Of a stretch of 60,079 nucleotides of DNA, positions 1-60,079 are shown one piece after another. Each line of letters begins with the position of its first letter. Positions within the stretch are counted from its first letter, which is position 1. The stretch comes from Candidatus Uhrbacteria bacterium (GTDB lineage: Bacteria; Patescibacteriota; Patescibacteriia; UBA9934; GWF2-40-263). Where the stretch lies: NCBI GenBank assembly GCA_016219925.1, contig JACRJU010000007.1, positions 1 to 60,079 of the forward strand. Direction: 5' to 3'. Under the pieces are notes generated by a model. The model saw nothing but the letters and a program-made list of their open reading frames with translations, searched no databases and had not been told where the DNA came from. The position numbers were made by a program, and so were the translations under genes.

Positions 1-61
1 AATGTGGAGATGGAAGGAGGAGGAATTGTTGCGACATTCAACCGCCGGCAAACAACCCGTC

Positions 62-134
62 GGTGCGATGATATGAACATAGGGGAATCCATAGGGTTCC
101 TCCCGTGATTCACCTGTGTTCATATCATCGCACC
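62..134. repeat. 73-bp hairpin repeat with perfect 18-bp arms
   Basis: Positions 62-79 and 117-134 are exact reverse complements (18 bp), with a 37-base loop that itself contains ggggaa/ttcctcc complementarity. It lies in a region without a convincing gene and resembles the other long intergenic inverted repeats of this window in build, not in sequence. The core gcgatga also occurs in the 138-bp repeats near 52.6 and 55.4 kb. It could be a small non-autonomous palindromic element or an RNA hairpin. Bases 1-105 are open in frame +1 and 2-76 in frame +2, so the end of a gene entering from the left cannot be excluded. Confidence 0.7.
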
Positions 135-178
135 CCAGGGGGAAGCCATTCTGTCTTCACCCATTTGTAATCAAAATC

Positions 179-211
179 AAAAACCGTCCAGCTTTTAGCC
201 GAACGGTTTTT
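179..211. terminator. Bidirectional intrinsic terminator
   Basis: An A5 run, the stem accgt/acggt and a T5 run enclose a loop that adds cggc/gctg-type pairing on the minus strand. It would stop transcription in both directions; on the minus strand it closes the candidate small RNA that starts near 266. Confidence 0.6.
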
Positions 212-266
212 CTGTAGGCACGACAAGAGCCCATCTCTCTCCTCACAGCTCGGTTTCAAGACCGAA
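179..266 (-). ncRNA. Candidate ~90-nt small RNA
   Basis: A minus-strand promoter (TTGACA at 301-296, 17-bp spacer, TACCTT at 278-273) predicts a start near 266. The transcript contains no useful ORF and ends at the intrinsic terminator at 179-211. A promoter-to-terminator unit of this size without a reading frame is what a small RNA looks like. I do not recognise a family (not tmRNA, not RNase P). It is transcribed divergently from the structured locus that starts near 408. Confidence 0.35.
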
Positions 267-272
267 CAAACG

Positions 273-301
273 AAGGTATCAGTTTATCTAAACTTTGTCA
301 A
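273..301 (-). promoter_or_regulatory. Sigma70-type promoter, leftward
   Basis: On the minus strand TTGACA is followed by exactly 17 bases and TACCTT. The only thing downstream is the candidate small RNA at 179-266. Confidence 0.5.
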
Positions 302-372
302 CACCCATGCGACAAAAAATGTCAACAAATATCAACAAAAGTCTCTTATCAATCATTCATAGTCACTTTCCC

Positions 373-401
373 TTGACAAAAAGTCCCTAAAGGACTATAG
401 T
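373..401 (+). promoter_or_regulatory. Near-consensus sigma70 promoter, rightward
   Basis: TTGACA (373-378), 17-bp spacer and TATAGT (396-401). The spacer contains the small palindrome gtccctaaaggac. All annotated genes downstream to 8.1 kb are on the other strand, so this strong promoter appears to make a non-coding or very short-coding RNA. Confidence 0.65.
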
Positions 402-407
402 GCTCTC

Positions 408-720
408 TTGCCTAGGGAAACCTTGGCGTTGCATCCCGCAAGGGGTGTGTGTCCTCATCGTGAGGATAATCCTGGCCGACAGGCCCAGTCGGCGATGGTG
501 TCCGGAGAAGTAAAATGAAGATGGCTCTCGCTGTCAACGCCGCTCACTCCGAACACAAATCGGAGAAGAAGCCGTGACACACGACCACATTGCTGCAATC
601 GCTCTGAAGCGATATGCCGAGCCGTTCGAGCCGTTGAGGGCACACCCGGGGCATCTGACCCCGAACATGCACTGCGGCACATACGGCAGCTGACGACTAC
701 ATCTTCTCTTCGACGGCCCG
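408..720 (+). ncRNA. Candidate structured RNA behind a strong promoter
   Basis: From the predicted start near 408 the sequence is a chain of short helices: catccc-GCAA-ggggtg near 433-448 (GNRA loop), tcctca-tcg-tgagga, gccgac/gtcggc, ctccga/tcggag, atcgct-ctga-agcgat and cgggg/ccccg. This density of local stems is unusual for intergenic DNA. The 3' end is not defined; 720 is where the stems stop, just before a dispersed repeat. The alternative is a micro-operon: an ATG at 515 behind ggagaag opens a 20-codon ORF whose TGA overlaps a GTG (574) opening a 39-codon ORF ending at 693. No known RNA family recognised. Confidence 0.4.
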
Positions 721-723
721 TTC

Positions 724-755
724 GTCCCCTCGACAGGCTCGGGGGATAAAGACGC
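724..755. repeat. Dispersed 32-bp repeat, copy 1
   Basis: This stretch recurs at 27219-27250 with a single mismatch. It contains the inverted pair cccctcga/ctcggggg. Repeats of this kind, whose reverse strand reads as SPELVEG when translated, are known as dispersed intergenic sequences in many draft bacterial genomes. Confidence 0.75.
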
Positions 756-827
756 ACTCTTCTCAACACTATCTTGCGAACCCCTTCTGACCGTCCACGC
801 GCGGTCTGATTTTATTTTAGAGGTCTC

Positions 828-1604
828 TTAAGCGTTCTTTTTTGATGGAAATTCCTGCGCGCCCTTCCAAGCAAGTTCAAATAACACGCGAACGGCATCG
901 GCGATTTCTTTACTCACAATCACGACTGACAATACGGCCGATCGATAAGAAAAAAGGAAAACATGGTTGCCGCGAATCACGATCTCCCCGTGCATCGGAA
1001 ATTCAGACGCAGGAATCATACGCATCTCTCCGATCCCGACATCGGGAAGATCGGCAGGACGATATTTATCCGTGATGGCCAAAATCCGATGTGCCGTCCG
1101 TTCCGCAAGAAGTGCGGAAACATGGCGAGGTCTGTCTGCCTCAAGTTCAGGAGCGGACATCGCATCATCCAACGGAAGAATCTGCATATACTCCCCCTCC
1201 AATTTTTCGAATGTTTGATGGACCGTCTTAAGCCCTTCGAATCCTTCCACATAGCGAATCTGTGGCTTCGCTCCTTCAGCGTTATACAACGCCAGGAGCA
1301 AAGGCAGGGCTTTTTGAAACTCATGTTCTTTTTCTTCCAACTCTTTTTGTTGCATCCGCAAAATGGAAACCAATCGGTCGGGATTTTCCGGAACATAAAA
1401 CCGTTTCTTCCCGCGCACAAAAGTGGACATCAGCCCGCGCGCGCTCAAAGCCTCGATCATCACATAGGTCGTCGCGCGATTAATTTTTGATTTGTGCGAG
1501 ATGTCCTGCACGGCCGCAGGGCCAAGCTCGAGCGAAGCGAGATAAACCGCGGACTCTTTATCGGAGAGTCCCAGATGCCGAAGTTCGGTCATGAGTTCGT
1601 CCAT
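828..1604 (-). CDS. TrmB-family transcriptional regulator
   Basis: A 258-residue DNA-binding protein. Residues ~1-75 form a winged helix of TrmB type: LGLSDKESAVYLASLELG is the family's opening signature, followed by the recognition helix around NRATTYVMIEALSARGL. A charged linker follows (KELEEKEHEFQKALPLLL), then an effector-binding domain of the type that in archaeal TrmB proteins binds sugars. The start is placed at the ATG at 1604; the longer frame would overlap the end of the upstream glycosyltransferase gene. It is last in a run of envelope glycosyltransferase genes, so sugar-responsive control of those genes is a reasonable guess, but no operator was recognised. Confidence 0.85.
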   Translation of the reverse strand: MDELMTELRHLGLSDKESAVYLASLELGPAAVQDISHKSKINRATTYVMIEALSARGLMSTFVRGKKRFYVPENPDRLVSILRMQQKELEEKEHEFQKALPLLLALYNAEGAKPQIRYVEGFEGLKTVHQTFEKLEGEYMQILPLDDAMSAPELEADRPRHVSALLAERTAHRILAITDKYRPADLPDVGIGEMRMIPASEFPMHGEIVIRGNHVFLFSYRSAVLSVVIVSKEIADAVRVLFELAWKGAQEFPSKKNA

Positions 1605-1633
1605 AAAAAAACGGGGAAGGCTTAGTAAAAGAA

Positions 1634-2800
1634 TTATACCAAAGAACGCAAAACTTCCCATGTTGATCGGGCAGTTTTTCCCCAGCTGAACTGCGCGGCA
1701 CGCAACGACCCCTTTTCGATCAGCTGATCGCGGAGCATCGGATCACTTGCAAGCCGCGCAAACGTTTTCGCCCAGGCTTCGGCATCTTTTGGATCAACAA
1801 ACAGAGCCGCATCTCCTGCAACTTCATGATGCACGGGAATGTCCGATGTGACCAGCACGGCTCCACAAACCATGGCTTCTACGTTAGGAATTCCAAAGCC
1901 TTCCTCCCAGGAAGGAAAGCAAAACGCGGTTGCTTTGTTCATGAGTGCCGCAACATCTTCATCCGGGAGATATCCGACTTCGCGAATGAGTTCGCGAACG
2001 GGTGAGCGTTCGATTTGAACTTTCAGGTCTTGATATCCAAAGCCGGACGCGCCAACCAAAACTAGCTCAAACGGATCCCCCACCCCGCGGTTTTGTTTAA
2101 ACGATTCAAACGCCCGTATGAGCGTCGAAACATTTTTCTTTTTTTCCAATCTTCCGACGAACAAAAAAAATGACTGCCCAAGCCGATAGCGACGCAAAGC
2201 CCCGTCCACGGTTTGGGCATCGAGGCGGTGGTATACGGAGGTATCGGCGGCAAGCGGCGTGATCGTCACGCGTTTTTCTTCTATGTGATAAAGATCGTGT
2301 AATTCTTGTCGGGTAAAAGTTGAAATCGCAAGAAGACGTGAGGCTTTCTTCACAGAGCGATGGGTGACTTTCTGAAGCCGTCGCCGAACGATTGGATCAT
2401 AAAGCGCTCCAATGCGTCGAAAAGCCACGTCATGAATGGTGGTGACAATCGGTATCTTAAAAAAAAATTTTGGGAGTCCTTGCGCGGGAACAAACAACAC
2501 CTCTGGCGGCCGGCGAAACAATTCCCAACTCACTCTTCCCTGCATCCAACCTCGCGGGAAATTCCACGTCAGCACGCGAGACTCCCATCCTCGCGGTAAA
2601 TCGGCGAGCGGCCCATTGAGCGGCGTCGGCGAGTACAAAAAAACCCGCTCCCCCTCCTTGAGCGGCTCCTGCTTCATCGCCTGAATCACCTGAAACGCAT
2701 ACGCCTCCACCCCCGTCCGCTTTTCCTTATTCGCCGACTCGGCATCAATGGCGTACGTGATGGGCTTAGAGGATTGAAGCAAATTGATTTCTCCTTCCAT
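1634..2800 (-). CDS. Glycosyltransferase family 1/4 (GT-B fold)
   Basis: A retaining GT4-type glycosyltransferase of about 388 residues, likely transferring a sugar from a nucleotide-sugar donor to a surface glycan. The C-terminal donor domain shows FLFVGRLEKKKNVSTLIRAF and the acid-rich FPSWEEGFGIPNVEAM, the classical EX7E region. The N-terminal domain has YAIDAESANKEKRTGVEAYA, matching the mannosyltransferase-like subset that starts with a glycine-rich acceptor loop. Start set at 2800 because the preceding codons look like leader sequence. It follows mreB on the same strand after a 222-bp gap holding an inverted repeat. Confidence 0.85.
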   Translation of the reverse strand: MEGEINLLQSSKPITYAIDAESANKEKRTGVEAYAFQVIQAMKQEPLKEGERVFLYSPTPLNGPLADLPRGWESRVLTWNFPRGWMQGRVSWELFRRPPEVLFVPAQGLPKFFFKIPIVTTIHDVAFRRIGALYDPIVRRRLQKVTHRSVKKASRLLAISTFTRQELHDLYHIEEKRVTITPLAADTSVYHRLDAQTVDGALRRYRLGQSFFLFVGRLEKKKNVSTLIRAFESFKQNRGVGDPFELVLVGASGFGYQDLKVQIERSPVRELIREVGYLPDEDVAALMNKATAFCFPSWEEGFGIPNVEAMVCGAVLVTSDIPVHHEVAGDAALFVDPKDAEAWAKTFARLASDPMLRDQLIEKGSLRAAQFSWGKTARSTWEVLRSLV

Positions 2801-2867
2801 ATGTTCTATTGAAAACGAGAGATGGAGTCTAAACGGATGGAATTTCATGAAGAAAGACATGCATTCA

Positions 2868-3009
2868 GCCTGACAAAAACCCTGTCGCAGGCCGCCTTGT
2901 ACTTACGCTTGTGGGAGACACCCGATATGGCGGCCGAGACCGGCGCCGCGCCGCCTCTGTACCTCTCCATGATGACCAATGCCATGGCGACGGCCTGTTT
3001 TTGTCAGGC
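2868..3009. repeat. 142-bp element with 13-bp inverted ends
   Basis: The 13-base arms at 2868-2880 and 2997-3009 (gcctgacaaaaac and its complement) are perfect. The interior is GC-rich with further local pairing (ggcggccg, ggcgccgcgccgcc), and cggcctg-tttttgt-caggccg forms a separate hairpin at the right end. It lies between mreB and the GT4 gene and may terminate mreB transcription. Confidence 0.65.
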
Positions 3010-3022
3010 CGAATCCATGACT

Positions 3023-4027
3023 TTAACTCGTAAAAATACTGCGCTTGTACGCTTCAAGATTTTCAAGCGCGATTCCGGTCCCTTTGGCCACGCACTGCTG
3101 GGGATCTTCCGCCACAAACGTCGGCACGCCGGTTGCTTCCGCAATAAGGGTATCCAAACTACGCAACTGCGATGATCCGCCCGAAAGCACGATCCCTTTG
3201 TCCATCACATCCGCCGAAAGCTCCGGCGGCGTTTTATGCAACACTTCTTTGACGGTCGAAATAATCCCTTCCAACTCTTGCTGAATAGCAACGGTCACAT
3301 CATCCGAAGAGACTTCGATAATTTTGGGAAGCCCGGTAATCATATCACGCCCTTTGACTTCCATGGAAAGCTTGTCCGGCAAATACATCGCCGCGCCAAT
3401 TTGAATTTTGATATCTTCGGACGTGCGCTCTCCAATGGCCAGACCATATTTCCGGCGGATGTATTCCGAAATGGCCGCGTCAAACTTCACACCGCCGATG
3501 CGCACAGACTCGGAAGCCACAATACCCCCTAAAGAAATAACAGCCATTTCAGATGTCCCTCCACCGATATCAATAATCATGTGACCTGATGGCGATCCGA
3601 TGGGAATGTTCGCCCCAATGGCCGCGACGATCGGTTCTTTAATGATATAAGCCGCCTTCGCTCCTGCGGCCAAAGTGGCATCAATCACGGCGCGGCGCTC
3701 GGTTGAAGTAATGCCGCCGGGAACGGCCACCATCACTTCCGGCCGAAACAACCGAACGCCACCAAGCGCTTTGTTAATGAAATACCGAAGCATGGCTTCG
3801 GTGGTTCGATAATCGGCGATCACGCCGTCCTTGAGTGGTCGGCGCGCCACAATCGTTTCCGGTGTGCGCCCAAGCATATCCTTAGCTTCCTTGCCAACCG
3901 CTAAAATTTTTTTGTCTGCATAAGAAATCGCCACCACAGAAGGTTCGTGGATAATAATGCCGCGCTTTGGCACATAGACGAGAACGGTCGTCGTGCCAAG
4001 GTCAATACCAATTTTTTTTTGAAACAT
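3023..4027 (-). CDS. mreB: Rod shape-determining protein MreB
   Basis: A 334-residue actin-family ATPase that forms membrane-associated filaments and positions the cell-wall machinery. Visible motifs: phosphate-1 loop IGIDLGTTTVLVYV at the N terminus, VMVAVPGGITSTERRAV, phosphate-2 MIIDIGGGTSEMAVISLGG, and the adenosine motif GIVLSGGSSQLRSLD. Length is normal for MreB (330-350). It sits 6 bp after the DUF4012 gene and downstream of glycosyltransferases, so it is probably co-transcribed with envelope genes rather than with mreC/mreD, which are absent here. Confidence 0.95.
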   Translation of the reverse strand: MFQKKIGIDLGTTTVLVYVPKRGIIIHEPSVVAISYADKKILAVGKEAKDMLGRTPETIVARRPLKDGVIADYRTTEAMLRYFINKALGGVRLFRPEVMVAVPGGITSTERRAVIDATLAAGAKAAYIIKEPIVAAIGANIPIGSPSGHMIIDIGGGTSEMAVISLGGIVASESVRIGGVKFDAAISEYIRRKYGLAIGERTSEDIKIQIGAAMYLPDKLSMEVKGRDMITGLPKIIEVSSDDVTVAIQQELEGIISTVKEVLHKTPPELSADVMDKGIVLSGGSSQLRSLDTLIAEATGVPTFVAEDPQQCVAKGTGIALENLEAYKRSIFTS

Positions 4028-4033
4028 AGAGCT

Positions 4034-6016
4034 CTATAACCCGACATCGAACGTCAGATCTTGATCTAATTTTGTGTTCAACCGATAGCGGTCATCTCCC
4101 CACTCATCGGAATTCTCTGGAGGGACCGCGTGCGTGATATTCTTATCAAAATCAAGATCGAGCGTCAATGCGTCATTGCGCGCTCCCATTTGTTTAAAAT
4201 AGGTCAGAGCATATTGCTCCTGGGCAATCGCCTCGACAACCGATGGGGCCAGGCGGTACTCAAACACGACAGTGGCTGTCGTCTTTGGTTCAACGACCAC
4301 AAAACCGGAAAACACTCTCAGGCCAAGATCATCGCTCGTAAGCGCCCCATCTTGGAGTCCAATCGCTTGAATCAAATCTGTTCCTGCGGGAACGAACAGT
4401 CGCAAAGCGGTGCGGTATCGTGTCGTGCGCCAATCAAATCCCCCTCGATGGGTGTAAGTGATGGTTGTTCGTCCAACCCAATCCCCGCTCTCGTTGCGAT
4501 GCCCCTCATAGCGCACCGCCCGATCCACGACCGGATCGGTTTTTAAACTTGCCAAATTCGCATCAACAAACATCTGCACATCGGGCGTTTGTGCCGACAA
4601 GATTCCTGCCCATCCCGCATGGCTCAACCCCTTCTGAACAGCCGGATTTCTTGAATACATCGCCAATTGCTTATGCGCAACGGCTTGAGAAATAATTTGA
4701 AAAATGGATCCCCACTCTGATGCGGGCAAGGCCGTTAAGCGGTCTTGAATCTGCTCGACCAGCACTCCCAAAATTTCCTTGCGCGCTCCCTGTGCGATTC
4801 CGTTTTTGGCATAACCTTGTTCGACTTCGTATTCGATAAGATCGGGAACATTTTGCGCGGTGAATGTCTGCGCGCCGATTTGAATCGGACCCAACCGCTC
4901 CAAAAGAGCGCTTGCTAGCGCCGGGGTAAATCCAATCACAGAATCTAAATGCGTTGACGTTGGCACTTCCGGATGATCTTTGATGAGAGCAGACTCTGCT
5001 TCAAACAACCGCGCAGTCTGTTCAGCGCTTACGGAAAAATCCGGACTCCAGTTCGCATCGCGAAAAAACCAAAGCGGAGTCGCGTTGTAACGAGAGAGGG
5101 CATTTGGGGGAACGGTCTTAACGCGATCCGTCACAAGACGATCGAGCGCATACGAGTCTTTTGTAACAAGGGAAACCACTTCGCCATCTCGCACATGAAG
5201 CAATCCATACGTCCCGATAAATCCTCCACCCGGCCGAAGCTCATCGGCATTAAGAAAGAGCACTAAATGTGTTCGATCCCCATTCAATCCCGAAAGCTCC
5301 GGAAGAACACTGGCGATCACCGAGGCGGTCCCAAGCTGATTTTCCATATCCGCAATTTGCGCAAGCAAGGGTGAGAGCGAACCTAAAAGCGGAGCTGCAA
5401 GCGGATTGCTTCTGACGAGATTGAGCTCATCCGTCGCAATTTGGAGGCGAGAAGAAAGCAGAGTGAAATCATCGGAAGCGGTGCTTAAGCGCTCCAAAAT
5501 CGCGTGCTTAGTTCCGCGCGGCAAATCTTTGAACGTGACAGAACTCGAGAGGATTCCACTGGCAGACGCAAGATTGGTGCGGCCCGCACCGGCAAGTTGG
5601 AGAATGTCTTGAGACAAATCAAAAACGGTCGTAAAGGAATCCACGAGCTGACGGCTCGAAGCAAACACGCCCTGTAAATTAATGAACGCCTCATTCAATC
5701 CGGGAAAAATCCACAATCGCCGCAGGAGACTAAACGACCTCTCCAAAGACGCAAGCGAACGGTCCGCCTCTGCCATCTGCTGTTTGGCCCCAGCAAAATC
5801 CAACGCCTTGGCCTCCTGTCCCGCGCCCTCAACGGCCTGGCGCAAATCAAGACCTGCACTCACGAGCTGGCCGATCGAAAGAAGCAGGAGCGCGACCCAT
5901 GCACCCAAAAGAACCAAGACGACTCTTTTGAACCAACGCCAAAAAAGACGGCGGCGATGGCGCGTGTGAATAGACTCGGGTTCATGCTGATGGAAAAACG
6001 TGGGATCGTGCGACAT
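4034..6016 (-). CDS. DUF4012 membrane-anchored protein
   Basis: About 660 residues. A basic cytoplasmic N terminus (RHRRRLFWRWFKR) precedes one transmembrane helix (VVLVLLGAWVALLLLSIGQLV); the rest is predicted outside the cell. The extracellular part has the DUF4012 core, including LVLFLNADELRPGGGFIGTY and KTVPPNALSRYNATPLWFFRDANWSPDFS. Members of this family are common in Gram-positive bacteria and CPR; the biochemical function is unknown, and a link to surface polysaccharide is suggested by neighbourhood. The start at 6016 overlaps the upstream GT2 gene by 35 bp, and mreB follows after 6 bp. Confidence 0.9.
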   Translation of the reverse strand: MSHDPTFFHQHEPESIHTRHRRRLFWRWFKRVVLVLLGAWVALLLLSIGQLVSAGLDLRQAVEGAGQEAKALDFAGAKQQMAEADRSLASLERSFSLLRRLWIFPGLNEAFINLQGVFASSRQLVDSFTTVFDLSQDILQLAGAGRTNLASASGILSSSVTFKDLPRGTKHAILERLSTASDDFTLLSSRLQIATDELNLVRSNPLAAPLLGSLSPLLAQIADMENQLGTASVIASVLPELSGLNGDRTHLVLFLNADELRPGGGFIGTYGLLHVRDGEVVSLVTKDSYALDRLVTDRVKTVPPNALSRYNATPLWFFRDANWSPDFSVSAEQTARLFEAESALIKDHPEVPTSTHLDSVIGFTPALASALLERLGPIQIGAQTFTAQNVPDLIEYEVEQGYAKNGIAQGARKEILGVLVEQIQDRLTALPASEWGSIFQIISQAVAHKQLAMYSRNPAVQKGLSHAGWAGILSAQTPDVQMFVDANLASLKTDPVVDRAVRYEGHRNESGDWVGRTTITYTHRGGFDWRTTRYRTALRLFVPAGTDLIQAIGLQDGALTSDDLGLRVFSGFVVVEPKTTATVVFEYRLAPSVVEAIAQEQYALTYFKQMGARNDALTLDLDFDKNITHAVPPENSDEWGDDRYRLNTKLDQDLTFDVGL

Positions 6017-6830
6017 GCGCTTGCCGCGGATTATCTTGACCGCGGTATTTGCGGTAATAGTATATCGCACTTTGCATCTGGATGCGCGTCAACGGATTGC
6101 GTAGTTGTTGGATGAATGATCCCTCGGCTGTCTCGCGGCGATGATAATGGATGAGTGAAATCCCCGGATGGTACACGACGCGCCAGCCGGCAAGCCAAAA
6201 CCGGCGACACCAATCTTGATCTTCAAAATACACAAAAAAAGTTGGGTCAAATCCTCCGATCTCATCAACCGCTTCTTTGCGCACCAGTATGGCCGCACCC
6301 AACAAATAATCCACATCGGCCACCTGATTATGATCCCAGTCCTTCATCTGATAATCATCCACGGCCCGCTTCGCAAAAGGCAGGTTTCGCAAAAGAGGAA
6401 TACGGCGATAAGGGATGATAGATGGTTTCATGAAGCGATAACAACTGTACTGGAGCGAACGGTCAGGGTTGAGGAGCTTCGGGCCGAGCATGCCAATATC
6501 GGGATGCGCGTCCATATAAGCCACAAGGGCTTCCAGAGTGCCAGCGAAGGTGCAGATGTCTGGATTGAAAACAAAATAATACCGACCGCTCGCATGGGAC
6601 ATAGCCAAATTCATCCCTCCACCGAAGCCGGTGTTGCGATCGCTCATAACGATTTTTACTTGCGAAAATTCTTTCTGTACCCAATCGCGCACGCGCATCT
6701 TCGGATTGTTGTCCACCAGAATAATTTCAAATGACATTGCCGGCTGTGCTTCAAAGAGCCCCTTGAGCGTCTGGCGCAGGAGACCAGGGGTGTTGTAGTG
6801 CACGATCAAAATTGAGAGATCTTTTTTCAT
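5982..6830 (-). CDS. GT2 glycosyltransferase (rhamnosyltransferase-like)
   Basis: A 282-residue inverting GT-A transferase. The N-terminal SILIVHYNTPGLLRQTL and EIILVDNNP, then RNTGFGGGMNLAMSHASG and FNPDICTF (the metal-binding DXD equivalent), are typical of the WcaE/rhamnosyltransferase group. FDPTFFVYFEDQDWCRRFWLAGW carries the catalytic ED pair. No transmembrane helix, so it likely acts at the inner face of the membrane on lipid-linked glycan. It overlaps the DUF4012 gene by 35 bp. Confidence 0.9.
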   Translation of the reverse strand: MKKDLSILIVHYNTPGLLRQTLKGLFEAQPAMSFEIILVDNNPKMRVRDWVQKEFSQVKIVMSDRNTGFGGGMNLAMSHASGRYYFVFNPDICTFAGTLEALVAYMDAHPDIGMLGPKLLNPDRSLQYSCYRFMKPSIIPYRRIPLLRNLPFAKRAVDDYQMKDWDHNQVADVDYLLGAAILVRKEAVDEIGGFDPTFFVYFEDQDWCRRFWLAGWRVVYHPGISLIHYHRRETAEGSFIQQLRNPLTRIQMQSAIYYYRKYRGQDNPRQAHVARSHVFPSA

Positions 6831-6865
6831 AACAGCTCATGAGCCCGTGAGGGCCCTGTGGGATT

Positions 6866-7019
6866 AAGTCTGTGAGATCTGTTCTCGATCGCCGCGTCGT
6901 CAGAGGAAATATAGAGTGAATATCATCTCGCGGCTTAGCCCTCGCCGCCCGAACCGTAGAAGTAAACAATCATTTAGACGAGGCGGTTGCGGATGTCATC
7001 GAACAGATCTCACAGACTT
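6866..7019. repeat. 154-bp element with perfect 19-bp inverted ends
   Basis: Arms at 6866-6884 and 7001-7019 are exact reverse complements (aagtctgtgagatctgttc), and complementarity continues imperfectly inward (tcgatcgccg against cggatgtcatcga). It fills almost the whole gap between two co-directional GT2 genes. No transposase is present; it could be a small non-autonomous palindromic element or a transcript-processing hairpin. Confidence 0.8.
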
Positions 7020-7034
7020 GATGTCCATTATCTC

Positions 7035-8084
7035 TTACTCAAACCACTTGCGCATGTCGCGTGCGCTCCGCTTTCGCAAAGGAAAAAACTGTGCGCGCTT
7101 TTGAACCATGCGTGGGATGAGCCCTATCGCGTCAAAAAACGCACGCAGATTCGTCGTCTCAAAAAACACGGTATAGAGCAGACGTCCCAATTCGAAAACC
7201 AGCACGCGCGGCAAAGCCATCAAGCCGTTCGTCCACCGTTCGTTCTTCACGAGTAAAAGCCATTGGTTGCGGTTGGAATAATAACTGCGCAATTTGGATT
7301 TTGAACGACGATTGCGGATACGATCCATCCATCCTATTTTTTCCGGACCATACATTCCGCGATAATGAAAGGCAACCGCTTCGGGAACGAAACGCGCTTT
7401 CCAACCAGCCTCTTGAAGCCGCCACGCTAAATCCACATCCTCTTTGTAGGCAAAAAAATCCGCGTCAAAAAATTCATCTTCAAAACGGACTTCTTGCAAA
7501 GCCCTGGCACGATACAGCGCGAGAGCGCCCGAAATCCCAAACACGTCGCGCTTCTCATCGTATTGCCCTTGATCCAACTCCCCAGCCCCGCGATCACTCA
7601 CCGTACGATTTTTGTGCGCGCGCAAACCTGTTGAATCAATAAGATCCGACTTGATGGTTTCCTGGAGGGCCTCATCGTGTTGATTTTCACCAAACGCCCG
7701 ACGCAATTTCGCACCAAACACCGCCACATCGGGGTGATTCGCCGCATCCCGCATGAGCCTTTCCAAACAGGTCGGCTCAAAAATGAGATCCGGATTTGTC
7801 ACGAGAATAAAATCCTCTTTATAGGTCGAAGGATCCCAATGATCCAACGCATAGCGAATGCCTTGATTATGCGCTCCGGCGAATCCAAGATTGCGAGCAT
7901 TGCGCAGGACGGTCGTTTGCGGGTACTGTTCCCTCAAGAAGGCTTCAACCCCATCGGTTGAACCGTTATCAATAACAAGAACGGTAAAATCCTGATACGT
8001 TTGCTCACGCAGACTCTTAAATAAGTCCGGGAGAAACCGCATGGAATTCCATGCGACGATATGGATGGACAAACGCGCAGACAT
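7035..8084 (-). CDS. GT2 glycosyltransferase
   Basis: 349 residues, GT-A fold: LSIHIVAWNSMRFLPDLFKS, VLVIDNGSTDG, RNARNLGFAGAHNQGIRYAL, VTNPDLIFEP (DXD region), ISGALALYRARAL and FFAYKEDVDLAWRLQEAGW with the catalytic ED. The C terminus has hydrophobic and basic stretches (RVLVFELGRLLYTVFFETT) of the kind that dock on the membrane. It probably adds a sugar in the same glycan pathway as the GT genes at 1.6-2.8 and 6 kb. Confidence 0.9.
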   Translation of the reverse strand: MSARLSIHIVAWNSMRFLPDLFKSLREQTYQDFTVLVIDNGSTDGVEAFLREQYPQTTVLRNARNLGFAGAHNQGIRYALDHWDPSTYKEDFILVTNPDLIFEPTCLERLMRDAANHPDVAVFGAKLRRAFGENQHDEALQETIKSDLIDSTGLRAHKNRTVSDRGAGELDQGQYDEKRDVFGISGALALYRARALQEVRFEDEFFDADFFAYKEDVDLAWRLQEAGWKARFVPEAVAFHYRGMYGPEKIGWMDRIRNRRSKSKLRSYYSNRNQWLLLVKNERWTNGLMALPRVLVFELGRLLYTVFFETTNLRAFFDAIGLIPRMVQKRAQFFPLRKRSARDMRKWFE

Positions 8085-8122
8085 AACGCCCTCACCCTAT
8101 CACTCCCCAACCCTCTCTGTCT

Positions 8123-8836
8123 ATGGAACTTCCTCTGGTGCGCGTTGGCGTTGGAGTGGCCATCGTGCGAAACGGAAAAGTCTTGATCGGTCGCCGGCGC
8201 GGTTCGCACGGAGCGGACACATGGAGCATCCCCGGAGGCCATATTGAGTTTGGGGAATCCTGGGAAGCGTGCGCGCGTCGCGAAACCAAAGAAGAAACCG
8301 GCCTTGATATTGAGCAGATCACTTTCTTGGGAGTCACCGATGACCACGATATCAGCGAGGGGAAGCATTACGTCACCATTTTTATGCGCGCCGCGTGCCC
8401 GACAGGCGAGCCGGTCATTTGCGAGCCTGACAAATATCAGGAGCTCTGTTGGTGCCCATGGGAACGGATCCCTGCCCCGCGCTTCAAACCGCTCGACCAT
8501 CTGATGAAACAAGGTGTCCATCCGCTAGCAACCTATTACGGAAAACTCGTGCGCGACGCTATTCCACAAATTATCCAAGAGCGCGGAGATGTGGCGATCA
8601 CGCATGAAGCGACGCGCGAAGAATATCGAGAAGCGCTCAAGGCGAAGCTCGTCGAAGAAGTGGGAGAATTTCTTGAAAGCGGGCACATGGAAGAACTCGC
8701 GGACGTCTTGGAAGTGATCCACGCGATGACGGCCTTGGACGGCGTTCCGCGCGAGCAGTTGCAACTCATGCAAACAAAAAAGCGCGATGAGCGCGGCGGA
8801 TTTGAAAAACGAATTATTTTGGATGAAACGCGTTGA
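8123..8836 (+). CDS. Nudix hydrolase fused to MazG-like pyrophosphohydrolase domain
   Basis: 237 residues with two house-cleaning domains. Residues 1-135 are a Nudix hydrolase: the Nudix box spans G39 to L61 (G39, E45, R53, E54, E57, E58), giving a diphosphate hydrolase for nucleotides. Residues ~139-205 are an all-alpha NTP pyrophosphohydrolase-like domain, starting YYGKLVRDAIPQIIQERGD, with KLVEEVGEFLESGHMEELADVLEVIHAM carrying the EEVGE and EELAD metal-binding acids of the MazG superfamily. The only plus-strand gene in this region; its 3' end overlaps the convergent GT2 gene by 23 bp. Both domains probably sanitise nucleotide pools; the substrate cannot be read from sequence. Confidence 0.9.
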   Translation: MELPLVRVGVGVAIVRNGKVLIGRRRGSHGADTWSIPGGHIEFGESWEACARRETKEETGLDIEQITFLGVTDDHDISEGKHYVTIFMRAACPTGEPVICEPDKYQELCWCPWERIPAPRFKPLDHLMKQGVHPLATYYGKLVRDAIPQIIQERGDVAITHEATREEYREALKAKLVEEVGEFLESGHMEELADVLEVIHAMTALDGVPREQLQLMQTKKRDERGGFEKRIILDETR

Positions 8837-10328
8837 GCGGCTCGTTCCGCTCTTTTTTTGTTACCTTAAACCCAAGATATTTTCCCAACATCAGGCGTGT
8901 CTGCGCATCGATCGCGGGAAAAGATCCAAACACGATGAATGAAACCGGAAGCAACGCCCACTGTAACAACATCACAATCCAGGTGTGCTTACCCACGCGG
9001 TCAGGCCGGCGCGGCAAGAGCGTGAGCGCGACCACGGCCGAAATGAGGATACCAACCATGGCGGATTGCATAAGTTCTTCAAGCGTAAACGGCGCGGCCT
9101 GAACAATCGCGTTCGTCTGTCCTTTGGCCAACCACAGCGGCAACCATCCCAGCACGAACATCAAAATCGGAGCTGTGGCCCACGTAAACATCCCTTCGAT
9201 ATGATTGAACACATAGGTGATTTTTTTTCTCCATGGAATGAGAGGATCGTTTCGAAATCCATCAATCAAATACGGCAAGTGCTCCACTCCCCAAGCCCAT
9301 CGACGCATCTGCACATACAATCCTTTGAGCGATTCCCAATACGTTTTGCCTGATACCGCATCCATAGACACCGGCAAAAAAACGGGAGTGACGCGATAGT
9401 CGCCGTGATAATGCAAAAAGGCTTGCATGAAAATGCGCGAATCTTCGCTGACGATATCCCTTTGCCAAAACCCTACATCCTTGAGCATGGTCCATGGCAT
9501 CGAGTGAGACGAAAACGTCCACAACCGTTCTGGGCGAGAGAGCTCTCCGAACAGCCAAAACGTCGTTCCAAATGCGCCAACGCGCACCGGCGCGGACGCG
9601 GTCCAAATGTTGTTGGAGAACAAAGCGACTGGTTGATAAGACGTGCGTTGAGGGTGTTCGGTCGTGCAGTACAAATACGTCAAGTAAGAGAAATACTGGG
9701 GGTGCGCGATGCTATCAATATCAAAAGCCGAAACCACATATTGACTGTCGCGCACTTCTGGAAAATCTTCCCGAAGCCGTTTTTCCATTTCTTGTCCGGC
9801 CCAGTGAAGATTCGAACCCTTTCCAGGAATTTCATCTGACAATCCTTGGGGGTGAACCGTGGTGTAGAGTTTTTTGAAAATGGAACCGAACTCTGCTTGG
9901 GCCTGTTGAGCCACTTGGGCAAAATTTTTGACGTCCGCCTGTTCTCCGCAGAGTATGATCATCAAGCGGTCGTTGTCATAGGTGTTATCTCGAAGCGAAC
10001 GCAACGTGCTCTGAACAATGTCGTAAGGCTCTTTGTAGGTCGGCAAAAAAATCAGATGATAAATCCGATAAGCGCAGACGCGCTCGGATAATTTTTTCTG
10101 CCAATCCACTTTTGTTGTGCGGTGATAGCGAACCCAGGCGATCAGGATGAAGATATTAAAATACAACACGCGAAACAGCCACAGGACGTCAAAGACAATG
10201 ATAAACACGATCACCCACAGGGGTTTCACGAAAGAGAAAATAAGCGCAAGAGAAAAAGTTCCCCAAACCAGGAGGCCGGGGAACATTTCCCAAAAACGCA
10301 TCTTTCCGTAGTGATACGTTGATGACAT
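8814..10328 (-). CDS. Membrane GT2 glycosyltransferase, cellulose synthase-like
   Basis: 504 residues. Two N-terminal transmembrane helices (LLVWGTFSLALIFSFV, LWVIVFIIVFDVLWLF) precede a cytoplasmic GT-A domain with LIFLPTYKEP, the DID site (VVSAFDIDSIAHP), DIVSEDSRIF and the processive-type motif QMRRWAWG (QxxRW). More helices follow at the C terminus. This is the plan of processive polysaccharide synthases that extrude the chain while building it, although soluble-product transferases share it. It directly follows the TM-helix gene with no gap. Confidence 0.88.
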   Translation of the reverse strand: MSSTYHYGKMRFWEMFPGLLVWGTFSLALIFSFVKPLWVIVFIIVFDVLWLFRVLYFNIFILIAWVRYHRTTKVDWQKKLSERVCAYRIYHLIFLPTYKEPYDIVQSTLRSLRDNTYDNDRLMIILCGEQADVKNFAQVAQQAQAEFGSIFKKLYTTVHPQGLSDEIPGKGSNLHWAGQEMEKRLREDFPEVRDSQYVVSAFDIDSIAHPQYFSYLTYLYCTTEHPQRTSYQPVALFSNNIWTASAPVRVGAFGTTFWLFGELSRPERLWTFSSHSMPWTMLKDVGFWQRDIVSEDSRIFMQAFLHYHGDYRVTPVFLPVSMDAVSGKTYWESLKGLYVQMRRWAWGVEHLPYLIDGFRNDPLIPWRKKITYVFNHIEGMFTWATAPILMFVLGWLPLWLAKGQTNAIVQAAPFTLEELMQSAMVGILISAVVALTLLPRRPDRVGKHTWIVMLLQWALLPVSFIVFGSFPAIDAQTRLMLGKYLGFKVTKKERNEPLNAFHPK

Positions 10329-11006
10329 TTAGCGATCCGAAGAGATATCTTTTTTAAGTCGCGCCAAAAATTTTTCTGCTTGATCGCGACCCCCAAGACC
10401 GAACGCCAATCCTCCCGCGAGCGCGAGCATAAAAACCAGTCCGGTAAACAACACGCGAATGAGATCTTGAGCAATCTGAAGTTGAACAAGAGCGGCCATA
10501 AAACTGAAAATCAGAATGGCCCACTTGGAAACGCCAGACAAGAAATCGGCGGAGGCGAGCTTCGCCGCTTCAACGGCTGACTTCACAATACGCTGAACAA
10601 AATTTGCAAGCAGAATACCGGCAAGCAAAATGATCACGGCGATGATGACGTTGGGGATGAACAAAACGATCTGTTGCAGATACATCGTCAATTGATCCCA
10701 ACCAAGAATATCGGTCGCGGCAATCAGAGCCACAATAATAAAGAACCACTTCACAATCCACCCAAGCAAGTGACCGATATGCAGTCGAATGCCCATACGT
10801 TCGAATTGCGAGCGAATCTCGAGCTTCTGCGCGAGATCATCAATACGCAAAAACTTAATGACTTGAACAACAACACTTTGAAGAACCAAGGCCACGATGA
10901 CGCCCAAAAGGAACACCACTACGGCTCCAAGGAGATTCGGGAGATACGCAACGACCGTATCCCATACTCCGAGAAGCGGACCTTGAAGAATGTCAGTAAA
11001 ATCCAT
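10329..11006 (-). CDS. MscS-like conserved TM-helix protein
   Basis: 225 residues, nearly all membrane-embedded: an amphipathic N terminus, then LLGAVVVFLLGVIVALVLQSVVV, two helices around GWIVKWFFIIVALIAATDILGW, and LAGILLANFVQRIVKSAVEAA. A glycine/alanine-rich C-terminal segment (LVFMLALAGGLAFGLGGRDQAEKFLA) is like the pore helix and exit of small-conductance mechanosensitive channels. It lacks the MscS beta domain, so it belongs to the short TM-helix-repeat family often annotated as hypothetical. Adjacent to the membrane GT2 gene, probably co-transcribed. Confidence 0.8.
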   Translation of the reverse strand: MDFTDILQGPLLGVWDTVVAYLPNLLGAVVVFLLGVIVALVLQSVVVQVIKFLRIDDLAQKLEIRSQFERMGIRLHIGHLLGWIVKWFFIIVALIAATDILGWDQLTMYLQQIVLFIPNVIIAVIILLAGILLANFVQRIVKSAVEAAKLASADFLSGVSKWAILIFSFMAALVQLQIAQDLIRVLFTGLVFMLALAGGLAFGLGGRDQAEKFLARLKKDISSDR

Positions 11007-11080
11007 AAGGAATGTATTAAAAAGTTAGGGATTAGTGGCGAATAATCTCGCCTATTAATTAAAGATTAACACCGAAATCT

Positions 11081-11500
11081 CTAAGAATCCAATAATTTAT
11101 CCCCATGGCGAGGCGTTGTGATTTGTGCCGGTCGGCCATATTGAGGCTCTGCAAAAGCCGCAGAGTCAAGTGGCTGTAGGGATTTTTGGGTAGCAATCAG
11201 CTCTTGCGGTTGCAGATGATCAGGATTGTCCATGACGAATAGCGGAAGGTCAAAAACAAAATGCAAGGTATTGGCGATCGTGAGACTGATACGAATGGCC
11301 GTAAATGAACCTGGGCCTGTCACCACTACAAGACCGGACAGATTTTGCGGCAGGATATGAACTTCTTTGAGAAATCCATCGATCGTTGAAAGATAGGCTT
11401 CGGGGGCGACCTCGAAACGACGCCGTGTTTGAAACGTCTGCCCATCTAACAATCCCACATCAAAAAAAGAAAGATCCTGACCGCATAAAAACAATCTCAT
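11081..11500 (-). CDS. tsaB: TsaB-like protein, short form
   Basis: 139 residues. Matches the N-terminal half of TsaB, the non-catalytic partner of TsaD in making t6A37 of ANN-decoding tRNAs: FFDVGLLDG in the ASKHA fold start and VVVTGPGSFTAIRISLTIANTL, the family signature (GPGSFTGLR in E. coli). Bacterial TsaB is about 220-230 residues, so the second lobe is missing. It overlaps the upstream regulator by 4 bp (ATGA). Identification rests on the GPGSFTAIR motif; the role is inferred. Confidence 0.75.
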   Translation of the reverse strand: MRLFLCGQDLSFFDVGLLDGQTFQTRRRFEVAPEAYLSTIDGFLKEVHILPQNLSGLVVVTGPGSFTAIRISLTIANTLHFVFDLPLFVMDNPDHLQPQELIATQKSLQPLDSAAFAEPQYGRPAQITTPRHGDKLLDS

Positions 11501-12105
11501 ACCCCGAGCTTGTTGATCATGACGATCTTATCGGCGTTGAGGATCGAAAATAGAAAGCGGTCGGAAACCTGTTTGCGATCCAAAAACTCCTCTTTGGGCA
11601 TGAGGGTATAGTTGATCTCGTAAGAAAATTCGGATTCAAATTTGGCGATTAACTTCTCAAGACTCGCCTGCTTGATAGAGCCCACAATGAGCAGATCCGT
11701 CGGAACCGATGGAGCGTCAACAAACCGCCCCGTAAAGGCGAAGTATTGAATGTCGCCGGTCTCACCAATCTCTTGCACAAAATTTTGTTTCAAAAGGATG
11801 TGCACCTTCTGAAACAACGCGTGCAAGTCTTCAAACAAAATAAACGACTCGTTGGCCGTGTAATACTTTTTCTTTTCCGCGAGAGACTTGCCTGTTCGCC
11901 GAGACTCGGAGTGCTTTTCAACGATCAAGCCCATTTCAATCAAATTTTTCAGCTCTCTGCGCACAGAATTCAACTGCGCATCGATCCGTCGCGTGAGCTC
12001 ACGTACAAAAAACGCTTCCTTGGAGTGCTGTAAAAAAAGGCCCATCAAACGAGCGCGCGTCTTTGAACCAAACATCTGTTCAAGCTTGAATCCGGATTTG
12101 CTCAT
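11497..12105 (-). CDS. Winged-helix / nucleotidyltransferase-like protein
   Basis: 202 residues. Residues ~5-75 form a winged helix (FGSKTRARLMGLFLQHSKE, VRELTRRIDAQLNSVRRELKNLIEMGLI), as in ArsR/MarR-like regulators. The C-terminal part resembles a degenerate nucleotidyltransferase domain (DLLIVGSIKQASLEKLIAKFE) as seen in CPR and archaeal HTH-MNT proteins. It may bind DNA or act on a nucleic acid; function not known. Divergent from the large membrane protein gene at 12168 and coupled by ATGA to tsaB. Confidence 0.7.
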   Translation of the reverse strand: MSKSGFKLEQMFGSKTRARLMGLFLQHSKEAFFVRELTRRIDAQLNSVRRELKNLIEMGLIVEKHSESRRTGKSLAEKKKYYTANESFILFEDLHALFQKVHILLKQNFVQEIGETGDIQYFAFTGRFVDAPSVPTDLLIVGSIKQASLEKLIAKFESEFSYEINYTLMPKEEFLDRKQVSDRFLFSILNADKIVMINKLGV

Positions 12106-12113
12106 AGGTCTGG

Positions 12114-12141
12114 TTGCACCTCAACTTTATCCAGGTATAAT
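12114..12141 (+). promoter_or_regulatory. Promoter for the PP2C-like/propeller gene
   Basis: TTGCAC (12114-12119), 16-bp spacer and a perfect TATAAT (12136-12141) in the divergent gap between the HTH gene and the gene starting at 12168. The predicted start near 12148 leaves a leader of about 20 bases. Confidence 0.6.
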
Positions 12142-12167
12142 GTACACAAACGCCAATCAGAGAGCAA

Positions 12168-14327
12168 ATGACCCTTGAGCGACCTATGGAAGTAACCATG
12201 AAGGCTGGGCAGTACGAACCGCTGTCTCCAGAAGAACATATTGATGGGATTTCCGTGCTTCTTCCGCTTCATTCGCGGAATGGTTATGTTTTTTTGATCG
12301 CAAAAACCCGAAAGATTGATGAACAAAGTGAACTTCTTTTCCAGCTTCTTTCCGACCAAACACACCGTCTTGCCGAATCCTTCGGATCCGAAGCAAACGC
12401 TCAGCATCGCTTTGAACAATTTCTGGGTGCAATGAACGAGACGCTGGCACAGTATGTTCGCGATGGACGGTTGCGTGTCCCGATCCAACAGTTTGATGCA
12501 GTCGTTGGGATTGCCAGTGATGAACGCATGTTCGTTTCTGGAACGGGCGACCTCTCGGCTCTTTTCCTTCATCGGAAGCCCTCACAGCGCTATCAGATTT
12601 TTAATCTCTTCCGAAGTATCCAAACCGCTCAAGCCCTACCGACGTGGGAAAAAGCTTTTGCTGTTGTGCTCGATGGCGATCTCCATGAGGGCGATGTCTT
12701 TGCAATCAGCAACCAAGATCTCCAACGCATCATGGCGACCGATGAGCTCAATAACATTTTAACGACACTCCCTCCGGTTGGATCCATCGAAAAAATCCGC
12801 CAATACTTCCCTCCACGCACGAGCCTCCTCCTGATTGTCATAAAGATGTCTTATGGACAAGAGGCCGCTTACGTTTCGGAAATGCGTGCGACTCCAAAAA
12901 CGAATGTCTCCGTCAAATCTTTCAAACAACAGGAAGAAGCGACCCAAAGTTTGCTGGAAGATCAGACTCCCAAAATCAGTACGCTCATAAATTTTCTCAA
13001 ACGATTCTTCAAAAAAACCAAAGAGCATCCCTTCTGGCGGCTGTGTTGGCGATTAGGCCGTCGATGGGCCTGGAATGCGCTCAAAGCCACGGCTCACCTT
13101 AAAACGCAGGAAGGTCGAGCTGAAGTGTCTGCTCATGTACGTGGTCGTGTCCGTTCTGTGATATCGACCACGCGTCGCATAATCCGCGATGTCTCATTGC
13201 TCCCCAAATCAACGAAGTATCTCGCCGGCGGAATCGCCGTCGTGATCATCGTTTTGGTTATGGGGGTCTCGACACTTTCTGCGTCTCGTGCCCGTTCGAA
13301 AGAACAGCAAGCGTATCAACAACAGGTAGATATTATCAACGATTTGATGGAACGCGCTTCAGGTGCTCTCATCTATAAAGATGAAAATCAGGCGCGAGGA
13401 TTGTTTGTTCAGGCAAATGCGCTCATCGAAAAATTGCCAACGGATACTCCGGAACATACGCAAAAAAATTCCGAGCTCAAAGAGACTATTCAAAAATCCA
13501 CGGATGAAATTCGGCACCTCGTCAATGTCCCAAATCCAGCTCTGCTTGGTGATCTCGCGTCTTTGACTGATGGGGTGTTTGGCCAGGCTTTTGTAAAGGT
13601 TGGAAACGAACTTTTTGTCTTTGCCTCCGACGCTCGGATCTATCAGTTGGATAGAACACAAAAAGTATTCAAACCTGTCGCTGTGGCATCCGGCGGAAAC
13701 GTCGTCGCAAAAACCGCGAGTGCTGATGATAAGGCTGTCTACGCCCTCATGAACGACCAGACATTCGAACAATTCGTCCAAGACGAATCTGCGCAAAAGC
13801 CGCTCGGACTTCAAAAACCGGAAGGAACGCTCAACGATTTGGTCGCCTACGCCGGACGTCTATACGCCATTGCCACAAACGGATCCGATGGACAGATCTA
13901 TCGATATACGAAGAGCGCAGGAGTTTTCGGGGCACCTACGCCATGGATCTCCTCAAAAACCGTTGCCTTAAGCCAAGCCACTTCTCTCGCGATTGACGGA
14001 ACAATTTATGTCCTGCAAAAAGATGGACAGATTCGACGTTTTGATAATGGAGCCCAAACAGAATGGGAAACAGGCATCGTCGATCCTCCACTAACCAATG
14101 CCACAGCGTTATGGACGGATGCCCAAAGTCATTCCTTGTATGTGTTGGAACCGGACAGCAAACGCATAGTGGTCTTCGAAAAAAATACCGGGGCGTTTGT
14201 TGTCCAATATCGTTCGGAAGCCTTTGAAAATTTAACAGACCTTATTGTGGATGAACCCGGGTACAGCATTTATCTTCTAGTGGGTTCAAAAATTTATTCG
14301 ATCGCTCCGAGCCACATCGCTCGGTGA
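12168..14327 (+). CDS. Membrane protein: PP2C-like domain plus beta-propeller
   Basis: 719 residues in three parts. Residues ~20-225 look like a PPM/PP2C phosphatase fold (FDAVVGIASDERMFVSGTGD, FAVVLDGDLHEGDVFAISNQ, TTLPPVGSIEKIRQYF), but the N-terminal metal-binding aspartates are not evident, so it may be inactive. A basic linker leads to one transmembrane helix at ~352-371 (AGGIAVVIIVLVMGVSTLSA). Outside lie a coiled-coil stretch and a C-terminal beta-propeller of NHL/YVTN type (TNATALWTDAQSHSLYVLEP and similar blades). It reads like a transmembrane sensor or adaptor. The start may instead be the ATG 10 codons later. Strong own promoter; function unknown. Confidence 0.65.
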   Translation: MTLERPMEVTMKAGQYEPLSPEEHIDGISVLLPLHSRNGYVFLIAKTRKIDEQSELLFQLLSDQTHRLAESFGSEANAQHRFEQFLGAMNETLAQYVRDGRLRVPIQQFDAVVGIASDERMFVSGTGDLSALFLHRKPSQRYQIFNLFRSIQTAQALPTWEKAFAVVLDGDLHEGDVFAISNQDLQRIMATDELNNILTTLPPVGSIEKIRQYFPPRTSLLLIVIKMSYGQEAAYVSEMRATPKTNVSVKSFKQQEEATQSLLEDQTPKISTLINFLKRFFKKTKEHPFWRLCWRLGRRWAWNALKATAHLKTQEGRAEVSAHVRGRVRSVISTTRRIIRDVSLLPKSTKYLAGGIAVVIIVLVMGVSTLSASRARSKEQQAYQQQVDIINDLMERASGALIYKDENQARGLFVQANALIEKLPTDTPEHTQKNSELKETIQKSTDEIRHLVNVPNPALLGDLASLTDGVFGQAFVKVGNELFVFASDARIYQLDRTQKVFKPVAVASGGNVVAKTASADDKAVYALMNDQTFEQFVQDESAQKPLGLQKPEGTLNDLVAYAGRLYAIATNGSDGQIYRYTKSAGVFGAPTPWISSKTVALSQATSLAIDGTIYVLQKDGQIRRFDNGAQTEWETGIVDPPLTNATALWTDAQSHSLYVLEPDSKRIVVFEKNTGAFVVQYRSEAFENLTDLIVDEPGYSIYLLVGSKIYSIAPSHIAR

Positions 14328-14407
14328 TCTGTACCTTCTTCCTAAACAAAGCGACCAGACATTGTCCTGTTCTTGGCCGCCGCCTTGGCAGAGCCATGTT
14401 ATCTTAA

Positions 14408-14447
14408 TGTCATCCTGAAGGAGTTTAAATCGACTGAAGGATCCCGA
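14408..14447. repeat. Dispersed repeat, 'tgtcatcctga' type
   Basis: The sequence beginning tgtcatcctgaaggag and continuing through cgactgaaggatc recurs at 55443-55482 with a few changes, and its first half again at 42250. Repeats opening with tgtcatcctga are widespread in draft bacterial genomes; in this window they sit only between genes. Confidence 0.7.
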
Positions 14448-14530
14448 GATACATGGGATCCTTCGCTTTGCTCAGGAATTCGCTGGCCCGAAGACGTGGC
14501 ATAAACCACAAGACAACACTACCAACGGTT

Positions 14531-14609
14531 GAAGAGATCGTTATGGGACACTTTTGTCGACGGGTAGTCTTGTGTTGAGGCGACAAAAGTTTGTCCCATC
14601 GATCTCTTC
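14531..14609. repeat. 79-bp imperfect hairpin
   Basis: Arms 14531-14559 and 14581-14609 match over about 28 bases with small gaps: gaagagatcg, atgggaca and ttttgtcg on the left are mirrored on the right. The loop is 21 bases. Confidence 0.75.
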
Positions 14610-14651
14610 TACACCAGACGGTAAGGGATGAAAGAAGACGGAAAGAGAAAC

Positions 14652-14677
14652 AAAAACAGGGCACGTGCCCTGTTTTT
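14652..14677. terminator. Bidirectional terminator after rplL
   Basis: A perfect 26-base palindrome: five A, then cagggcacgtgccctg, then five T. It lies immediately downstream of the rplL stop codon, so it ends the rplJ-rplL transcript and could also end transcripts from the left. Confidence 0.9.
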
Positions 14678-14681
14678 GAAA

Positions 14682-15101
14682 TTACTTAATGTTGGCCGTG
14701 CCTCCAGCTTCCTCAATCTGTTTCTTGAAATCCGCAGCCTGATCTTTGGACACCCCCTCTTTAACCACCTTCGGAGCCCCATCCACGAGATCCTTGGCCT
14801 CTTTGAGACCCAAACCTGTGATGGTACGCACCACCTTGATGACGCCGATTTTGTTGTCGCCGGAAGCGGCCAACTCGACATCAAAAGAGGTCTTCTCTTC
14901 GGCGGCGGCCGCGCCACCCGCGGCGGCACCCGAAGCCATCATCATAGCTGGGGCGGCGGCGCTCACACCGAATTTCTTCTCGAGCACTTTGACCAATTCG
15001 GCCAAGTCCAAAACGGACATCTGCTCAACTTTTTCCACAAGCTCCTTAAACTTCGCTGGAACCTCCACGGTCTCTGCGGCGTTGGTTGTTTCGTCTGACA
15101 T
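14682..15101 (-). CDS. rplL: 50S ribosomal protein L7/L12
   Basis: 139 residues. An N-terminal dimerisation helix ([20 protein letters not shown]), an Ala/Gly-rich hinge ([10 protein letters not shown]) and the C-terminal factor-binding domain ([40 protein letters not shown]) make the identification secure. It forms the ribosomal stalk with L10 and recruits EF-Tu, EF-G and other GTPases. It is 25 bp downstream of rplJ; the L1/L11 genes are not upstream in this window. Confidence 0.98.
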
Positions 15102-15126
15102 AAAAATAAGTCACAGAAAGGATGAA

Positions 15127-15648
15127 TTAAACTTTAGCGTCTTTAATCGCTTGAAGGACATAAACGACCTTGCGGAGATTGCCAGCAAGAACATTCACGA
15201 ATCCTGATACGGGGGCGTTGAGCGACCCAACCATCTTTCCAAGCAATTCTTGCTTGCTTGGCAGTGAGGCGAGTTGCTTCACCTGGTCAGCCCCAACGAA
15301 TTGGCCTTCCAGAATGCCCCCAACAAAGGACATCCCTTCGCGATCCTTCATGAACGTGGCCATCATCTTGGCGGCGGACACTTCGTCGTTGTAGCCAATC
15401 GAGGTGAGGACACTCCCCTCAAGAGCTTCTTTTGGAACGGCGTGACCGCTTTTCTCCAAAGCCCGTGAAAGAAGGGTCTTCTTGGCGAGCGTTAGCTCGA
15501 CCCCTTGTTCGCGCCCTTTTTGGCGCAAGGCATCAGCATCCTCCATGGTGTACCCCGAGATCGAGGTGAAAACCGCTGATTTGAGGCGTGAAAGTTTTTC
15601 TGCCAGCTCCGCGATAATCTCCTCTTTTTGTGCGCGTGTTTTTGGCAT
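15127..15648 (-). CDS. rplJ: 50S ribosomal protein L10
   Basis: 173 residues, normal length. MPKTRAQKEEIIAELAEKLS begins the RNA-binding domain that anchors to 23S rRNA helix 42-44; GSVLTSIGYNDEVSAAKMMA and SLNAPVSGFVNVLAGNLRKV are family-specific. The C-terminal helix binds L7/L12 dimers. Preceded by a long structured leader and its own promoter, so regulation by L10 binding its leader is likely. Confidence 0.97.
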   Translation of the reverse strand: MPKTRAQKEEIIAELAEKLSRLKSAVFTSISGYTMEDADALRQKGREQGVELTLAKKTLLSRALEKSGHAVPKEALEGSVLTSIGYNDEVSAAKMMATFMKDREGMSFVGGILEGQFVGADQVKQLASLPSKQELLGKMVGSLNAPVSGFVNVLAGNLRKVVYVLQAIKDAKV

Positions 15649-15787
15649 AGGTTTCGACCTTTAATTAAAAACTGCGGATTCACGGCCGCAGGTTGATTCA
15701 AACACGACATCGCGTGTTTGTTTCACCTCGACGGGACTTACCCCTTGCGGGAACCCGTTTTCTCCGGCGAATCTTTAGTTCGGAAGC
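15649..15787 (-). promoter_or_regulatory. L10-type ribosomal leader
   Basis: About 135 bases between the rplJ promoter and start codon, rich in hairpins on the minus strand: ctgcggccgtgaatccgcag, aaacacgcgatgtcgtgttt and gggttcccgcaaggggtaag. Position and length fit the L10(L12)4-binding leader that autoregulates rplJL in many bacteria; no covariance model was run. Confidence 0.6.
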
Positions 15788-15816
15788 ATCTTACGTTGAG
15801 CCAACACCTCTGTCAA
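15788..15816 (-). promoter_or_regulatory. rplJ-rplL promoter
   Basis: Minus-strand TTGACA (15816-15811), 17-bp spacer, TAAGAT (15793-15788). Predicted start is about 130 bases upstream of the rplJ start codon. Confidence 0.75.
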
Positions 15817-15827
15817 GTCATCCTTAT

Positions 15828-16538
15828 TTATGACTGAATAACCGTCCCGATAAATGTTCGCCCTGACAAAAGAGCCTGAAGATTTTTCGTATTCTTTCCA
15901 TTCAACAAAACTACCGTCATGCCAGAACGGTGCGCCATGCGCGATGCGACCGGGTCAAAGGGCACATTCATCCCGGGATCCCATGTGTCCCCCACCATCT
16001 TGCGAAAATCCTTCCACCCGATGTCGCAAATGGCTTGAGCCTCCTTAAATTTATTCGGGTCCTTGTCGTAGACGTAATCAATGTTGGAAAGATTCACAAC
16101 AGTCTTGGCTCCGAGGCGTTTAGCAAGACGTGTAGCCACATAATCCGTTGACCATCCCGGTTTCCATCCGGCGGCAACCAGCACCGATTCCTTCCATTTT
16201 GTCATCGGCCGCGAAGGGTCTTTGATCATGACGGGATGAGCGATCTCGCGGAAGATGGTGCGCATCAAATGGCCGTTGAGGCGCGTAGAGTGGATGCCAA
16301 GCCAATCAATATCATCGCGCTCAAGTTTTCCGATCGCGCGCGCGGCTTGTTGATAATGGCGCGCCGTTCCACCTCCTCCCACAACGATCACGAACCGCCA
16401 CCCGCGTTTGACATACGTGCTGATGAGCTTTTTGAAATCTTTCAAAAAACTCACATCAATGCCGCCATTTGGCACGACGAGTGAACCGCCGACCGACAAA
16501 ACCATGGTGGAAGGTTTAAAGGAGTTGTTATGGGGCAT
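15828..16538 (-). CDS. pyrH: UMP kinase, archaeal-type
   Basis: 236-residue amino-acid-kinase-fold enzyme, UMP + ATP to UDP + ADP. N-terminal VLSVGGSLVVPNGGIDVSFL and FVIVVGGGGTARHYQQAARA form the phosphate- and nucleotide-binding loops. VNLSNIDYVYDKDPNKFKEA is the ATP-side signature and DPGMNVPFDPVASRMA matches archaeal UMP kinases rather than bacterial PyrH. Archaeal-like UMP kinases are a known oddity of CPR genomes. It is first in a minus-strand unit; a 127-bp hairpin element lies just after it. Confidence 0.88.
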   Translation of the reverse strand: MPHNNSFKPSTMVLSVGGSLVVPNGGIDVSFLKDFKKLISTYVKRGWRFVIVVGGGGTARHYQQAARAIGKLERDDIDWLGIHSTRLNGHLMRTIFREIAHPVMIKDPSRPMTKWKESVLVAAGWKPGWSTDYVATRLAKRLGAKTVVNLSNIDYVYDKDPNKFKEAQAICDIGWKDFRKMVGDTWDPGMNVPFDPVASRMAHRSGMTVVLLNGKNTKNLQALLSGRTFIGTVIQS

Positions 16539-16556
16539 AATCTACCAGAGTGATCT

Positions 16557-16683
16557 GACCTCTGCAAAACTCGATGAGATTTGCTCAAACGGGCTGTTGA
16601 GCCACGCGAACCCTACTGAAACGTAGGGAGAGCGGGGTCAACGGGTGCCCGTGAGAGCAAAGATCGCGAGTTTTGCAGAGGTC
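16557..16683. repeat. 127-bp element with perfect 17-bp inverted ends
   Basis: Arms at 16557-16573 and 16667-16683 (gacctctgcaaaactcg and its complement) are exact; ccctac-tgaaa-cgtaggg forms an inner hairpin. The end motif g(a/t)-ctctgcaaaa recurs at the tip of the long palindrome at 49745-49909, so the two may belong to one family. Confidence 0.8.
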
Positions 16684-16685
16684 AT

Positions 16686-17039
16686 TTAGGTTTCTTTTGC
16701 TTGATCAACAATCCAATTCGTAACCAAACTGACCATCCATAAGACAATCGCAGCCATGAACGCCGGAACAAATCCCTGGATATCGAACCCTTTGACCATC
16801 GTCGAGACTAACCAAATCATGAGAGCATTCAATACGAAGGTAAATAAACCGAGCGTCAAGATGGTGACAGGAAGCGTCAAGATAAACAAAAGCGGACGGA
16901 CGAGCGCGTTGACGAGCCCGAGAACAAGCGCGCCGATGAGCGCGGTGTAAAGAGAACTCACGGCAAATCCCGGCACGAGGTACGCGACCAGAAGCAGAGC
17001 AACGGCATTAAAAATCCATCGAAAAAGAAGATAGGACAT
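16686..17039 (-). CDS. Phage-holin-family-IV-type membrane protein
   Basis: 117 residues with four hydrophobic segments and the conserved GALVLGLVNALVRPLLFILTLPVTILTLG split over two helices. This is the small four-TM family named after mycobacteriophage holin superfamily IV, found in very many chromosomes with unknown function; there is no sign of phage here. Two bases after xseB. Confidence 0.85.
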   Translation of the reverse strand: MSYLLFRWIFNAVALLLVAYLVPGFAVSSLYTALIGALVLGLVNALVRPLLFILTLPVTILTLGLFTFVLNALMIWLVSTMVKGFDIQGFVPAFMAAIVLWMVSLVTNWIVDQAKET

Positions 17040-17041
17040 AT

Positions 17042-17245
17042 CTAGATAAACTTTCCTTTAATCTGCTCGACTTTATTTTCCACTTCCCCCAATTTCTTTT
17101 TGAGCGCGGAAGCCAGTTCGAGCCCTCGTTCAAACTTCTTGAGCCCTTCATCGAGATCCAGATTGTCGTCCGCATCGAACCACTGCGTAATCTGTTCAAG
17201 CTCGGCAAAAGCCTGGGCAAAATTGAGGTCTTTCTTTTTTGTCAT
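17042..17245 (-). CDS. xseB: Exodeoxyribonuclease VII small subunit
   Basis: 67 residues, the typical size. FAQAFAELEQITQWFDADDN then LDLDEGLKKFERGLELASAL is the conserved two-helix pattern of XseB, which packs on XseA in the exonuclease VII complex that degrades single-stranded DNA. It overlaps xseA by 4 bp, so the two are translationally coupled. Confidence 0.93.
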   Translation of the reverse strand: MTKKKDLNFAQAFAELEQITQWFDADDNLDLDEGLKKFERGLELASALKKKLGEVENKVEQIKGKFI

Positions 17246-18456
17246 AGCAGAGAGATTTGGCCCTCTCCATTCACCTGCGTGACATCCGCATCGAATGAGC
17301 CTGCGGCCAATTGTACACGCACGGACGATCCAATTTCAAGCCCACAGGCATCACGCAGAACTTGCGAACCCTCACGGACGATACTATATCCGCGCGAAAG
17401 CACGCGCGTGGGATCTAATTGGCGCAGGAGACGCGTTTGGCCCTCCAACCGCTCTCGCCACTTCGGAAGCCACGCTTGCGATCGCTGAACAAAATTTTCA
17501 CGAGCCCGGCGCAGGTGATCCTGTTTGCGTGCCATCACCAGACCCATGGCCTGCATCGCTCTTTGCGTCACAAACAGGCCGCGTTGAATTGCTTCCTGCA
17601 GGGTACGCTCCATATGTTGTTCCTCGCTGGCGATTTCAAACAAAATTTCCTGCCGGTTTGGCACCACACATTCGGCCGCATGCGTCGGCGTGCTGGCGCG
17701 AACATCCGCCACAAAATCACAAAGCGATTCGTCGCGCTCATGTCCAACTGCGCACACCACGGGAACGCACGAGGAAAACACCGCACGCGCCACGCGCTCA
17801 TCATTAAATGCATGCAAATCTTCAAGTCCTCCACCTCCACGCGTTAAGACAATCACGTCAGGCTGTTCAACCGCGGGAAGGGCGGAGAAGACAGAAAGGG
17901 CGGAAACAATTTCTTCCACGGCCTCTTTTCCTTGCACGTGCACGTTTGCATGAATCACGCTGACTCCGCTCCACCGGCTATGAAGAATCCGTAAAAAATC
18001 GCCATAGGCCGCGGCATCCCGAGAGGTGATGAGTCCGATACGCGTCGGAAATCGCGGCGGAGTTCGCTTACGCGCGACATCAAACAATCCCTCTTCTTGC
18101 AATTTCTTTTTAAGAAGATCATACGCGCGCCGCAAAGCCCCTTCTCCAACCGGCGTCACTTCGGTCACGTTCATCTTGAATTGTCCGTAGCGTTCATATA
18201 CTTTTGGATATCCCCGCACCTGCACGCGCATCCCATCTTCCAATCCTCCTTGCAACTGCCAGGCCGTCATAAAACATTTCAGCACAGCTTCTTCTTGCTC
18301 ATCTTTCAAATCAAAACTGACCCACTTACCCTGCGCCACCCGAAAATCTGACACCTCCCCCTCCACCACAAAATCCCGCGACGGAATGAGTCGCAGGGTT
18401 TCATTGACGCAGTCTAAAAAGGCGCGCACGGAGAGGCACGAGGGTTGATCACTCAT
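17242..18456 (-). CDS. xseA: Exodeoxyribonuclease VII large subunit
   Basis: About 404 residues. An N-terminal OB fold (FVVEGEVSDFRVAQGKWVSF) is followed by the nuclease domain with PTRIGLITSRDAAAYGDFLR, VIVLTRGGGGLEDLHAFNDE and PVVCAVGHERDESLCDFVAD, all family signatures, and a long coiled-coil C terminus that binds XseB. The start at 18456 is chosen because it overlaps the upstream stop codon as ATGA. Confidence 0.95.
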   Translation of the reverse strand: MSDQPSCLSVRAFLDCVNETLRLIPSRDFVVEGEVSDFRVAQGKWVSFDLKDEQEEAVLKCFMTAWQLQGGLEDGMRVQVRGYPKVYERYGQFKMNVTEVTPVGEGALRRAYDLLKKKLQEEGLFDVARKRTPPRFPTRIGLITSRDAAAYGDFLRILHSRWSGVSVIHANVHVQGKEAVEEIVSALSVFSALPAVEQPDVIVLTRGGGGLEDLHAFNDERVARAVFSSCVPVVCAVGHERDESLCDFVADVRASTPTHAAECVVPNRQEILFEIASEEQHMERTLQEAIQRGLFVTQRAMQAMGLVMARKQDHLRRARENFVQRSQAWLPKWRERLEGQTRLLRQLDPTRVLSRGYSIVREGSQVLRDACGLEIGSSVRVQLAAGSFDADVTQVNGEGQISLL

Positions 18457-18926
18457 GTCGGGATGAGAAAAAACGGCGGCTGAAAATATTGAACAAGTAA
18501 CCACAAAGCCACACCCAAAATAAGATGAGAAGCGATCGTCTCAAGCCAGACGCGCGTTCCTTCGCGACGGGCGAAGAGCCCCATACCGAGAGCGGGATAG
18601 ATAATCACGCCCGCAACCATCCAACTCAAAACGGCATAGACGAGCAAAGACAAAAACGTATAAGGGGCGTGAGTGACGAAGAGCCAGCCGCGCACGACGA
18701 ACACAATATAGATAAGACCAAACAAAAATCCGAAAATGACATGGATCAGCAAACCAACCAAAAACGCCTCTTGGCGTGCAAACTTTCTGCCAAAAACTTT
18801 TCGCGCATCAACTACGAGCGGAGCGTCAACCGCTTCGCCGTGCTGTTTGATTTCCAAAATGATCGCGGGGATCGCAAAGACGATGGCAATCAGTCCGCCA
18901 AGAGATCCGCCGAGAAGATAGTCCAT
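18453..18926 (-). CDS. Membrane protein, four TM helices
   Basis: 157 residues. Hydrophobic segments at the N terminus (GGLIAIVFAIPAIIL), middle (FLVGLLIHVIFGFLFGLIYI and FLSLLVYAVLSWMVAGVIIY) and end (IASHLILGVALWLLVQYF). Histidines inside the helices (LLIHVIFG, ASHLILG) recall small integral membrane proteins of the DUF6789 kind, but I cannot assign it. Coupled to xseA. Confidence 0.7.
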   Translation of the reverse strand: MDYLLGGSLGGLIAIVFAIPAIILEIKQHGEAVDAPLVVDARKVFGRKFARQEAFLVGLLIHVIFGFLFGLIYIVFVVRGWLFVTHAPYTFLSLLVYAVLSWMVAGVIIYPALGMGLFARREGTRVWLETIASHLILGVALWLLVQYFQPPFFLIPT

Positions 18927-18946
18927 AGGAAGTAGAGCTGATCATT

Positions 18947-19792
18947 TTACGGATAAACCACGAGCGCGACTTTTCTGCCTCCCGTGATATCTTGTCCGCC
19001 ATTCCAATCATGCATCGCGTCCATCACCGTGTCAAAATCATAGAGGTACGCCTCGCCGCGTTTGGTGCCGGCATCGTTGGTGATAAATTTTCCGTCGGCG
19101 GTATAACCGCGCACAACGAGCATGTGATAGATCGGACCGGGAGCGGTGTAATAAGGATTGCCGAGCAGACGACCGGCTGTAGGAATAATCACCGGATGTC
19201 CGGCCACGACCGCCGTCTTGATTTGTTCGATGGTTGGATTCTCAACCACTTCGGTCTGTTCAAAGCCGTACATCATTTCCGCAAGGGTCGCGGTTTGCAC
19301 GACCGTCGTGTCTTCAAAAAATCCAAACAGCTGATTCTCAAAAGCGATAATCTTCTGAATTTCATTCTCGGCCGTCTGCGCCTCTATTTTTCCTTCAGGC
19401 ACCCCCTGATAAAACGCCTGAACCATATACAGCGCCGCCTCTTCGCACGTCTCCTTATGAACCGCATCCCACTCCCCAAACGGAGCTTGCGGTGTGAACG
19501 GGACAGATAAATTGTACGCATGAGGAAGCGGAGCCGACGGGGCCGCTTCGGTTTGCAATGGCGTGGCTGATGGTGGTGTGATGAGTGATTCTGTTTCGAC
19601 CGGCGCGGGCGGCGGAGGGGGAGATTGAGATTCCGCTGGTTCTGGTTTGGGTTGATAAGAAACAGCCTCGGGTAATGCCGGAGCGGTCCCTTCGCGAAGC
19701 CAATCCGAAATCGCGACGCGCTGGGAATACAAAACAGCGAATGCAACCACCACGAAGATCACGAGTTCAAAACAGGTTTTTACACGTCGCAT
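18947..19792 (-). CDS. Membrane-anchored C39-family cysteine peptidase
   Basis: About 281 residues. One N-terminal signal anchor (CFELVIFVVVAFAVLYSQRV), a Pro/Glu-rich linker, then a papain-like C39_2 domain: catalytic Cys in HKETCEEAALYMVQAFYQG, catalytic His in GPIYHMLVVRGYTADGKFI, and the Asp in TNDAGTKRG. These domains outside the cell usually cut peptides or surface proteins. The start is at 19792, where the anchor begins. It follows the Cys-rich gene after 23 bp. Confidence 0.88.
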   Translation of the reverse strand: MRRVKTCFELVIFVVVAFAVLYSQRVAISDWLREGTAPALPEAVSYQPKPEPAESQSPPPPPAPVETESLITPPSATPLQTEAAPSAPLPHAYNLSVPFTPQAPFGEWDAVHKETCEEAALYMVQAFYQGVPEGKIEAQTAENEIQKIIAFENQLFGFFEDTTVVQTATLAEMMYGFEQTEVVENPTIEQIKTAVVAGHPVIIPTAGRLLGNPYYTAPGPIYHMLVVRGYTADGKFITNDAGTKRGEAYLYDFDTVMDAMHDWNGGQDITGGRKVALVVYP

Positions 19793-19815
19793 AAAAAGGA
19801 AATCGTACTCCTGCG

Positions 19816-20133
19816 TTACTGACACACCCCTACCCCATCTACGAACGCTCCGCACGTCAGTCCGGACGGACATTCTTCATCCCTGCGACATTCACAATAC
19901 GTCTCACAAACCTGCAAACAGCCCGCTTCCGGCGTTTCGCGACAAGCCGATCCACAAGCATTCCAATTCCCGCCAGCCGTCTCGCATGCCATTTGCGACA
20001 AACGAGGAGTCTGAACGAGCGCTGGTTGAGACGCAACGGAAGAAGAACGAAACAAGAGTCGTTCTGTTTCAACCGTGATGCCAATCACGACAACGATCGC
20101 CGCCACAAAACACAACAATCCTCGAGGGCTCAT
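19816..20133 (-). CDS. Small secreted cysteine-rich protein
   Basis: About 105 residues: a signal anchor (GLLCFVAAIVVVIGITV), a short linker, then a compact domain with ten cysteines. The spacing CxxxC...CLQVCETYCEC...CPSGLTCG...C resembles the eight-cysteine-cluster proteins of CPR and some delta-proteobacteria, probably disulfide-bonded outside the cell. The start at 20133 lies just after the upstream gene's stop; an ATG at 20148 is possible. Next to a secreted C39 peptidase, with which it could interact. Confidence 0.65.
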   Translation of the reverse strand: MSPRGLLCFVAAIVVVIGITVETERLLFRSSSVASQPALVQTPRLSQMACETAGGNWNACGSACRETPEAGCLQVCETYCECRRDEECPSGLTCGAFVDGVGVCQ

Positions 20134-20137
20134 AAAG

Positions 20138-21535
20138 TTAACATGCATTCTGCGCGAGCCACTGCTTTAACACCGCGGTGGCGCGAACATCATCTTCATT
20201 ATATTCCAAAATCTTCTGTAAACGTTTTTGATCCTTCTTTTTTAGCCACTCCTCGAACCACAAAACCGAGTTGGCTCCCGAAGCATCGTCTGCTCTCCAA
20301 TGGAAACCCAGATACGCCGCAATATCTTTGAGCGAATAAAAAGAGAGCGGCAAAATAACCGCTGGACGCAATCGTTCTAACACATCAATGAGATTGCGCT
20401 CGAGCGCTTCTTTTGCCGCCGCGGAAATGCCGTAGCGACTCATAAATCGCCAAACCACTTCTTTTTCAAACCAACCGTAGTGATAAATCGGCGCGTCGGT
20501 ATGCCGTTCAATAAACCCCACGAACTCCTCCCACATATCTTTCTCCTGCGCGGGCGAAGCGGCAAAAAATGGATGATAGCTTTCCTTTTTTCCTTCCACG
20601 GCTAACAGGCCGAACAAATAATCAAAGTCGCGCAGGGGATCGCTCTCGATATCAAAAAAAAGTTCGACCGGTGATTCAGGAAACGCCATGGCGCGTCTAA
20701 TGATATGGCGATGCTCTTTAATGGCCACGGCCTGATCGCGCATGATCTCGAGACGATCGGGATGCACGAGCGGTGCTCTTCGTTTTAAATCGGCAACGGA
20801 TGAAGCGGCGAGCTGAGCGATGGTCTTCACTCCGGCCTGTTCGAGCAGGTGAACCTCCTGGCGCCACACCCGGTTGAGCTGGGAAATATCATCGCACGTT
20901 TGCGATTCACCCACACACGAGGAAAACCAAGGTGATTGCTTACAACCCGTCGTGACGAAATGCGCTGGCTTCTTCCCCGCAATGATTTTTTCAATTTCCG
21001 ATAGGGTCAATTCATACTCCCCGACAAAGGGAGCAAGCGGATACTTTAAAACCGTGCGATCAGGAGTGATAACATAGCCCATCTGCGGCTTCACCTTTTG
21101 AATGCGTTCAAGCAAATCTGCATAAAAGCTTCCCTGAAATTTAAATTCGTCGCGCAAAAACCGAGAACGTTTGAGATCTGCCGCGACATAATAAAAATCT
21201 CGCAGGGTCGATTTGCCCTCGACTTTTTCCAAAACGTCCGGATGCCCGATCCAATGCTTGTCTATGAGGACCCCATGAAAAATCGTTTGCCGACCTTCGC
21301 GCATAAACGCAAGAGTCTGTCGAAAAGCTTCCTCGGGATCTTCTGCGGTGACTTCTGCGATCTCTTGACGATCCGAAATAATCTCCCGTTGTTTCTCCTC
21401 GATGAGGCCGTCGTCGATCAACTGTTCCATCAGCGGCTCTCGCACATTTTTTTCAAGCGCGTGCGCATCAAAATAGATCCAGTTTGGACATTTGAGATAT
21501 TGATAAAACGTTTTTTCTGTCACACGCGCAAACAT
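20138..21535 (-). CDS. TM0106-family RecB-like nuclease
   Basis: 465 residues. The N-terminal half has the RecB/Cas4-like pattern (FYQYLKCPNWIYFD, GHPDVLEKVEG, YVAADLKRS), a Cys-containing middle (TTGCKQSPWFSSCVGESQTC), a helix-hairpin-helix region (GVKTIAQLAASSVADLKRRA), and a C-terminal RNase H-like 3'-5' exonuclease domain (VELFFDIESDPLRDFDYLFG, DAPIYHYGWFEKEVVWRFMS, EYNEDDVRATAVLKQWL with the DEDDy-like acids). This is the TM0106 architecture; a DNA repair or processing role is inferred. The four cysteines typical of the Fe-S cluster are only partly evident. Confidence 0.85.
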   Translation of the reverse strand: MFARVTEKTFYQYLKCPNWIYFDAHALEKNVREPLMEQLIDDGLIEEKQREIISDRQEIAEVTAEDPEEAFRQTLAFMREGRQTIFHGVLIDKHWIGHPDVLEKVEGKSTLRDFYYVAADLKRSRFLRDEFKFQGSFYADLLERIQKVKPQMGYVITPDRTVLKYPLAPFVGEYELTLSEIEKIIAGKKPAHFVTTGCKQSPWFSSCVGESQTCDDISQLNRVWRQEVHLLEQAGVKTIAQLAASSVADLKRRAPLVHPDRLEIMRDQAVAIKEHRHIIRRAMAFPESPVELFFDIESDPLRDFDYLFGLLAVEGKKESYHPFFAASPAQEKDMWEEFVGFIERHTDAPIYHYGWFEKEVVWRFMSRYGISAAAKEALERNLIDVLERLRPAVILPLSFYSLKDIAAYLGFHWRADDASGANSVLWFEEWLKKKDQKRLQKILEYNEDDVRATAVLKQWLAQNAC

Positions 21536-21576
21536 ATCGCCTTTAAGTATACACCATCATGCGATGCGGGCTTATG

Positions 21577-21605
21577 TTGACCGTCACCTCTTTTTGTGCT
21601 ACGGT
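21577..21605 (+). promoter_or_regulatory. Promoter, TACGGT type
   Basis: TTGACC (21577-21582), 17-bp T-rich spacer, TACGGT (21600-21605). The same -10 is found for the aminotransferase gene at 42.2 kb and a close variant (TACGAT) for the aldehyde dehydrogenase gene. Confidence 0.6.
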
Positions 21606-21646
21606 GTGATCCCTCTCCAACAGACAGGAGAGAGGAGGATCGTTCC

Positions 21647-23134
21647 ATGCCAACCTGGCTGTTTCCCATTTGGGCCGCCATGGCCCTCGCCACGCTGGTG
21701 GTGGGCAACTGGTTCGCCTACCAGCGTCACCTGCAGGAGTGGGAGTCCTACAACTCTCGCTGTACGTGGGGGCGGATGCGCATCAAGCGCCCGACCCTGC
21801 CGCGCTACCTCCTGCGCCAGCTCATCGCCGCCCTGATGTTCCCAAAGGGGGCGCTTCTGATGGGTCTGTGCGTGCTCATCATGCCGCCGATGATGCTCCT
21901 CGGAATGCTCCTGCGACACAACCTCCTCGACATGGCACAGATCGCCATGGAGGAAGAGGAGGAGCAGTTCCGGAAGGAGTTTCGGGACGCCTACAACATG
22001 AACTGGCGGGTCGTGACTGACGAAGACAGCCGAAACCACCGGCTCTGGGAGCTTCGGTACTTGGAGGAACGCTACGGCGCGTCCGACCTGTGCGAAGCGT
22101 TCGGCCTGTGCGAAGCGTTCGGCCTGTGGGCGAGCAAGGCCATCTCCTTCGCCACGCTCCTGCTGGGTCTCCTGTTCGCCCCCTTCGGCATCCTCGTGCC
22201 CAAGGCCGGCGCGCAGACCCGCTCCAACAGCAAGATCGAACGCGTCGTCGACCCCGAAGAGACGCCGTTCAACCCAGGACTCACTGGAGTGCACGGCGCG
22301 ATCGGCGTCGGATACACGCTCGCTCTGCCGACCAACGGCTCGGACCCGACGCTCGCCTGGCGCCTGCGCCAGGCGGACCTGAAGGTCTTGCCGCGCGTCT
22401 CCCCTACGGTCAGTGGTACGGTCGTTCTCGTCTTCACCAAACTGGCAGATGGCAAGGATCCCATGAATGTGGCGTCGATCGGCTGGAAGCCGGAACCGAC
22501 CTTCGCGGTCAGCGGTGGTCGGATCCTCAACCCGGTCGGTCTGTCCCGCCAGCCGGCTCCGCATCAGCTCATCGAACTGACCTACGCGGAGACAGGCGTC
22601 ACATCACCGTTCGTCGAACACGGCGTGGTGGCCACATGGACTCCGACCCGGGCGCTCACGCTGACAACCGGAGTCGTCTCCGGCCAGGGCACCAGCCCCG
22701 ACTCGGACCTCAAGCCCGACGGCCTCATGGTCGCCAAGCTCAAGCCGACCACAGCCCTCACGCTCGGACTGGACTTCCAAACCGGGCGACAGCCGAAGGG
22801 ATGGCGCCACGTGCTGGGACTCAACACCCAGTACGAGGGTGGATCCGTGCTCGTCCAGACCGAAGCGGTCGCGAACTTCGACGCTGGGCAGGACAAGCCA
22901 ACCATCGGCTGGTACGCCCTGGGTGTCCTACGCCCGACTGCGCAATGGGAACCCTACGCCCGCATCGAGCGCATCGAGGATCTACGCGAAGGGAGCAAGC
23001 CTCGCGATCCGCTTGCACTCGTGGGCGTGAACTACCGGCCGACCAAGGACATCGCCATGCGCGCCGCCGCAAGCGCGCCGCTCAACCGCGCCCCGGCATT
23101 CGGCCTGCAGTTCGCTGTCCAAGCGGCCTTCTAG
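21647..23134 (+). CDS. Membrane protein with porin-like C-terminal beta domain
   Basis: About 495 residues, clearly more GC-rich than its neighbours. The start is the ATG at 21647 after the strong Shine-Dalgarno ggagagaggagg. Two helices (IWAAMALATLVVGNWFAY, LLMGLCVLIMPPMMLLGMLL) are followed by an acidic stretch and a third hydrophobic segment ending in a signal-peptidase-like site (GILVPKAGAQT). The last ~290 residues alternate polar and apolar positions in short strands (LTLTTGVVSGQG, LTLGLDFQTGRQ, SVLVQTEAVANFD) and end in Phe, the pattern of outer-membrane barrels. An 18-bp tandem duplication gives LCEAFG twice. No family recognised. Confidence 0.6.
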   Translation: MPTWLFPIWAAMALATLVVGNWFAYQRHLQEWESYNSRCTWGRMRIKRPTLPRYLLRQLIAALMFPKGALLMGLCVLIMPPMMLLGMLLRHNLLDMAQIAMEEEEEQFRKEFRDAYNMNWRVVTDEDSRNHRLWELRYLEERYGASDLCEAFGLCEAFGLWASKAISFATLLLGLLFAPFGILVPKAGAQTRSNSKIERVVDPEETPFNPGLTGVHGAIGVGYTLALPTNGSDPTLAWRLRQADLKVLPRVSPTVSGTVVLVFTKLADGKDPMNVASIGWKPEPTFAVSGGRILNPVGLSRQPAPHQLIELTYAETGVTSPFVEHGVVATWTPTRALTLTTGVVSGQGTSPDSDLKPDGLMVAKLKPTTALTLGLDFQTGRQPKGWRHVLGLNTQYEGGSVLVQTEAVANFDAGQDKPTIGWYALGVLRPTAQWEPYARIERIEDLREGSKPRDPLALVGVNYRPTKDIAMRAAASAPLNRAPAFGLQFAVQAAF

Positions 23135-23141
23135 ACCCGCA

Positions 23142-23171
23142 CACTCTGCTCCACGGCAGGGTGATTTTTTT
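23142..23171 (+). terminator. Intrinsic terminator after the porin-like gene
   Basis: Stem cactctgc/gcagggtg with a 6-base loop (one T-G pair), followed by a T7 run at 23165-23171. Confidence 0.7.
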
Positions 23172-23180
23172 ACCAGTCCC

Positions 23181-23209
23181 TTGACCAGCCTCTTCCATTC
23201 TCCTATCCT
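23181..23209 (+). promoter_or_regulatory. Promoter of the DMT-transporter gene
   Basis: TTGACC (23181-23186), 17-bp spacer, TATCCT (23204-23209), 10 bases after the previous terminator. A ggaggtgat Shine-Dalgarno precedes the ATG at 23232. Confidence 0.6.
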
Positions 23210-23231
23210 TCCCTGTTCATATGGAGGTGAT

Positions 23232-23642
23232 ATGAATAACGGGCTTGCTCTTGCACTCATCGCGGCCATCGGGTTTTTCGCTTGGCCGATCGTCGGACGC
23301 GCCAACGGAGTGAACTCCTTCTGGACCGTACTCATCGTCACGGTGCCCACGGTCGTAATCACGAGTATGGTGCGACTCTCGGAAGGAGGAACGTTTCCTT
23401 CAACCAAAGCAAGTCTGTTCCTTTTGATGGCCGGCGCCATGAATGGAATCGGCATGCTTGCCGCCACCCGGATCATGCAGGATTCACGCTTCGACCTTTC
23501 CGCCCTCTTTCCCATCATCAACATCTCGGCCATCGCGATCAGCGCGCTGGGTGGGCTCATTCTCCTTGGCGAATCGTTCACGCTCGCCAAAGGAATCGGA
23601 CTCGCCTTCGCTTGCGTGGCCGCATGGCTCCTCTCCCGCTGA
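23232..23642 (+). CDS. Half-size EamA/DMT-type transporter
   Basis: 136 residues and four to five helices (LALALIAAIGFFAWPIVG, FWTVLIVTVPTVVITSMV, ASLFLLMAGAMNGIGMLA, LFPIINISAIAISALGGLIL, GIGLAFACVAAWLL). The closing half (LILLGESFTLAKGIGLAFAC) matches the EamA repeat of drug/metabolite transporters. Full-length members have ten helices; the half-size form must dimerise. The start is well supported by its Shine-Dalgarno. Monocistronic. Confidence 0.8.
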   Translation: MNNGLALALIAAIGFFAWPIVGRANGVNSFWTVLIVTVPTVVITSMVRLSEGGTFPSTKASLFLLMAGAMNGIGMLAATRIMQDSRFDLSALFPIINISAIAISALGGLILLGESFTLAKGIGLAFACVAAWLLSR

Positions 23643-23653
23643 CCTTTCCGCTG

Positions 23654-23679
23654 ACTTCCCGCCTCTGGGGAGTTTTTTT
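23654..23679 (+). terminator. Intrinsic terminator after the DMT gene
   Basis: Stem acttccc/ggggagt (one T-G pair) with a 6-base loop, followed by a T run to 23679. Confidence 0.65.
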
Positions 23680-23828
23680 ATAAAAATCTTTGTGAGCCGT
23701 GAAGAAGAACAGGATGACTCATAGATGACGCCGGCGAGCCCGAAGCCGCCGGGCATATTCTTTTGTCTTCTCTCAACCAAGGCGGCGGTCGAAAACCAAA
23801 CTCGCACATTCTTCCCAAGCCAACGAAT

Positions 23829-23855
23829 AAAAAAACCGGAGCACGTTTACTCCGG
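23829..23855 (-). terminator. Terminator overlapping the hpt stop codon
   Basis: On the minus strand ccggag-taaacgtg-ctccgg is followed by T7. The 5' arm is made by the last codons of hpt and the TAA stop lies in the loop. Confidence 0.85.
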
Positions 23856-24389
23856 CGACACCTCGAAGATGTACGGGGTACAGCGACGCGTCCCCTTCAC
23901 GTCCAGGCCGTAGCCACCCAGAAACGGCAGACCCTCGCGCGAGAAGCCGACGTAGCGCAGATCGAGTTGATGGCGGTGCTTGTCCGGCTTGCGAACCAGC
24001 ACGCAGATGTCGAGCGACGCAGGCTGTTTCTTTCTCAAGTGAGCATCAACCCAAGTGAGCGTGTTGAGCGTGTCGGCTGTGTCCTCGACAACGATGACGT
24101 GACAGTTCTTGACCGAACGGCGGATGTCCATGTCGAGCTTGAGCGTACCGGACTCGCGTCCGTCGTCGTAGGAGCCGACGCTCAAGAAGTCGATGTAGAT
24201 GTCCCCGATGCCCCCGCCCGCTTCGCGTAGACGCTCGAGCGCGACTCCCAGATCGCGCACGAACATGAAGGCTCCCTTGAGCAGACCGACCAGCACGATG
24301 TCCTTGCCGCGGAAGTCCGTGCTGATCTCCTGCGCAAGCGCCAACACGCGCGCCTGAATTTCTTCTTCAGAAAACAAAATGTTTGTCAT
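23847..24389 (-). CDS. hpt: Hypoxanthine-type phosphoribosyltransferase
   Basis: 180 residues, the size of bacterial HPRT, which turns hypoxanthine or guanine plus PRPP into IMP or GMP. The N-terminal IVLVGLLKGAFMFVRDL matches VLKGSFMFTADL of the family, and DFLSVGSYDDGRESGTLKL matches the flexible catalytic loop (SSYG). The PRPP loop is altered: VVEDTADTLNTL instead of VEDIIDTGLTL, keeping the acid pair E-D and the D-T but losing the glycine. GC-rich coding relative to neighbours; SD-like gaggag about 14 bases upstream. Confidence 0.88.
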   Translation of the reverse strand: MTNILFSEEEIQARVLALAQEISTDFRGKDIVLVGLLKGAFMFVRDLGVALERLREAGGGIGDIYIDFLSVGSYDDGRESGTLKLDMDIRRSVKNCHVIVVEDTADTLNTLTWVDAHLRKKQPASLDICVLVRKPDKHRHQLDLRYVGFSREGLPFLGGYGLDVKGTRRCTPYIFEVSPE

Positions 24390-24598
24390 GATGGTGACCC
24401 CGTGCTCCTCGAGGTGAGAGGAGCGTTAAAGCTAGCATGATTATTAAAGACATGGCAAGGTTCGACCGAAATAAATTATCAAAAAATGTTAACAATAGAT
24501 CAAAGAAATTTCTTGCTATTTCACATAACTGGTTTATATCTGAATATATTGCGGATATGAACAATAGGGTAGGCAATATGTGATGTGGACAGTTTAGC
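24390..24598. other. AT-rich gap upstream of the recombinase
   Basis: AT-rich non-coding DNA between two divergent genes, in sharp contrast to the GC-rich hpt gene. A weak leftward promoter for hpt (TTGCCA, 18 bp, TAGCTT) may lie here. No ORF or repeat recognised. Confidence 0.6.
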
Positions 24599-24627
24599 TT
24601 GACAAATTGAAACAAACAAGCCATAAT
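24599..24627 (+). promoter_or_regulatory. Recombinase promoter
   Basis: TTGACA (24599-24604), 17-bp spacer, CATAAT (24622-24627). The predicted start falls just before the hairpin at 24641. Confidence 0.7.
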
Positions 24628-24640
24628 TTAGTCATAAATT

Positions 24641-24676
24641 AACCTCCTTCTCTTTAAAAGAGCTGGAGGTTTTTTC
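24641..24676 (+). terminator. Attenuator-like hairpin before the recombinase
   Basis: aacctcc pairs with ggaggtt and an inner ctctt/aagag extends the stem; six T follow. It lies between promoter and start codon, so full-length mRNA requires read-through. The right arm contains ggagg, the only Shine-Dalgarno-like sequence near the ATG at 24688. Confidence 0.7.
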
Positions 24677-24687
24677 TTCTCAAACAT

Positions 24688-25524
24688 ATGAATCAAAAAT
24701 ATTTTCCTGACACTCAAACAGCCATTACAGAGATGAATCGTCTGATGATCTTAAGAAATTTCAGTCCAGCCACGTGCAAAAGTTACGCTGGTTGTGTGCG
24801 CCGTTTCCTCGAACAACATCCAGAGCAAATCAACACTCCAGATCCACGAACGATTGAAACATTCCTTTTCGTCTTGATTGAAAATGGATCTTCCTCACAA
24901 ACCGTCCAGTCCTATTGGCAAGCGATACAATTTTATTACCGCGAACTTGTCTGTATCAATATCCCCTTTCGCATGAAAACACCCAAAAAAACATCCCGTC
25001 TTCCCACTACGCTATCGCATCATGAAATTGAACGCATTATAAATAGTGTCATCAACCAAAAACATAAAACAATGATCGCGCTTGCGTATGGAGCCGGATT
25101 AAGGGTTTCTGAATTGGTGAAATTACACGTTGGTGACCTCGATTTCGAGCAGGGTGTTCTTTATGTGTATGAAGGAAAAGGAAAAAAGGATCGAATAACG
25201 CTTCTCCCGGAAGCATTACGCCATGATCTGGAATGTGCATCAGTCGGAAAAACACCAAATGATTTTTTATTTGCAAGCGAACGTGGTGGGCGTTTATCAA
25301 CTCGATCCATCCAACTGGTGTTTACGAAAGCGTTACGAAAGGCTGGCATCACCAAACCCGCGACCTTCCATTCCTTACGGCATAGTTTTGCCACACATGT
25401 GCTCGAACAGGGAATAGACATCCGCTTTATTCAAAAATTGCTCGGACACGCAAACATCCGCACGACCCAGCGATACACGCATGTATCCACCGCATCCATC
25501 CGCGCCATCAAAAGTCCGCTTTGA
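24688..25524 (+). CDS. Tyrosine recombinase (XerC/D- or integron-integrase-like)
   Basis: 278 residues with a complete active site: R139 (GAGLRVSELV), K166 (GKGKKDR), H228 and R231 (FHSLRHSFATH), H254 (LLGHANIRTT) and nucleophile Y263 (RYTHVS). The N-terminal SAM-like core-binding domain is present (FSPATCKSYAGCVRRFLEQ). It could be the chromosome-dimer recombinase or an integrase of a mobile unit; the ILRNFSPATCKSYAGCVRRF start is also seen in integron integrases, but no attC array is visible nearby. The 3' end overlaps the convergent hydrolase gene by 17 bp. Transcription appears to be attenuated. Confidence 0.92.
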   Translation: MNQKYFPDTQTAITEMNRLMILRNFSPATCKSYAGCVRRFLEQHPEQINTPDPRTIETFLFVLIENGSSSQTVQSYWQAIQFYYRELVCINIPFRMKTPKKTSRLPTTLSHHEIERIINSVINQKHKTMIALAYGAGLRVSELVKLHVGDLDFEQGVLYVYEGKGKKDRITLLPEALRHDLECASVGKTPNDFLFASERGGRLSTRSIQLVFTKALRKAGITKPATFHSLRHSFATHVLEQGIDIRFIQKLLGHANIRTTQRYTHVSTASIRAIKSPL

Positions 25525-26740
25525 AAGTATCAAATTTCATCTTCGCAACAAGCTCACCGATCAACTTCGGATCGCGATCCGTCATAGCCGTTCCATGTCC
25601 GATGCCGGAGCGCTCAATCAAAATAGTCTGTGTGGGGTTCAACGCATGCAACCGACTCACGGTCTCAAATGAATAGGTATCATCATCGCTGGCAACAAGC
25701 AAAACGTGCCGTGTCTTTTTGAGCGCTTTAATAAGCGGCTCCGTTTGAATCCCGCGAAAATCCAAACCGGGCGAAAGGGCAACAGCCACAGGAATTTCTG
25801 GATGATCCCCCAATGCTTGAATGGCCAGATTCGCTCCAATCGATGCACCGATCATCACGATCTGTGCATCGGAAAAGCCGTGCGTGTGCGCATAGTCAAT
25901 CGCCGCTTCCACATCAAGCCGCTTGGCTTGCTGTTGCACATCAGTGAATTTCTGATAATCGAGCGTCCCGCCCATCGTACTTTCTCCATGCCCGCGCTCA
26001 TCAATGGCTAGCGAAGCATAACCCGCGTCGCCAAGATGCTGTGCAAACCCCTCCCAACTTTCTTTTGTCGCCGGCATCATGTGCAAGAGGATAGCGATTT
26101 TCTGTTCGCTCGCCTGACGATACACCGCCGCGATCGAAACCTGATCTGTTGTTGTTAAGGTGATGTGTTCTTCCATAAAAGATACGGGGTTGAGCATCTG
26201 ATCCAAAATCGGTTGAATGTCTCCTTCGTATTCTGTCAGCGCAATCGTCGGAAGCGCATCAAAAACGATCGGCTGACCTTGGGCGACCGCGAGCGCGATT
26301 GCCGCGGCCCGGTGATGGCCTTCGAATAACACTATCGTCTGATCTTGTTTCACAAAGAGTCCGATGAACTGCGTTCGAGGCGGGAATGAGGCGAGTCGCG
26401 CGCGCACCCCGACATTTGAGGCAACCCACGAAGTTTGCTCGCGCACCAAATCCTCAAAGGTGTGCCTATTCTTTTCCTGAAAATGCTCCTGCCATCCTTT
26501 GAACGGTCCAATGCGCATTGCCGGAATGATCACGTTCGGCTCTGTGATTTCATAAAGGGTCCAACGCCGCTTGTCTGCTCCAAAAATGGCCACCTGATTC
26601 CCCCGCCAGGCCTCCCATGAGTCCCATCCCTTTTTTTTGGCCAATTCCTGCCAGACCGGGTCAGAGCCCTCGCTCGCTCTCCAAACCTCAAAGACCTCAT
26701 CCCATGGAACGTCGCGCGACCGTTTCAATTGTTGAAACAT
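25508..26740 (-). CDS. ParB-like motif protein fused to alpha/beta hydrolase
   Basis: About 410 residues. Residues ~1-190 contain IVLFEGHHRAAAIALAVAQG, which resembles the GxHR motif of ParB/sulfiredoxin-fold domains, after a segment FEDLVREQTSWVASNVGVRA. The C-terminal ~220 residues are an alpha/beta hydrolase: nucleophile elbow MIGASIGANLAIQALG (GxSxG), acid in VASDDDTYS, His in SGIGHGTAM, and oxyanion loop around LLHMMPATKESWEG. The start at 26740 is preferred over an upstream ATG (26818); neither has a good Shine-Dalgarno. Substrate unknown. Confidence 0.7.
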   Translation of the reverse strand: MFQQLKRSRDVPWDEVFEVWRASEGSDPVWQELAKKKGWDSWEAWRGNQVAIFGADKRRWTLYEITEPNVIIPAMRIGPFKGWQEHFQEKNRHTFEDLVREQTSWVASNVGVRARLASFPPRTQFIGLFVKQDQTIVLFEGHHRAAAIALAVAQGQPIVFDALPTIALTEYEGDIQPILDQMLNPVSFMEEHITLTTTDQVSIAAVYRQASEQKIAILLHMMPATKESWEGFAQHLGDAGYASLAIDERGHGESTMGGTLDYQKFTDVQQQAKRLDVEAAIDYAHTHGFSDAQIVMIGASIGANLAIQALGDHPEIPVAVALSPGLDFRGIQTEPLIKALKKTRHVLLVASDDDTYSFETVSRLHALNPTQTILIERSGIGHGTAMTDRDPKLIGELVAKMKFDTFKADF

Positions 26741-26938
26741 ATGGACAAAAAAGTCATTTTGTGTTCTAGTAGAGGTGAACCATAACCGGTTTTCTGTATG
26801 AAAAGCCCATCTTCGCACGTGTGCGTCTACTGTCGGTCAGGCGCAACAAATGGTCGTCGTTGTCAGAGCGGACACACTCCGCAGAGGGTTTTTGCCCCAA
26901 AAAAAGGCCCTTCGAGCGGCTGGAACCGCAAAAAGAGT

Positions 26939-27202
26939 TCATGATCGACCTGATCGTCTACTCATCCACCACCGTTTAAACCACGGCATGGTGAGGGTTG
27001 AGATCATGAAGCCAACGGCCGGAACAATCGAATTTAACCACGGATGAGAAATGTGAATTGTCCACAGGTAAATCCCAATGGCTAAATAGGTGAACCCCAT
27101 CAATAACAGTCGGCGTGTCCAGCTTGTTTCCCACGCCTTGTCCAACGAAACGCGCTCATTGCGCGTTTCTATGTTTTTCAGACGATCTTCAATAGAAATC
27201 AT
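26939..27202 (-). CDS. Small two-TM membrane protein
   Basis: 87 residues: charged N terminus (SIEDRLKNIETRNERVSLDK), two helices (LLLMGFTYLAIGIYLWTIHI and WLNSIVPAVGFMISTLTM) and a basic tail. Small 2-TM proteins of this shape are frequent in CPR genomes; function unknown. The longer frame upstream is the translated dispersed repeat and is excluded. Confidence 0.65.
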   Translation of the reverse strand: MISIEDRLKNIETRNERVSLDKAWETSWTRRLLLMGFTYLAIGIYLWTIHISHPWLNSIVPAVGFMISTLTMPWFKRWWMSRRSGRS

Positions 27203-27218
27203 ATCTCGATTTAGGTTT

Positions 27219-27250
27219 GTCCCCTCGACAAGCTCGGGGGATAAAGACGC
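27219..27250. repeat. Dispersed 32-bp repeat, copy 2
   Basis: Differs from 724-755 by one base. A second, diverged gctcgggggataaa follows at 27316-27330, so the whole 27219-27330 gap is repeat-derived. Confidence 0.75.
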
Positions 27251-27380
27251 GACCTTATTGCCTGAGCCTGCCTGCCATGAGCCTGCCGAATGGTCGAAGG
27301 CTGTGCTCGTGACGCGGCTCGGGGGATAAATGGATCTTTCATTCCCTCCTCCCCTCTTTTTTATGTTACCATCTAACCAT

Positions 27381-28703
27381 ATGATCAAACGTTTTATCTA
27401 CCTCGTTCCTATTCTTGCCATGTTGGCTTTCGGAACTTCAACCGCTTGGGCACAGACGACAGACGCGTCGTCTGCCGCCGATACTCAAGTGGAGGCTCTC
27501 GCTTCACAAGCACAAGAAGCCGAACCCACATACGACGGCATCACCGTTGAGGAACCGCAACAGGCCCCATCCGGATTTGGACTCTTATGGCGCGGACTGC
27601 GTGAGCGTGTCTCGCTTGCGCTCACATTCAATCCGATCAAGAAGGCCGAGAAGGCGATGAAGTTCGCTGAAGAGCGGATGTTGATCGCGGAGAAAGTCTT
27701 AGATAAATCTACCGATGATCAGGCCAAAGAGCAAGCGAAAAAAATGCTCGAAAGGGCCGATCAGTTGATGGAGCGGGTGAAGTCGAGCCAGCAAGACGCT
27801 CTGCAAACCGGCGAAGAATCGCAAACGACGCGTTTGCTGAAAAATCGCGCGACGCAATTTGAGCGTCAGCAAAAAATTCTGGATCGTATTGAACAAAAGA
27901 CCGGCGAGGAGGGAGACGACGTGCTCGAACTGCGCGAAAAATTCGCCGAGCGCGGAAAGGAGCTCGAGCAGGCGATCAACAATGAGCAGGTGCCTGAAGA
28001 AGTGCGTGCGCATTTGAAAGACGTGAAAGAAAAAATCGAGGCGCATGCCCAGGAAGTGCAGACGCATGTGGAGCAGGCCCGCGAACTCATGCAACAAATC
28101 CAACAAGGAAGCGAGGATGCCGCCGCCAAACTAGAAGCTCTTCGACAAGAGCGGCGCGATCAGTTGGATAAGCAAATGGAAGAGGGGAAAAAATTCAAAG
28201 AGCGGTTTGAAAAATCTTTTGAAAAAAAACTGGACGACTTGAAATCAAAAGCAGAGGGCGGGGACGAAAAAGCTTCCCTCATGATCCAAAAAATTCAAGA
28301 ACGCCCAGAACTCCAGGGAATGTTTGAAGACCGCATGGGGGCGTTTGCTCCACCGGTTGAAGGAGAAGAGGGAGCACCGACGATTAGACAAGAAAATGAC
28401 GGAGAAGTTGGCATCCCGGCGGATACCGATCGGCGCAAAGAGATGATGAAGGGACGAGCGCAACGGGTTGAAAAAGAGCGAACCCAACAAAAAGAACAAC
28501 CCGAGCAAGAGCCAGGCGATGATCAAACAGAGCCGTCTCGCGAACCGATGATGGCTAAACCGGAAGGCGTGTTCGATCAAATGAAAAATTTTTTTAAAAA
28601 AGATAAAGAAGAGCGAAATGAAGGGCCACGCGAGCAAGGCGAATTTAAAGGCAACGCTGGACCCCAAGGTGCTCCGGGAGGATTCAAAGGACCACAACCT
28701 TAG
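27381..28703 (+). CDS. Secreted DUF5667-type helical protein
   Basis: About 440 residues. A signal peptide (IYLVPILAMLAFGTSTAWAQ, cleavage after AWA) is followed by FGLLWRGLRERVSLALTFNP and KKAEKAMKFAEERMLIAEKV, the DUF5667 pattern. A long region of charged heptads (residues ~110-300) should form coiled coil, and the tail is disordered and rich in E, Q, P and G, ending GGFKGPQP. DUF5667 proteins are surface or secreted and of unknown function. Starts at 27381 because the signal peptide begins there. Ends convergently, with 4 bp overlap, on the Gmad2 gene. Confidence 0.75.
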   Translation: MIKRFIYLVPILAMLAFGTSTAWAQTTDASSAADTQVEALASQAQEAEPTYDGITVEEPQQAPSGFGLLWRGLRERVSLALTFNPIKKAEKAMKFAEERMLIAEKVLDKSTDDQAKEQAKKMLERADQLMERVKSSQQDALQTGEESQTTRLLKNRATQFERQQKILDRIEQKTGEEGDDVLELREKFAERGKELEQAINNEQVPEEVRAHLKDVKEKIEAHAQEVQTHVEQARELMQQIQQGSEDAAAKLEALRQERRDQLDKQMEEGKKFKERFEKSFEKKLDDLKSKAEGGDEKASLMIQKIQERPELQGMFEDRMGAFAPPVEGEEGAPTIRQENDGEVGIPADTDRRKEMMKGRAQRVEKERTQQKEQPEQEPGDDQTEPSREPMMAKPEGVFDQMKNFFKKDKEERNEGPREQGEFKGNAGPQGAPGGFKGPQP

Positions 28704-29203
28704 GGAGAAAACACGATAGGGATTTCCAGAAAGTCGTCATTCTCTGGCAAACCAGAGGGATTATCTTTTCGCAGAATCACAAATCCATTGTTGCCGGTTG
28801 TGGGTGTTTCAAACTCAAGAGTCGCGATAAACGGAACATCCTGCGAGGTCATCCAATCACCCTGAGCCTGGGCTTGTCCTTGCGCGATGATGTTTCCATC
28901 CCAATCTGTGAGTTCAACCGGAAAGCTTGCTTCGAAAAACCAAGTCCCGGAAACGGACCCGCTCACCACAAGCGGGGAGGATATCAAGTCAGCTTCTTGA
29001 GGAAAATCTAGGGTTACCGTGGCCCCTTTATCCGAAACAAACGCAAACGGCTCGACAGGCTCATCTCCAACGTCGGGGACGTCATGGCTTCCTTCATCTA
29101 AGGACGCCTGACCCGGCTCTTCCAGCGGCACAGGCGGATGAACGAATCGAAAGATCCACACAGCGACGAGTACGAGAAGAAGAACAAGAAAAATATTGCG
29201 CAT
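28700..29203 (-). CDS. Membrane-anchored Gmad2 immunoglobulin-like protein
   Basis: 167 residues. An N-terminal anchor (NIFLVLLLVLVAVWIFRF), a Pro/Glu linker, then one Gmad2-type Ig-like domain: SSPLVVSGSVSGTWFFEASF, WDGNIIAQGQAQAQGDWMTS and FVILRKDNPSGLPENDDFLE. Such domains are found on spore-related and CPR surface proteins and probably bind other surface components. Fourteen bases before the glycosidase-like gene on the same strand. Confidence 0.85.
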   Translation of the reverse strand: MRNIFLVLLLVLVAVWIFRFVHPPVPLEEPGQASLDEGSHDVPDVGDEPVEPFAFVSDKGATVTLDFPQEADLISSPLVVSGSVSGTWFFEASFPVELTDWDGNIIAQGQAQAQGDWMTSQDVPFIATLEFETPTTGNNGFVILRKDNPSGLPENDDFLEIPIVFSP

Positions 29204-29217
29204 ACATTGAAAAAATT

Positions 29218-30381
29218 TTATTTGTATTGAGCCGGTTCATAGACATTGCGCGCATTCCACAGAATCCATCCGGAGGCACCGGCATCGCGCGCGGCTTTGA
29301 TCTGCGCTTCAATTTTATCAGAAGTATACACCGCACCAATGTCAAAATCCTGAAGCCAGGGTCGCCACTTGGCACGTAACTGTTCGTCCGATCCAGACCA
29401 GAATCCGTGCGTCAATCGCGTTCCTTCATCAAGCGAGCGTCTCACAATCTCATAGGGCGCTTCAGCGGGATTGGCAAATCCTTCAAACCCATCGGGATAA
29501 TGGGAAGGATACACCATCGGAGAGACCCAGTCCGCATACGGCAGAGCGTCCACAAGCCGCTGTCCGATATTGAAATCGCGATACGACCAAAAGGTCATTC
29601 CGAACAGATCGAATGACACAGGAATCTGATCGGCTTGCATCGCTCCGCCAACACGCGCAAAAAATGTCTGCATGATCTGTGTCATGGATGTCTTTCCATC
29701 ATAAACCGGATAGACGATCCGATTGACGGCTCCGTCAGACGCAAACCGCACATAATCGAATTGGACCTCATCGAAACCGCGCGCGTAGGCTTCGCGCCCG
29801 AGGGCAATCGCATAGTCGGCTACTTGTAGAGCGGTCGGATCCAACCACAACGAACCGATTTTATCTTTCCACAACTCGCCACCAGCGGTGCGCATTGCAA
29901 GCTCCGGATGAACACGGGCAAAGGCGCCATCGCGCATCACGGCAATGCGGGCAATTCGATAGACTCCCTCATCGGCTAACATCGTCGTGAGAGCATCCAG
30001 ATCGGCAATAGCCGGACGTGGCTGTCCATAGAGTTTCAAGAAATCGTCTTGTGGAGCAAACGCAAGCTCGCCATCGTCCATTTTCAAATCAATAACCACG
30101 GTGTTGAGTCCATATTCTTTGAGGTACGCAAGCAACTCCTGTGCACGCGCAGACCCTGCGGTTGTGGCGGTCCAATAAAATCCGCGCACTTCGCTTGGAA
30201 GAGCGATGTGAACCATTGTTGGGGTGTGAACAGCCGTCGAGGTGATTTCTTCTTGAGGTTCAGATGAGGCGGCTTCGGGATGGGGCGCATGAACCACAAC
30301 CACCACAGTCATCACAATCAAAAACACAGGTAGCCCCAGAAGCCACCCGTGTTTTTTGATGTTGTGTATGAGGGGACGCAT
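29218..30381 (-). CDS. Membrane-anchored putative glycoside hydrolase (DUF4015)
   Basis: About 387 residues. Signal anchor (GWLLGLPVFLIVMTVVVVV), then a TIM-barrel domain of the DUF4015 / putative glycoside hydrolase kind: GFYWTATTAGSARAQELLAY, LNTVVIDLKMDDGEL, EVQFDYVRFASDG (acidic strand end, likely active-site Asp), PVSFDLFGMTFW, YADWVSPMVYPSHYP and GASGWILWNA. Family members are predicted to cut extracellular polysaccharide. Start taken at 30381 because an upstream ATG falls inside an inverted repeat. Confidence 0.82.
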   Translation of the reverse strand: MRPLIHNIKKHGWLLGLPVFLIVMTVVVVVHAPHPEAASSEPQEEITSTAVHTPTMVHIALPSEVRGFYWTATTAGSARAQELLAYLKEYGLNTVVIDLKMDDGELAFAPQDDFLKLYGQPRPAIADLDALTTMLADEGVYRIARIAVMRDGAFARVHPELAMRTAGGELWKDKIGSLWLDPTALQVADYAIALGREAYARGFDEVQFDYVRFASDGAVNRIVYPVYDGKTSMTQIMQTFFARVGGAMQADQIPVSFDLFGMTFWSYRDFNIGQRLVDALPYADWVSPMVYPSHYPDGFEGFANPAEAPYEIVRRSLDEGTRLTHGFWSGSDEQLRAKWRPWLQDFDIGAVYTSDKIEAQIKAARDAGASGWILWNARNVYEPAQYK

Positions 30382-30402
30382 ACCCCAATGTAAGACTTTT
30401 TG

Positions 30403-30470
30403 CAAAATAAGATGAGATTTCGTTGGAAGAGGTGTCTGGGTGCCCGCGAAACGAAAGATCGCTTATTTTG
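30403..30470. repeat. 68-bp imperfect inverted repeat
   Basis: Arms 30403-30424 and 30450-30470: caaaataag and ttcgtt on the left are mirrored by aacgaa and cttattttg on the right, with a diverged centre. It lies between the cyclophilin stop and the glycosidase start. Confidence 0.6.
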
Positions 30471-30486
30471 GAAAAGGTCAATCAAG

Positions 30487-31092
30487 TTATGGCTGATCTT
30501 CAACCGTCACAGCCTGCATCACATCGCCAATCTGAATCTGATCCACCACATCCATTCCATCAACGACGCGGCCGAAAATCGAGTACGCTTTGGGGAGCGG
30601 AACATTGCCAAGCATCACGAAAAATTGGGAGCCGTTGGTGTTTGGCCCGTGGTTGGCCATGGCCACAACGCCGCGTTCATACGCATGACCATCGGCCAGT
30701 TCATCTTCAAACTCATAACCCGGGCCGCCTGTGCCGTTCCCTTTTGGATCGCCCCCCTGAATCACAAACCCTTCTTCGCGACGGTGAAATGTCAACCCGT
30801 TAAAATAGCCACCTTGTGTCAGATAGACGAAATTAGAAACCGTTTTGGGAGCCGTGTCCCCAAACAATTCAAACACGATATCGCCTTTGGCCATCTTGAT
30901 GCGGATTTGTTTGTGCTGAATGTCTTTATCTGAAAGAACGCCGGGGAAAGCCCATTTTTGGGTGATCGGTTCAGTCACAGGCTGGTCATCATAGTTAATG
31001 GCTAAATCTTTTGGCTTCTCGGAGGAAGCTGGGGCGCATCCAGCGCCAACAAGCACGAGTGTGCCGAGCAAAACAAAAATAAAACGTTTCAT
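30487..31092 (-). CDS. Cyclophilin-type peptidyl-prolyl isomerase, lipoprotein
   Basis: 201 residues. A lipoprotein signal peptide with lipobox LVGAGC, then a cyclophilin domain: FELFGDTAPKTVSNFVYLTQ, GLTFHRREEGFVIQGGDPKG with the catalytic arginine region (FHR), GVVAMANHGPNTNGSQFFVM (GSQFF) and FGRVVDGMDVVDQI. It should help fold proteins outside the cytoplasmic membrane by cis-trans isomerising Xaa-Pro bonds. It follows a small membrane gene by 2 bp. Confidence 0.93.
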   Translation of the reverse strand: MKRFIFVLLGTLVLVGAGCAPASSEKPKDLAINYDDQPVTEPITQKWAFPGVLSDKDIQHKQIRIKMAKGDIVFELFGDTAPKTVSNFVYLTQGGYFNGLTFHRREEGFVIQGGDPKGNGTGGPGYEFEDELADGHAYERGVVAMANHGPNTNGSQFFVMLGNVPLPKAYSIFGRVVDGMDVVDQIQIGDVMQAVTVEDQP

Positions 31093-31094
31093 AG

Positions 31095-31460
31095 CTATTT
31101 TTGTGTGGCGACATCCGTCGAGCTGGCGGCTTGCGCCATGGCTCCGACCAAACGCGCTGGTTGTGACTGGGCGATCACCATGCCAGAAAGCATCGCAACC
31201 AAAATGGTCATAAGCGCGACAAGTCCATTGATGCGCATGGGCACATGGTCGCAGTTACTGCACTTCGGGACAAAAACGAATCGTTTTTGGATTTGATAAA
31301 TAATTTTCTGCACCGGCTGTGTCGGAACAGATTCGTGCACGCTGGCATGAACAGCCTTTTTGGCTGACGCCGGCTTTTTCGTTGCCGCTTTTTTAGCGGA
31401 CGCTTTGGTCGATGCTTTGGCCGACGCTTTGGGAACGGCGAATTTTTTTGGACTTGGCAT
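31095..31460 (-). CDS. Lys/Ala-rich membrane protein
   Basis: 121 residues. The first ~45 residues are a Lys/Ala/Ser tract (KASAKASTKASAKKAATKKP) like histone H1-type tails, then a CxxC (PKCSNCDHV) and one transmembrane helix (LVALMTILVAMLSGMVI). It could be a DNA-binding or RNA-binding protein tethered to the membrane. No family recognised; start at 31460 where the basic tail begins. Confidence 0.55.
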   Translation of the reverse strand: MPSPKKFAVPKASAKASTKASAKKAATKKPASAKKAVHASVHESVPTQPVQKIIYQIQKRFVFVPKCSNCDHVPMRINGLVALMTILVAMLSGMVIAQSQPARLVGAMAQAASSTDVATQK

Positions 31461-31513
31461 AATCCTAAAGAGCATTAAATATAGACAGAGTATACCAAAC
31501 TGTTGCACGAAGC

Positions 31514-31951
31514 TCAATGTGAACCATCAAGTACAGCAATCCCTGTCGGCGCGGAAAGGGTGATTTGCGCTTCGAGCGTCCCGGATGAAAGATCGACACT
31601 GGTCGCGAGCGGCTGCCACCCCTTCTCATCTGTATAGGAATAAACAATCAATTCCGTCAGATCGCGCACGCGCGGTTTCCAGGATTCGACAATCGGGAGC
31701 GTAAGTGTGGGACTAAACTGTTGGTCGCGCACATCGGGCGTGAGCACATAAAAAGAACTGACGCGAGGCAATGGAGATTCTTTTGCTACGAATGAAGTCG
31801 GCTCAATCACGGTCTGACGCACCAAACGAGATATCCCCGCGAGCGTGACAACCCCATCGGTCGAACGCGCAAACACCGATTCCGGTACGCGAGCGGCGAG
31901 CATAAAAAGCGCTCCAGCAAAAACCAGCACAATGACCGCGACCTTTAACAT
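31514..31951 (-). CDS. Signal-anchored protein of unknown function
   Basis: 145 residues: N-terminal hydrophobic segment (VAVIVLVFAGALFMLAARV) followed by a beta-rich extracellular domain (ELIVYSYTDEKGWQPLATS, TLEAQITLSAPTGIAVLDG). No motif recognised. It lies between metK and the Lys/Ala-rich gene on the same strand. Confidence 0.6.
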   Translation of the reverse strand: MLKVAVIVLVFAGALFMLAARVPESVFARSTDGVVTLAGISRLVRQTVIEPTSFVAKESPLPRVSSFYVLTPDVRDQQFSPTLTLPIVESWKPRVRDLTELIVYSYTDEKGWQPLATSVDLSSGTLEAQITLSAPTGIAVLDGSH

Positions 31952-31991
31952 ACGGGATTATTGTACCATACAGATCTCTGCACGAATCGCC

Positions 31992-33035
31992 TCACGATTC
32001 GGGTTCCCAAGGCAGTCCCGCGCGTCCGAACGCGCCATATGTGGCCGTGCGTTGATAGATCGGCTGGCAAAGTTGAAATCGTTCAACGATCGCTTCAGGT
32101 CGAAAATCAAACTGCGTTTTGATAAGAGCGGTTAAATCCATTTTTGACCCGCGCGATTTTTCTCCCATCCCAACCGCATGCACATGTATCGGCTCCGCGC
32201 GACCCATCGTATAGACGAGATTCACAAGCGCCGCGGTCGCGAGACCTTCCCCCACCAAAAAACAGGCCGCCGCGCGCGCCCCGTACGCACCCGAACGTTC
32301 TGCGCGTAGAGGATCTTTGCCTCCCAATGATTTATCGCCATGCGGAATCAAACCCCCATAAGTATCCACGGTCACTTTGCGTCCGCTCGCTCCGGAGTCC
32401 GCACGAAATCCGCACACGGTAAACAGACCAATCGGGTTGATATAAATCTGAACACCCTCCTCGCCAACAAGGGGAATCACGATCCGTTCCAAAAGAGCAC
32501 TGCGCACCTCGCGCTCGCCTATGCTGACATGATGTCCGCACAAAAGCGTCACTGTGTGAACACGATCGCCTTGCATCGCGACCTGCACTTTTCCATCTGG
32601 TTTCATCCAAGAAAACGCCGGATCCGTTTTGCGCAAATCATCCAACCGCCGCGCAAGGGTATGAGCATACACCACGGCCTTGGGGAGTCGCTCGCGTGTT
32701 TCTTGTGTGGCATAACCATTGATGACAACCGTATCCATCACTCCCGTCTTCACCTGACGCATTTCCTCCGATGACGGAGCAATGTTCGCAAACACCTCCA
32801 TGTCGTCGGGATAGCCGATCTCTTGATAAATTTTCTTGGCAAGCGCGCCCACATCAAAATCCGCCTCCGACTGGACTTCTCCGCCAACCATCAGCATGCC
32901 ATGCGAGCCTAAAACATGCAGATCCAAACGGGCTTTGGGATCGCGACGCAAATACTCATCCACAATCCCGTCGGCGATTTGATCGCACACTTTGTCTGGT
33001 TGGCCAGCCGTAACGGATTCAACAGTTTTGAGCAT
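31992..33035 (-). CDS. metK: Divergent S-adenosylmethionine synthetase
   Basis: About 347 residues (family norm ~385). Clear MetK landmarks: TVESVTAGQPDKVCDQIADG, NGYATQETRERLPKAVVYAH, KPDGKVQVAM, SGRKVTVDTYGGLIPHGD and GGKDPLRAERSGAYGARAAA. Yet key positions deviate: the catalytic-histidine motif GHPDK reads GQPDK, and the GAGDQG loop is replaced by KTGVMDTVV. The enzyme normally joins ATP and methionine to SAM in a tetramer; whether this version is active cannot be told. queA in this window needs SAM. Start at 33035. Confidence 0.85.
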   Translation of the reverse strand: MLKTVESVTAGQPDKVCDQIADGIVDEYLRRDPKARLDLHVLGSHGMLMVGGEVQSEADFDVGALAKKIYQEIGYPDDMEVFANIAPSSEEMRQVKTGVMDTVVINGYATQETRERLPKAVVYAHTLARRLDDLRKTDPAFSWMKPDGKVQVAMQGDRVHTVTLLCGHHVSIGEREVRSALLERIVIPLVGEEGVQIYINPIGLFTVCGFRADSGASGRKVTVDTYGGLIPHGDKSLGGKDPLRAERSGAYGARAAACFLVGEGLATAALVNLVYTMGRAEPIHVHAVGMGEKSRGSKMDLTALIKTQFDFRPEAIVERFQLCQPIYQRTATYGAFGRAGLPWEPES

Positions 33036-33137
33036 AAGGGAAAAAAGAAGTAAGAAGATAGAAGGAAGAAGTAAAAAAAATGCGAGTGCGGGGAGACCAA
33101 AGATTATCACATTCACACTTATCCACAGCACTACTCT

Positions 33138-33182
33138 TGCGTTCGATTTTTGTTCGATCTATCATACGAACATAAAGCGAAC
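33138..33182 (+). promoter_or_regulatory. lexA promoter with symmetric operator
   Basis: gttcg-N6-gttcg-N10-cgaac-N6-cgaac spans 33141-33182, a palindrome built from two direct half-site pairs, resembling the CGAAC/GTTCG half-sites of Gram-positive LexA boxes. It surrounds a TATCAT -10 (33160-33165) with TTGCGT 16 bases upstream, so a bound repressor would block the polymerase. lexA starts 7 bases later without a Shine-Dalgarno. Confidence 0.75.
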
Positions 33183-33188
33183 ACTTCT

Positions 33189-33803
33189 ATGCCTCCCCTC
33201 ACAAAAAAACAAGCAGAGATTCTCGCCTTCATCCGAGAGCATATCGCAGACCATGGGTACGCCCCGTCCTATCGGGAAATCGGTGAACACTTCGGTCTCT
33301 CTTCTCCCGCGACCGTGCACACGCATATTCAAGCTCTGGTTGAAAAACAAGAAATCGCCATCGGTGAAGAAGGAGAAGCTCGTTCGATTGAAATTATCGG
33401 TGCTCTTCCCCAACAACCATCTGTGCTCTTGCCTCTGCTTGGTCTTATTACGGCCGGTGAACCGATCGAAGCGGTACAAGATAATGAAACGATGGCCATC
33501 CCTGCGACGTTTGTCTTGGATGGATCCAATTCCTACGTCTTGAAAGTGAAAGGACGCTCGATGATTGAAGATGGTATTTTGGATGGAGATTTTGTCGTGA
33601 TCGAACGCAACCCATCCCCACGCAACGGCGAGGTGGTCGTTGCCTTGCTCGACAATGCTTATGCCACGCTGAAACGATTTCATCGGGAGAAAACGCGGAT
33701 CCGTCTTCAACCTGCAAACAGCACCATGAGTCCGATCTTTGTTAAAGATTGCATCATTCAAGGTGTTGTGAGAGCCGTCATACGCAAATTCCAGCCAGTG
33801 TAG
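33189..33803 (+). CDS. lexA: LexA repressor
   Basis: 204 residues. The winged helix-turn-helix starts PPLTKKQAEILAFIREHIAD and continues YAPSYREIGEHFGLSSPATV. The C-terminal self-cleavage/peptidase S24 domain has LPLLGLITAGEPIEAVQ (Ala-Gly cleavage site), VLKVKGRSMIEDGILDGDFV with the catalytic Ser, and VVALLDNAYATLKRF with the catalytic Lys. It represses DNA-damage genes until RecA-ssDNA triggers its cleavage. The start at 33189 is chosen because the protein begins here and the operator lies just upstream. A dinB remnant follows. Confidence 0.96.
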   Translation: MPPLTKKQAEILAFIREHIADHGYAPSYREIGEHFGLSSPATVHTHIQALVEKQEIAIGEEGEARSIEIIGALPQQPSVLLPLLGLITAGEPIEAVQDNETMAIPATFVLDGSNSYVLKVKGRSMIEDGILDGDFVVIERNPSPRNGEVVVALLDNAYATLKRFHREKTRIRLQPANSTMSPIFVKDCIIQGVVRAVIRKFQPV

Positions 33804-33901
33804 TTAACAGAGGTTTTAATAAACTGTTTGTTGGCCCGTGAAGGGATCACACGAGCCAATACAACAACCCGAGTCAATACTTGGCACACGCACGGATGTT
33901 T

Positions 33902-33928
33902 CCGTCGCGTATGACGGCTTTTGTTTTG
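33902..33928 (+). terminator. Possible terminator after lexA
   Basis: ccgtc-gcgtat-gacgg followed by a T-rich run (cttttgtttt). It would separate lexA from the small-ORF/dinB unit. Confidence 0.45.
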
Positions 33929-33953
33929 CTTATTTGTGACTATATCTCGACCT

Positions 33954-34124
33954 ATGTCTGAAGCCAGCCTGCGTTATCACAATGTGACGTTGTCTTTTTT
34001 ACCCTCACGTCGAGATCGAAAATTCTCTGATCTTCTTAAGTCAGCTCGTTTGCTTGTCAGCCGTCGTCGGCTCAAACAAAAAATGCGAAGCTTTCTTGCA
34101 GACCGTTTAGATATCCGGGGATAA
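33954..34124 (+). CDS. Small basic protein in the dinB unit
   Basis: 56 residues, very basic at the C-terminal half (LLVSRRRLKQKMRSFLADRL). No family recognised. It precedes the 82-residue gene by 9 bases and so probably belongs to the same transcript as dinB. No clear Shine-Dalgarno, as is common here. Confidence 0.5.
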   Translation: MSEASLRYHNVTLSFLPSRRDRKFSDLLKSARLLVSRRRLKQKMRSFLADRLDIRG

Positions 34125-34133
34125 AAACACCTT

Positions 34134-34382
34134 ATGCATCAGATGCTACACGATCCTGTTGATGTGATCGTCTCCTTCACAGATAATCGTGTCTTGCCGA
34201 GACGCTTGCGTTGGAATAATCGCGACTATCCTATTGAACGCGTCAATCTCGTCCACAGTGCGCGCGAGGGGACGAAGCGTATTTTCTATTTTTCTGTTTC
34301 AGACGCCGCAAATTATTTCAAACTTAGACTTGATCCGGAATATCTCGAATGGCATCTTGTCGAATTATATACAGAGGGATGA
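34134..34382 (+). CDS. DUF6504-like small protein next to dinB
   Basis: 82 residues. RRLRWNNRDYPIERVNLVHS followed by KRIFYFSVSDAANYFKLRLD and LEWHLVELYTEG resembles the beta-rich DUF6504-type proteins seen next to Y-family polymerases and ImuB in other bacteria; this is my reading of the pattern, not a search. Its stop overlaps the dinB start (ATGA), implying coupled translation and a link to translesion synthesis. Confidence 0.65.
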   Translation: MHQMLHDPVDVIVSFTDNRVLPRRLRWNNRDYPIERVNLVHSAREGTKRIFYFSVSDAANYFKLRLDPEYLEWHLVELYTEG

Positions 34383-35185
34383 CACCAAACCCTTTCTCTT
34401 CTATTCCCTCCATCATCCTCCACATCGACATGAATTCGTACTTCGCAAGCGTTGAACAGCAGGCGAATCCTTTTTTGCGCGGAAAACCAATCGGTATCAC
34501 GGGCAAACATCAAGAGCGCAGTATCATTGCCACCGCGTCTATTGAAGCGAAACGTCTGGGAGTCAAAACCGCGATGTCGACATGGGAGGCCAAACAAATC
34601 TGTCCGTCCCTGATTCTTTATCCGGGAGATCCAGAAAAATATTCCGACATCACGCGACGCTTTAATGCGACCTACAGAGAATTCACCGACCGTGTTGAAT
34701 CGTTTAGTGTTGATGAGAGTTTTTTAGATTTATCAGAACGAACTCCAGATTACTTTGGCGCCGCTTGCATAGCCCTGACCATCAGACAGCGACTAAAAGA
34801 AGAGCTCGGCGAATACATCACCGCCTCTATTGGCATCGCTCCAAACAAACTCATGGCAAAACTCTCTTCTGAATCCGTCAAACCCAACGGTCTCACGGTG
34901 ACGCCTCCCCAACAGGTCCTCAATCTACTCGACCGTAGCGCCTTGCAAGATCTGTGTGGAATTGGTCCATGCATCGAACAACGTCTGAACGCCCTTGGAA
35001 TCTTTACGTTTAAGCAATTGAGAACATTTTCCCTTCCTATCGGGCTCTTGTTGAATCCTTCAAAAATTACGGCTTCTGGCTTCATGAAGCAGCTCACGGG
35101 AGAGACGGAGTGGATGAAAATCTCCTGCCAAAATCATATGGCCACTCTTACACTCTGCCCCAAGATACGGACGATCCAAAAGTGA
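34379..35185 (+). CDS. dinB: DNA polymerase IV, N-terminal part (frameshifted)
   Basis: Y-family polymerase catalytic core. Starts SIILHIDMNSYFASVEQQAN (first catalytic Asp), then ATASIEAKRLGVKTAMSTWE, and SVDESFLDLS with the second acidic pair; the thumb/helix-hairpin-helix region LCGIGPCIEQRLNALGIFTF is intact. After about residue 238 the frame leaves the family consensus and stops at 35185. The correct continuation is found one base out of phase, with the switch at ~35093-35097. The gene is translationally coupled to the 82-residue ORF. Confidence 0.85.
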   Translation: MTPNPFSSIPSIILHIDMNSYFASVEQQANPFLRGKPIGITGKHQERSIIATASIEAKRLGVKTAMSTWEAKQICPSLILYPGDPEKYSDITRRFNATYREFTDRVESFSVDESFLDLSERTPDYFGAACIALTIRQRLKEELGEYITASIGIAPNKLMAKLSSESVKPNGLTVTPPQQVLNLLDRSALQDLCGIGPCIEQRLNALGIFTFKQLRTFSLPIGLLLNPSKITASGFMKQLTGETEWMKISCQNHMATLTLCPKIRTIQK

Positions 35186-35604
35186 TGCAACGTTGCTTGT
35201 TGGATTTATGCGATCGCGTGGCCTGGCGCATGCGTCGCGATAAAGTTAGTGCACAAGGAATTCACGCCTATATTCGTTATGGAGATTTCTCCCATATGGG
35301 ACAGCAACGGCTCCTTCGTGAACCAATGGCGAATGGACTCCACTTATTCAAAACCGCTTGGAAACTCATTGAGACATGGCGCGATTGCATGAAGTCGGTT
35401 CGTCTTTTGGGTATCACCGTCTCGCGACTTCTCCCTGCGCCAGAACAAACACCTCTATTCCATAAAGAGCGTAAAATGCTAACTCTTCAAAAAACGCTCG
35501 ATGTTCTTCAACATCGCTATGGGACGGGGGTCTGGACGCGTGCGTCTCTCTTGAGCGTTAATTTTAAAAACCGCTCAAGCGGTTTTCATTTTGATCACGA
35601 ATAA
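35110..35604 (+). CDS. dinB: DNA polymerase IV, C-terminal part (frameshifted)
   Basis: Little-finger domain of the same polymerase in another frame. Coding similarity runs from about 35095 (HGRDGVDENLLPKSYGHSYT; the SYGHSYTLP segment is diagnostic) through RLLREPMANGLHLFKTAWKL. A GTG at 35110 is the first usable start, but independent translation is doubtful. The last codons run through a terminator hairpin. One inserted base near 35094 would restore a single ~408-residue protein. Confidence 0.75.
   Translation: MDENLLPKSYGHSYTLPQDTDDPKVMQRCLLDLCDRVAWRMRRDKVSAQGIHAYIRYGDFSHMGQQRLLREPMANGLHLFKTAWKLIETWRDCMKSVRLLGITVSRLLPAPEQTPLFHKERKMLTLQKTLDVLQHRYGTGVWTRASLLSVNFKNRSSGFHFDHE
35567..35586 (+). 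terminator. Terminator inside the end of dinB
   Basis: Perfect palindrome of four A, ccgct-ca-agcgg and four T at 35567-35586, then cattttg. It overlaps the last codons of the dinB frame. Confidence 0.75.
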
Positions 35605-35626
35605 AAACTTGTTTCGGTAAAACGTT

Positions 35627-36766
35627 TCAGTCTGTCGAAGACACTGCGGCAGAAACCGCATCCACCACGCCGGAATCAAACAGCGAGGGAATAATTTTTC
35701 CAGCCGTAGGCGACGCGATCAAACCAGCGAGCGCGTGAGCCGCGGCCACGCGCATTTGCGGAGTGATTTTTTTGCGTGCCTCCATGGCCCCTTTAAAAAT
35801 TCCCGGGTAGGCCAAGGCATTGTTCACTTGATTTGAAAAATCTGAACGACCCGTTGCCACAACAGCGGCTCCGGCAGCATATGCCACATCCGGCATCACT
35901 TCAGGAACAGGATTGGAAAGCGCAAAGATAATGGCCTCTTTTGCCATGGAGGAAACCATCGAACTCTCAACGATACCGGGCTGACTGACCCCAATCAATA
36001 CATCGGCTCCCACAAGAGCAGACCGAAGGTCGCCCGTTTGGCCATCGGGATTGATCCGAGTGGCGAGCGCATCCTTCACGGGGTTCATTCCCTCTCGTCC
36101 AATCGCAATGACCCCGCGAGAATCCAACATGGTCATCTGCGAAACGCCACCTGCGAGCAACATCTGTGCAATGCCCATGCCCCCGGCGCCCGCTCCGGAG
36201 ATCACCACGCGCACGTGAGAAAGCGACTTCCCGACCACGCGGAGCGCATTAATCAACCCCGCTAAAACAACAACCGCCGTTCCATGTTGATCATCATGCA
36301 TCACCGGGATGTCTAAGGCTTCAACCAAACGTCGCTCAATATCAAAACAGCGCGGCGCAGAAATATCTTCCAAATTGATCGCCCCAAAAGCCGGGGCAAT
36401 GCGTATGACGGTTTCAACGATCTCGTCAGGATCTTTCGTATTCAAACAAATCGGAAACCCATCAAGCCCGGCGAAACGCTTAAACAAAACCGCCTTCCCT
36501 TCCATAACCGGCAACGCCGCAAGCGGCCCAATATCCCCTAACCCAAGAACGGCGGTGCCATCAGTGACAATCGCAACCGCATGTGATTTCATCGTTAAAT
36601 CAAAAACCTCTTCCGGATGAGCCGCAATACGCCGACATGGTTCCGCAACTCCTGGCGTATACGCGAGCGACAGGTCCTCTTTGGTTTCAAGAGGAACGAC
36701 GGATTCAACGGAAAGTTTCCCGCGCGCGCGTCGGTGCATCTCCACAGATTGTTCAAACACATCCAT
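35627..36766 (-). CDS. NAD(P)-dependent malic enzyme
   Basis: 379 residues, the short bacterial form: oxidative decarboxylation of malate to pyruvate. ETKEDLSLAYTPGVAEPCRR is the N-terminal signature, SHAVAIVTDGTAVLGLGDIG and KRFAGLDGFPICLNTKDPDE bind substrate and metal, IPVMHDDQHGTAVVVLAGLI is the DDQHGT metal site, and VVISGAGAGGMGIAQMLLAG is the Rossmann NAD site. No phosphotransacetylase fusion. Alone on its strand; with lower glycolysis it suggests pyruvate-centred fermentation. Confidence 0.94.
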   Translation of the reverse strand: MDVFEQSVEMHRRARGKLSVESVVPLETKEDLSLAYTPGVAEPCRRIAAHPEEVFDLTMKSHAVAIVTDGTAVLGLGDIGPLAALPVMEGKAVLFKRFAGLDGFPICLNTKDPDEIVETVIRIAPAFGAINLEDISAPRCFDIERRLVEALDIPVMHDDQHGTAVVVLAGLINALRVVGKSLSHVRVVISGAGAGGMGIAQMLLAGGVSQMTMLDSRGVIAIGREGMNPVKDALATRINPDGQTGDLRSALVGADVLIGVSQPGIVESSMVSSMAKEAIIFALSNPVPEVMPDVAYAAGAAVVATGRSDFSNQVNNALAYPGIFKGAMEARKKITPQMRVAAAHALAGLIASPTAGKIIPSLFDSGVVDAVSAAVSSTD

Positions 36767-36816
36767 ATTTCAATAGCGGGCCCAGCCCTTTTAGCCTTCT
36801 CTTTAATCGCCTTATT

Positions 36817-37386
36817 CTACTTCCCAAATGTCGCCTCGGCAATGTGCGCCTGCGGATCAGACGAACCACCGTTCGATTGAAGCGTCACGATCACTTGCAC
36901 ATACCCAGAATAATCTTTGTCCTCCTCTCCTTGCCACTGCACGATAAATCGTCCCTCGTCATCCGTCACCATTTCCCCAACGGAGAAAAAATCATACGGA
37001 ATCGGCCGCAACAACCACCCTTCATAATGTTGTTGCTCCCGATCAATCATCGGTAAATCACTCGTGATCTCCAAAAAATACCGCTCATCTTTCGTCCCGC
37101 GATGGACGGTGCCGACCGACGAACCGGAAAGCAAACGAAGAGTGGCTTCTCTCGATTGGGTATCAATGGCGTCATTAACAACCGCCTGCGAAACGGGATC
37201 CGGGCGAAAAACTTGAGCGATCGAAGGGGTCTGCACCGAAGACGTTACTTCAGGAGTATGACGAAACCGCAAAACCGCAATCACAAAAATAATAAACAGA
37301 CCGAGTACGACGAGTCCTGTGGAAGCTCCGGACATCACGCGCTTCAAGCGACCACGCGGAGAGGGGTTGTGGTGATATTCCGTCAT
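36817..37386 (-). CDS. Anti-sigma-K-factor-like membrane protein
   Basis: 189 residues: cytoplasmic N terminus, one helix (STGLVVLGLFIIFVIAVL), and an outside domain with YEGWLLRPIPYDFFSVGEMV and EEDKDYSGYVQVIVTLQSN, the layout of RskA C-terminal domains. It lacks a zinc-binding anti-sigma N-terminal domain and there is no sigma gene beside it, so it is probably a stand-alone RskA-like surface domain. Start overlaps the uvrD stop (ATGA). Confidence 0.72.
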   Translation of the reverse strand: MTEYHHNPSPRGRLKRVMSGASTGLVVLGLFIIFVIAVLRFRHTPEVTSSVQTPSIAQVFRPDPVSQAVVNDAIDTQSREATLRLLSGSSVGTVHRGTKDERYFLEITSDLPMIDREQQHYEGWLLRPIPYDFFSVGEMVTDDEGRFIVQWQGEEDKDYSGYVQVIVTLQSNGGSSDPQAHIAEATFGK

Positions 37387-39422
37387 AACAGTTCATCGAC
37401 GTTGCGCAAAAAACTTTTTCCAATCTGAGCCGAACCCTCAACACGCTCCCCCAAATCGTCGAACACCACAACCGGCTCATCCGGCGAAGCGAGCGGTGTA
37501 CGTCCGCGCAACGATATCGGTTCGAGCAGAAGTTCAGGAAGCTCTTGGAGAAACACCGAAGGTTGATGAAGGATCAGGGTGTCATAGCCGCTCGTAAGCG
37601 GATAAGTAAAGGCCAGCCGTTTGCGCGCGCGCGTTGTCGCTACATAAAATAACCGCCGCTCTTCCTCAAACCCGGCATCCTCTTCCGTCGCTCTTGGACT
37701 TGGAAACTTTCCATCGGCCAGATGCATCACAAACACATTGTCCCACTCGAGTCCTTTGGCTTGATGAATCGTTGAGAGCACGAGGCGATCCTCGCCGGAT
37801 GCCTCTTGCGTGCGTGCGGCTCCATATTCGTCCGTCAGCGAAACTTCGCTCAAAAACGTTTGCAAATCCTCGGTTTGTTCCGCAAACAACGCAAACTGCT
37901 CCACATCTTCCAGACGATCCATAAAATCCGGATACTGTGCCTCCAGATAATCTCGATATTCCGAGGTGAGGACCGTTCTTATCAAATCCGCAGGCTCAAG
38001 CTGAACGGAAAGTTTAACTAAAGTTTTTTTGAGTTGATCCCACCCGTTTTGTGCGCGTTTCCCAACAGACAATTCAAGCGTACACACTTCTTCGAACGTC
38101 TGGGCCTGTCCGACGCTCTGCAGAATTTTTTGCGCCGTGGCCAAGCCAACCCCGCTTTGAAGCCCAAGCAGTCGAAGCCAAGCGGCTTCGTCTTTTGGAT
38201 TAGCGCGCACGCGCACATACGCCAGCACATCTTTGACATGAGCGCGTTCAAAAAATTTCAACCCGCCGCGGTACTCATACGGAATATCCCGCTTCATCAA
38301 CTCAAACTCAAGCGCTTGAGAATGAAACGCTGCGCGAAACAAAACGGCCATCTGCGAAAGAGATCCTCCCTGATTCACGAGTTCCAAAATACGCGTCGCG
38401 ATATACCGCGCCTCCTCCGCTCCGCTTGCAGCCGGGACGACCAAAGGTTTCTCCAACGAACGAGAAATTGCCACAAGCTCTTTTTCAAATTGATCCATGT
38501 TATGCGAAATGGACTGGTTGGCCACCGCAAGAATTTCGGGAGTCGAACGGTAATTCGTGGTCAGACGAAACGTTTTGGTTCCCGGATAAATTTCCGGGAA
38601 ACGCAAGATGTTCTGAATTTGCGCCGCGCGAAAAGAATAGATCGATTGCGCATCATCACCGACGATAAGCACGTTGCCATGCGCTTCGCTCAACAATCGG
38701 ATGATCTCCGCTTGAATGGTATTGGTATCTTGATATTCATCAACCAAAATAAACCGAAACTGCTCGGAAAGCCGACGGCGCACAAGCGGGAACTCTCGCA
38801 AGAGCGTCCGTATATTCAACAACAAATCATCAAAATCCATGGCATCGGCTTGATGCTTGTGCACCTCATACGTTTCGCTCAAGCGTTCGATGATGGTCAC
38901 AAGATCACGTCCGTTTGGATAGCGCTTCTCCACGACCTCGCGCAGAGGTTTCTGCGCGTTTCTCGCATAACTGACAAGGCCGCAGAGCGTTGAAGAGGAA
39001 GGAAACTTGCGCGCGATGGTGTCCACGCGCAACTCTTTCAAGCACACCTTCATGAGCAAGTGGCTGTCTTCTTGATCGAGAATCGTAAAGTTTTGTGAAT
39101 ATCCGAGCTCGGAGGCGTACCGACGCAACAATCGATTCGCCACGGAATGAAACGTGCCGCCCCATAATCCAACCGGCTCTCGTTTTAGCAAAAGCGCCAC
39201 ACGTTGCAGCATCTCGCGAGCGGCTTTGTTCGTAAACGTCAGGAGCAAAATTTCTTGAGGCAAAACCCCCTGCTCGAGCAAATAGGCGACCCGATAGGTG
39301 ATCGTGCGCGTTTTTCCGGAACCCGCGCCCGCGAGCACCAAAACCGGTCCGTCCCCTTCTCGGACGACGGCAAGCTGTTCGGGATTCAATTCTTTTTCGT
39401 AAACAATGGCCGTCTCCCGCAT
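37383..39422 (-). CDS. uvrD: UvrD/PcrA-type DNA helicase
   Basis: About 679 residues, superfamily 1A 3'-5' helicase. LNPEQLAVVREGDGPVLVLA (Q motif), GAGSGKTRTITYRVAYLL (Walker A), FILVDEYQDTNTIQAEIIRL (motif II), IVGDDAQSIYSFRAAQI (III), TFRLTTNYRSTPEIL (IV), STIHQAKGLEWDNVFVMHLA (V) and EEERRLFYVATTRARKRLAF (VI) are all present. Acts in mismatch and excision repair or replication restart. The start is 39422 because upstream codons overlap the next gene's 3' end. Confidence 0.96.
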   Translation of the reverse strand: MRETAIVYEKELNPEQLAVVREGDGPVLVLAGAGSGKTRTITYRVAYLLEQGVLPQEILLLTFTNKAAREMLQRVALLLKREPVGLWGGTFHSVANRLLRRYASELGYSQNFTILDQEDSHLLMKVCLKELRVDTIARKFPSSSTLCGLVSYARNAQKPLREVVEKRYPNGRDLVTIIERLSETYEVHKHQADAMDFDDLLLNIRTLLREFPLVRRRLSEQFRFILVDEYQDTNTIQAEIIRLLSEAHGNVLIVGDDAQSIYSFRAAQIQNILRFPEIYPGTKTFRLTTNYRSTPEILAVANQSISHNMDQFEKELVAISRSLEKPLVVPAASGAEEARYIATRILELVNQGGSLSQMAVLFRAAFHSQALEFELMKRDIPYEYRGGLKFFERAHVKDVLAYVRVRANPKDEAAWLRLLGLQSGVGLATAQKILQSVGQAQTFEEVCTLELSVGKRAQNGWDQLKKTLVKLSVQLEPADLIRTVLTSEYRDYLEAQYPDFMDRLEDVEQFALFAEQTEDLQTFLSEVSLTDEYGAARTQEASGEDRLVLSTIHQAKGLEWDNVFVMHLADGKFPSPRATEEDAGFEEERRLFYVATTRARKRLAFTYPLTSGYDTLILHQPSVFLQELPELLLEPISLRGRTPLASPDEPVVVFDDLGERVEGSAQIGKSFLRNVDELL

Positions 39423-39446
39423 AGTGGGTCTTATTTTAACATACCC

Positions 39447-39474
39447 AAAAAAAAGGACCCCCTTGCAAGAGGTC
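39447..39474 (-). terminator. Terminator overlapping the stop of the 39.5-kb gene
   Basis: Minus strand: gacctctt pairs with aagggggtc, followed by eight T. The stem includes the last two bases of the stop codon, as at hpt. Confidence 0.75.
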
Positions 39475-40747
39475 AGATGGGATGACACGCCACCTTGAGG
39501 TGGTCGTAGAGGTGTCGAATCAGCGCGGAGGGATCTGCTTGCTGATCTTCAAGATCGATCCGGGCAAGCAGGACGTTGCCAATCACGGTGGGCAGAATGT
39601 CCGTGGCGAAGTCTTTGTCGATGGGTTCGCCGGTGAGCGGATCCTTCGACGTGAGCGTCGAGTGGATGGCTCGCAGTTCGTCCAAGATGAGCCGACGCTC
39701 GTTAGGCGAGAGGATTGTTCCGTGCGCGTGATGCTCGGCCACGACGACCAGAATTTCCTCGAGCCGCCACGCTTCGTCAACGAGCATCATCGAGCGATAG
39801 ATCTTGCTCAAAAGCGCGCGGACGTCGTTGAGCGGTTCTTTACTGCGCGCATCGGCCGCATCGTGCATGAGCCCCGCGATCTGCGCAAGCTCTTGGCTGA
39901 CGTGCGTGAACACGCGACTGAAGCGCCGCACACGCATGTCCTTCAGAAACTCACCGTACTGCGCCATGCGATTGGCACGAATACGCAGGGCGCGCGGCGT
40001 GCGCTTGTCGCCGAAGATCTCTGAACTCTCCAGCGCATCTTGCGCGGCCCGTCGGATCGCCCAGCATTCGCGTCGAAGCTGGTCAATGTAGTGTTCGAGC
40101 ACGACAGCGCGCCACTCCATGCGCCGGCCAATGCCACGAACTTCCTGAACGCGCGCCTGCAGATCGCGTTCGGACGCCGTGCACTGCAGAGGAATGGCGC
40201 CGGTGTTGCGTCTGCCGGTCGCGTCTTTAAGCGTCGCGATCTTCACGAAGCGCGTAAACGCCCTGACCTTGAGCGACGCGCGATCAGAGCGATGACGCTC
40301 CGCGCGGCTCTGTGCGCGCCAGACGAAACGGTCTTCTGCGTCAGGCTCGGCCCGAGCAAGTGTCCAGGACGCCCGCATGAGCCAATCCGCATCCATCTGC
40401 GATCGAGCCAGCTCGGGAACCTCGACGCCGCGGTAACGATCATCAATGCGACCGAGACCGCGACGCGCTTCGTAAATCCCGTCGTAAACGACGAACACCT
40501 GCGAAGAGAGATCCGATGGGTGGCCGCCGTTGCGACGGGTGAGGTCGAGATTGCGCGAGAGGATCTGCCCCGCGCGCAAGCCTTGGCCATCACACGCCAC
40601 GATGTACAGACAGTCGTTGACCAACACGATCAGGCTGACCGGATCGAGTTGTGTCGTTGTGCCGCTTCGCATGACCGTGAGCGCGCGAGTGGTGGTGGCC
40701 GAAATCTTGAGATCCGGCCAGAAGACTGCCGTCTCAAAAAAGGACAT
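39473..40747 (-). CDS. Unknown 424-residue protein, GC-rich
   Basis: Not recognised. Soluble, very rich in Arg and Asp. Residues ~1-100 are beta-like (LDPVSLIVLVNDCLYIVACD, SSQVFVVYDGIYEARRGLG); residues ~105-420 are helical (RECWAIRRAAQDALESSEIF, FSRVFTHVSQELAQIAGLMH, LDELRAIHSTLTSKDPLTGE). No transmembrane segment, no obvious catalytic motif. GC-rich codon use, a ggagg Shine-Dalgarno 6 bases from the ATG, its own promoter and its own terminator, like the other GC-rich genes. Confidence 0.75.
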   Translation of the reverse strand: MSFFETAVFWPDLKISATTTRALTVMRSGTTTQLDPVSLIVLVNDCLYIVACDGQGLRAGQILSRNLDLTRRNGGHPSDLSSQVFVVYDGIYEARRGLGRIDDRYRGVEVPELARSQMDADWLMRASWTLARAEPDAEDRFVWRAQSRAERHRSDRASLKVRAFTRFVKIATLKDATGRRNTGAIPLQCTASERDLQARVQEVRGIGRRMEWRAVVLEHYIDQLRRECWAIRRAAQDALESSEIFGDKRTPRALRIRANRMAQYGEFLKDMRVRRFSRVFTHVSQELAQIAGLMHDAADARSKEPLNDVRALLSKIYRSMMLVDEAWRLEEILVVVAEHHAHGTILSPNERRLILDELRAIHSTLTSKDPLTGEPIDKDFATDILPTVIGNVLLARIDLEDQQADPSALIRHLYDHLKVACHPI

Positions 40748-40768
40748 GATTTACCTCCACGGAGAACT

Positions 40769-40797
40769 ACCCTAACGCGCCACAACAAAAACGTCAA
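40769..40797 (-). promoter_or_regulatory. Promoter, TAGGGT type
   Basis: Minus strand TTGACG (40797-40792), 17-bp spacer, TAGGGT (40774-40769), for the gene starting at 40747. Confidence 0.55.
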
Positions 40798-40822
40798 CAA
40801 AAACAGCAGAGGCCACAGCAAT

Positions 40823-40850
40823 AAAAAAACCCGAGAGCGAAGGCTCCGGG
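40823..40850 (-). terminator. Terminator of the aminotransferase gene
   Basis: Minus strand stem cccggagc/gctctcggg (one bulge) closed by cttc, followed by T7. Confidence 0.8.
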
Positions 40851-40856
40851 CATAGT

Positions 40857-42155
40857 TCAGTTGATCTGCTCGAGGGACTCGCGCAGGGCGACCAGGAAGG
40901 TGTCGGCCTCCTGCTCGGTGAGGCAGTAGGGCGGCTTGATGCGCATGATGTTGCCCTCCGGCCCGCCCTTGCCGACGAGCACGTGGCGCTCACGCAGTCG
41001 CATGTGCAGCTTGGCCATGAGCTTGGGGTTGGGATCGAGCGTCCCGTCGTCGTCGAACTCGACGCCGAGCATGAGGCCCTGCCCGCGCACCTCGGCGATC
41101 ACCGGGAACTCCCGCACGAGGCCGCAGAGACCCTCCGCCAACTGGGCGCCGCACGCGCCGATGTTGTCCCGCAGGCTCTCGATCTCCTCGATGGTCGCGA
41201 GCATGGCCGCGCAGGCGAGCGGGTTGCCGCCGTAGGTGTTGAAGTCAAGGAAGTCGTCCATGGCCGCGGCGATACCGGGCGTCGTCGAAACCGCGCCCAT
41301 GGGGAAGCCGCCCGCGATGCCCTTGGCCATCACCACGATGTCCGGGGTCTCGCTCCAGTGTTGGCAGCCGAACCACAGGCCGGTGCGACCGAAGCCGGTC
41401 TGCACCTCGTCGGCGACCACCAGGCCGCCGTAGGCGTGGACGAGTTTGATCAGCTCGTCGTAGTACCGGGACGGGCCCATGATCACACCGCCGTTGCCCT
41501 GGATCGGCTCGACCCAGAGTCCGGCGAAGTTGGCCTTGGCGCCGCCGTGGGCGTGCTTGATCGCGGCTTCGGTGCGATCCAAGCACCACCGGTAGAAGTC
41601 CGGCTCGCCCATCCCCTTGGGCCGCCGCAGGGCGTAGGGGTTGGGGACGAACTGCACGTTGTGGACGTAGGGCGGAGCGTTGCGCCACCCCTGCTGATAG
41701 GTGAGCGAACGCGCGATCGGCGTGCGTCCGTGGTAGGCGTGCTCGAGCGCGAGCAGGCCGGTCTTGCCGGTCGCTCGCATGACGATGTTGGCGGCCAGCT
41801 CGTTGGCCTCGGAACCGGAGTTGACGAAGCGGCACTTGGTGAGCCCCCGGGGCGCGATCTCCCCAAGACGTTCGGCGGCCGCGACCACGACCGGGTTCAG
41901 GTACAGCTCGCTCATGTGAATGAGCTGGCCGGCCTGGTGCGCGATCGCGCTTGCGAGATGCGGATTGCCGTAGCCGACTGAGACGGTCGCCACGCCTCCG
42001 AACAGGTCGAGGTACTCCTCACCCTCGGGGGTGCACAGGTGCGAGCCGTGGCCGGTGACGAACGTCAACGGATCGTCGGGCCAGTAGCGGGTGAGCTTCA
42101 TCAGGGCGGCGCTGGCGCGAGCCTCGAGGTCGGAATCGGAAGAACGCGGGGACAT
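40857..42155 (-). CDS. Class III PLP-dependent aminotransferase
   Basis: About 432 residues, fold type I. The N-terminal CTPEGEEYLDLFGGVATVSV, FVNSGSEANELAANIVMRAT (phosphate loop), LEHAYHGRTPIARSLTY, VVADEVQTGFGRTGLWFGCQ (Asp to the pyridine nitrogen) and DIVVMAKGIAGGFPMGAV (Schiff-base Lys) place it in class III. It most resembles the AGXT2 (alanine-glyoxylate / beta-alanine-pyruvate) subgroup. The start at 42155 follows a ggagg site. GC-rich; next to an aldehyde dehydrogenase, with which it could turn an amino acid into a carboxylate via a semialdehyde. Confidence 0.93.
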   Translation of the reverse strand: MSPRSSDSDLEARASAALMKLTRYWPDDPLTFVTGHGSHLCTPEGEEYLDLFGGVATVSVGYGNPHLASAIAHQAGQLIHMSELYLNPVVVAAAERLGEIAPRGLTKCRFVNSGSEANELAANIVMRATGKTGLLALEHAYHGRTPIARSLTYQQGWRNAPPYVHNVQFVPNPYALRRPKGMGEPDFYRWCLDRTEAAIKHAHGGAKANFAGLWVEPIQGNGGVIMGPSRYYDELIKLVHAYGGLVVADEVQTGFGRTGLWFGCQHWSETPDIVVMAKGIAGGFPMGAVSTTPGIAAAMDDFLDFNTYGGNPLACAAMLATIEEIESLRDNIGACGAQLAEGLCGLVREFPVIAEVRGQGLMLGVEFDDDGTLDPNPKLMAKLHMRLRERHVLVGKGGPEGNIMRIKPPYCLTEQEADTFLVALRESLEQIN

Positions 42156-42179
42156 GGAACCTCCAACAGGGACGTGTAC

Positions 42180-42199
42180 TTCGGGCATGATCGCCCGAA
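42180..42199. promoter_or_regulatory. Leader hairpin/possible operator before the aminotransferase
   Basis: ttcgggc-atgatc-gcccgaa lies between promoter and Shine-Dalgarno. It could stabilise the mRNA 5' end or bind a dimeric regulator. Confidence 0.45.
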
Positions 42200-42208
42200 A
42201 GCACGTGC

Positions 42209-42237
42209 ACCGTAAGCGGAAAAAACTCATTTGTCAA
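42209..42237 (-). promoter_or_regulatory. Promoter, TACGGT type
   Basis: Minus strand TTGACA (42237-42232), 17-bp spacer with a T6 run, TACGGT (42214-42209). Same -10 as at 21600. Confidence 0.65.
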
Positions 42238-42249
42238 TACTCTTTGTCT

Positions 42250-42288
42250 GTCATCCTGAGCGAGGTTGAAGAGAGCCGATGAATCTCA
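42250..42288. repeat. Dispersed 'tgtcatcctga' repeat
   Basis: Shares its opening with the repeats at 14408 and 55443 but continues differently (gcgaggttgaagagagccg). Intergenic, between the aminotransferase promoter and the aldehyde dehydrogenase terminator. Confidence 0.55.
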
Positions 42289-42296
42289 AAAAGGAC

Positions 42297-42321
42297 AAAA
42301 AAACCGACCAGAGGTGGTCGG
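42297..42321 (-). terminator. Terminator of the aldehyde dehydrogenase gene
   Basis: Minus strand ccgacca-cctc-tggtcgg followed by T7; a perfect 7-bp stem. Confidence 0.88.
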
Positions 42322-42334
42322 GAATGCTCGCTAG

Positions 42335-43825
42335 CTAGCGAGTGGCGAGCTTGCCGCCGGAAGTGGCGCAGGAGTCGAAGATGGTCTGGCGGCGCACAAA
42401 GAAGTCAACGCCTTCGTTCATCTCGCGCGGGCCGATGCCGGTCAACTTCCAGCCGCCGAAACCGACCTGCGGCTCGCCGCCGGCGGTGGCCTCGTTGAAG
42501 TGGATCATGCCGGCTTCGACCGCATCGCGGAATGCTTGCAATTCGCGACGATCCTCGGAGTAGATGCTTGCGACGAAGCCGTAGTCGCTGTCGTTGACTG
42601 CGTTGACGCCTTTCTCGAAGGAGTCAACGGCGAGGACAGCGAGGACGGGTCCGAAGACCTCTTCCCGCCAGATCCGAACGGACGGGTCGGTCACCCGGAT
42701 GACCGTGGGCTCCACGTAGAATCCATACTGGAGGTCTCCCAGATCAGCGCGGATTCCCCCGATCAGGCACGACTGGCCAGCGTCGCTCGCCTGCTTGCAC
42801 ATCGCGAGCACGCGATCGAGTGCCGTCTGGGTGGCCAGCGGCCCCATGGTCTTGATGTTGGGATCGTCGCTCAGGCCGAGCTGGATCTGGCCGACTCGAG
42901 CAGTGAGACGCGACAGGAACGCATCCATGACGGATGCATGCACGATGACCCGCTGGGTCGCGGTGCAACGCTGTCCGGCCGAGCCGTACTTGCCCGCGAT
43001 CACGCCCTCGACCGCGAGGTCGAGATCGGCGCTCTGACCGATGTAGACGCCGTTGTTGCCGCCGAGTTCTGCCTGGTAGGGGATCGGCACGTCCCGCTGC
43101 GCGAGCAGACGGTGGATCGCGTGCCCAACCTGCGTCGAGCCGGTGAAGGACACCCCGCGCACCTGCTGATGCAGAACGAGCGGTTCGACGACTTCCCGAC
43201 CACCCTGTACGACGTTGACGACGCCAGCAGGCATACCCGCCTGCATCAGCATCTCGCCGATCATCGTGTTGACGGCCGGGGTGTGCTCGGACCCCTTGAA
43301 CACCACCGTGTTGCCGGCGATGAGCGCGGGAGCGAGCTTCCAGACCGGCACGGCCACCGGGAAGTTCCACGGCGTGGTGAGCGCCACGACCCCGAGAGGA
43401 CGCGCGCGCGTCGAGAGTTCGACCGCTCCCCCCTCACCCGAGCGGGTGATTCCGCCGAGGCGCTGACCGATGCCGAGCGCCCACTCGAGGATCTGAATGG
43501 TCTTCATCACCTCGCCGAGGGCTTCATGGATCGGCTTGCCGGCCTCCAGGCGCATCATGGCCGCGAGGCTCTTGCCGCCATCCCCGCGCATGAGCTCGAG
43601 GAAGCTGGCGATGATCCGGCCGCGATCCATGGGGGTCTTCGCGGCCCACCCTGGCAGAGCTTGACGGGCCGAATGGACCGCTTCGTTGGCGGTGTTCTCG
43701 TTTCCCAAAGGATACCGAGACACCCTCATGCGGATGTCGGCCGGACTGTGCCGAACACAACTGCGACCTTCTTCGATTGAAACTCGATGGCCGCCGATGA
43801 TGTTGTGAGCCTGATACGTCTCCAA
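42335..43825 (-). CDS. NAD(P)-dependent aldehyde dehydrogenase
   Basis: 496 residues, ALDH superfamily: oxidises an aldehyde to the acid. ALTTPWNFPVAVPVWKLAPA (cofactor loop), GSEHTPAVNTMIGEMLMQAG, FTGSTQVGHAI (Rossmann turn), AELGGNNGVYIGQSADLDLA with the general-base Glu, SAGQRCTATQRVIVHA with the nucleophilic Cys, and EEVFGPVLAVL are all present. It resembles succinate- or ketoglutarate-semialdehyde dehydrogenases. The start is TTG at 43825, supported by gcaggaggg just upstream. GC-rich. Its -35 overlaps the mltG stop. Confidence 0.93.
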   Translation of the reverse strand: METYQAHNIIGGHRVSIEEGRSCVRHSPADIRMRVSRYPLGNENTANEAVHSARQALPGWAAKTPMDRGRIIASFLELMRGDGGKSLAAMMRLEAGKPIHEALGEVMKTIQILEWALGIGQRLGGITRSGEGGAVELSTRARPLGVVALTTPWNFPVAVPVWKLAPALIAGNTVVFKGSEHTPAVNTMIGEMLMQAGMPAGVVNVVQGGREVVEPLVLHQQVRGVSFTGSTQVGHAIHRLLAQRDVPIPYQAELGGNNGVYIGQSADLDLAVEGVIAGKYGSAGQRCTATQRVIVHASVMDAFLSRLTARVGQIQLGLSDDPNIKTMGPLATQTALDRVLAMCKQASDAGQSCLIGGIRADLGDLQYGFYVEPTVIRVTDPSVRIWREEVFGPVLAVLAVDSFEKGVNAVNDSDYGFVASIYSEDRRELQAFRDAVEAGMIHFNEATAGGEPQVGFGGWKLTGIGPREMNEGVDFFVRRQTIFDSCATSGGKLATR

Positions 43826-43865
43826 AGTGCCCTCCTGCTGATCCGTAATTGAATCAAGCCGTTTG

Positions 43866-43893
43866 ATCGTAACAAAAAAGAGGAGAGTGTCAA
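43866..43893 (-). promoter_or_regulatory. Aldehyde dehydrogenase promoter inside the mltG end
   Basis: Minus strand TTGACA (43893-43888), 16-bp T-rich spacer, TACGAT (43871-43866). The TGA of mltG (43892-43890) is part of the -35, and a run of ten G stands immediately upstream. Confidence 0.65.
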
Positions 43894-44924
43894 CCCCCCC
43901 CCCTCATATACCGATACTTATTCGCCACATGCTCGTTGAATGTTTTTGCGTAAATCACCTGCCCGTCAGGTGTGGTTAGATAATACAGATCATCGGAATC
44001 AACGGGATTCAGCACGGCCTTGATCGCATTCATGCCCGGATTGCTGATCGGACCAGGCGGCAGGCCGAGGTGCTGGTAAGTGTTATAAGGCGAATCAACT
44101 TGCTGGTCTTTAAGCGAGATGGCTGGATCACTCTTTCCCGTCACATAATTCACGGTCGCATCAGCCTGAAGCGCCATCCCGATTTTCAGTCGTGTGTAAA
44201 AAATTCCAGCCACATGCGCCATATCTTCTGGCGCACGAACTTCTTTTTCCACGAGAGAGGCAAGCGTCAAAACTTGATGAAACGTCAGACCGTTTGGCAT
44301 CACCAAATGTGTGGGGACGACGATAGCATTTTCCGCAAGCCGGCGTTGAAGCGTGAGCACCATAGTCTCCGCGACTGTCTTGGCATCCGCATCATTGCGG
44401 AATCGATAGGTGTCCGGAAACAAATAGCCCTCGAGCCCCTGGCCAGATGGAATGCCGGCCAAAAGTTCTTGCCCTTGTGTCAACGTCGTTGGGGCATTTG
44501 TGACTTGCTTCCAAGAAGTCGTATCAACGCCGGAAAATGCCGCGCTTAATGTGGCTCCGATCTGGTCACGTGTGAACCCTTCTGGAATCGTCACCTGGAC
44601 TTCATTGGCTTTAGCATTGGAAAGCGTGGAAACCACCGAGTGAAAAGAAGTCTTTGGTTTAAGCGTAAACCGACCGGCTTGCAAAGAGGATTCCGCATGA
44701 GCCAGCTTGACGTAGGTTTTGAAAAAGAACCGGCTGGTGATGATCTCTTTTTCTTTGAGCGTTCGTGTGATGGTATCGACCGATGCGCCCGGGGCCACTT
44801 CAATGACAACTTCTGTAGCGTCCTTAGCTGGCGAAAGCAGAAAACTGTCCCACAAAAAAGATCCGCCGAGCGAAACGCCGACGAGAACAAGAATCGCAAT
44901 GATGAGAGCAAAGATGCGCATCAT
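43890..44924 (-). CDS. mltG: Endolytic transglycosylase MltG
   Basis: About 344 residues. A signal anchor (FALIIAILVLVGVSLGGSFL), a LysM-like domain (VVIEVAPGASVDTITRTLKE, VQVTIPEGFTRDQIGATL) and the YceG catalytic domain with LTLASLVEKEVRAPEDMAHV (catalytic Glu), LQADATVNYVTGK, SPYNTYQHLGLPPGPISNPG and AKTFNEHVANKYRYMR. It cuts nascent peptidoglycan strands and sets glycan length. The C terminus is encoded by a G10 run that gives RGGG before the stop. Follows the nucleotidyltransferase gene by 5 bp. Confidence 0.94.
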   Translation of the reverse strand: MMRIFALIIAILVLVGVSLGGSFLWDSFLLSPAKDATEVVIEVAPGASVDTITRTLKEKEIITSRFFFKTYVKLAHAESSLQAGRFTLKPKTSFHSVVSTLSNAKANEVQVTIPEGFTRDQIGATLSAAFSGVDTTSWKQVTNAPTTLTQGQELLAGIPSGQGLEGYLFPDTYRFRNDADAKTVAETMVLTLQRRLAENAIVVPTHLVMPNGLTFHQVLTLASLVEKEVRAPEDMAHVAGIFYTRLKIGMALQADATVNYVTGKSDPAISLKDQQVDSPYNTYQHLGLPPGPISNPGMNAIKAVLNPVDSDDLYYLTTPDGQVIYAKTFNEHVANKYRYMRGGG

Positions 44925-44929
44925 ATCTA

Positions 44930-45412
44930 TCAGTGCCCATGACACTCCAAATACTTTTTGCCAGACTTGCAAAAACAGTCGCGTGAGGCGCGGTCGTCAG
45001 CGGTCAGCCAGGAACTGGATTGCACTTTGCCGCCGTGGCCGATATTGAAAACGGTTTCGATCCCAAGCTCGCGCGCGAGCACAGCCTCCGGAATATTATC
45101 TGCGAACCGATCCCCGCCGTTAGCGAATACGTGCGGATGAATTTCGCGCAGAGCTCCGCAGACGCTCATATCCTCACAGTCTGGTTCGTGATCCGTCAAG
45201 ACCACGCGGGTCACACCTGCAAGCGCCTCGATGACCTCCTTGCGTTGGTCCTGCGGCATAAAGACGTACCCCTTCTTTTTTATGAGCCAGTTGTCGTTAT
45301 TCAAAATCACCACAAGCTCGTCTCCCAGAGCCGCGGCCTCTTGAAACAGGCGCACATGGCCAACATGAATGGGATCGAATCCCCCGGAAACCGCAATCAT
45401 TTTTTTCAACAT
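44930..45412 (-). CDS. Cytidylyltransferase-like enzyme with SEC-C tail
   Basis: 160 residues. A nucleotidyltransferase of the RfaE/TagD class: SGGFDPIHVGHVRLFQEAAA with the HxGH motif, then DELVVILNNDNWLIKKKGYV and QDQRKEVIEALAGVTRVVLT. The last 15 residues, CFCKSGKKYLECHGH, are a SEC-C-like zinc motif (CxCxSGKKxxxCHG), an unusual partner. It probably activates a sugar- or alditol-phosphate with CTP or ATP. Start taken at 45412. Confidence 0.88.
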   Translation of the reverse strand: MLKKMIAVSGGFDPIHVGHVRLFQEAAALGDELVVILNNDNWLIKKKGYVFMPQDQRKEVIEALAGVTRVVLTDHEPDCEDMSVCGALREIHPHVFANGGDRFADNIPEAVLARELGIETVFNIGHGGKVQSSSWLTADDRASRDCFCKSGKKYLECHGH

Positions 45413-45455
45413 AAGAGATAAGTGAAGGTCGCAACATTCTTTCTTCTCCTCCACC

Positions 45456-45953
45456 CTATTTAATAACAAAAAACAGCTGTGCGGCAAGGTTCATGGCATA
45501 AGCCAAACCAAATCCAATCAGTGCGCCAATAATCACATCGCTCACATAATGCACCCCGACGGACAGCCGACCCAGTGCCACCAGAACAGCGGCAACAAGC
45601 ATCACCGGCCACACCAGCGGCTGATTTAAAAAAAGGACGACAAGAGAAAAAGCAATCGTGGTGTGTTGGGAAGGAAAGCTTGGTGTTTGGATCGCCAGTT
45701 GGATGATGGGGCGATAATGTTCATCACGAAATGGCCGCGGCCTCCGAATCCATTCCGACAGAAACAGCGCGACGCCCCATGGCAACAACACGACCGGAAT
45801 GAGCGTCCGCATATCGGGAAACGTCGAGCCGATCGCAAATCCGAGCATCAGCCAAATCAAAAATGATGCGCAAAAAATCGCCATTTGTTTCGTCGCGCGG
45901 GTCTTGCGTCCGAAATCGAACAGCCATCGGGACCATCGTTCATCGGTATTCAT
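45456..45953 (-). CDS. PAP2-family membrane phosphatase
   Basis: 165 residues, five to six helices. The three PAP2 motifs are complete: LSEWIRRPRPF (KxxxxxxRP), PSFPSQHTTIAFS (PSGH-like, here PSQH) and SVGVHYVSDVIIGALIG (SRxxxxxHxxxD variant). Likely removes phosphate from undecaprenyl-PP or phosphatidic acid at the outer face. Coupled to nth by ATGA overlap. Confidence 0.9.
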   Translation of the reverse strand: MNTDERWSRWLFDFGRKTRATKQMAIFCASFLIWLMLGFAIGSTFPDMRTLIPVVLLPWGVALFLSEWIRRPRPFRDEHYRPIIQLAIQTPSFPSQHTTIAFSLVVLFLNQPLVWPVMLVAAVLVALGRLSVGVHYVSDVIIGALIGFGLAYAMNLAAQLFFVIK

Positions 45954-46657
45954 ACGGCTTGGCGTAACGCTTCAAGTTCTTTCTCGCGCCGTGCGATATC
46001 TTGCTCAATCGCTTCAACAGATTTCGGCGTCACAAAATTTTTGTGCTTGAACTGACAGGATGCACGGATCGGACAAAGATAACAGCGCGGCTTGCCGGGA
46101 AGGCAAATGGACCGACCGAATTTGACGAATACCCGATTCACAGTCGATTGCCATTTTTTATCAATCATCTTGAGCAGAGCCTCCTCGGTTTTTTCCGGGG
46201 TCTTGGTCTTCACCCATCCAAGACGATTGGTGACGCGATGCACGTGCGTATCCACCGCGATAGCTGGCGTGTGAAAACACGCGACCAGAATCACACTTGC
46301 GGTTTTACGCCCAACTCCCGACAAAGAAACCAGCTCCTCCATGGTGTTGGGGATCTCCCCATCAAAACGCGCAACGACTTCTCGAGCCATTCGACTCACC
46401 TGCTTAGCTTTTTGACGATACAAGCCGATCGTATTGATCTTGCGCTGAATCTGCGCGGGCGACGCCAGCGCTAAGTGTCGGACGGTCGGATAAGCCGCAA
46501 AAAAAGCGGGCAATAATTTAAGCACCTGCTCGTCGCGTGTGCGCGCCGAAAAAATCACCGCCGTTAGCGTACGATAAGGATCGCCGAGTTCCATCGCGCC
46601 GGGGTTGGGAAATTGTTTTTTCAGCGTCGCAAGAATTTTGGTCTTCTGTGCTTCCAT
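45950..46657 (-). CDS. nth: Endonuclease III
   Basis: 235 residues, base-excision repair glycosylase/AP lyase. YRTLTAVIFSARTRDEQVLK, then the helix-hairpin-helix MEELVSLSGVGRKTASVILV with catalytic Lys, AVDTHVHRVTNRLGW with catalytic Asp, and the 4Fe-4S cluster CLPGKPRCYLCPIRASC. About 30 extra C-terminal residues (VEAIEQDIARREKELEALRQ) form a coiled coil. Four bases after gpmI's reading end. Confidence 0.95.
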   Translation of the reverse strand: MEAQKTKILATLKKQFPNPGAMELGDPYRTLTAVIFSARTRDEQVLKLLPAFFAAYPTVRHLALASPAQIQRKINTIGLYRQKAKQVSRMAREVVARFDGEIPNTMEELVSLSGVGRKTASVILVACFHTPAIAVDTHVHRVTNRLGWVKTKTPEKTEEALLKMIDKKWQSTVNRVFVKFGRSICLPGKPRCYLCPIRASCQFKHKNFVTPKSVEAIEQDIARREKELEALRQAV

Positions 46658-46661
46658 AGTT

Positions 46662-48233
46662 TTATGCCGTCAGTGGCTGGCCAATCATGTCAGGCGGCTG
46701 TTCCACTCCCATCATCGCCAAAATCGTCGGGGCGACATCCGCTAGCATTCCCACCGGAGGCATCAAAGACAAGTCTCCATCCGGCACTTCCCCGGCAATC
46801 GAAGGTTGACCTTGCAAGGCCTTGCTGATGATCACAAACGGAACGGGATTGGTCGCGTGTTCTTTGTTGATATCCCCCGTACGCAAGTTCAATTTTTCTT
46901 CCGCATTGCCATGATCAGCCGTGATAAACACCGCTCCGTCGCGCGCGAGCGTCTCTTCCACAATCTTGCCCAGACAATCGTCAACGGTTTCCACCGCCTT
47001 GATGGTTGCTTCAAGATTGCCGGTATGTCCGACCATATCCGGATTGGCAAAATTCATCACCATAAAATCATAGGTATCCTCACGCATCTCTTTGATCACA
47101 CGGCTTGTGATCTCGCGCGCGCTCATCTCCGGAGCCAAATCGTATGAAGCCACTTTAGGCGAGGGGATAATCACCCGATCCTCGCCCGGAAACGGCTCCT
47201 CTTTGGTGCCGTTGAGAAAAAACGTCACGTGCGCATACTTTTCGGTCTCGGCAATGTGTAGCTGTTTGAACCCTTTTTGCGAAAGCACTTGTGCTAAACA
47301 ATTTTCGACGACTTGCGGAGGAAACGCGATCTGCACAGGCAAATCTTTCTCGTATTCTGCCATGGTCACAGGAAATAACCCATCGACTTTTTTGCGATCG
47401 AACTGTGAAAAATCCGGCAGAACAAACGCCTCGGTGAGTTGGCGCGCGCGATCCGGACGAAAGTTGAAAAAAATGATCGCGTCATTTTCCTGCACGGTTC
47501 CCACCGGATGATCTCCGTCCATTAAAACCGTCGGCACAAATTCTTCGTCGTACACTTCTTTTGCATACGATTCTTTCAACGCCGCGATTGGGTCTGTGGC
47601 CTGATTGCCCGCACCAAGGACCATGGTGTCATAAGCCTTTTTAGTGCGATCCCACCGGTGATCCCGATCCATCGCGAAATAGCGACCGGACAACGAAGCG
47701 ATCTTTCCAATCTTCAGCGCTTTCATTTTTTGCTGAAGAGTGATGATGAAATCAATGCCGGCGTTGTAAACCGTATCTCGGCCGTCCAAAATGGCTTGGA
47801 CATACACTTCTTTCAATCCCTGCTTTTTGCACAACGCCAAAAGCGCATGAGCATGCTCATCCATCGAATGCACTCGCCCACCGCTCACCATGCCGATCAA
47901 ATGCAAACGGCTTTTATTTTTTTTGGCGTGTTCGATCGCGTGCAAAAAGGCTTCGTTCGTAAAAAAAGATTCGTCCGCAATGGCACGGTTGATGCGAGGA
48001 AACATTTGGTAATACACGCGTCCCGCGCCGATCGCGAGGTGACCGACCTCCGAATTTCCCATTTCCCCCCAAGACAATCCCACCTCTTCACCGGACGCTC
48101 GGAGAGTCATGGTCGGATAGGTGCGAATGAATCGCGTGAAGTTTGGGGTCTTGGCGCGACGAATCGCGTTGCCTTCTCCATCGGGAGCCACACCGAATCC
48201 GTCAATGATAATCAAGACGTAGGGCTTTTTCAT
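46662..48233 (-). CDS. gpmI: 2,3-bisphosphoglycerate-independent phosphoglycerate mutase
   Basis: 523 residues, alkaline-phosphatase fold with two Mn. VLIIIDGFGVAPDGEGNAIR (first Asp), SWGEMGNSEVGHLAIGAGRV with the phosphorylated Ser, HLIGMVSGGRVHSMDEHAHA, YAKEVYDEEFVPTVLMDGD, FFNFRPDRARQLTEAF, YDFMVMNFANPDMVGHTGN and ITADHGNAEEKL. Interconverts 3- and 2-phosphoglycerate. Overlaps eno by 4 bp (ATGA): the two consecutive glycolytic steps are translationally coupled. Confidence 0.97.
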   Translation of the reverse strand: MKKPYVLIIIDGFGVAPDGEGNAIRRAKTPNFTRFIRTYPTMTLRASGEEVGLSWGEMGNSEVGHLAIGAGRVYYQMFPRINRAIADESFFTNEAFLHAIEHAKKNKSRLHLIGMVSGGRVHSMDEHAHALLALCKKQGLKEVYVQAILDGRDTVYNAGIDFIITLQQKMKALKIGKIASLSGRYFAMDRDHRWDRTKKAYDTMVLGAGNQATDPIAALKESYAKEVYDEEFVPTVLMDGDHPVGTVQENDAIIFFNFRPDRARQLTEAFVLPDFSQFDRKKVDGLFPVTMAEYEKDLPVQIAFPPQVVENCLAQVLSQKGFKQLHIAETEKYAHVTFFLNGTKEEPFPGEDRVIIPSPKVASYDLAPEMSAREITSRVIKEMREDTYDFMVMNFANPDMVGHTGNLEATIKAVETVDDCLGKIVEETLARDGAVFITADHGNAEEKLNLRTGDINKEHATNPVPFVIISKALQGQPSIAGEVPDGDLSLMPPVGMLADVAPTILAMMGVEQPPDMIGQPLTA

Positions 48234-49492
48234 ACCTTCACTTCTTCTTCGATTTCCAACAGTCGGTTATATTTTGCCAAACGCTCGGAGCGGGACAGCG
48301 AACCGGATTTGATGTAATCGGCATTCACCGCGACCGCGAGATCGGCAATCGTGGTATCGCCGGTTTCTCCCGAACGATGCGATACGGATATTTTGTACTT
48401 GGCCTTCTTGGCGAGCAAGATGGCCTCAATGGCTTCGGAAAGCGAACCGATTTGATTGACCTTAATCAAAATGGCATTGGCCGCTTTCTTTTCGATGCCG
48501 GTTTGCAATCGCGCCACATTCGTCACAAAAAAATCATCACCAATCAAAGCAACCTTCTTTCCCAAACGCGTTGTCATTTCCGTCCACCCTTCCCAATCGT
48601 CCTGATCCAACCCGTCTTCAATCGAAATGATTGGATACTTTTTCACCCAATCCTCCCAACGCGCAATCATCTGCTCGCGTGTAAACGTGGTGTGGTCTGT
48701 TTTGAGTTTGTACGTGTGATGCTTGGCATCATAGAGTTCTGAAACCGCCGGATCAATCGCCAAAAAAACATCGCGGCCGGCGCGATAATGCGCCTTTGCC
48801 ACGGCTTGCAAAATAAGTTTGATGGCCTCTTCATTTTGCTTGAGTGTGATGGCATATCCGCCCTCATCTCCCTTCAACGTAGAAAACCCCTTGTCCTTCA
48901 GAATCTCTCCGAGCGCATGAAACACCTCCGCACCGCACCGATAGCGTTCGGAGAATTTTTTCTGCATGGGAACGATCATGAATTCTTGAAAATCCAGAAT
49001 CCATCCCGCATGAGCCCCGCCATTGAGCACGTTCATGGTTGGAATCGGCATGCGATAGGTTTTGTACGGCAAATCGTAAGCGAAACGCAAAAATTGATAG
49101 AGCGGCATCTTCATCGCTTTTGCTCCGGCATGCGCGCATGCCAGCGATACGCCCAAGATGGCATTAGCTCCAAGTCGTTGTTTATTGGGAGTGCCGTCGC
49201 GCGCGATCATCACCTCATCAATCCGTCTCGGTTGCGTTGGATCCATCCCGACCACGGTTTTTTTCAAAATAGTGTTGACATGATGAACGGCTTTGAGAAC
49301 CCCTTTACCGCCGTAGCGTTTCGAATCGTTGTCGCGCAGTTCGAGCGCTTCATGAATGCCAGTACTGGCACCACTCGGCACCGAAGCCGAAGCGATCATG
49401 CCGTTTTTAAGCATCACAGAAACATGCACGGTTGGATTGCCGCGCGAATCGAGAATTTCATGAGCGTGAACAGAATCGATGGAATGTTTCAT
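48230..49492 (-). CDS. eno: Enolase
   Basis: 420 residues: 2-phosphoglycerate to phosphoenolpyruvate. AHEILDSRGNPTVHVSVMLK, SGASTGIHEALELRD, NVLNGGAHAGWILDFQEFMI, KGDEGGYAI, ISIEDGLDQDDWEGWTEMTT, LIGDDFFVTN and VSHRSGETGDTTIADLAVA carry the metal ligands and catalytic Lys/Glu. Slightly shorter than the ~430 norm. Start at 49492, 7 bp after the DUF5654 stop. Confidence 0.97.
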   Translation of the reverse strand: MKHSIDSVHAHEILDSRGNPTVHVSVMLKNGMIASASVPSGASTGIHEALELRDNDSKRYGGKGVLKAVHHVNTILKKTVVGMDPTQPRRIDEVMIARDGTPNKQRLGANAILGVSLACAHAGAKAMKMPLYQFLRFAYDLPYKTYRMPIPTMNVLNGGAHAGWILDFQEFMIVPMQKKFSERYRCGAEVFHALGEILKDKGFSTLKGDEGGYAITLKQNEEAIKLILQAVAKAHYRAGRDVFLAIDPAVSELYDAKHHTYKLKTDHTTFTREQMIARWEDWVKKYPIISIEDGLDQDDWEGWTEMTTRLGKKVALIGDDFFVTNVARLQTGIEKKAANAILIKVNQIGSLSEAIEAILLAKKAKYKISVSHRSGETGDTTIADLAVAVNADYIKSGSLSRSERLAKYNRLLEIEEEVKV

Positions 49493-49499
49493 AGAGAAA

Positions 49500-49742
49500 T
49501 CAATTTTTTTCTTTAAGGCGAGCCGCGGCCTTTCCAAGATGGGAAGTGACCACGACAACAACGACCGTAATCAAAATGGCATAAAGAAACTTTGCAATCA
49601 GCGAACCTTGATCTGGAAAAAAACGGTTAAACAAATCTTGGATCGCCGAATTCCAAGCCAAGGCCGCCACCAAACCAAACCCGGCTGTAGCCAACGTGCT
49701 CATTTTTTCTAAAACTTCGATACGAAAGGAAGAAGATTTTTC
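49500..49742 (-). CDS. DUF5654 membrane protein
   Basis: 80 residues: FRIEVLEKMSTLATAGFGLV runs into a first helix, AALAWNSAIQDLFNRFFPDQ links to a second (FLYAILITVVVVVVTSHLG) and a charged tail. This is the DUF5654 pattern, known from archaea and CPR, function unknown. It lies between pgk and eno. Confidence 0.85.
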   Translation of the reverse strand, partial: EKSSSFRIEVLEKMSTLATAGFGLVAALAWNSAIQDLFNRFFPDQGSLIAKFLYAILITVVVVVVTSHLGKAAARLKEKN

Positions 49743-49744
49743 CA

Positions 49745-49909
49745 TAGAGATCTCTGCAAAAGTCCGGTGCGAGGTCAAATCGAGACAGATTCGTGTCAGA
49801 CTCCTGAACGATTTTGAAGTGATATGGTCATATCATTGAGAAATCGTGAAGGGGTCTGGCGCGAATATGGCCGATTTGAAGCCGTGCCGGACTTTCGCAG
49901 AGGTCTCTA
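49745..49909. repeat. 165-bp near-complete palindrome between pgk and DUF5654
   Basis: The left half (49745-49827) matches the reverse complement of the right half at roughly three quarters of positions, centred on gatatggtcatatc at 49821-49834. The outer tips read tagaga(t/c)ctctgc(a/g)aaagtccgg. The pgk stop codon lies inside the right tip. As RNA it would be one long hairpin with many compensatory-looking changes. Confidence 0.85.
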
Positions 49910-51091
49910 TCGCTCAAGAGGTTCAAGACCTGGAAGAGAGTGCCCCGCGAGAAAATCGAGCATGGCCCCACCACCGGTTGAAAGCAACGTAAACCGATCC
50001 GCAAGTTTCAATCGCTCCAGCACCGGCCCCGTATCCCCTCCTCCAACAATCGTTGTGGCCGCGCCGGTTCGATGCGCGATCGCTTGCGCAATCTTTTCAG
50101 ATCCCCGACAAAACGCTCCAATTTCACAATAGCCGAGGGGTCCATTCCACACCACCATTTTGGCCCGTTTAATTTCCTGCTCAAATCGGGCAATCGTTTT
50201 TGGACCGATGTCGACAATGCGATCCTTTGCCCCAACCTGATCGGCAAGCGCGACATGCGTCTTTGCATCTTTACGCAAACTCGATGCCACCACCACATCT
50301 TCCGGCAACAAAATCTTTTGCCGCAAAGATTTTGAAAGATAACGGATGACTTCAACCGCCTCTTTATCATACACCGAACGTCCAACGGCTTTACCATCTG
50401 CTACCGCAAACGTGGTTGCCAAAGCCCCGCCAACCAAAATGACATCGACTTGGGCGGCCAGGTGCTCCATGACCGGCAATTTCGTTTCCACTTTTAATCC
50501 CCCCATCACAAGAACAAAAGGATGACGAGCCCGTTCAATCGATTGAGATAACACCGCAATCTCGTTCTCCAACAAAAAGCCTGCGTACGCCGGAAGCTCT
50601 TGCGCCAAAGCCTGCACCGACGTGTGAGCGCGATGATTCACCGCAAAGGCATCGTTGACATACAAATCTCCCAACCGCGCCAGCTCTTGCGCAAAGGTCT
50701 TATCATTTTTTTCTTCGCGCGGATCGAAGCGAAGATTCTCAAGCAAGAGGACCTGTCCATTTTTTAATGACGACACCAACCGTTCGACCCGTGAACCGGT
50801 GAGAGCGCTCGAGACCGGAACTTTAATCCCAAGCAAACTCGATAGCCGCTTGGCAACTGGTTTGAGCGAATAGGCGGAACGGCGTTTTCCGTCGGGGCGG
50901 CCCAGATGCGTCATCGCAACCACGCGCGCGCCTCGCTGAATCAACCAATCCAAATCAACCGCCGCGCGGGCAATACGGCCATGAGGACCATCAACAGCGC
51001 GGCCTTTTTCGATCGGAACATTGCCATCAAAACGAAATAACACGCGCTGGCCGGCCAAAGAAACTTGTTTTCCGAGTTTTCGAAGTCGCAT
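49907..51091 (-). CDS. pgk: Phosphoglycerate kinase
   Basis: 394 residues: 1,3-bisphosphoglycerate + ADP to 3-phosphoglycerate + ATP. VLFRFDGNVPIEKGR, AVVAMTHLGRPDGKR-type loop (RVVAMTHLGRPDGKRRSAYS), VLLLENLRFDPREEKND, YVNDAFAVNHRAHTSVQALA and VVWNGPLGYCEIGAFCRGSE with the C-terminal GGGDTG loop (TTIVGGGDTGPVLERL). The canonical RxDxNVP reads RFDGNVP. Part of a split glycolytic set (gap 1.6 kb upstream, eno and gpmI downstream). Confidence 0.97.
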   Translation of the reverse strand: MRLRKLGKQVSLAGQRVLFRFDGNVPIEKGRAVDGPHGRIARAAVDLDWLIQRGARVVAMTHLGRPDGKRRSAYSLKPVAKRLSSLLGIKVPVSSALTGSRVERLVSSLKNGQVLLLENLRFDPREEKNDKTFAQELARLGDLYVNDAFAVNHRAHTSVQALAQELPAYAGFLLENEIAVLSQSIERARHPFVLVMGGLKVETKLPVMEHLAAQVDVILVGGALATTFAVADGKAVGRSVYDKEAVEVIRYLSKSLRQKILLPEDVVVASSLRKDAKTHVALADQVGAKDRIVDIGPKTIARFEQEIKRAKMVVWNGPLGYCEIGAFCRGSEKIAQAIAHRTGAATTIVGGGDTGPVLERLKLADRFTLLSTGGGAMLDFLAGHSLPGLEPLER

Positions 51092-51119
51092 GCGGACTTA
51101 TCCTAACATGTATTATCAG

Positions 51120-51623
51120 CTAACCGAACAGCCAACGCGTCCATTTCCGAGATTGGAGCGAGGGTTGACGCCCCACCACTCCATCCAATCCCCACACATG
51201 ACCGAATCCACCTGAAAGAAGCACGAAAAAGACCAGCGCGTACATCACATGCTCATCAATAAGCCCATGCTCAATGTTCGTAGCAAAATTAGAGAGATAA
51301 TACAGCACCATCAAAATCACCCCAAAAAAAGAAGCTGGGCGAACGAAAAACCCAAACACGAGAGCGAGACCGATCAACAACTGGCCGTAAAGATTTAAGA
51401 CGTCCACAACAGGATTTCCGGCAAGGGATTGAAACCAAACCGCAAAAGGACCCGTGGCATGCGCAAGATACGCGGCCGCAGACCAAGCCGGAACGGACAA
51501 CTTGGACCAAGCCGAGTACACAAACAACACGCCGAGGCCGAGGCGCAAAAGAAATCCGGCCGCGGAAAACCATCCCTTATGGGTGGCATGAGCAAACTGA
51601 TCGAATGGGGTTGAATGAGGCAT
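51120..51623 (-). CDS. DoxX-family membrane protein
   Basis: 167 residues, four helices. FLLRLGLGVLFVYSAWSKLS is the DoxX start, with PFAVWFQSLAGNPVVDVLNL and YGQLLIGLALVFGFFVRPAS following. Family members take part in redox or membrane-stress functions; role here unclear. Confidence 0.87.
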   Translation of the reverse strand: MPHSTPFDQFAHATHKGWFSAAGFLLRLGLGVLFVYSAWSKLSVPAWSAAAYLAHATGPFAVWFQSLAGNPVVDVLNLYGQLLIGLALVFGFFVRPASFFGVILMVLYYLSNFATNIEHGLIDEHVMYALVFFVLLSGGFGHVWGLDGVVGRQPSLQSRKWTRWLFG

Positions 51624-51631
51624 AGAAAAAA

Positions 51632-52537
51632 TTAAAAAGTGATATCAAGTGAGACAATTTCTGGTGGAATGAACAAGCGCGCCCGCGTCCCGCTTTCTCC
51701 CACGCCGCTTGTAATAAACAGCTTCACGCCTTCGTACGTAAACCATCCTTTATCATAGCCCCGACCCAGTTGAGTCGGTTCGGCCGCGATCGGCCCGAGA
51801 AAGGGAAGACGGATTTGGCCGCCATGGGTATGGCCGGCCAAAATGACGTCCGCAAGATGAGACGCAGGCGAAAGCACCACATCCGGATTGTGCGCGAGCA
51901 AAATCACGTCTTGCTCCGCAGGGACGTCCTGCAGAGTTTTTTTCAAATCTCCTTCAAACCAAATGTCTGAAACTCCTGCAAGGACCACAGATTTCCCATT
52001 CACTTCCAGTTTGATGTTTTCATTTTGCAAAACACGAATCCCTGCCGCCGCAAGCCCTTCAATGACCTCCGGAGCGGCCTTCGCACGATATTCATGATTG
52101 CCCGTGACCGCATAGACCCCATAGGGCGCAGAGAGATCCGCAAGCGGCTTGAGTTCTTTTGCGTCTTGAGGAGAACTCACCACAAAATCTCCGAGCAAAA
52201 AGATCACATCAGGCTTCAACGTTTGGATCTGTTTCACGACGCGCGCCGCCCAATCGGCTTTTTTGAATGGGCCGAGATGAAGATCTGAAACGACCACGGC
52301 CTGAAGATGCTCGGTGCCTTGCGCATCCAATATCACCTGTTGAGAATCAACGACAATAAGGCGCGGTTCAATAAAACTTCCATAAAACATTCCTCCCCAT
52401 GAAAGCAGGAGTACCCAAAAAATCCCAAGACGCCATCGGTGGCTCTGTGTTTCGTTCCAACGGTGAACGCCATGCACGAGATACGCACCAACCGCAAAGA
52501 GGTAGAAGAAAATAATGAGATCAAAGACGAACTCCAT
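51632..52537 (-). CDS. Membrane-anchored metallophosphoesterase
   Basis: 301 residues. One or two N-terminal helices, then a calcineurin-like phosphoesterase: VVVSDLHLGPFKKADWAARV (DxH), DVIFLLGDFVVSS (GDxxD-like), YAVTGNHEYRAKAAPEVIEG (GNHE), ILLAHNPDVVL and ILAGHTHGGQIRLPFLGPIA (GHxH). This is the YkuE/LpxH-like group, presumably acting on phospholipid-type substrates. Eight bases before doxX. Confidence 0.93.
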   Translation of the reverse strand: MEFVFDLIIFFYLFAVGAYLVHGVHRWNETQSHRWRLGIFWVLLLSWGGMFYGSFIEPRLIVVDSQQVILDAQGTEHLQAVVVSDLHLGPFKKADWAARVVKQIQTLKPDVIFLLGDFVVSSPQDAKELKPLADLSAPYGVYAVTGNHEYRAKAAPEVIEGLAAAGIRVLQNENIKLEVNGKSVVLAGVSDIWFEGDLKKTLQDVPAEQDVILLAHNPDVVLSPASHLADVILAGHTHGGQIRLPFLGPIAAEPTQLGRGYDKGWFTYEGVKLFITSGVGESGTRARLFIPPEIVSLDITF

Positions 52538-52545
52538 ACGCGTTG

Positions 52546-52683
52546 TGAATTACGAAAGTTGTGTTTTGTCAGTGCGATGACGATCTATCCTGCCTCCGGG
52601 CCAACGGACTCGTCGCCGTTGTTCCCTCCGGCAGGATAGTTCGTCATCGCGATCGTACGAAGGAATCTTTCCTTGTCATCCTG
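52546..52683. repeat. 138-bp palindromic repeat, copy 1
   Basis: Identical to 55315-55452 except for four substitutions. Contains nested inverted repeats: gcgatgacgatctatcctgcc (52574-52594) against 52630-52650 with one mismatch, and ccaacgg/ccgttg inside. No ORF on either strand looks coding. Confidence 0.9.
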
Positions 52684-52701
52684 TTCGTCATTTACGGCAT
52701 A

Positions 52702-53709
52702 TTAGAATTTCCCAACATGCTGGGCCATGTCTACAAGACGCTCGGAATATCCCCACTCGTTGTCGTACCATGCGAGCACTTTAAGCAAATCTCCATCCAC
52801 CAAACGGGTCATCGAAAGATCAACGACAGTCCCGTAAGGGGTTTGGATCAAATCTGTTGAAACGACCGGTTCATCGGTCACGCCCAAAATCCCTTTCCAA
52901 CGAGCAAGCTTCGCGGCCGCGCGAAAAAGCGCGTTCACTTCTTCGACCGTCGTTTTCTTGCTCAAAAGAAAAGTAAAATCTGTAAGCGAAACATCAATGG
53001 ACGGAACGCGCACCGCGATCCCATCGAACTTATCCTTCAGGGAGGTCACAACTTTCGTGGTGGCCTTTGCCGCGCCTGTGCTTGTTGGAACGATGTTGAT
53101 GAGCGCACTACGCGCGCGGCGCAAATCGGGATGAAGTTTGGGTGGCAAACCATCCACAATATTTTGCTCGGCCGTCACGGAATGAACGGTCGTGAGCATG
53201 GCTTTTTTCACCCCAAACTTTTCAACCAAAATCTGGGCGACCGGCCCGACCGAATTGGTGGTGCACGAGGCGTTGTTCACAACCGTTTGATCTTTCCGGC
53301 ATGTCGTATGATTGACACCCATCAGAAATGTTGGGGCATCTTCAGAAGGCGCACTGATCACCACTTTGCGCGCCCCACCAATAAGATGTTTTTTCGCCTC
53401 CTCCAATTTGGTGAATCGTCCGGTTGACTCGATCACGACATCCACCTTGTTCTGGCCCCACGGAATCGCGGCTGGATCCATCTCCCCAAACACCAAAACT
53501 TTCTTTTTGCCGATCATCAAAAAATCCTTCCCGGCTTTGACCGGAACATTCCACTGGCGAAACACCGAGTCATGCGTCAATAGGTGGGCAAGGATTTTGG
53601 GTTCTGTTAAATCATTCACGGCAACAAACTCGATGCCTTTGCGGTTCCAGCCGACGCGCAACGTCGTGCGACCAATACGGCCGAAGCCGTTAATGCCAAT
53701 GCGGAGCAT
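52702..53709 (-). CDS. gap: Glyceraldehyde-3-phosphate dehydrogenase
   Basis: 335 residues, type I. RIGINGFGRIGRTTLRVGWN (NAD site), VVISAPSEDAPTFLMGVNH, NNASCTTNSVGPVAQILVEK with the catalytic Cys, NIVPTSTGAAKATTKV, VRVPSIDVSLTDFTFLL and WYDNEWGYSERLVDMAQHVG. Makes 1,3-bisphosphoglycerate and NADH. Directly downstream lies the palindromic repeat. Confidence 0.97.
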   Translation of the reverse strand: MLRIGINGFGRIGRTTLRVGWNRKGIEFVAVNDLTEPKILAHLLTHDSVFRQWNVPVKAGKDFLMIGKKKVLVFGEMDPAAIPWGQNKVDVVIESTGRFTKLEEAKKHLIGGARKVVISAPSEDAPTFLMGVNHTTCRKDQTVVNNASCTTNSVGPVAQILVEKFGVKKAMLTTVHSVTAEQNIVDGLPPKLHPDLRRARSALINIVPTSTGAAKATTKVVTSLKDKFDGIAVRVPSIDVSLTDFTFLLSKKTTVEEVNALFRAAAKLARWKGILGVTDEPVVSTDLIQTPYGTVVDLSMTRLVDGDLLKVLAWYDNEWGYSERLVDMAQHVGKF

Positions 53710-53771
53710 AAGAGAAAAAACTGAAAAGTTAAAAAGGATTGAAGCTATTTTAGCACTTGCCCGAACAAACG

Positions 53772-53798
53772 AAAAACACGCCTCACGGCGTGTCTTTT
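53772..53798. terminator. Terminator after tsf
   Basis: acacgcc-tcac-ggcgtgt flanked by an A5 and a T7 run, so it works in both directions; it closes the rpsB-tsf transcript. Confidence 0.88.
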
Positions 53799-53799
53799 T

Positions 53800-54390
53800 T
53801 TAGGCAATGTGAAATCGGCTGAATCGACGAATCTGCATGTTCTCCCCCAATGTCGCAATGCGCTCCTTCAACAATTCCTCGACCGTCTTATCCTCATCCT
53901 TGATGAACGGTTGTTCGAGTAAAACGACTTCGGAATACCATTTACTGAGCTTGCCTTCGATGATCTTCTCGATCACATCCGCCGGTTTCATTTGCGCGGC
54001 CATCTCGGCGCGCGCGATCTCTTTCTCTTTCTCAACAATTTCCGCAGGGACATCCGCGCGCGACAGATAAAGCGGATCACTCGCGCTCACCTGCATAGCC
54101 AGATCACTACACAAATCAATGAAGGCCTGATTGCGCGCAACGAAATCCGTCTCACACAACACTTCCACCAATGCGCCAAGCTTTCCGTTGGAATGGATGT
54201 AGGCGTACACGCGGCCTTCATGCGTTTCTCGATCAGCTTTCTTCGCCGCTTTGGCGATGCCTTTCTTGCGCAAAATCTCTGCGGCCTTCTCAACGTCTCC
54301 ACCCGTTTCTTCAAGAGCGGCTTTGGCATCCATCATACCGGCTCCGGTTTGCGCGCGAAGCTCGGCGACTTGTTGTGCGGAAATGGACAT
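53800..54390 (-). CDS. tsf: Elongation factor Ts, short form
   Basis: 196 residues against ~280 in E. coli. The N-terminal UBA-like domain (QVAELRAQTGAGMMDAKAAL, EETGGDVEKAAEILRKKGIA) and the TDFVARN signature (ETDFVARNQAFIDLCSDLAM) are intact, followed by QPFIKDEDKTVEELLKERIA. Shorter EF-Ts of this kind, lacking one core repeat, occur in CPR and Thermus. Exchanges GDP for GTP on EF-Tu. Follows rpsB by 17 bp. Confidence 0.96.
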   Translation of the reverse strand: MSISAQQVAELRAQTGAGMMDAKAALEETGGDVEKAAEILRKKGIAKAAKKADRETHEGRVYAYIHSNGKLGALVEVLCETDFVARNQAFIDLCSDLAMQVSASDPLYLSRADVPAEIVEKEKEIARAEMAAQMKPADVIEKIIEGKLSKWYSEVVLLEQPFIKDEDKTVEELLKERIATLGENMQIRRFSRFHIA

Positions 54391-54407
54391 AAGACAGAAC
54401 CGTTAGA

Positions 54408-55154
54408 TTAGACCTCCGCGGCCGGTTGAGCCGGCGGTTTGTTTGCCTCTTTGGCGGCGGTCGTCACCGCTTGAGCCTTTCCTTCTTTGACCGCATCACT
54501 GACTAACTTGGTAATAAGTTCAATGGCTTTCACCGCATCATCATTTGAGGGGATGATGTCATCCACACCGGTTGGATTGACGTTCGTGTCGCAGATGGCG
54601 ATCACTTGGGTTCCCACGCTCGTCGCTTCGCGCACCGCCGTCCGTTCCGTACGAATATCCACCACGAACATTGCGTCTGGAATTTTTGTCATGTTTTCAA
54701 TTCCTCCCAAACGCTTCTCCATATCTTCGATCTCCCAGCTGATCATCAACTGTTCTTTTTTGGTGTACTTGCGCAACTCGCCCTTGTCGCGTTGATCCTT
54801 GAGCATCTTAAACCGCTTGATCGACTGTTTGATCTGCGGAAAATTTGTGAGGGTTCCTCCGAGCCATCGGTCGATGACATAGGGCATGCCACACGCTTCC
54901 GCATATTTCTTCACGATGGATTGAGCCTGTCGTTTGGTTCCCACAAACAGGATAATCCCACCGCGACCAGAAATTTGCTTGACGTGCGTGAGCGTGCGAT
55001 CGAGCATCTCCTGTGTCTTTTCGAGATTTAAAATGTGCACGCCGCTGCGCTCGCCAAAGATGAAGGGTTTCATCTTGGGATGCCAGCGTCCGGCACTGTG
55101 ACCGAAGTGCACGCCTGCTTTGAGCAGATCGGTCAGGGATGGCATGTTTGGCAT
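54408..55154 (-). CDS. rpsB: 30S ribosomal protein S2
   Basis: 248 residues. LTDLLKAGVHFGHSAGRWHP, KPFIFGERSGVHILNLEKTQ, RGGIILFVGTKRQAQSIVKK, YVIDRWLGGTLTNFPQIKQS, DAMFVVDIRTERTAVREATS and VIAICDTNVNPTGVDDIIPS are all S2 hallmarks; the tail is Ala-rich. A structured leader and its own promoter precede it. Confidence 0.98.
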   Translation of the reverse strand: MPNMPSLTDLLKAGVHFGHSAGRWHPKMKPFIFGERSGVHILNLEKTQEMLDRTLTHVKQISGRGGIILFVGTKRQAQSIVKKYAEACGMPYVIDRWLGGTLTNFPQIKQSIKRFKMLKDQRDKGELRKYTKKEQLMISWEIEDMEKRLGGIENMTKIPDAMFVVDIRTERTAVREATSVGTQVIAICDTNVNPTGVDDIIPSNDDAVKAIELITKLVSDAVKEGKAQAVTTAAKEANKPPAQPAAEV

Positions 55155-55252
55155 AGATGCTCCTTTTTACGTTGACGGGAACAGCCCGGCCCGGCAATGC
55201 CGGGAGGAGGGGGTCTGTTCAAACCCCGTCTGTGTGATGAATTACGCGCGAA
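55155..55252 (-). promoter_or_regulatory. rpsB leader
   Basis: On the minus strand the ~90-base leader holds cccggcattgccggg (6-bp stem, 3-base loop) and ggggtttgaacagacccc. Leaders before rpsB often bind S2 for autoregulation; not tested here. Confidence 0.5.
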
Positions 55253-55281
55253 AGCTTACGCTATCTTTCATTTGCCGTCAA
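55253..55281 (-). promoter_or_regulatory. rpsB-tsf promoter
   Basis: Minus strand TTGACG (55281-55276), 17-bp spacer, TAAGCT (55258-55253). Confidence 0.65.
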
Positions 55282-55314
55282 TCTGGATTATGATTAAAGT
55301 GATATCTGAACTTA

Positions 55315-55452
55315 TGAATTACGAAAGTTGTGTTTTGTCAGTGCGATGACGATCTATCCTGTCTCCGGGCCAACGGACTCATCGCCGTTGTTCCCTCCGG
55401 CAGGATAGATCGTCATCGCGATCGTACGAAGCAATCTTTCCTTGTCATCCTG
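55315..55452. repeat. 138-bp palindromic repeat, copy 2
   Basis: Four substitutions from copy 1 at 52546-52683; here the outer arms (55343-55361 and 55401-55419) pair perfectly over 19 bp because the change at 55410 restores the match. It runs directly into a tgtcatcctga-type repeat at 55443. The same orientation in both copies. Confidence 0.9.
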
Positions 55453-55533
55453 AAGGAGGTTGTATCGACTAAAGGATCTCTCGAGTCGATGAATCACTCT
55501 CTCGAGATGACAAGAAAAAATTGAATTCTTTCT

Positions 55534-56316
55534 ATGTTACAAAATCTCCCTCACGAGCATCGGCCGCTCCTTGTTCTCATGGCCGTAGTGTTATTCATGT
55601 TAGCACTCTTTCTGGGTTTCAAGACCTGGCTCACCTATCGCCAAGCTATCCAAGTGGATAAACCAGTTCCCTATGAATATACAATCAGTGTCGAAGGGAT
55701 CGGAACCGCGCAAGTAAAACCCGACGTTGCACGTGTTTCTTTTTCCATTGAAACACGCAAACCAACGCTCGCTGAATCTCAAACAGAAAATACCGCCACG
55801 ATGAATGGCTTGCTTGAAAAGCTCACCGGCGCTGGCGTGGAAAAGAAAGATGTCCAAACCACATCGTACAATTCCTACGAAGATAAGCTCTACGACAGCC
55901 AAAATGCCGCATACAAATCTTACGGATGGATCATGAGTCAAAGCGTCACCGTGACTTTGCGTGATTTCGATAAGATGCCAAGTGTTCTTGGGGTGATCGG
56001 CCAAAACGGCGCGACGAATATCTCCGGACCCAATTTCCAAGTGGAAAGCGACACCGTGGCTATGCAGGAAGCTCGCAATCTCGCCCTAACGGATGCCAAA
56101 GCAAAAGCCGACGCCATTTCAAGCAAGCTTGGCATTATGCTTGGGCTTCCCACGAGCTATAACGAATGGAAAGAAGATAATGGGGGGCCCTACCCTTACG
56201 CCACGATGAAAGCAGAAGGCATGGGAGGTGGCGAAGCTCCCAGCGAACCGACCGTAGAACCCGGACAAAACAATCTCAAATTACACGTGAGTTTGAGCTA
56301 CGTCATCAAACGCTAG
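55534..56316 (+). CDS. SIMPL-domain (DUF541) membrane protein
   Basis: 260 residues. N-terminal anchor (LLVLMAVVLFMLALFLGFKT), then a SIMPL domain: YEYTISVEGIGTAQVKPDVA, VSFSIETRKPTLAESQTENT, KDVQTTSYNSYEDKLYDSQN, MSQSVTVTLRDFDKMPSVLG and ARNLALTDAKAKADAISSKL. Extracellular; family members include BP26/IRAKBP-like proteins with unclear function. Plus strand, after the repeat. Confidence 0.92.
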   Translation: MLQNLPHEHRPLLVLMAVVLFMLALFLGFKTWLTYRQAIQVDKPVPYEYTISVEGIGTAQVKPDVARVSFSIETRKPTLAESQTENTATMNGLLEKLTGAGVEKKDVQTTSYNSYEDKLYDSQNAAYKSYGWIMSQSVTVTLRDFDKMPSVLGVIGQNGATNISGPNFQVESDTVAMQEARNLALTDAKAKADAISSKLGIMLGLPTSYNEWKEDNGGPYPYATMKAEGMGGGEAPSEPTVEPGQNNLKLHVSLSYVIKR

Positions 56317-56329
56317 CGCGCAAAAAATT

Positions 56330-57343
56330 TCAGCGAATAAACATCGCGTCACCAAATGAAAAAAACCGATAAGACTGTCTGATAGCTTCCTGGTACGCCG
56401 CCAGCACGTGTTCTCGGCCGGCGAAGGCAGACACTAAAACAAGCAGAGTTGATTTGGGAAGATGAAAATTGGTGATGAGTCCATCGATGACTTGAAAATC
56501 AAACCCGGGGGTGATGAAGAGATTCACTTCCCCAACAAAAGGCTTCAGCGGCGATACTCCTTCAAGGGTGCGCGCCGTCGTGGTGCCAACGGCGATCACT
56601 CGCCGTTTTTCTTTTTTAGCTTGGAGGATGCGCGAACACGTTGCCACATCAATAGAAACAAACTCGCTGTGCATCTCATGCGCTTCGAGCGTTTCTGTTT
56701 TCATCGGTCGAAACGTTCCCATGCCGACATGAAGTGTGACAAATTCCATTTGAACTCCTCGATGTTTTAGCTTCTCCATGAGCTCCGATGTAAAGTGAAA
56801 ACCAACGGTCGGGGCCGCAACAGATCCCGTTTCCCGCGCATAGATGGTTTGATAATTCTCAAGTGAGGCTGGTTGTTCTTTGACATATGGCGGCGTAGGA
56901 ATATCGCCGTGTGCATTTGCAAATGCCACCACCTCTTGGGGCGATCGATCAAACGTGATGATGACAGTCCCATCATCAACTTTCTCTCGAATCTTCCCGC
57001 ACAAATCAGGCGCCACCTCGATCCTCATTCCACGAGATGCGGTACGCCCCGGACGCAGAAGAACTTCCCAATCTGTCCCCTCCCGCGCGCGCAAAAGAAA
57101 AATCTCCAAGGCTTTTCCGTTTTCCATAATAGTTCCCTTCAACCGCGCCCGAAAAACCTTCGTATCATTAAAGACCAAAACATCCCCTTTTTTGAGCTCA
57201 TCAACAATCTGAAAAAACCGCTGATGGTGCCATGCTCCGGTACGCCGATCCAAGACCATCAACCGAGATTGGTCGCGGGGCTCCACAGATCGTTGGGCAA
57301 TCTGCTCTTCTGGCAATGTATAATCAAAGAGAGATGTCTCCAT
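56330..57343 (-). CDS. queA: SAM:tRNA ribosyltransferase-isomerase
   Basis: 337 residues. FDYTLPEEQIAQRSVEPRDQ, GDVLVFNDTKVFRARLKG, PTPPYVKEQPASLENYQTIY, ETGSVAAPTVGFHFTSELME, FVTLHVGMGTFRPMKTETLE, EFVSIDVATCSRILQAKKEK and ITNFHLPKSTLLVLVSAFAG identify QueA. It transfers the ribosyl part of SAM to preQ1 in tRNA, giving epoxyqueuosine. No tgt or queuosine-salvage gene in this window. Confidence 0.96.
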   Translation of the reverse strand: METSLFDYTLPEEQIAQRSVEPRDQSRLMVLDRRTGAWHHQRFFQIVDELKKGDVLVFNDTKVFRARLKGTIMENGKALEIFLLRAREGTDWEVLLRPGRTASRGMRIEVAPDLCGKIREKVDDGTVIITFDRSPQEVVAFANAHGDIPTPPYVKEQPASLENYQTIYARETGSVAAPTVGFHFTSELMEKLKHRGVQMEFVTLHVGMGTFRPMKTETLEAHEMHSEFVSIDVATCSRILQAKKEKRRVIAVGTTTARTLEGVSPLKPFVGEVNLFITPGFDFQVIDGLITNFHLPKSTLLVLVSAFAGREHVLAAYQEAIRQSYRFFSFGDAMFIR

Positions 57344-57358
57344 AATAAAGGAGGTTTC

Positions 57359-57405
57359 TTGACTTATTTAACGCTTCTATTATACTTCCACCGACAAATA
57401 AGCAA
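57359..57405. promoter_or_regulatory. Overlapping divergent promoters, queA / rpmE
   Basis: Rightward: TTGACT (57359-57364), 16 bp, TATACT (57381-57386) for rpmE. Leftward: TTGCTT (57405-57400), 15 bp, TATAAT (57384-57379) for queA. The -10 boxes overlap, so the two units compete. Confidence 0.65.
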
Positions 57406-57411
57406 GGTCTT

Positions 57412-57690
57412 ATGAAAGACATCCATCCAAAATTCACGGAAAACGCCAAGATCACCTGCGCCTGCGGGGCCATTTATGAGGTCGGCTCCACCCTTCCACA
57501 TATGGAAGTTGATTTGTGCTCCAAGTGCCATCCATTTTATACAGGTGAGCAAAAAATCATTGACACCGCTCGCCGCGTAGAAAAATTCAAAACGCGCGCA
57601 TCTGCCAAGAGCGAAAAGACCACCGGCAAAAAAATGAAGCGTGAAAAACGCGCGACACAAAAAAAAGCCAAGGCCGAAAAAGAAGCGTAG
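57412..57690 (+). CDS. rpmE: 50S ribosomal protein L31
   Basis: 92 residues, zinc-binding form: KDIHPKFTENAKITCACGAI with the first Cys pair and VDLCSKCHPFYTGEQKIIDT with the second. A Lys/Ala-rich C-terminal extension of about 35 residues (RASAKSEKTTGKKMKREKRA) is much longer than in E. coli (70 residues) and should reach into rRNA. Confidence 0.96.
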   Translation: MKDIHPKFTENAKITCACGAIYEVGSTLPHMEVDLCSKCHPFYTGEQKIIDTARRVEKFKTRASAKSEKTTGKKMKREKRATQKKAKAEKEA

Positions 57691-57701
57691 CCAGACTGAT
57701 G

Positions 57702-57735
57702 AAAGCGTCTTTCGTGTATTGCGGAAGGCGCTTTT
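57702..57735 (+). terminator. Terminator after rpmE
   Basis: aaagcg/cgcttt outer stem with inner ctttc/ggaag pairing, ending in a T run. Confidence 0.65.
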
Positions 57736-57756
57736 ATGTTAAGGTGACCTCACGAT

Positions 57757-58824
57757 ATGTCTCTGCAAACAAAAATCGAATCGATCAAACAGCGCTATCA
57801 CGAACTCGAATCACAGCTCGCAGATCCGAGCTTGCTTTCTGATCCAAAAAAAATGCGCGCGGTGAACGAGGCCTTCGCAGGGACGAGTCTCATCATGGAG
57901 ATTATCAAAAGACATGAAAAGACCCAGTCAGATTTGCAAGGCGCAAAAGAGACGCTCGAACAGGCAGATGAGGAAGCTTTGAAAGAACTAGCTCAAGCTG
58001 AAATCGATCTGTCGGAAGCTCAGCTCCCTAACATTGAAAAAGAATTGATGTTGGCCCTGGTTCCACCGGATCCCATGGACAAAAAGAACATCATTGTTGA
58101 AATTCGCGCTGGAGCTGGCGGCGATGAATCCGCATTGTTTGCAACCGAACTATTGCGCGCTTACACGATGTACGGCGAACGGCGAGGCTGGAAAACCGAA
58201 CTGGTGAGCGCCAACCGAAACGATCTGGGTGGATTTAAGGAAGTCGTCTGCTCGATCAGTGGGCAAAACGTGTACAGCCGTCTGAAGTATGAAAGCGGAG
58301 TCCACCGTGTCCAGCGCGTGCCAGAAACAGAAAAACAAGGGCGTGTGCACACTTCAACGGTGACGGTGGCTATTCTTCCAGAAGCGGAAGAAGTTGATGT
58401 GCACATTGAACCGAAAGATCTGGTCATCGAAACAACGACTTCGCAGGGCGCCGGCGGCCAAAGTGTGAACACCACCTACTCGGCGGTTCGCATTACACAC
58501 ATCCCGACTGGAACAGTGGTTTATTGCCAAGAGGAACGGTCGCAAAAACAAAACAAGGAACGCGCCCTCTCGATTATCCGCGCACGTGTTTATGCCAAAG
58601 AACAAGAGCGCTTGCACAAAGAGCGCGAAGAAGCTCGACGTGGACAGATCGGAACAGGCGACCGCTCGGAAAAAATCCGAACATATAATTTCCCCCAAGA
58701 CCGCGTAACCGATCATCGCATCAAAGAGAGCTTCCACAACATCACGAGCCTCATGGACGGAAATCTCGATGAAATTATCGATACCCTCAAACAGGCGGAA
58801 GTCTCCGAAGAATTGGAGGCCTGA
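57757..58824 (+). CDS. prfA: Peptide chain release factor 1
   Basis: 355 residues. Helical N terminus, then EIRAGAGGDESALFATELLR, YESGVHRVQRVPETEKQGRV, and the catalytic loop TTSQGAGGQSVNTTYSAVRI with GGQ; DRVTDHRIKESFHNITSLMD closes the family. Anticodon-like PxT stands in the RF1 region (VQRVPETEKQGRVHTSTVTV). Reads UAA and UAG. No prmC follows. Confidence 0.97.
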   Translation: MSLQTKIESIKQRYHELESQLADPSLLSDPKKMRAVNEAFAGTSLIMEIIKRHEKTQSDLQGAKETLEQADEEALKELAQAEIDLSEAQLPNIEKELMLALVPPDPMDKKNIIVEIRAGAGGDESALFATELLRAYTMYGERRGWKTELVSANRNDLGGFKEVVCSISGQNVYSRLKYESGVHRVQRVPETEKQGRVHTSTVTVAILPEAEEVDVHIEPKDLVIETTTSQGAGGQSVNTTYSAVRITHIPTGTVVYCQEERSQKQNKERALSIIRARVYAKEQERLHKEREEARRGQIGTGDRSEKIRTYNFPQDRVTDHRIKESFHNITSLMDGNLDEIIDTLKQAEVSEELEA

Positions 58825-58826
58825 TC

Positions 58827-58851
58827 AAACCCCACATCCCGTGGGGTTTTT
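58827..58851 (+). terminator. Terminator after prfA
   Basis: ccccac-atccc-gtgggg preceded by three A and followed by five T. Confidence 0.85.
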
Positions 58852-58972
58852 GAATAGCGCTATACCAACCGAAGGATTCAGGGGATTCCTCCACAAACAC
58901 GCGGTCGGCCATCAATATTACTTCCCTACTCTTGCTTCCGGATTTATAAAAATGCATCAACCGAAGTCCTGC

Positions 58973-59140
58973 TGGAGTGCGAGAATTGTCTGTTCGCAGA
59001 CATCCGCAGCCGCATAGGACAACTGTCCAGTCATCTTCGTCGCCTCATGCGGCGAGGACTAAGGCGCCACTGAAGCCCCAACTTGATGGAAGAACTCCAC
59101 CCTACGGCGCCGGTCAAGAACAGACAATTCTCGCACTCCA
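58973..59140. repeat. 168-bp element with perfect 23-bp inverted ends
   Basis: 58973-58995 and 59118-59140 are exact reverse complements over 23 bases (tggagtgcgagaattgtctg...). The interior has its own hairpins (ggaca-act-gtcc, gcctcatgcggc). No gene inside. Longest perfect arms in the window. Confidence 0.88.
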
Positions 59141-59214
59141 ACAAAAAGAAAGTTTTTATCCACTAAACTGTGGATAACTACGCCTCATTTTTATAAATCC
59201 CCATATTACGCCTC

Positions 59215-59243
59215 TTGACAGACTTTTTTAGAGGTGTAAATTA
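59215..59243 (+). promoter_or_regulatory. Promoter of the terminal structured locus
   Basis: TTGACA (59215-59220), 17-bp spacer, AAATTA (59238-59243); TAAATT one base earlier is an alternative -10. No protein gene follows. Confidence 0.45.
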
Positions 59244-59249
59244 GACGTT

Positions 59250-60079
59250 ACGTTCAGCGAGGCAGAAACGATCCCCCCAAGGGGATACGCCTCCACGTTG
59301 CACCCACCGCAGAAGGCCATCTTGGTAAGAGCTGACCCGCAAGGGTCCTCACACTGACTGGGACCGGCCGGAAGCACCCACGACCTCAACGGGGTCGAAC
59401 TCGAGGCCGCAAGGCCTCGAGAAACGAGCTGGAAAGCTAACGAGGCTAGTCCTCGAAGCGAAACAGAGGCTCACATCGGAACCACATCAACGCGCAAGCT
59501 CGCGAGTACCTCGGACAGGCTGTCTACAGCCACAAAGCCCGCGGGTTCACTCGCGGAAACTGGTGGCCTACAACGGCAGGTTCGATCAAGGTAGGCATAG
59601 CGCAGATGCCGATGAAAGACCCTAAAAAGGTCCAGTCCGTGAGGGAACGATCCTGATCGGGCGACAGCAGACACAGGCCAAGGCCTCGGCTCTGGTCACA
59701 TGATGCTGAAAATCCAGTTGGTCCTCCAAGGCTTCGGCCAAGGATACCGCTGACATCGAACGCGCAACCTAATGGTCCAGACCAACTTCCAAGGCGGTTC
59801 GGATACGGTAGCGTTAGTAGATGTTTCCCGATGAGGACCAACTTCCAAGGCGGTCCTTCAGGGAAAAGAGGTCAAGCAGTTACCCACCACTGTAGATCTC
59901 AATAGTGGAAAAACCACTGGTACTGACTCGTGCGGTCTTCCGAGGCTTCGGCCAAGGATACCGCTGACATCGAACGCGCAACCTAATGGTCCAGACCAAC
60001 TTCCAAGGCGGTTCGGATACGGTAGCGTTAGTAGATGTTTCCCGATGAGGACCAACTTCCAAGGCGGTCCTTCAGGGAA
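59250..60079 (+). ncRNA. Candidate large structured RNA, runs off the window
   Basis: At least 830 bases without a believable reading frame and full of short, strong helices, several with GNRA-type loops: atcccc-ccaa-ggggat (59271-59286), gaccc-GCAA-gggtc (59334-59347), ctcgaggcc-GCAA-ggcctcgag (59400-59421), cgagg/cctcg (59441-59455) and ccgcg/cgcgg (59539-59556). The 3' half has four copies of accaacttccaaggcggt inside a duplicated block, and agttggtcc (59716-59724) can pair with ggaccaact of those copies. I compared it by eye with tmRNA, RNase P, SRP, 16S/23S and group I/II introns and found no match. Strand inferred from the promoter. Confidence 0.5.
59729..60079. repeat. Exact 137-bp direct duplication, period 214
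   Basis: 59729-59865 and 59943-60079 are identical. The 77-base spacer (59866-59942) contains ccact/agtgg pairing. The second copy ends on the last base of the window, so the array may continue beyond it or the contig may have been cut at this repeat. Confidence 0.92.

Follow-up and report, generated by a model that had tools for sequence, protein, structure and literature searches.

A predicted large structured noncoding RNA gene, with DnaA boxes at its promoter, between prfA and prmC in Candidatus Uhrbacteria

The stretch of DNA analysed here (the window, 60,079 nt) is the complete contig C3 of the 874-kb genome G000 (93% complete) of a member of Candidatus Uhrbacteria, a lineage of the Patescibacteria/CPR class ABY1. 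In its last part, the gene for peptide chain release factor 1 (prfA) is followed by an inverted pair of DnaA boxes, a promoter and a long region within which the contig ends, at position 60079 (Table 1). The initial annotation had overlooked both this contig end inside the gene and the two DnaA boxes. What it had described, a TTGACA promoter-like site followed by more than 800 bases without a coding frame, is found as claimed: the two hexamers are separated by a 16-nt spacer (TTGACA-N16-TAAATT) and form the only sigma70-like site within 58800-60079, and no plus-strand ORF of at least 40 aa starts in 59230-60079. Frames are present on the minus strand; the three that were tested gave no Pfam match. 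The start of the RNA, at about 59247, is placed from the promoter position, and the predicted transcript runs off the contig. Because the contig ends inside the gene, the window copy is truncated and lacks the 3' domain. The expected downstream neighbor, prmC, was not found in assembly G000, as would be expected if the contig break falls in the RNA gene, and with prmC missing from the assembly the 3' half of the window RNA cannot be recovered.

Table 1. Features of the prfA-proximal region at the end of the window (positions refer to the whole 60,079-nt stretch).
Feature	Position	Strand	Basis or remark
prfA (peptide chain release factor 1), conserved upstream neighbor	57757..58824	+	
DnaA-box core TTATCCAC, first half of inverted pair	59156..59163	+	
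DnaA box TTATCCACA, second half of inverted pair	59169..59177	-	
-35 hexamer TTGACA	59215..59220	+	conserved in related loci
-10 hexamer TAAATT	59237..59242	+	identical hexamer in G001, G006, G024, G032
Predicted large structured noncoding RNA gene, 5' part, at least 833 nt	59247..60079	+	fold z, synteny, genus-set structure
Initially transcribed box GTTACGTTCAG	59247..59257	+	family form (A/G)TTACC(G/T)TC(G/A)G
Hairpin ATCCCC-CCAA-GGGGAT	59271..59286	+	
GCAA-capped hairpin GACCC-GCAA-GGGTC	59334..59347	+	identical 14-mer in G001, colinear
9-bp hairpin with GCAA tetraloop, CTCGAGGCC-GCAA-GGCCTCGAG	59400..59421	+	
Repeat copy 1, 146 nt	59720..59865	+	
Repeat copy 2	59934..60079	+	99% identical to copy 1; ends at contig end

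Folded as a whole (850 nt), the plus strand of the region reaches z = -6.6 and its minus strand -4.5; none of 20 shuffles was as good. The strong local helices reported earlier can be recovered, with all three named hairpins present and two of them closed by GCAA tetraloops. An internal duplication had likewise been noted; it exists, at 99% identity, but its copies measure 146 nt and not the 137 given at the time. The two copies are spaced 214 nt apart and, as the second ends exactly at the contig end, the duplication probably broke the assembly. The box accaacttccaaggcggt occurs four times in the window RNA, twice in each repeat copy. The pairing proposed between agttggtcc and ggaccaact is possible, although the minimum-energy fold prefers local hairpins.

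Other repeated structured elements occur in these genomes. One, of ~170 nt and unrelated to the RNA gene, is found in the window at 58970-59143 (+) and 6859-7026 (-). It has conserved loops, GTTCGC(A/C)GACATCCGCAG ... GAGGACTAAG ... GGTCAAGAAC, and a closing stem of ~23 bp whose sequence is different in each copy; among five copies, 25 of 49 pairs show compensatory changes. Its covariance model gives five matches in G000 and more in G006, G024 and G032, none in 92 other genomes searched, and the element has no Rfam match; it is ribozyme- or MITE-like. A third repeated hairpin, of ~75 nt with the core TGTCGnAGGGAACAGCGGCGAnnAGTCCGnTGGCCCGGAGACA and a variable closing stem (L075 1404, L104 2149), is sometimes nested in the ~170-nt element (L018, L019, L027). 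In addition, the 16S rRNA gene of G000 is split across contigs at model position ~873 (C4:41178-42037, C6:144840-145456), and that of G006 (C6, 1.77 kb) and G023 (C8, 1.90 kb) is unusually long, suggesting insertions or introns. Long RNase P RNA candidates (550-698 nt) were found at G024:C25:17183-17880, G006:C3:44542-45127 and G025:C17:143-692; they score under the Rfam cut-off and are strongly derived or carry insertions.

When the window RNA was used as a DNA query against 96 relatives, matches were limited to two genomes, and there to the promoter and 5' end; one of the two (G006) has the same gene order and a 1.2-kb ORF-free region. Given this short reach, a synteny approach was taken, and the interval downstream of prfA was surveyed in 40 other genomes of the family. 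An analogous ORF-poor interval is present in 26 of them; together with the window and a further species (L121) this makes 28 loci, which cover 14 of the 19 genera and share their place between prfA and prmC, often with a nucleotidyltransferase gene between prfA and the RNA. The predicted transcripts are typically 0.55-1.2 kb long. The loci start with a TTGAC-type promoter and, after it, a 5' box that resembles (A/G)TTACCGTC(G/A)G, and by inspection an intrinsic terminator precedes prmC wherever the contig extends that far, usually a few tens of bases upstream of its start codon. In family genomes the exact pattern of promoter and TTACCGTC is confined to this locus. Genomes with the pattern number 6 of 22 in the family and 6 of 359 outside it, and among the outside matches only L081 and the contig-edge L071 resemble RNA genes. 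The RNA is also carried by G040 (L179), and L126 is a probable further case. Ten genomes (G033, G026, G037, G042, G008, G014, G011, G028, G003 and G021) are without the RNA at the locus, and this absence from some family members suggests that the RNA may not be essential. A candidate region with a similar box-promoter was seen at a different locus in G013 (L172).

The primary sequence of these RNAs changes quickly. Identity inside genus sets is 59-81%, whereas RNAs from different genera mostly resisted alignment, homology there resting on place, promoter and 5' box. Two further candidates for shared features were discarded. One was a fixed 3' sequence pairing with the 5' box, for which no consistent partner was found; the other was a set of conserved core motifs (CCTGTGA, ACAACTC and GAGGCAGGCCTC), each seen in no more than a few genera or in a single family.

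Conservation is found at the level of structure. Compared with column-shuffled alignments, RNAalifold gave z values of -17.4 for genus set g6, -12.6 for g4, -8.4 for g5, -7.2 for g15 and -6.5 for g16, and the same test on prmC coding controls gave -1.0, -0.7 and +0.2. The related loci keep covarying base pairs and conserve no protein frame, the general marks of a large structured noncoding RNA. As the reverse complement of the genus alignments scores about equally in RNAalifold, the strand was taken from other data. Single-sequence folds have a more negative z on the plus strand in all 12 RNAs computed; stems capped by GNRA or UUCG tetraloops number 4.6/kb on the plus strand against 1.0/kb on the minus strand and 0.5-0.8/kb in coding controls; and the orientation of promoter and terminator agrees with the plus strand. 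The whole-RNA alignment of G000 and G001 reached z -2.95, compensatory changes not being in excess, and that of G012 and G040 gave -0.9, which is not significant. With G001 the window copy shares its promoter, DnaA box and 5' box, as well as three short matches in colinear order. Taken with the conserved structure of the related loci, the window RNA is almost certainly a real conserved structured RNA gene.

Homology across genera can be followed furthest in a domain of ~100 nt shortly before the terminator. Run against a mixed set of loci totalling 229 kb, a covariance model of this 3' domain built from three g5-type sequences picks up two members of genus g12, both in the corresponding position (G040, E = 1e-5; G012, E = 1.6e-3). 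As happens with a long hairpin, the model recognizes the sequences it was trained on even when their opposite strand is searched (E from 2e-5 to 0.02), so that an E value of about 1e-3 rests on position plus score. In an alignment of four sequences from the two genera, which was fitted to the covariance model and hence favors the structure somewhat, 13 of 33 pairs are doubly changed and 93% of cells pair, with none of 500 shuffles as good; sliding the alignment by 1-3 columns lowers the covariation score from 0.545 to 0.05-0.13. A g6 covariance model finds the 3' domain of G001, the congener of the window genome, at E = 2.7e-4, with weak covariation in the combined set (5 of 42 pairs; 51 of 500 shuffles as good).

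A near-invariant feature of the locus lies upstream of the RNA. At 27 of the 28 loci an exact TTATCCAC or its complement is present no more than 150 nt upstream of the transcript start, and the remaining locus has TTATGCACA in place of the exact 8-mer core; as background, 4 of 1127 equally long segments from other parts of the regions contained the exact core. In the sequence analysed here the inverted pair at 59156-59177 lies close upstream of the promoter, as a DnaA box TTATNCACA does in DnaA-regulated promoters. DnaA acts as a transcription factor, for example in Bacillus subtilis (PMC4447404), and the Uhrbacteria locus resembles DnaA-regulated promoters in that its boxes lie at most ~150 nt upstream of a sigma70-type promoter. 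The arrangement is shared with many other promoters: of 381 genomes in the class, 274 contain TTATCCAC with a TTGAC-N16-18-TANNNT promoter 4-34 nt after it, the reversed control being rare. This class-wide occurrence of DnaA boxes beside promoters counts against the reading favored below. In Uhrbacteria, they also precede other genes, such as an rpsM-like operon named from its translation, which makes the RNA one member of a probable set of DnaA-linked promoters. Judged from these motifs, the RNA is probably under DnaA control, and regulation of transcription by DnaA may be widespread in this class. Dozens of copies of the box-promoter arrangement were seen in G365 and G379. An rRNA-type promoter was also considered and dropped; 16S leaders of Uhrbacteria start differently and have no exact DnaA box. 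In family f25, the 16S rRNA operon (L158) has a DnaA-box promoter and a 5' start, GCACCTTCTTAAAG, that resembles the starts of f25 RNAs.

Locus, promoter, DnaA boxes, terminator, strand and conserved structure can be read from the sequence itself. The reading we favor, and regard as likely, is that of an independently transcribed large structured housekeeping RNA gene with a proposed link to DnaA and a structural role. From the features above we infer its transcription, control by DnaA, abundance and use as a scaffold. A strong sigma70-type promoter would start the RNA at the conserved 5' box and an intrinsic terminator would end it. The fold of the RNA would comprise numerous hairpins with GNRA or UUCG caps and a long 3' domain, the latter preserved by compensatory changes despite rapid turnover of the primary sequence. 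DnaA bound at one or two upstream boxes would activate or repress the promoter, thereby tying the amount of RNA to replication and growth, and the RNA would be abundant, with a level that tracks DnaA activity. A structural role is favored because structure, and not sequence, is selected; by analogy with OLE, ROOL and GOLLD, we tentatively suggest an RNP scaffold or an RNA-only assembly.

The RNA mostly lies directly upstream of prmC, with its terminator shortly before the start codon, as would also suit a very long cis-regulatory leader that senses, for example, translation termination capacity and attenuates prmC through the terminator. In G007, however, the RNA terminator is followed by an independently promoted tRNA-Arg unit before prmC is reached, which makes a cis-leader unlikely; moreover, RNA-like transcripts with the same kind of promoter adjoin tRNA-Asn, folD and glyA in another family. 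Hypervariability, the internal duplication, absence from the locus in some genomes and the fact that several assemblies break in or near the RNA could point to a mobile or decaying element (an intron, a phage RNA gene or a degenerate rRNA) with hairpins as by-products. Against this very improbable origin stand the occurrence of one copy in a constant position flanked by housekeeping genes, the conserved promoter and terminator, the covarying structure, and the lack of any Rfam match at the locus to introns, rRNA, GOLLD or ROOL; genome G000 contains no second copy of the window RNA sequence. Its conserved position, strong promoter and size would equally fit a known housekeeping RNA (RNase P RNA, tmRNA, 6S or SRP RNA) that has lost its recognizable sequence, an explanation that we find hardly credible: 39 of 42 family genomes, G000 among them, have their RNase P RNA at another place (the bacterial model matches at G000:C7:19562-20019), so that a derived RNase P RNA at this locus is rejected, and even at E up to 10 these families gave no weak Rfam match in 58800-60079. 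The presence of DnaA boxes at almost all loci might finally suggest that the TTATCCACA sites are the chromosome origin and the RNA an origin transcript (a primer or open-complex helper), which is rejected as extremely improbable on the GC skew of G020, with its locus at 409 kb and skew switches at ~150-172 kb and 771-815 kb, on the lack of a GC-skew switch in the window and on the box-promoters at other genes, including the rpsM-like operon.

An independently transcribed structured RNA gene can then be compared with known families. OLE RNA is chromosomal, and the Uhrbacteria RNA resembles it in being large, structured and chromosomal; it differs in its variable sequence, its occurrence in CPR bacteria and its lack of an Rfam match. 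OLE forms a well-conserved class of ~600 nt, mostly in Bacillota, that is large and structured with a function still open (PMC12054373). ROOL is often found near tRNA islands, and its abundance equals that of 16S rRNA in one Ligilactobacillus salivarius strain; OLE, ROOL and GOLLD form homo-oligomers, and their functions are still open (PMC12286853). Like ROOL, the Uhrbacteria RNA is a large ornate noncoding RNA, and a tRNA lies near it in G007 and beside RNA-like transcripts at three loci of another family. Of the Uhrbacteria loci that were scanned (L006, L055, L061), only that of G007 has a tRNA close to the RNA. The phage or prophage encoding, often in tRNA islands, that marks ROOL and GOLLD is not seen at the prfA-prmC locus. 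ROOL occurs in phages or prophages, whereas the Uhrbacteria RNA sits between chromosomal housekeeping genes, is hypervariable, has DnaA boxes at its promoter and matches no Rfam family. In comparison with GOLLD, the 3' domain is the part of the Uhrbacteria RNA that can be modeled; the lack of an Rfam match, the DnaA-box promoter and a context in which no phage was seen set the two apart.

Database searches agree with this separation. At the gathering score, Rfam has no family that matches the window, and at E up to 10 nothing relevant was returned for 58800-60079. In 20 related loci, the Rfam matches were limited to tRNAs and one group I intron that is unrelated, and the GOLLD, ROOL and OLE covariance models matched neither the window nor these loci. 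Of the two outcomes that the initial annotation had named as refuting, a significant match to a known Rfam family and homologues that keep a protein frame in place of base pairing, neither was observed. The resemblance to GOLLD, ROOL and OLE drawn in the initial annotation stands in kind but not as membership, given the chromosomal locus, hypervariability and DnaA-box promoter. In the literature searched, we found no description of such an RNA and no large structural RNA behind conserved DnaA boxes. The RNA between prfA and prmC in Uhrbacteria is an undescribed, predicted large noncoding RNA gene, and the suspicion of a new element was, if anything, too narrow, as the element extends to the 28 loci found here.

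Similar regions occur in other families of the class. Family f25 has long ORF-poor stretches behind box-promoters near folD/glyA (L141-L143; genes named from translations) and upstream of tRNA-Asn (L152, L156, L157; L154 is similar), of which L154 and L157 (85% identical) give an RNAalifold z of -6.5 with no excess of compensatory changes. A similar region lies between pyrH-like and GAPDH-like genes in family f19 (L081). Stretches in other families start with similar 5' boxes, GTTACCGTTCATTGA and GCACCTTGAGA, and homology with the Uhrbacteria RNA is suggested solely from promoter and 5' box. Further long ORF-poor structured stretches behind similar promoters were observed at L146 and L148, in other families of the class. 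A class-wide type of DnaA-controlled large RNA (in ABY1 or the wider CPR) that keeps its structure and not its sequence is conceivable, and we put it forward with some doubt.

Few large structured RNAs are known in bacteria, and their roles are open. The Uhrbacteria RNA comes from a CPR lineage with reduced genomes, appears to be a housekeeping and not a phage-borne RNA, and evolves too fast for sequence searches and Rfam. Through its near-invariant DnaA-box promoter, a connection of the replication initiator with a large RNA becomes open to direct testing. If the type is class-wide, it would be a general component of CPR bacteria, perhaps an RNA assembly that couples the replication state with growth or with the translation machinery. 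The finding also suggests that more hypervariable RNAs may lie in ORF-poor gaps, where they would become visible only through synteny and structure.
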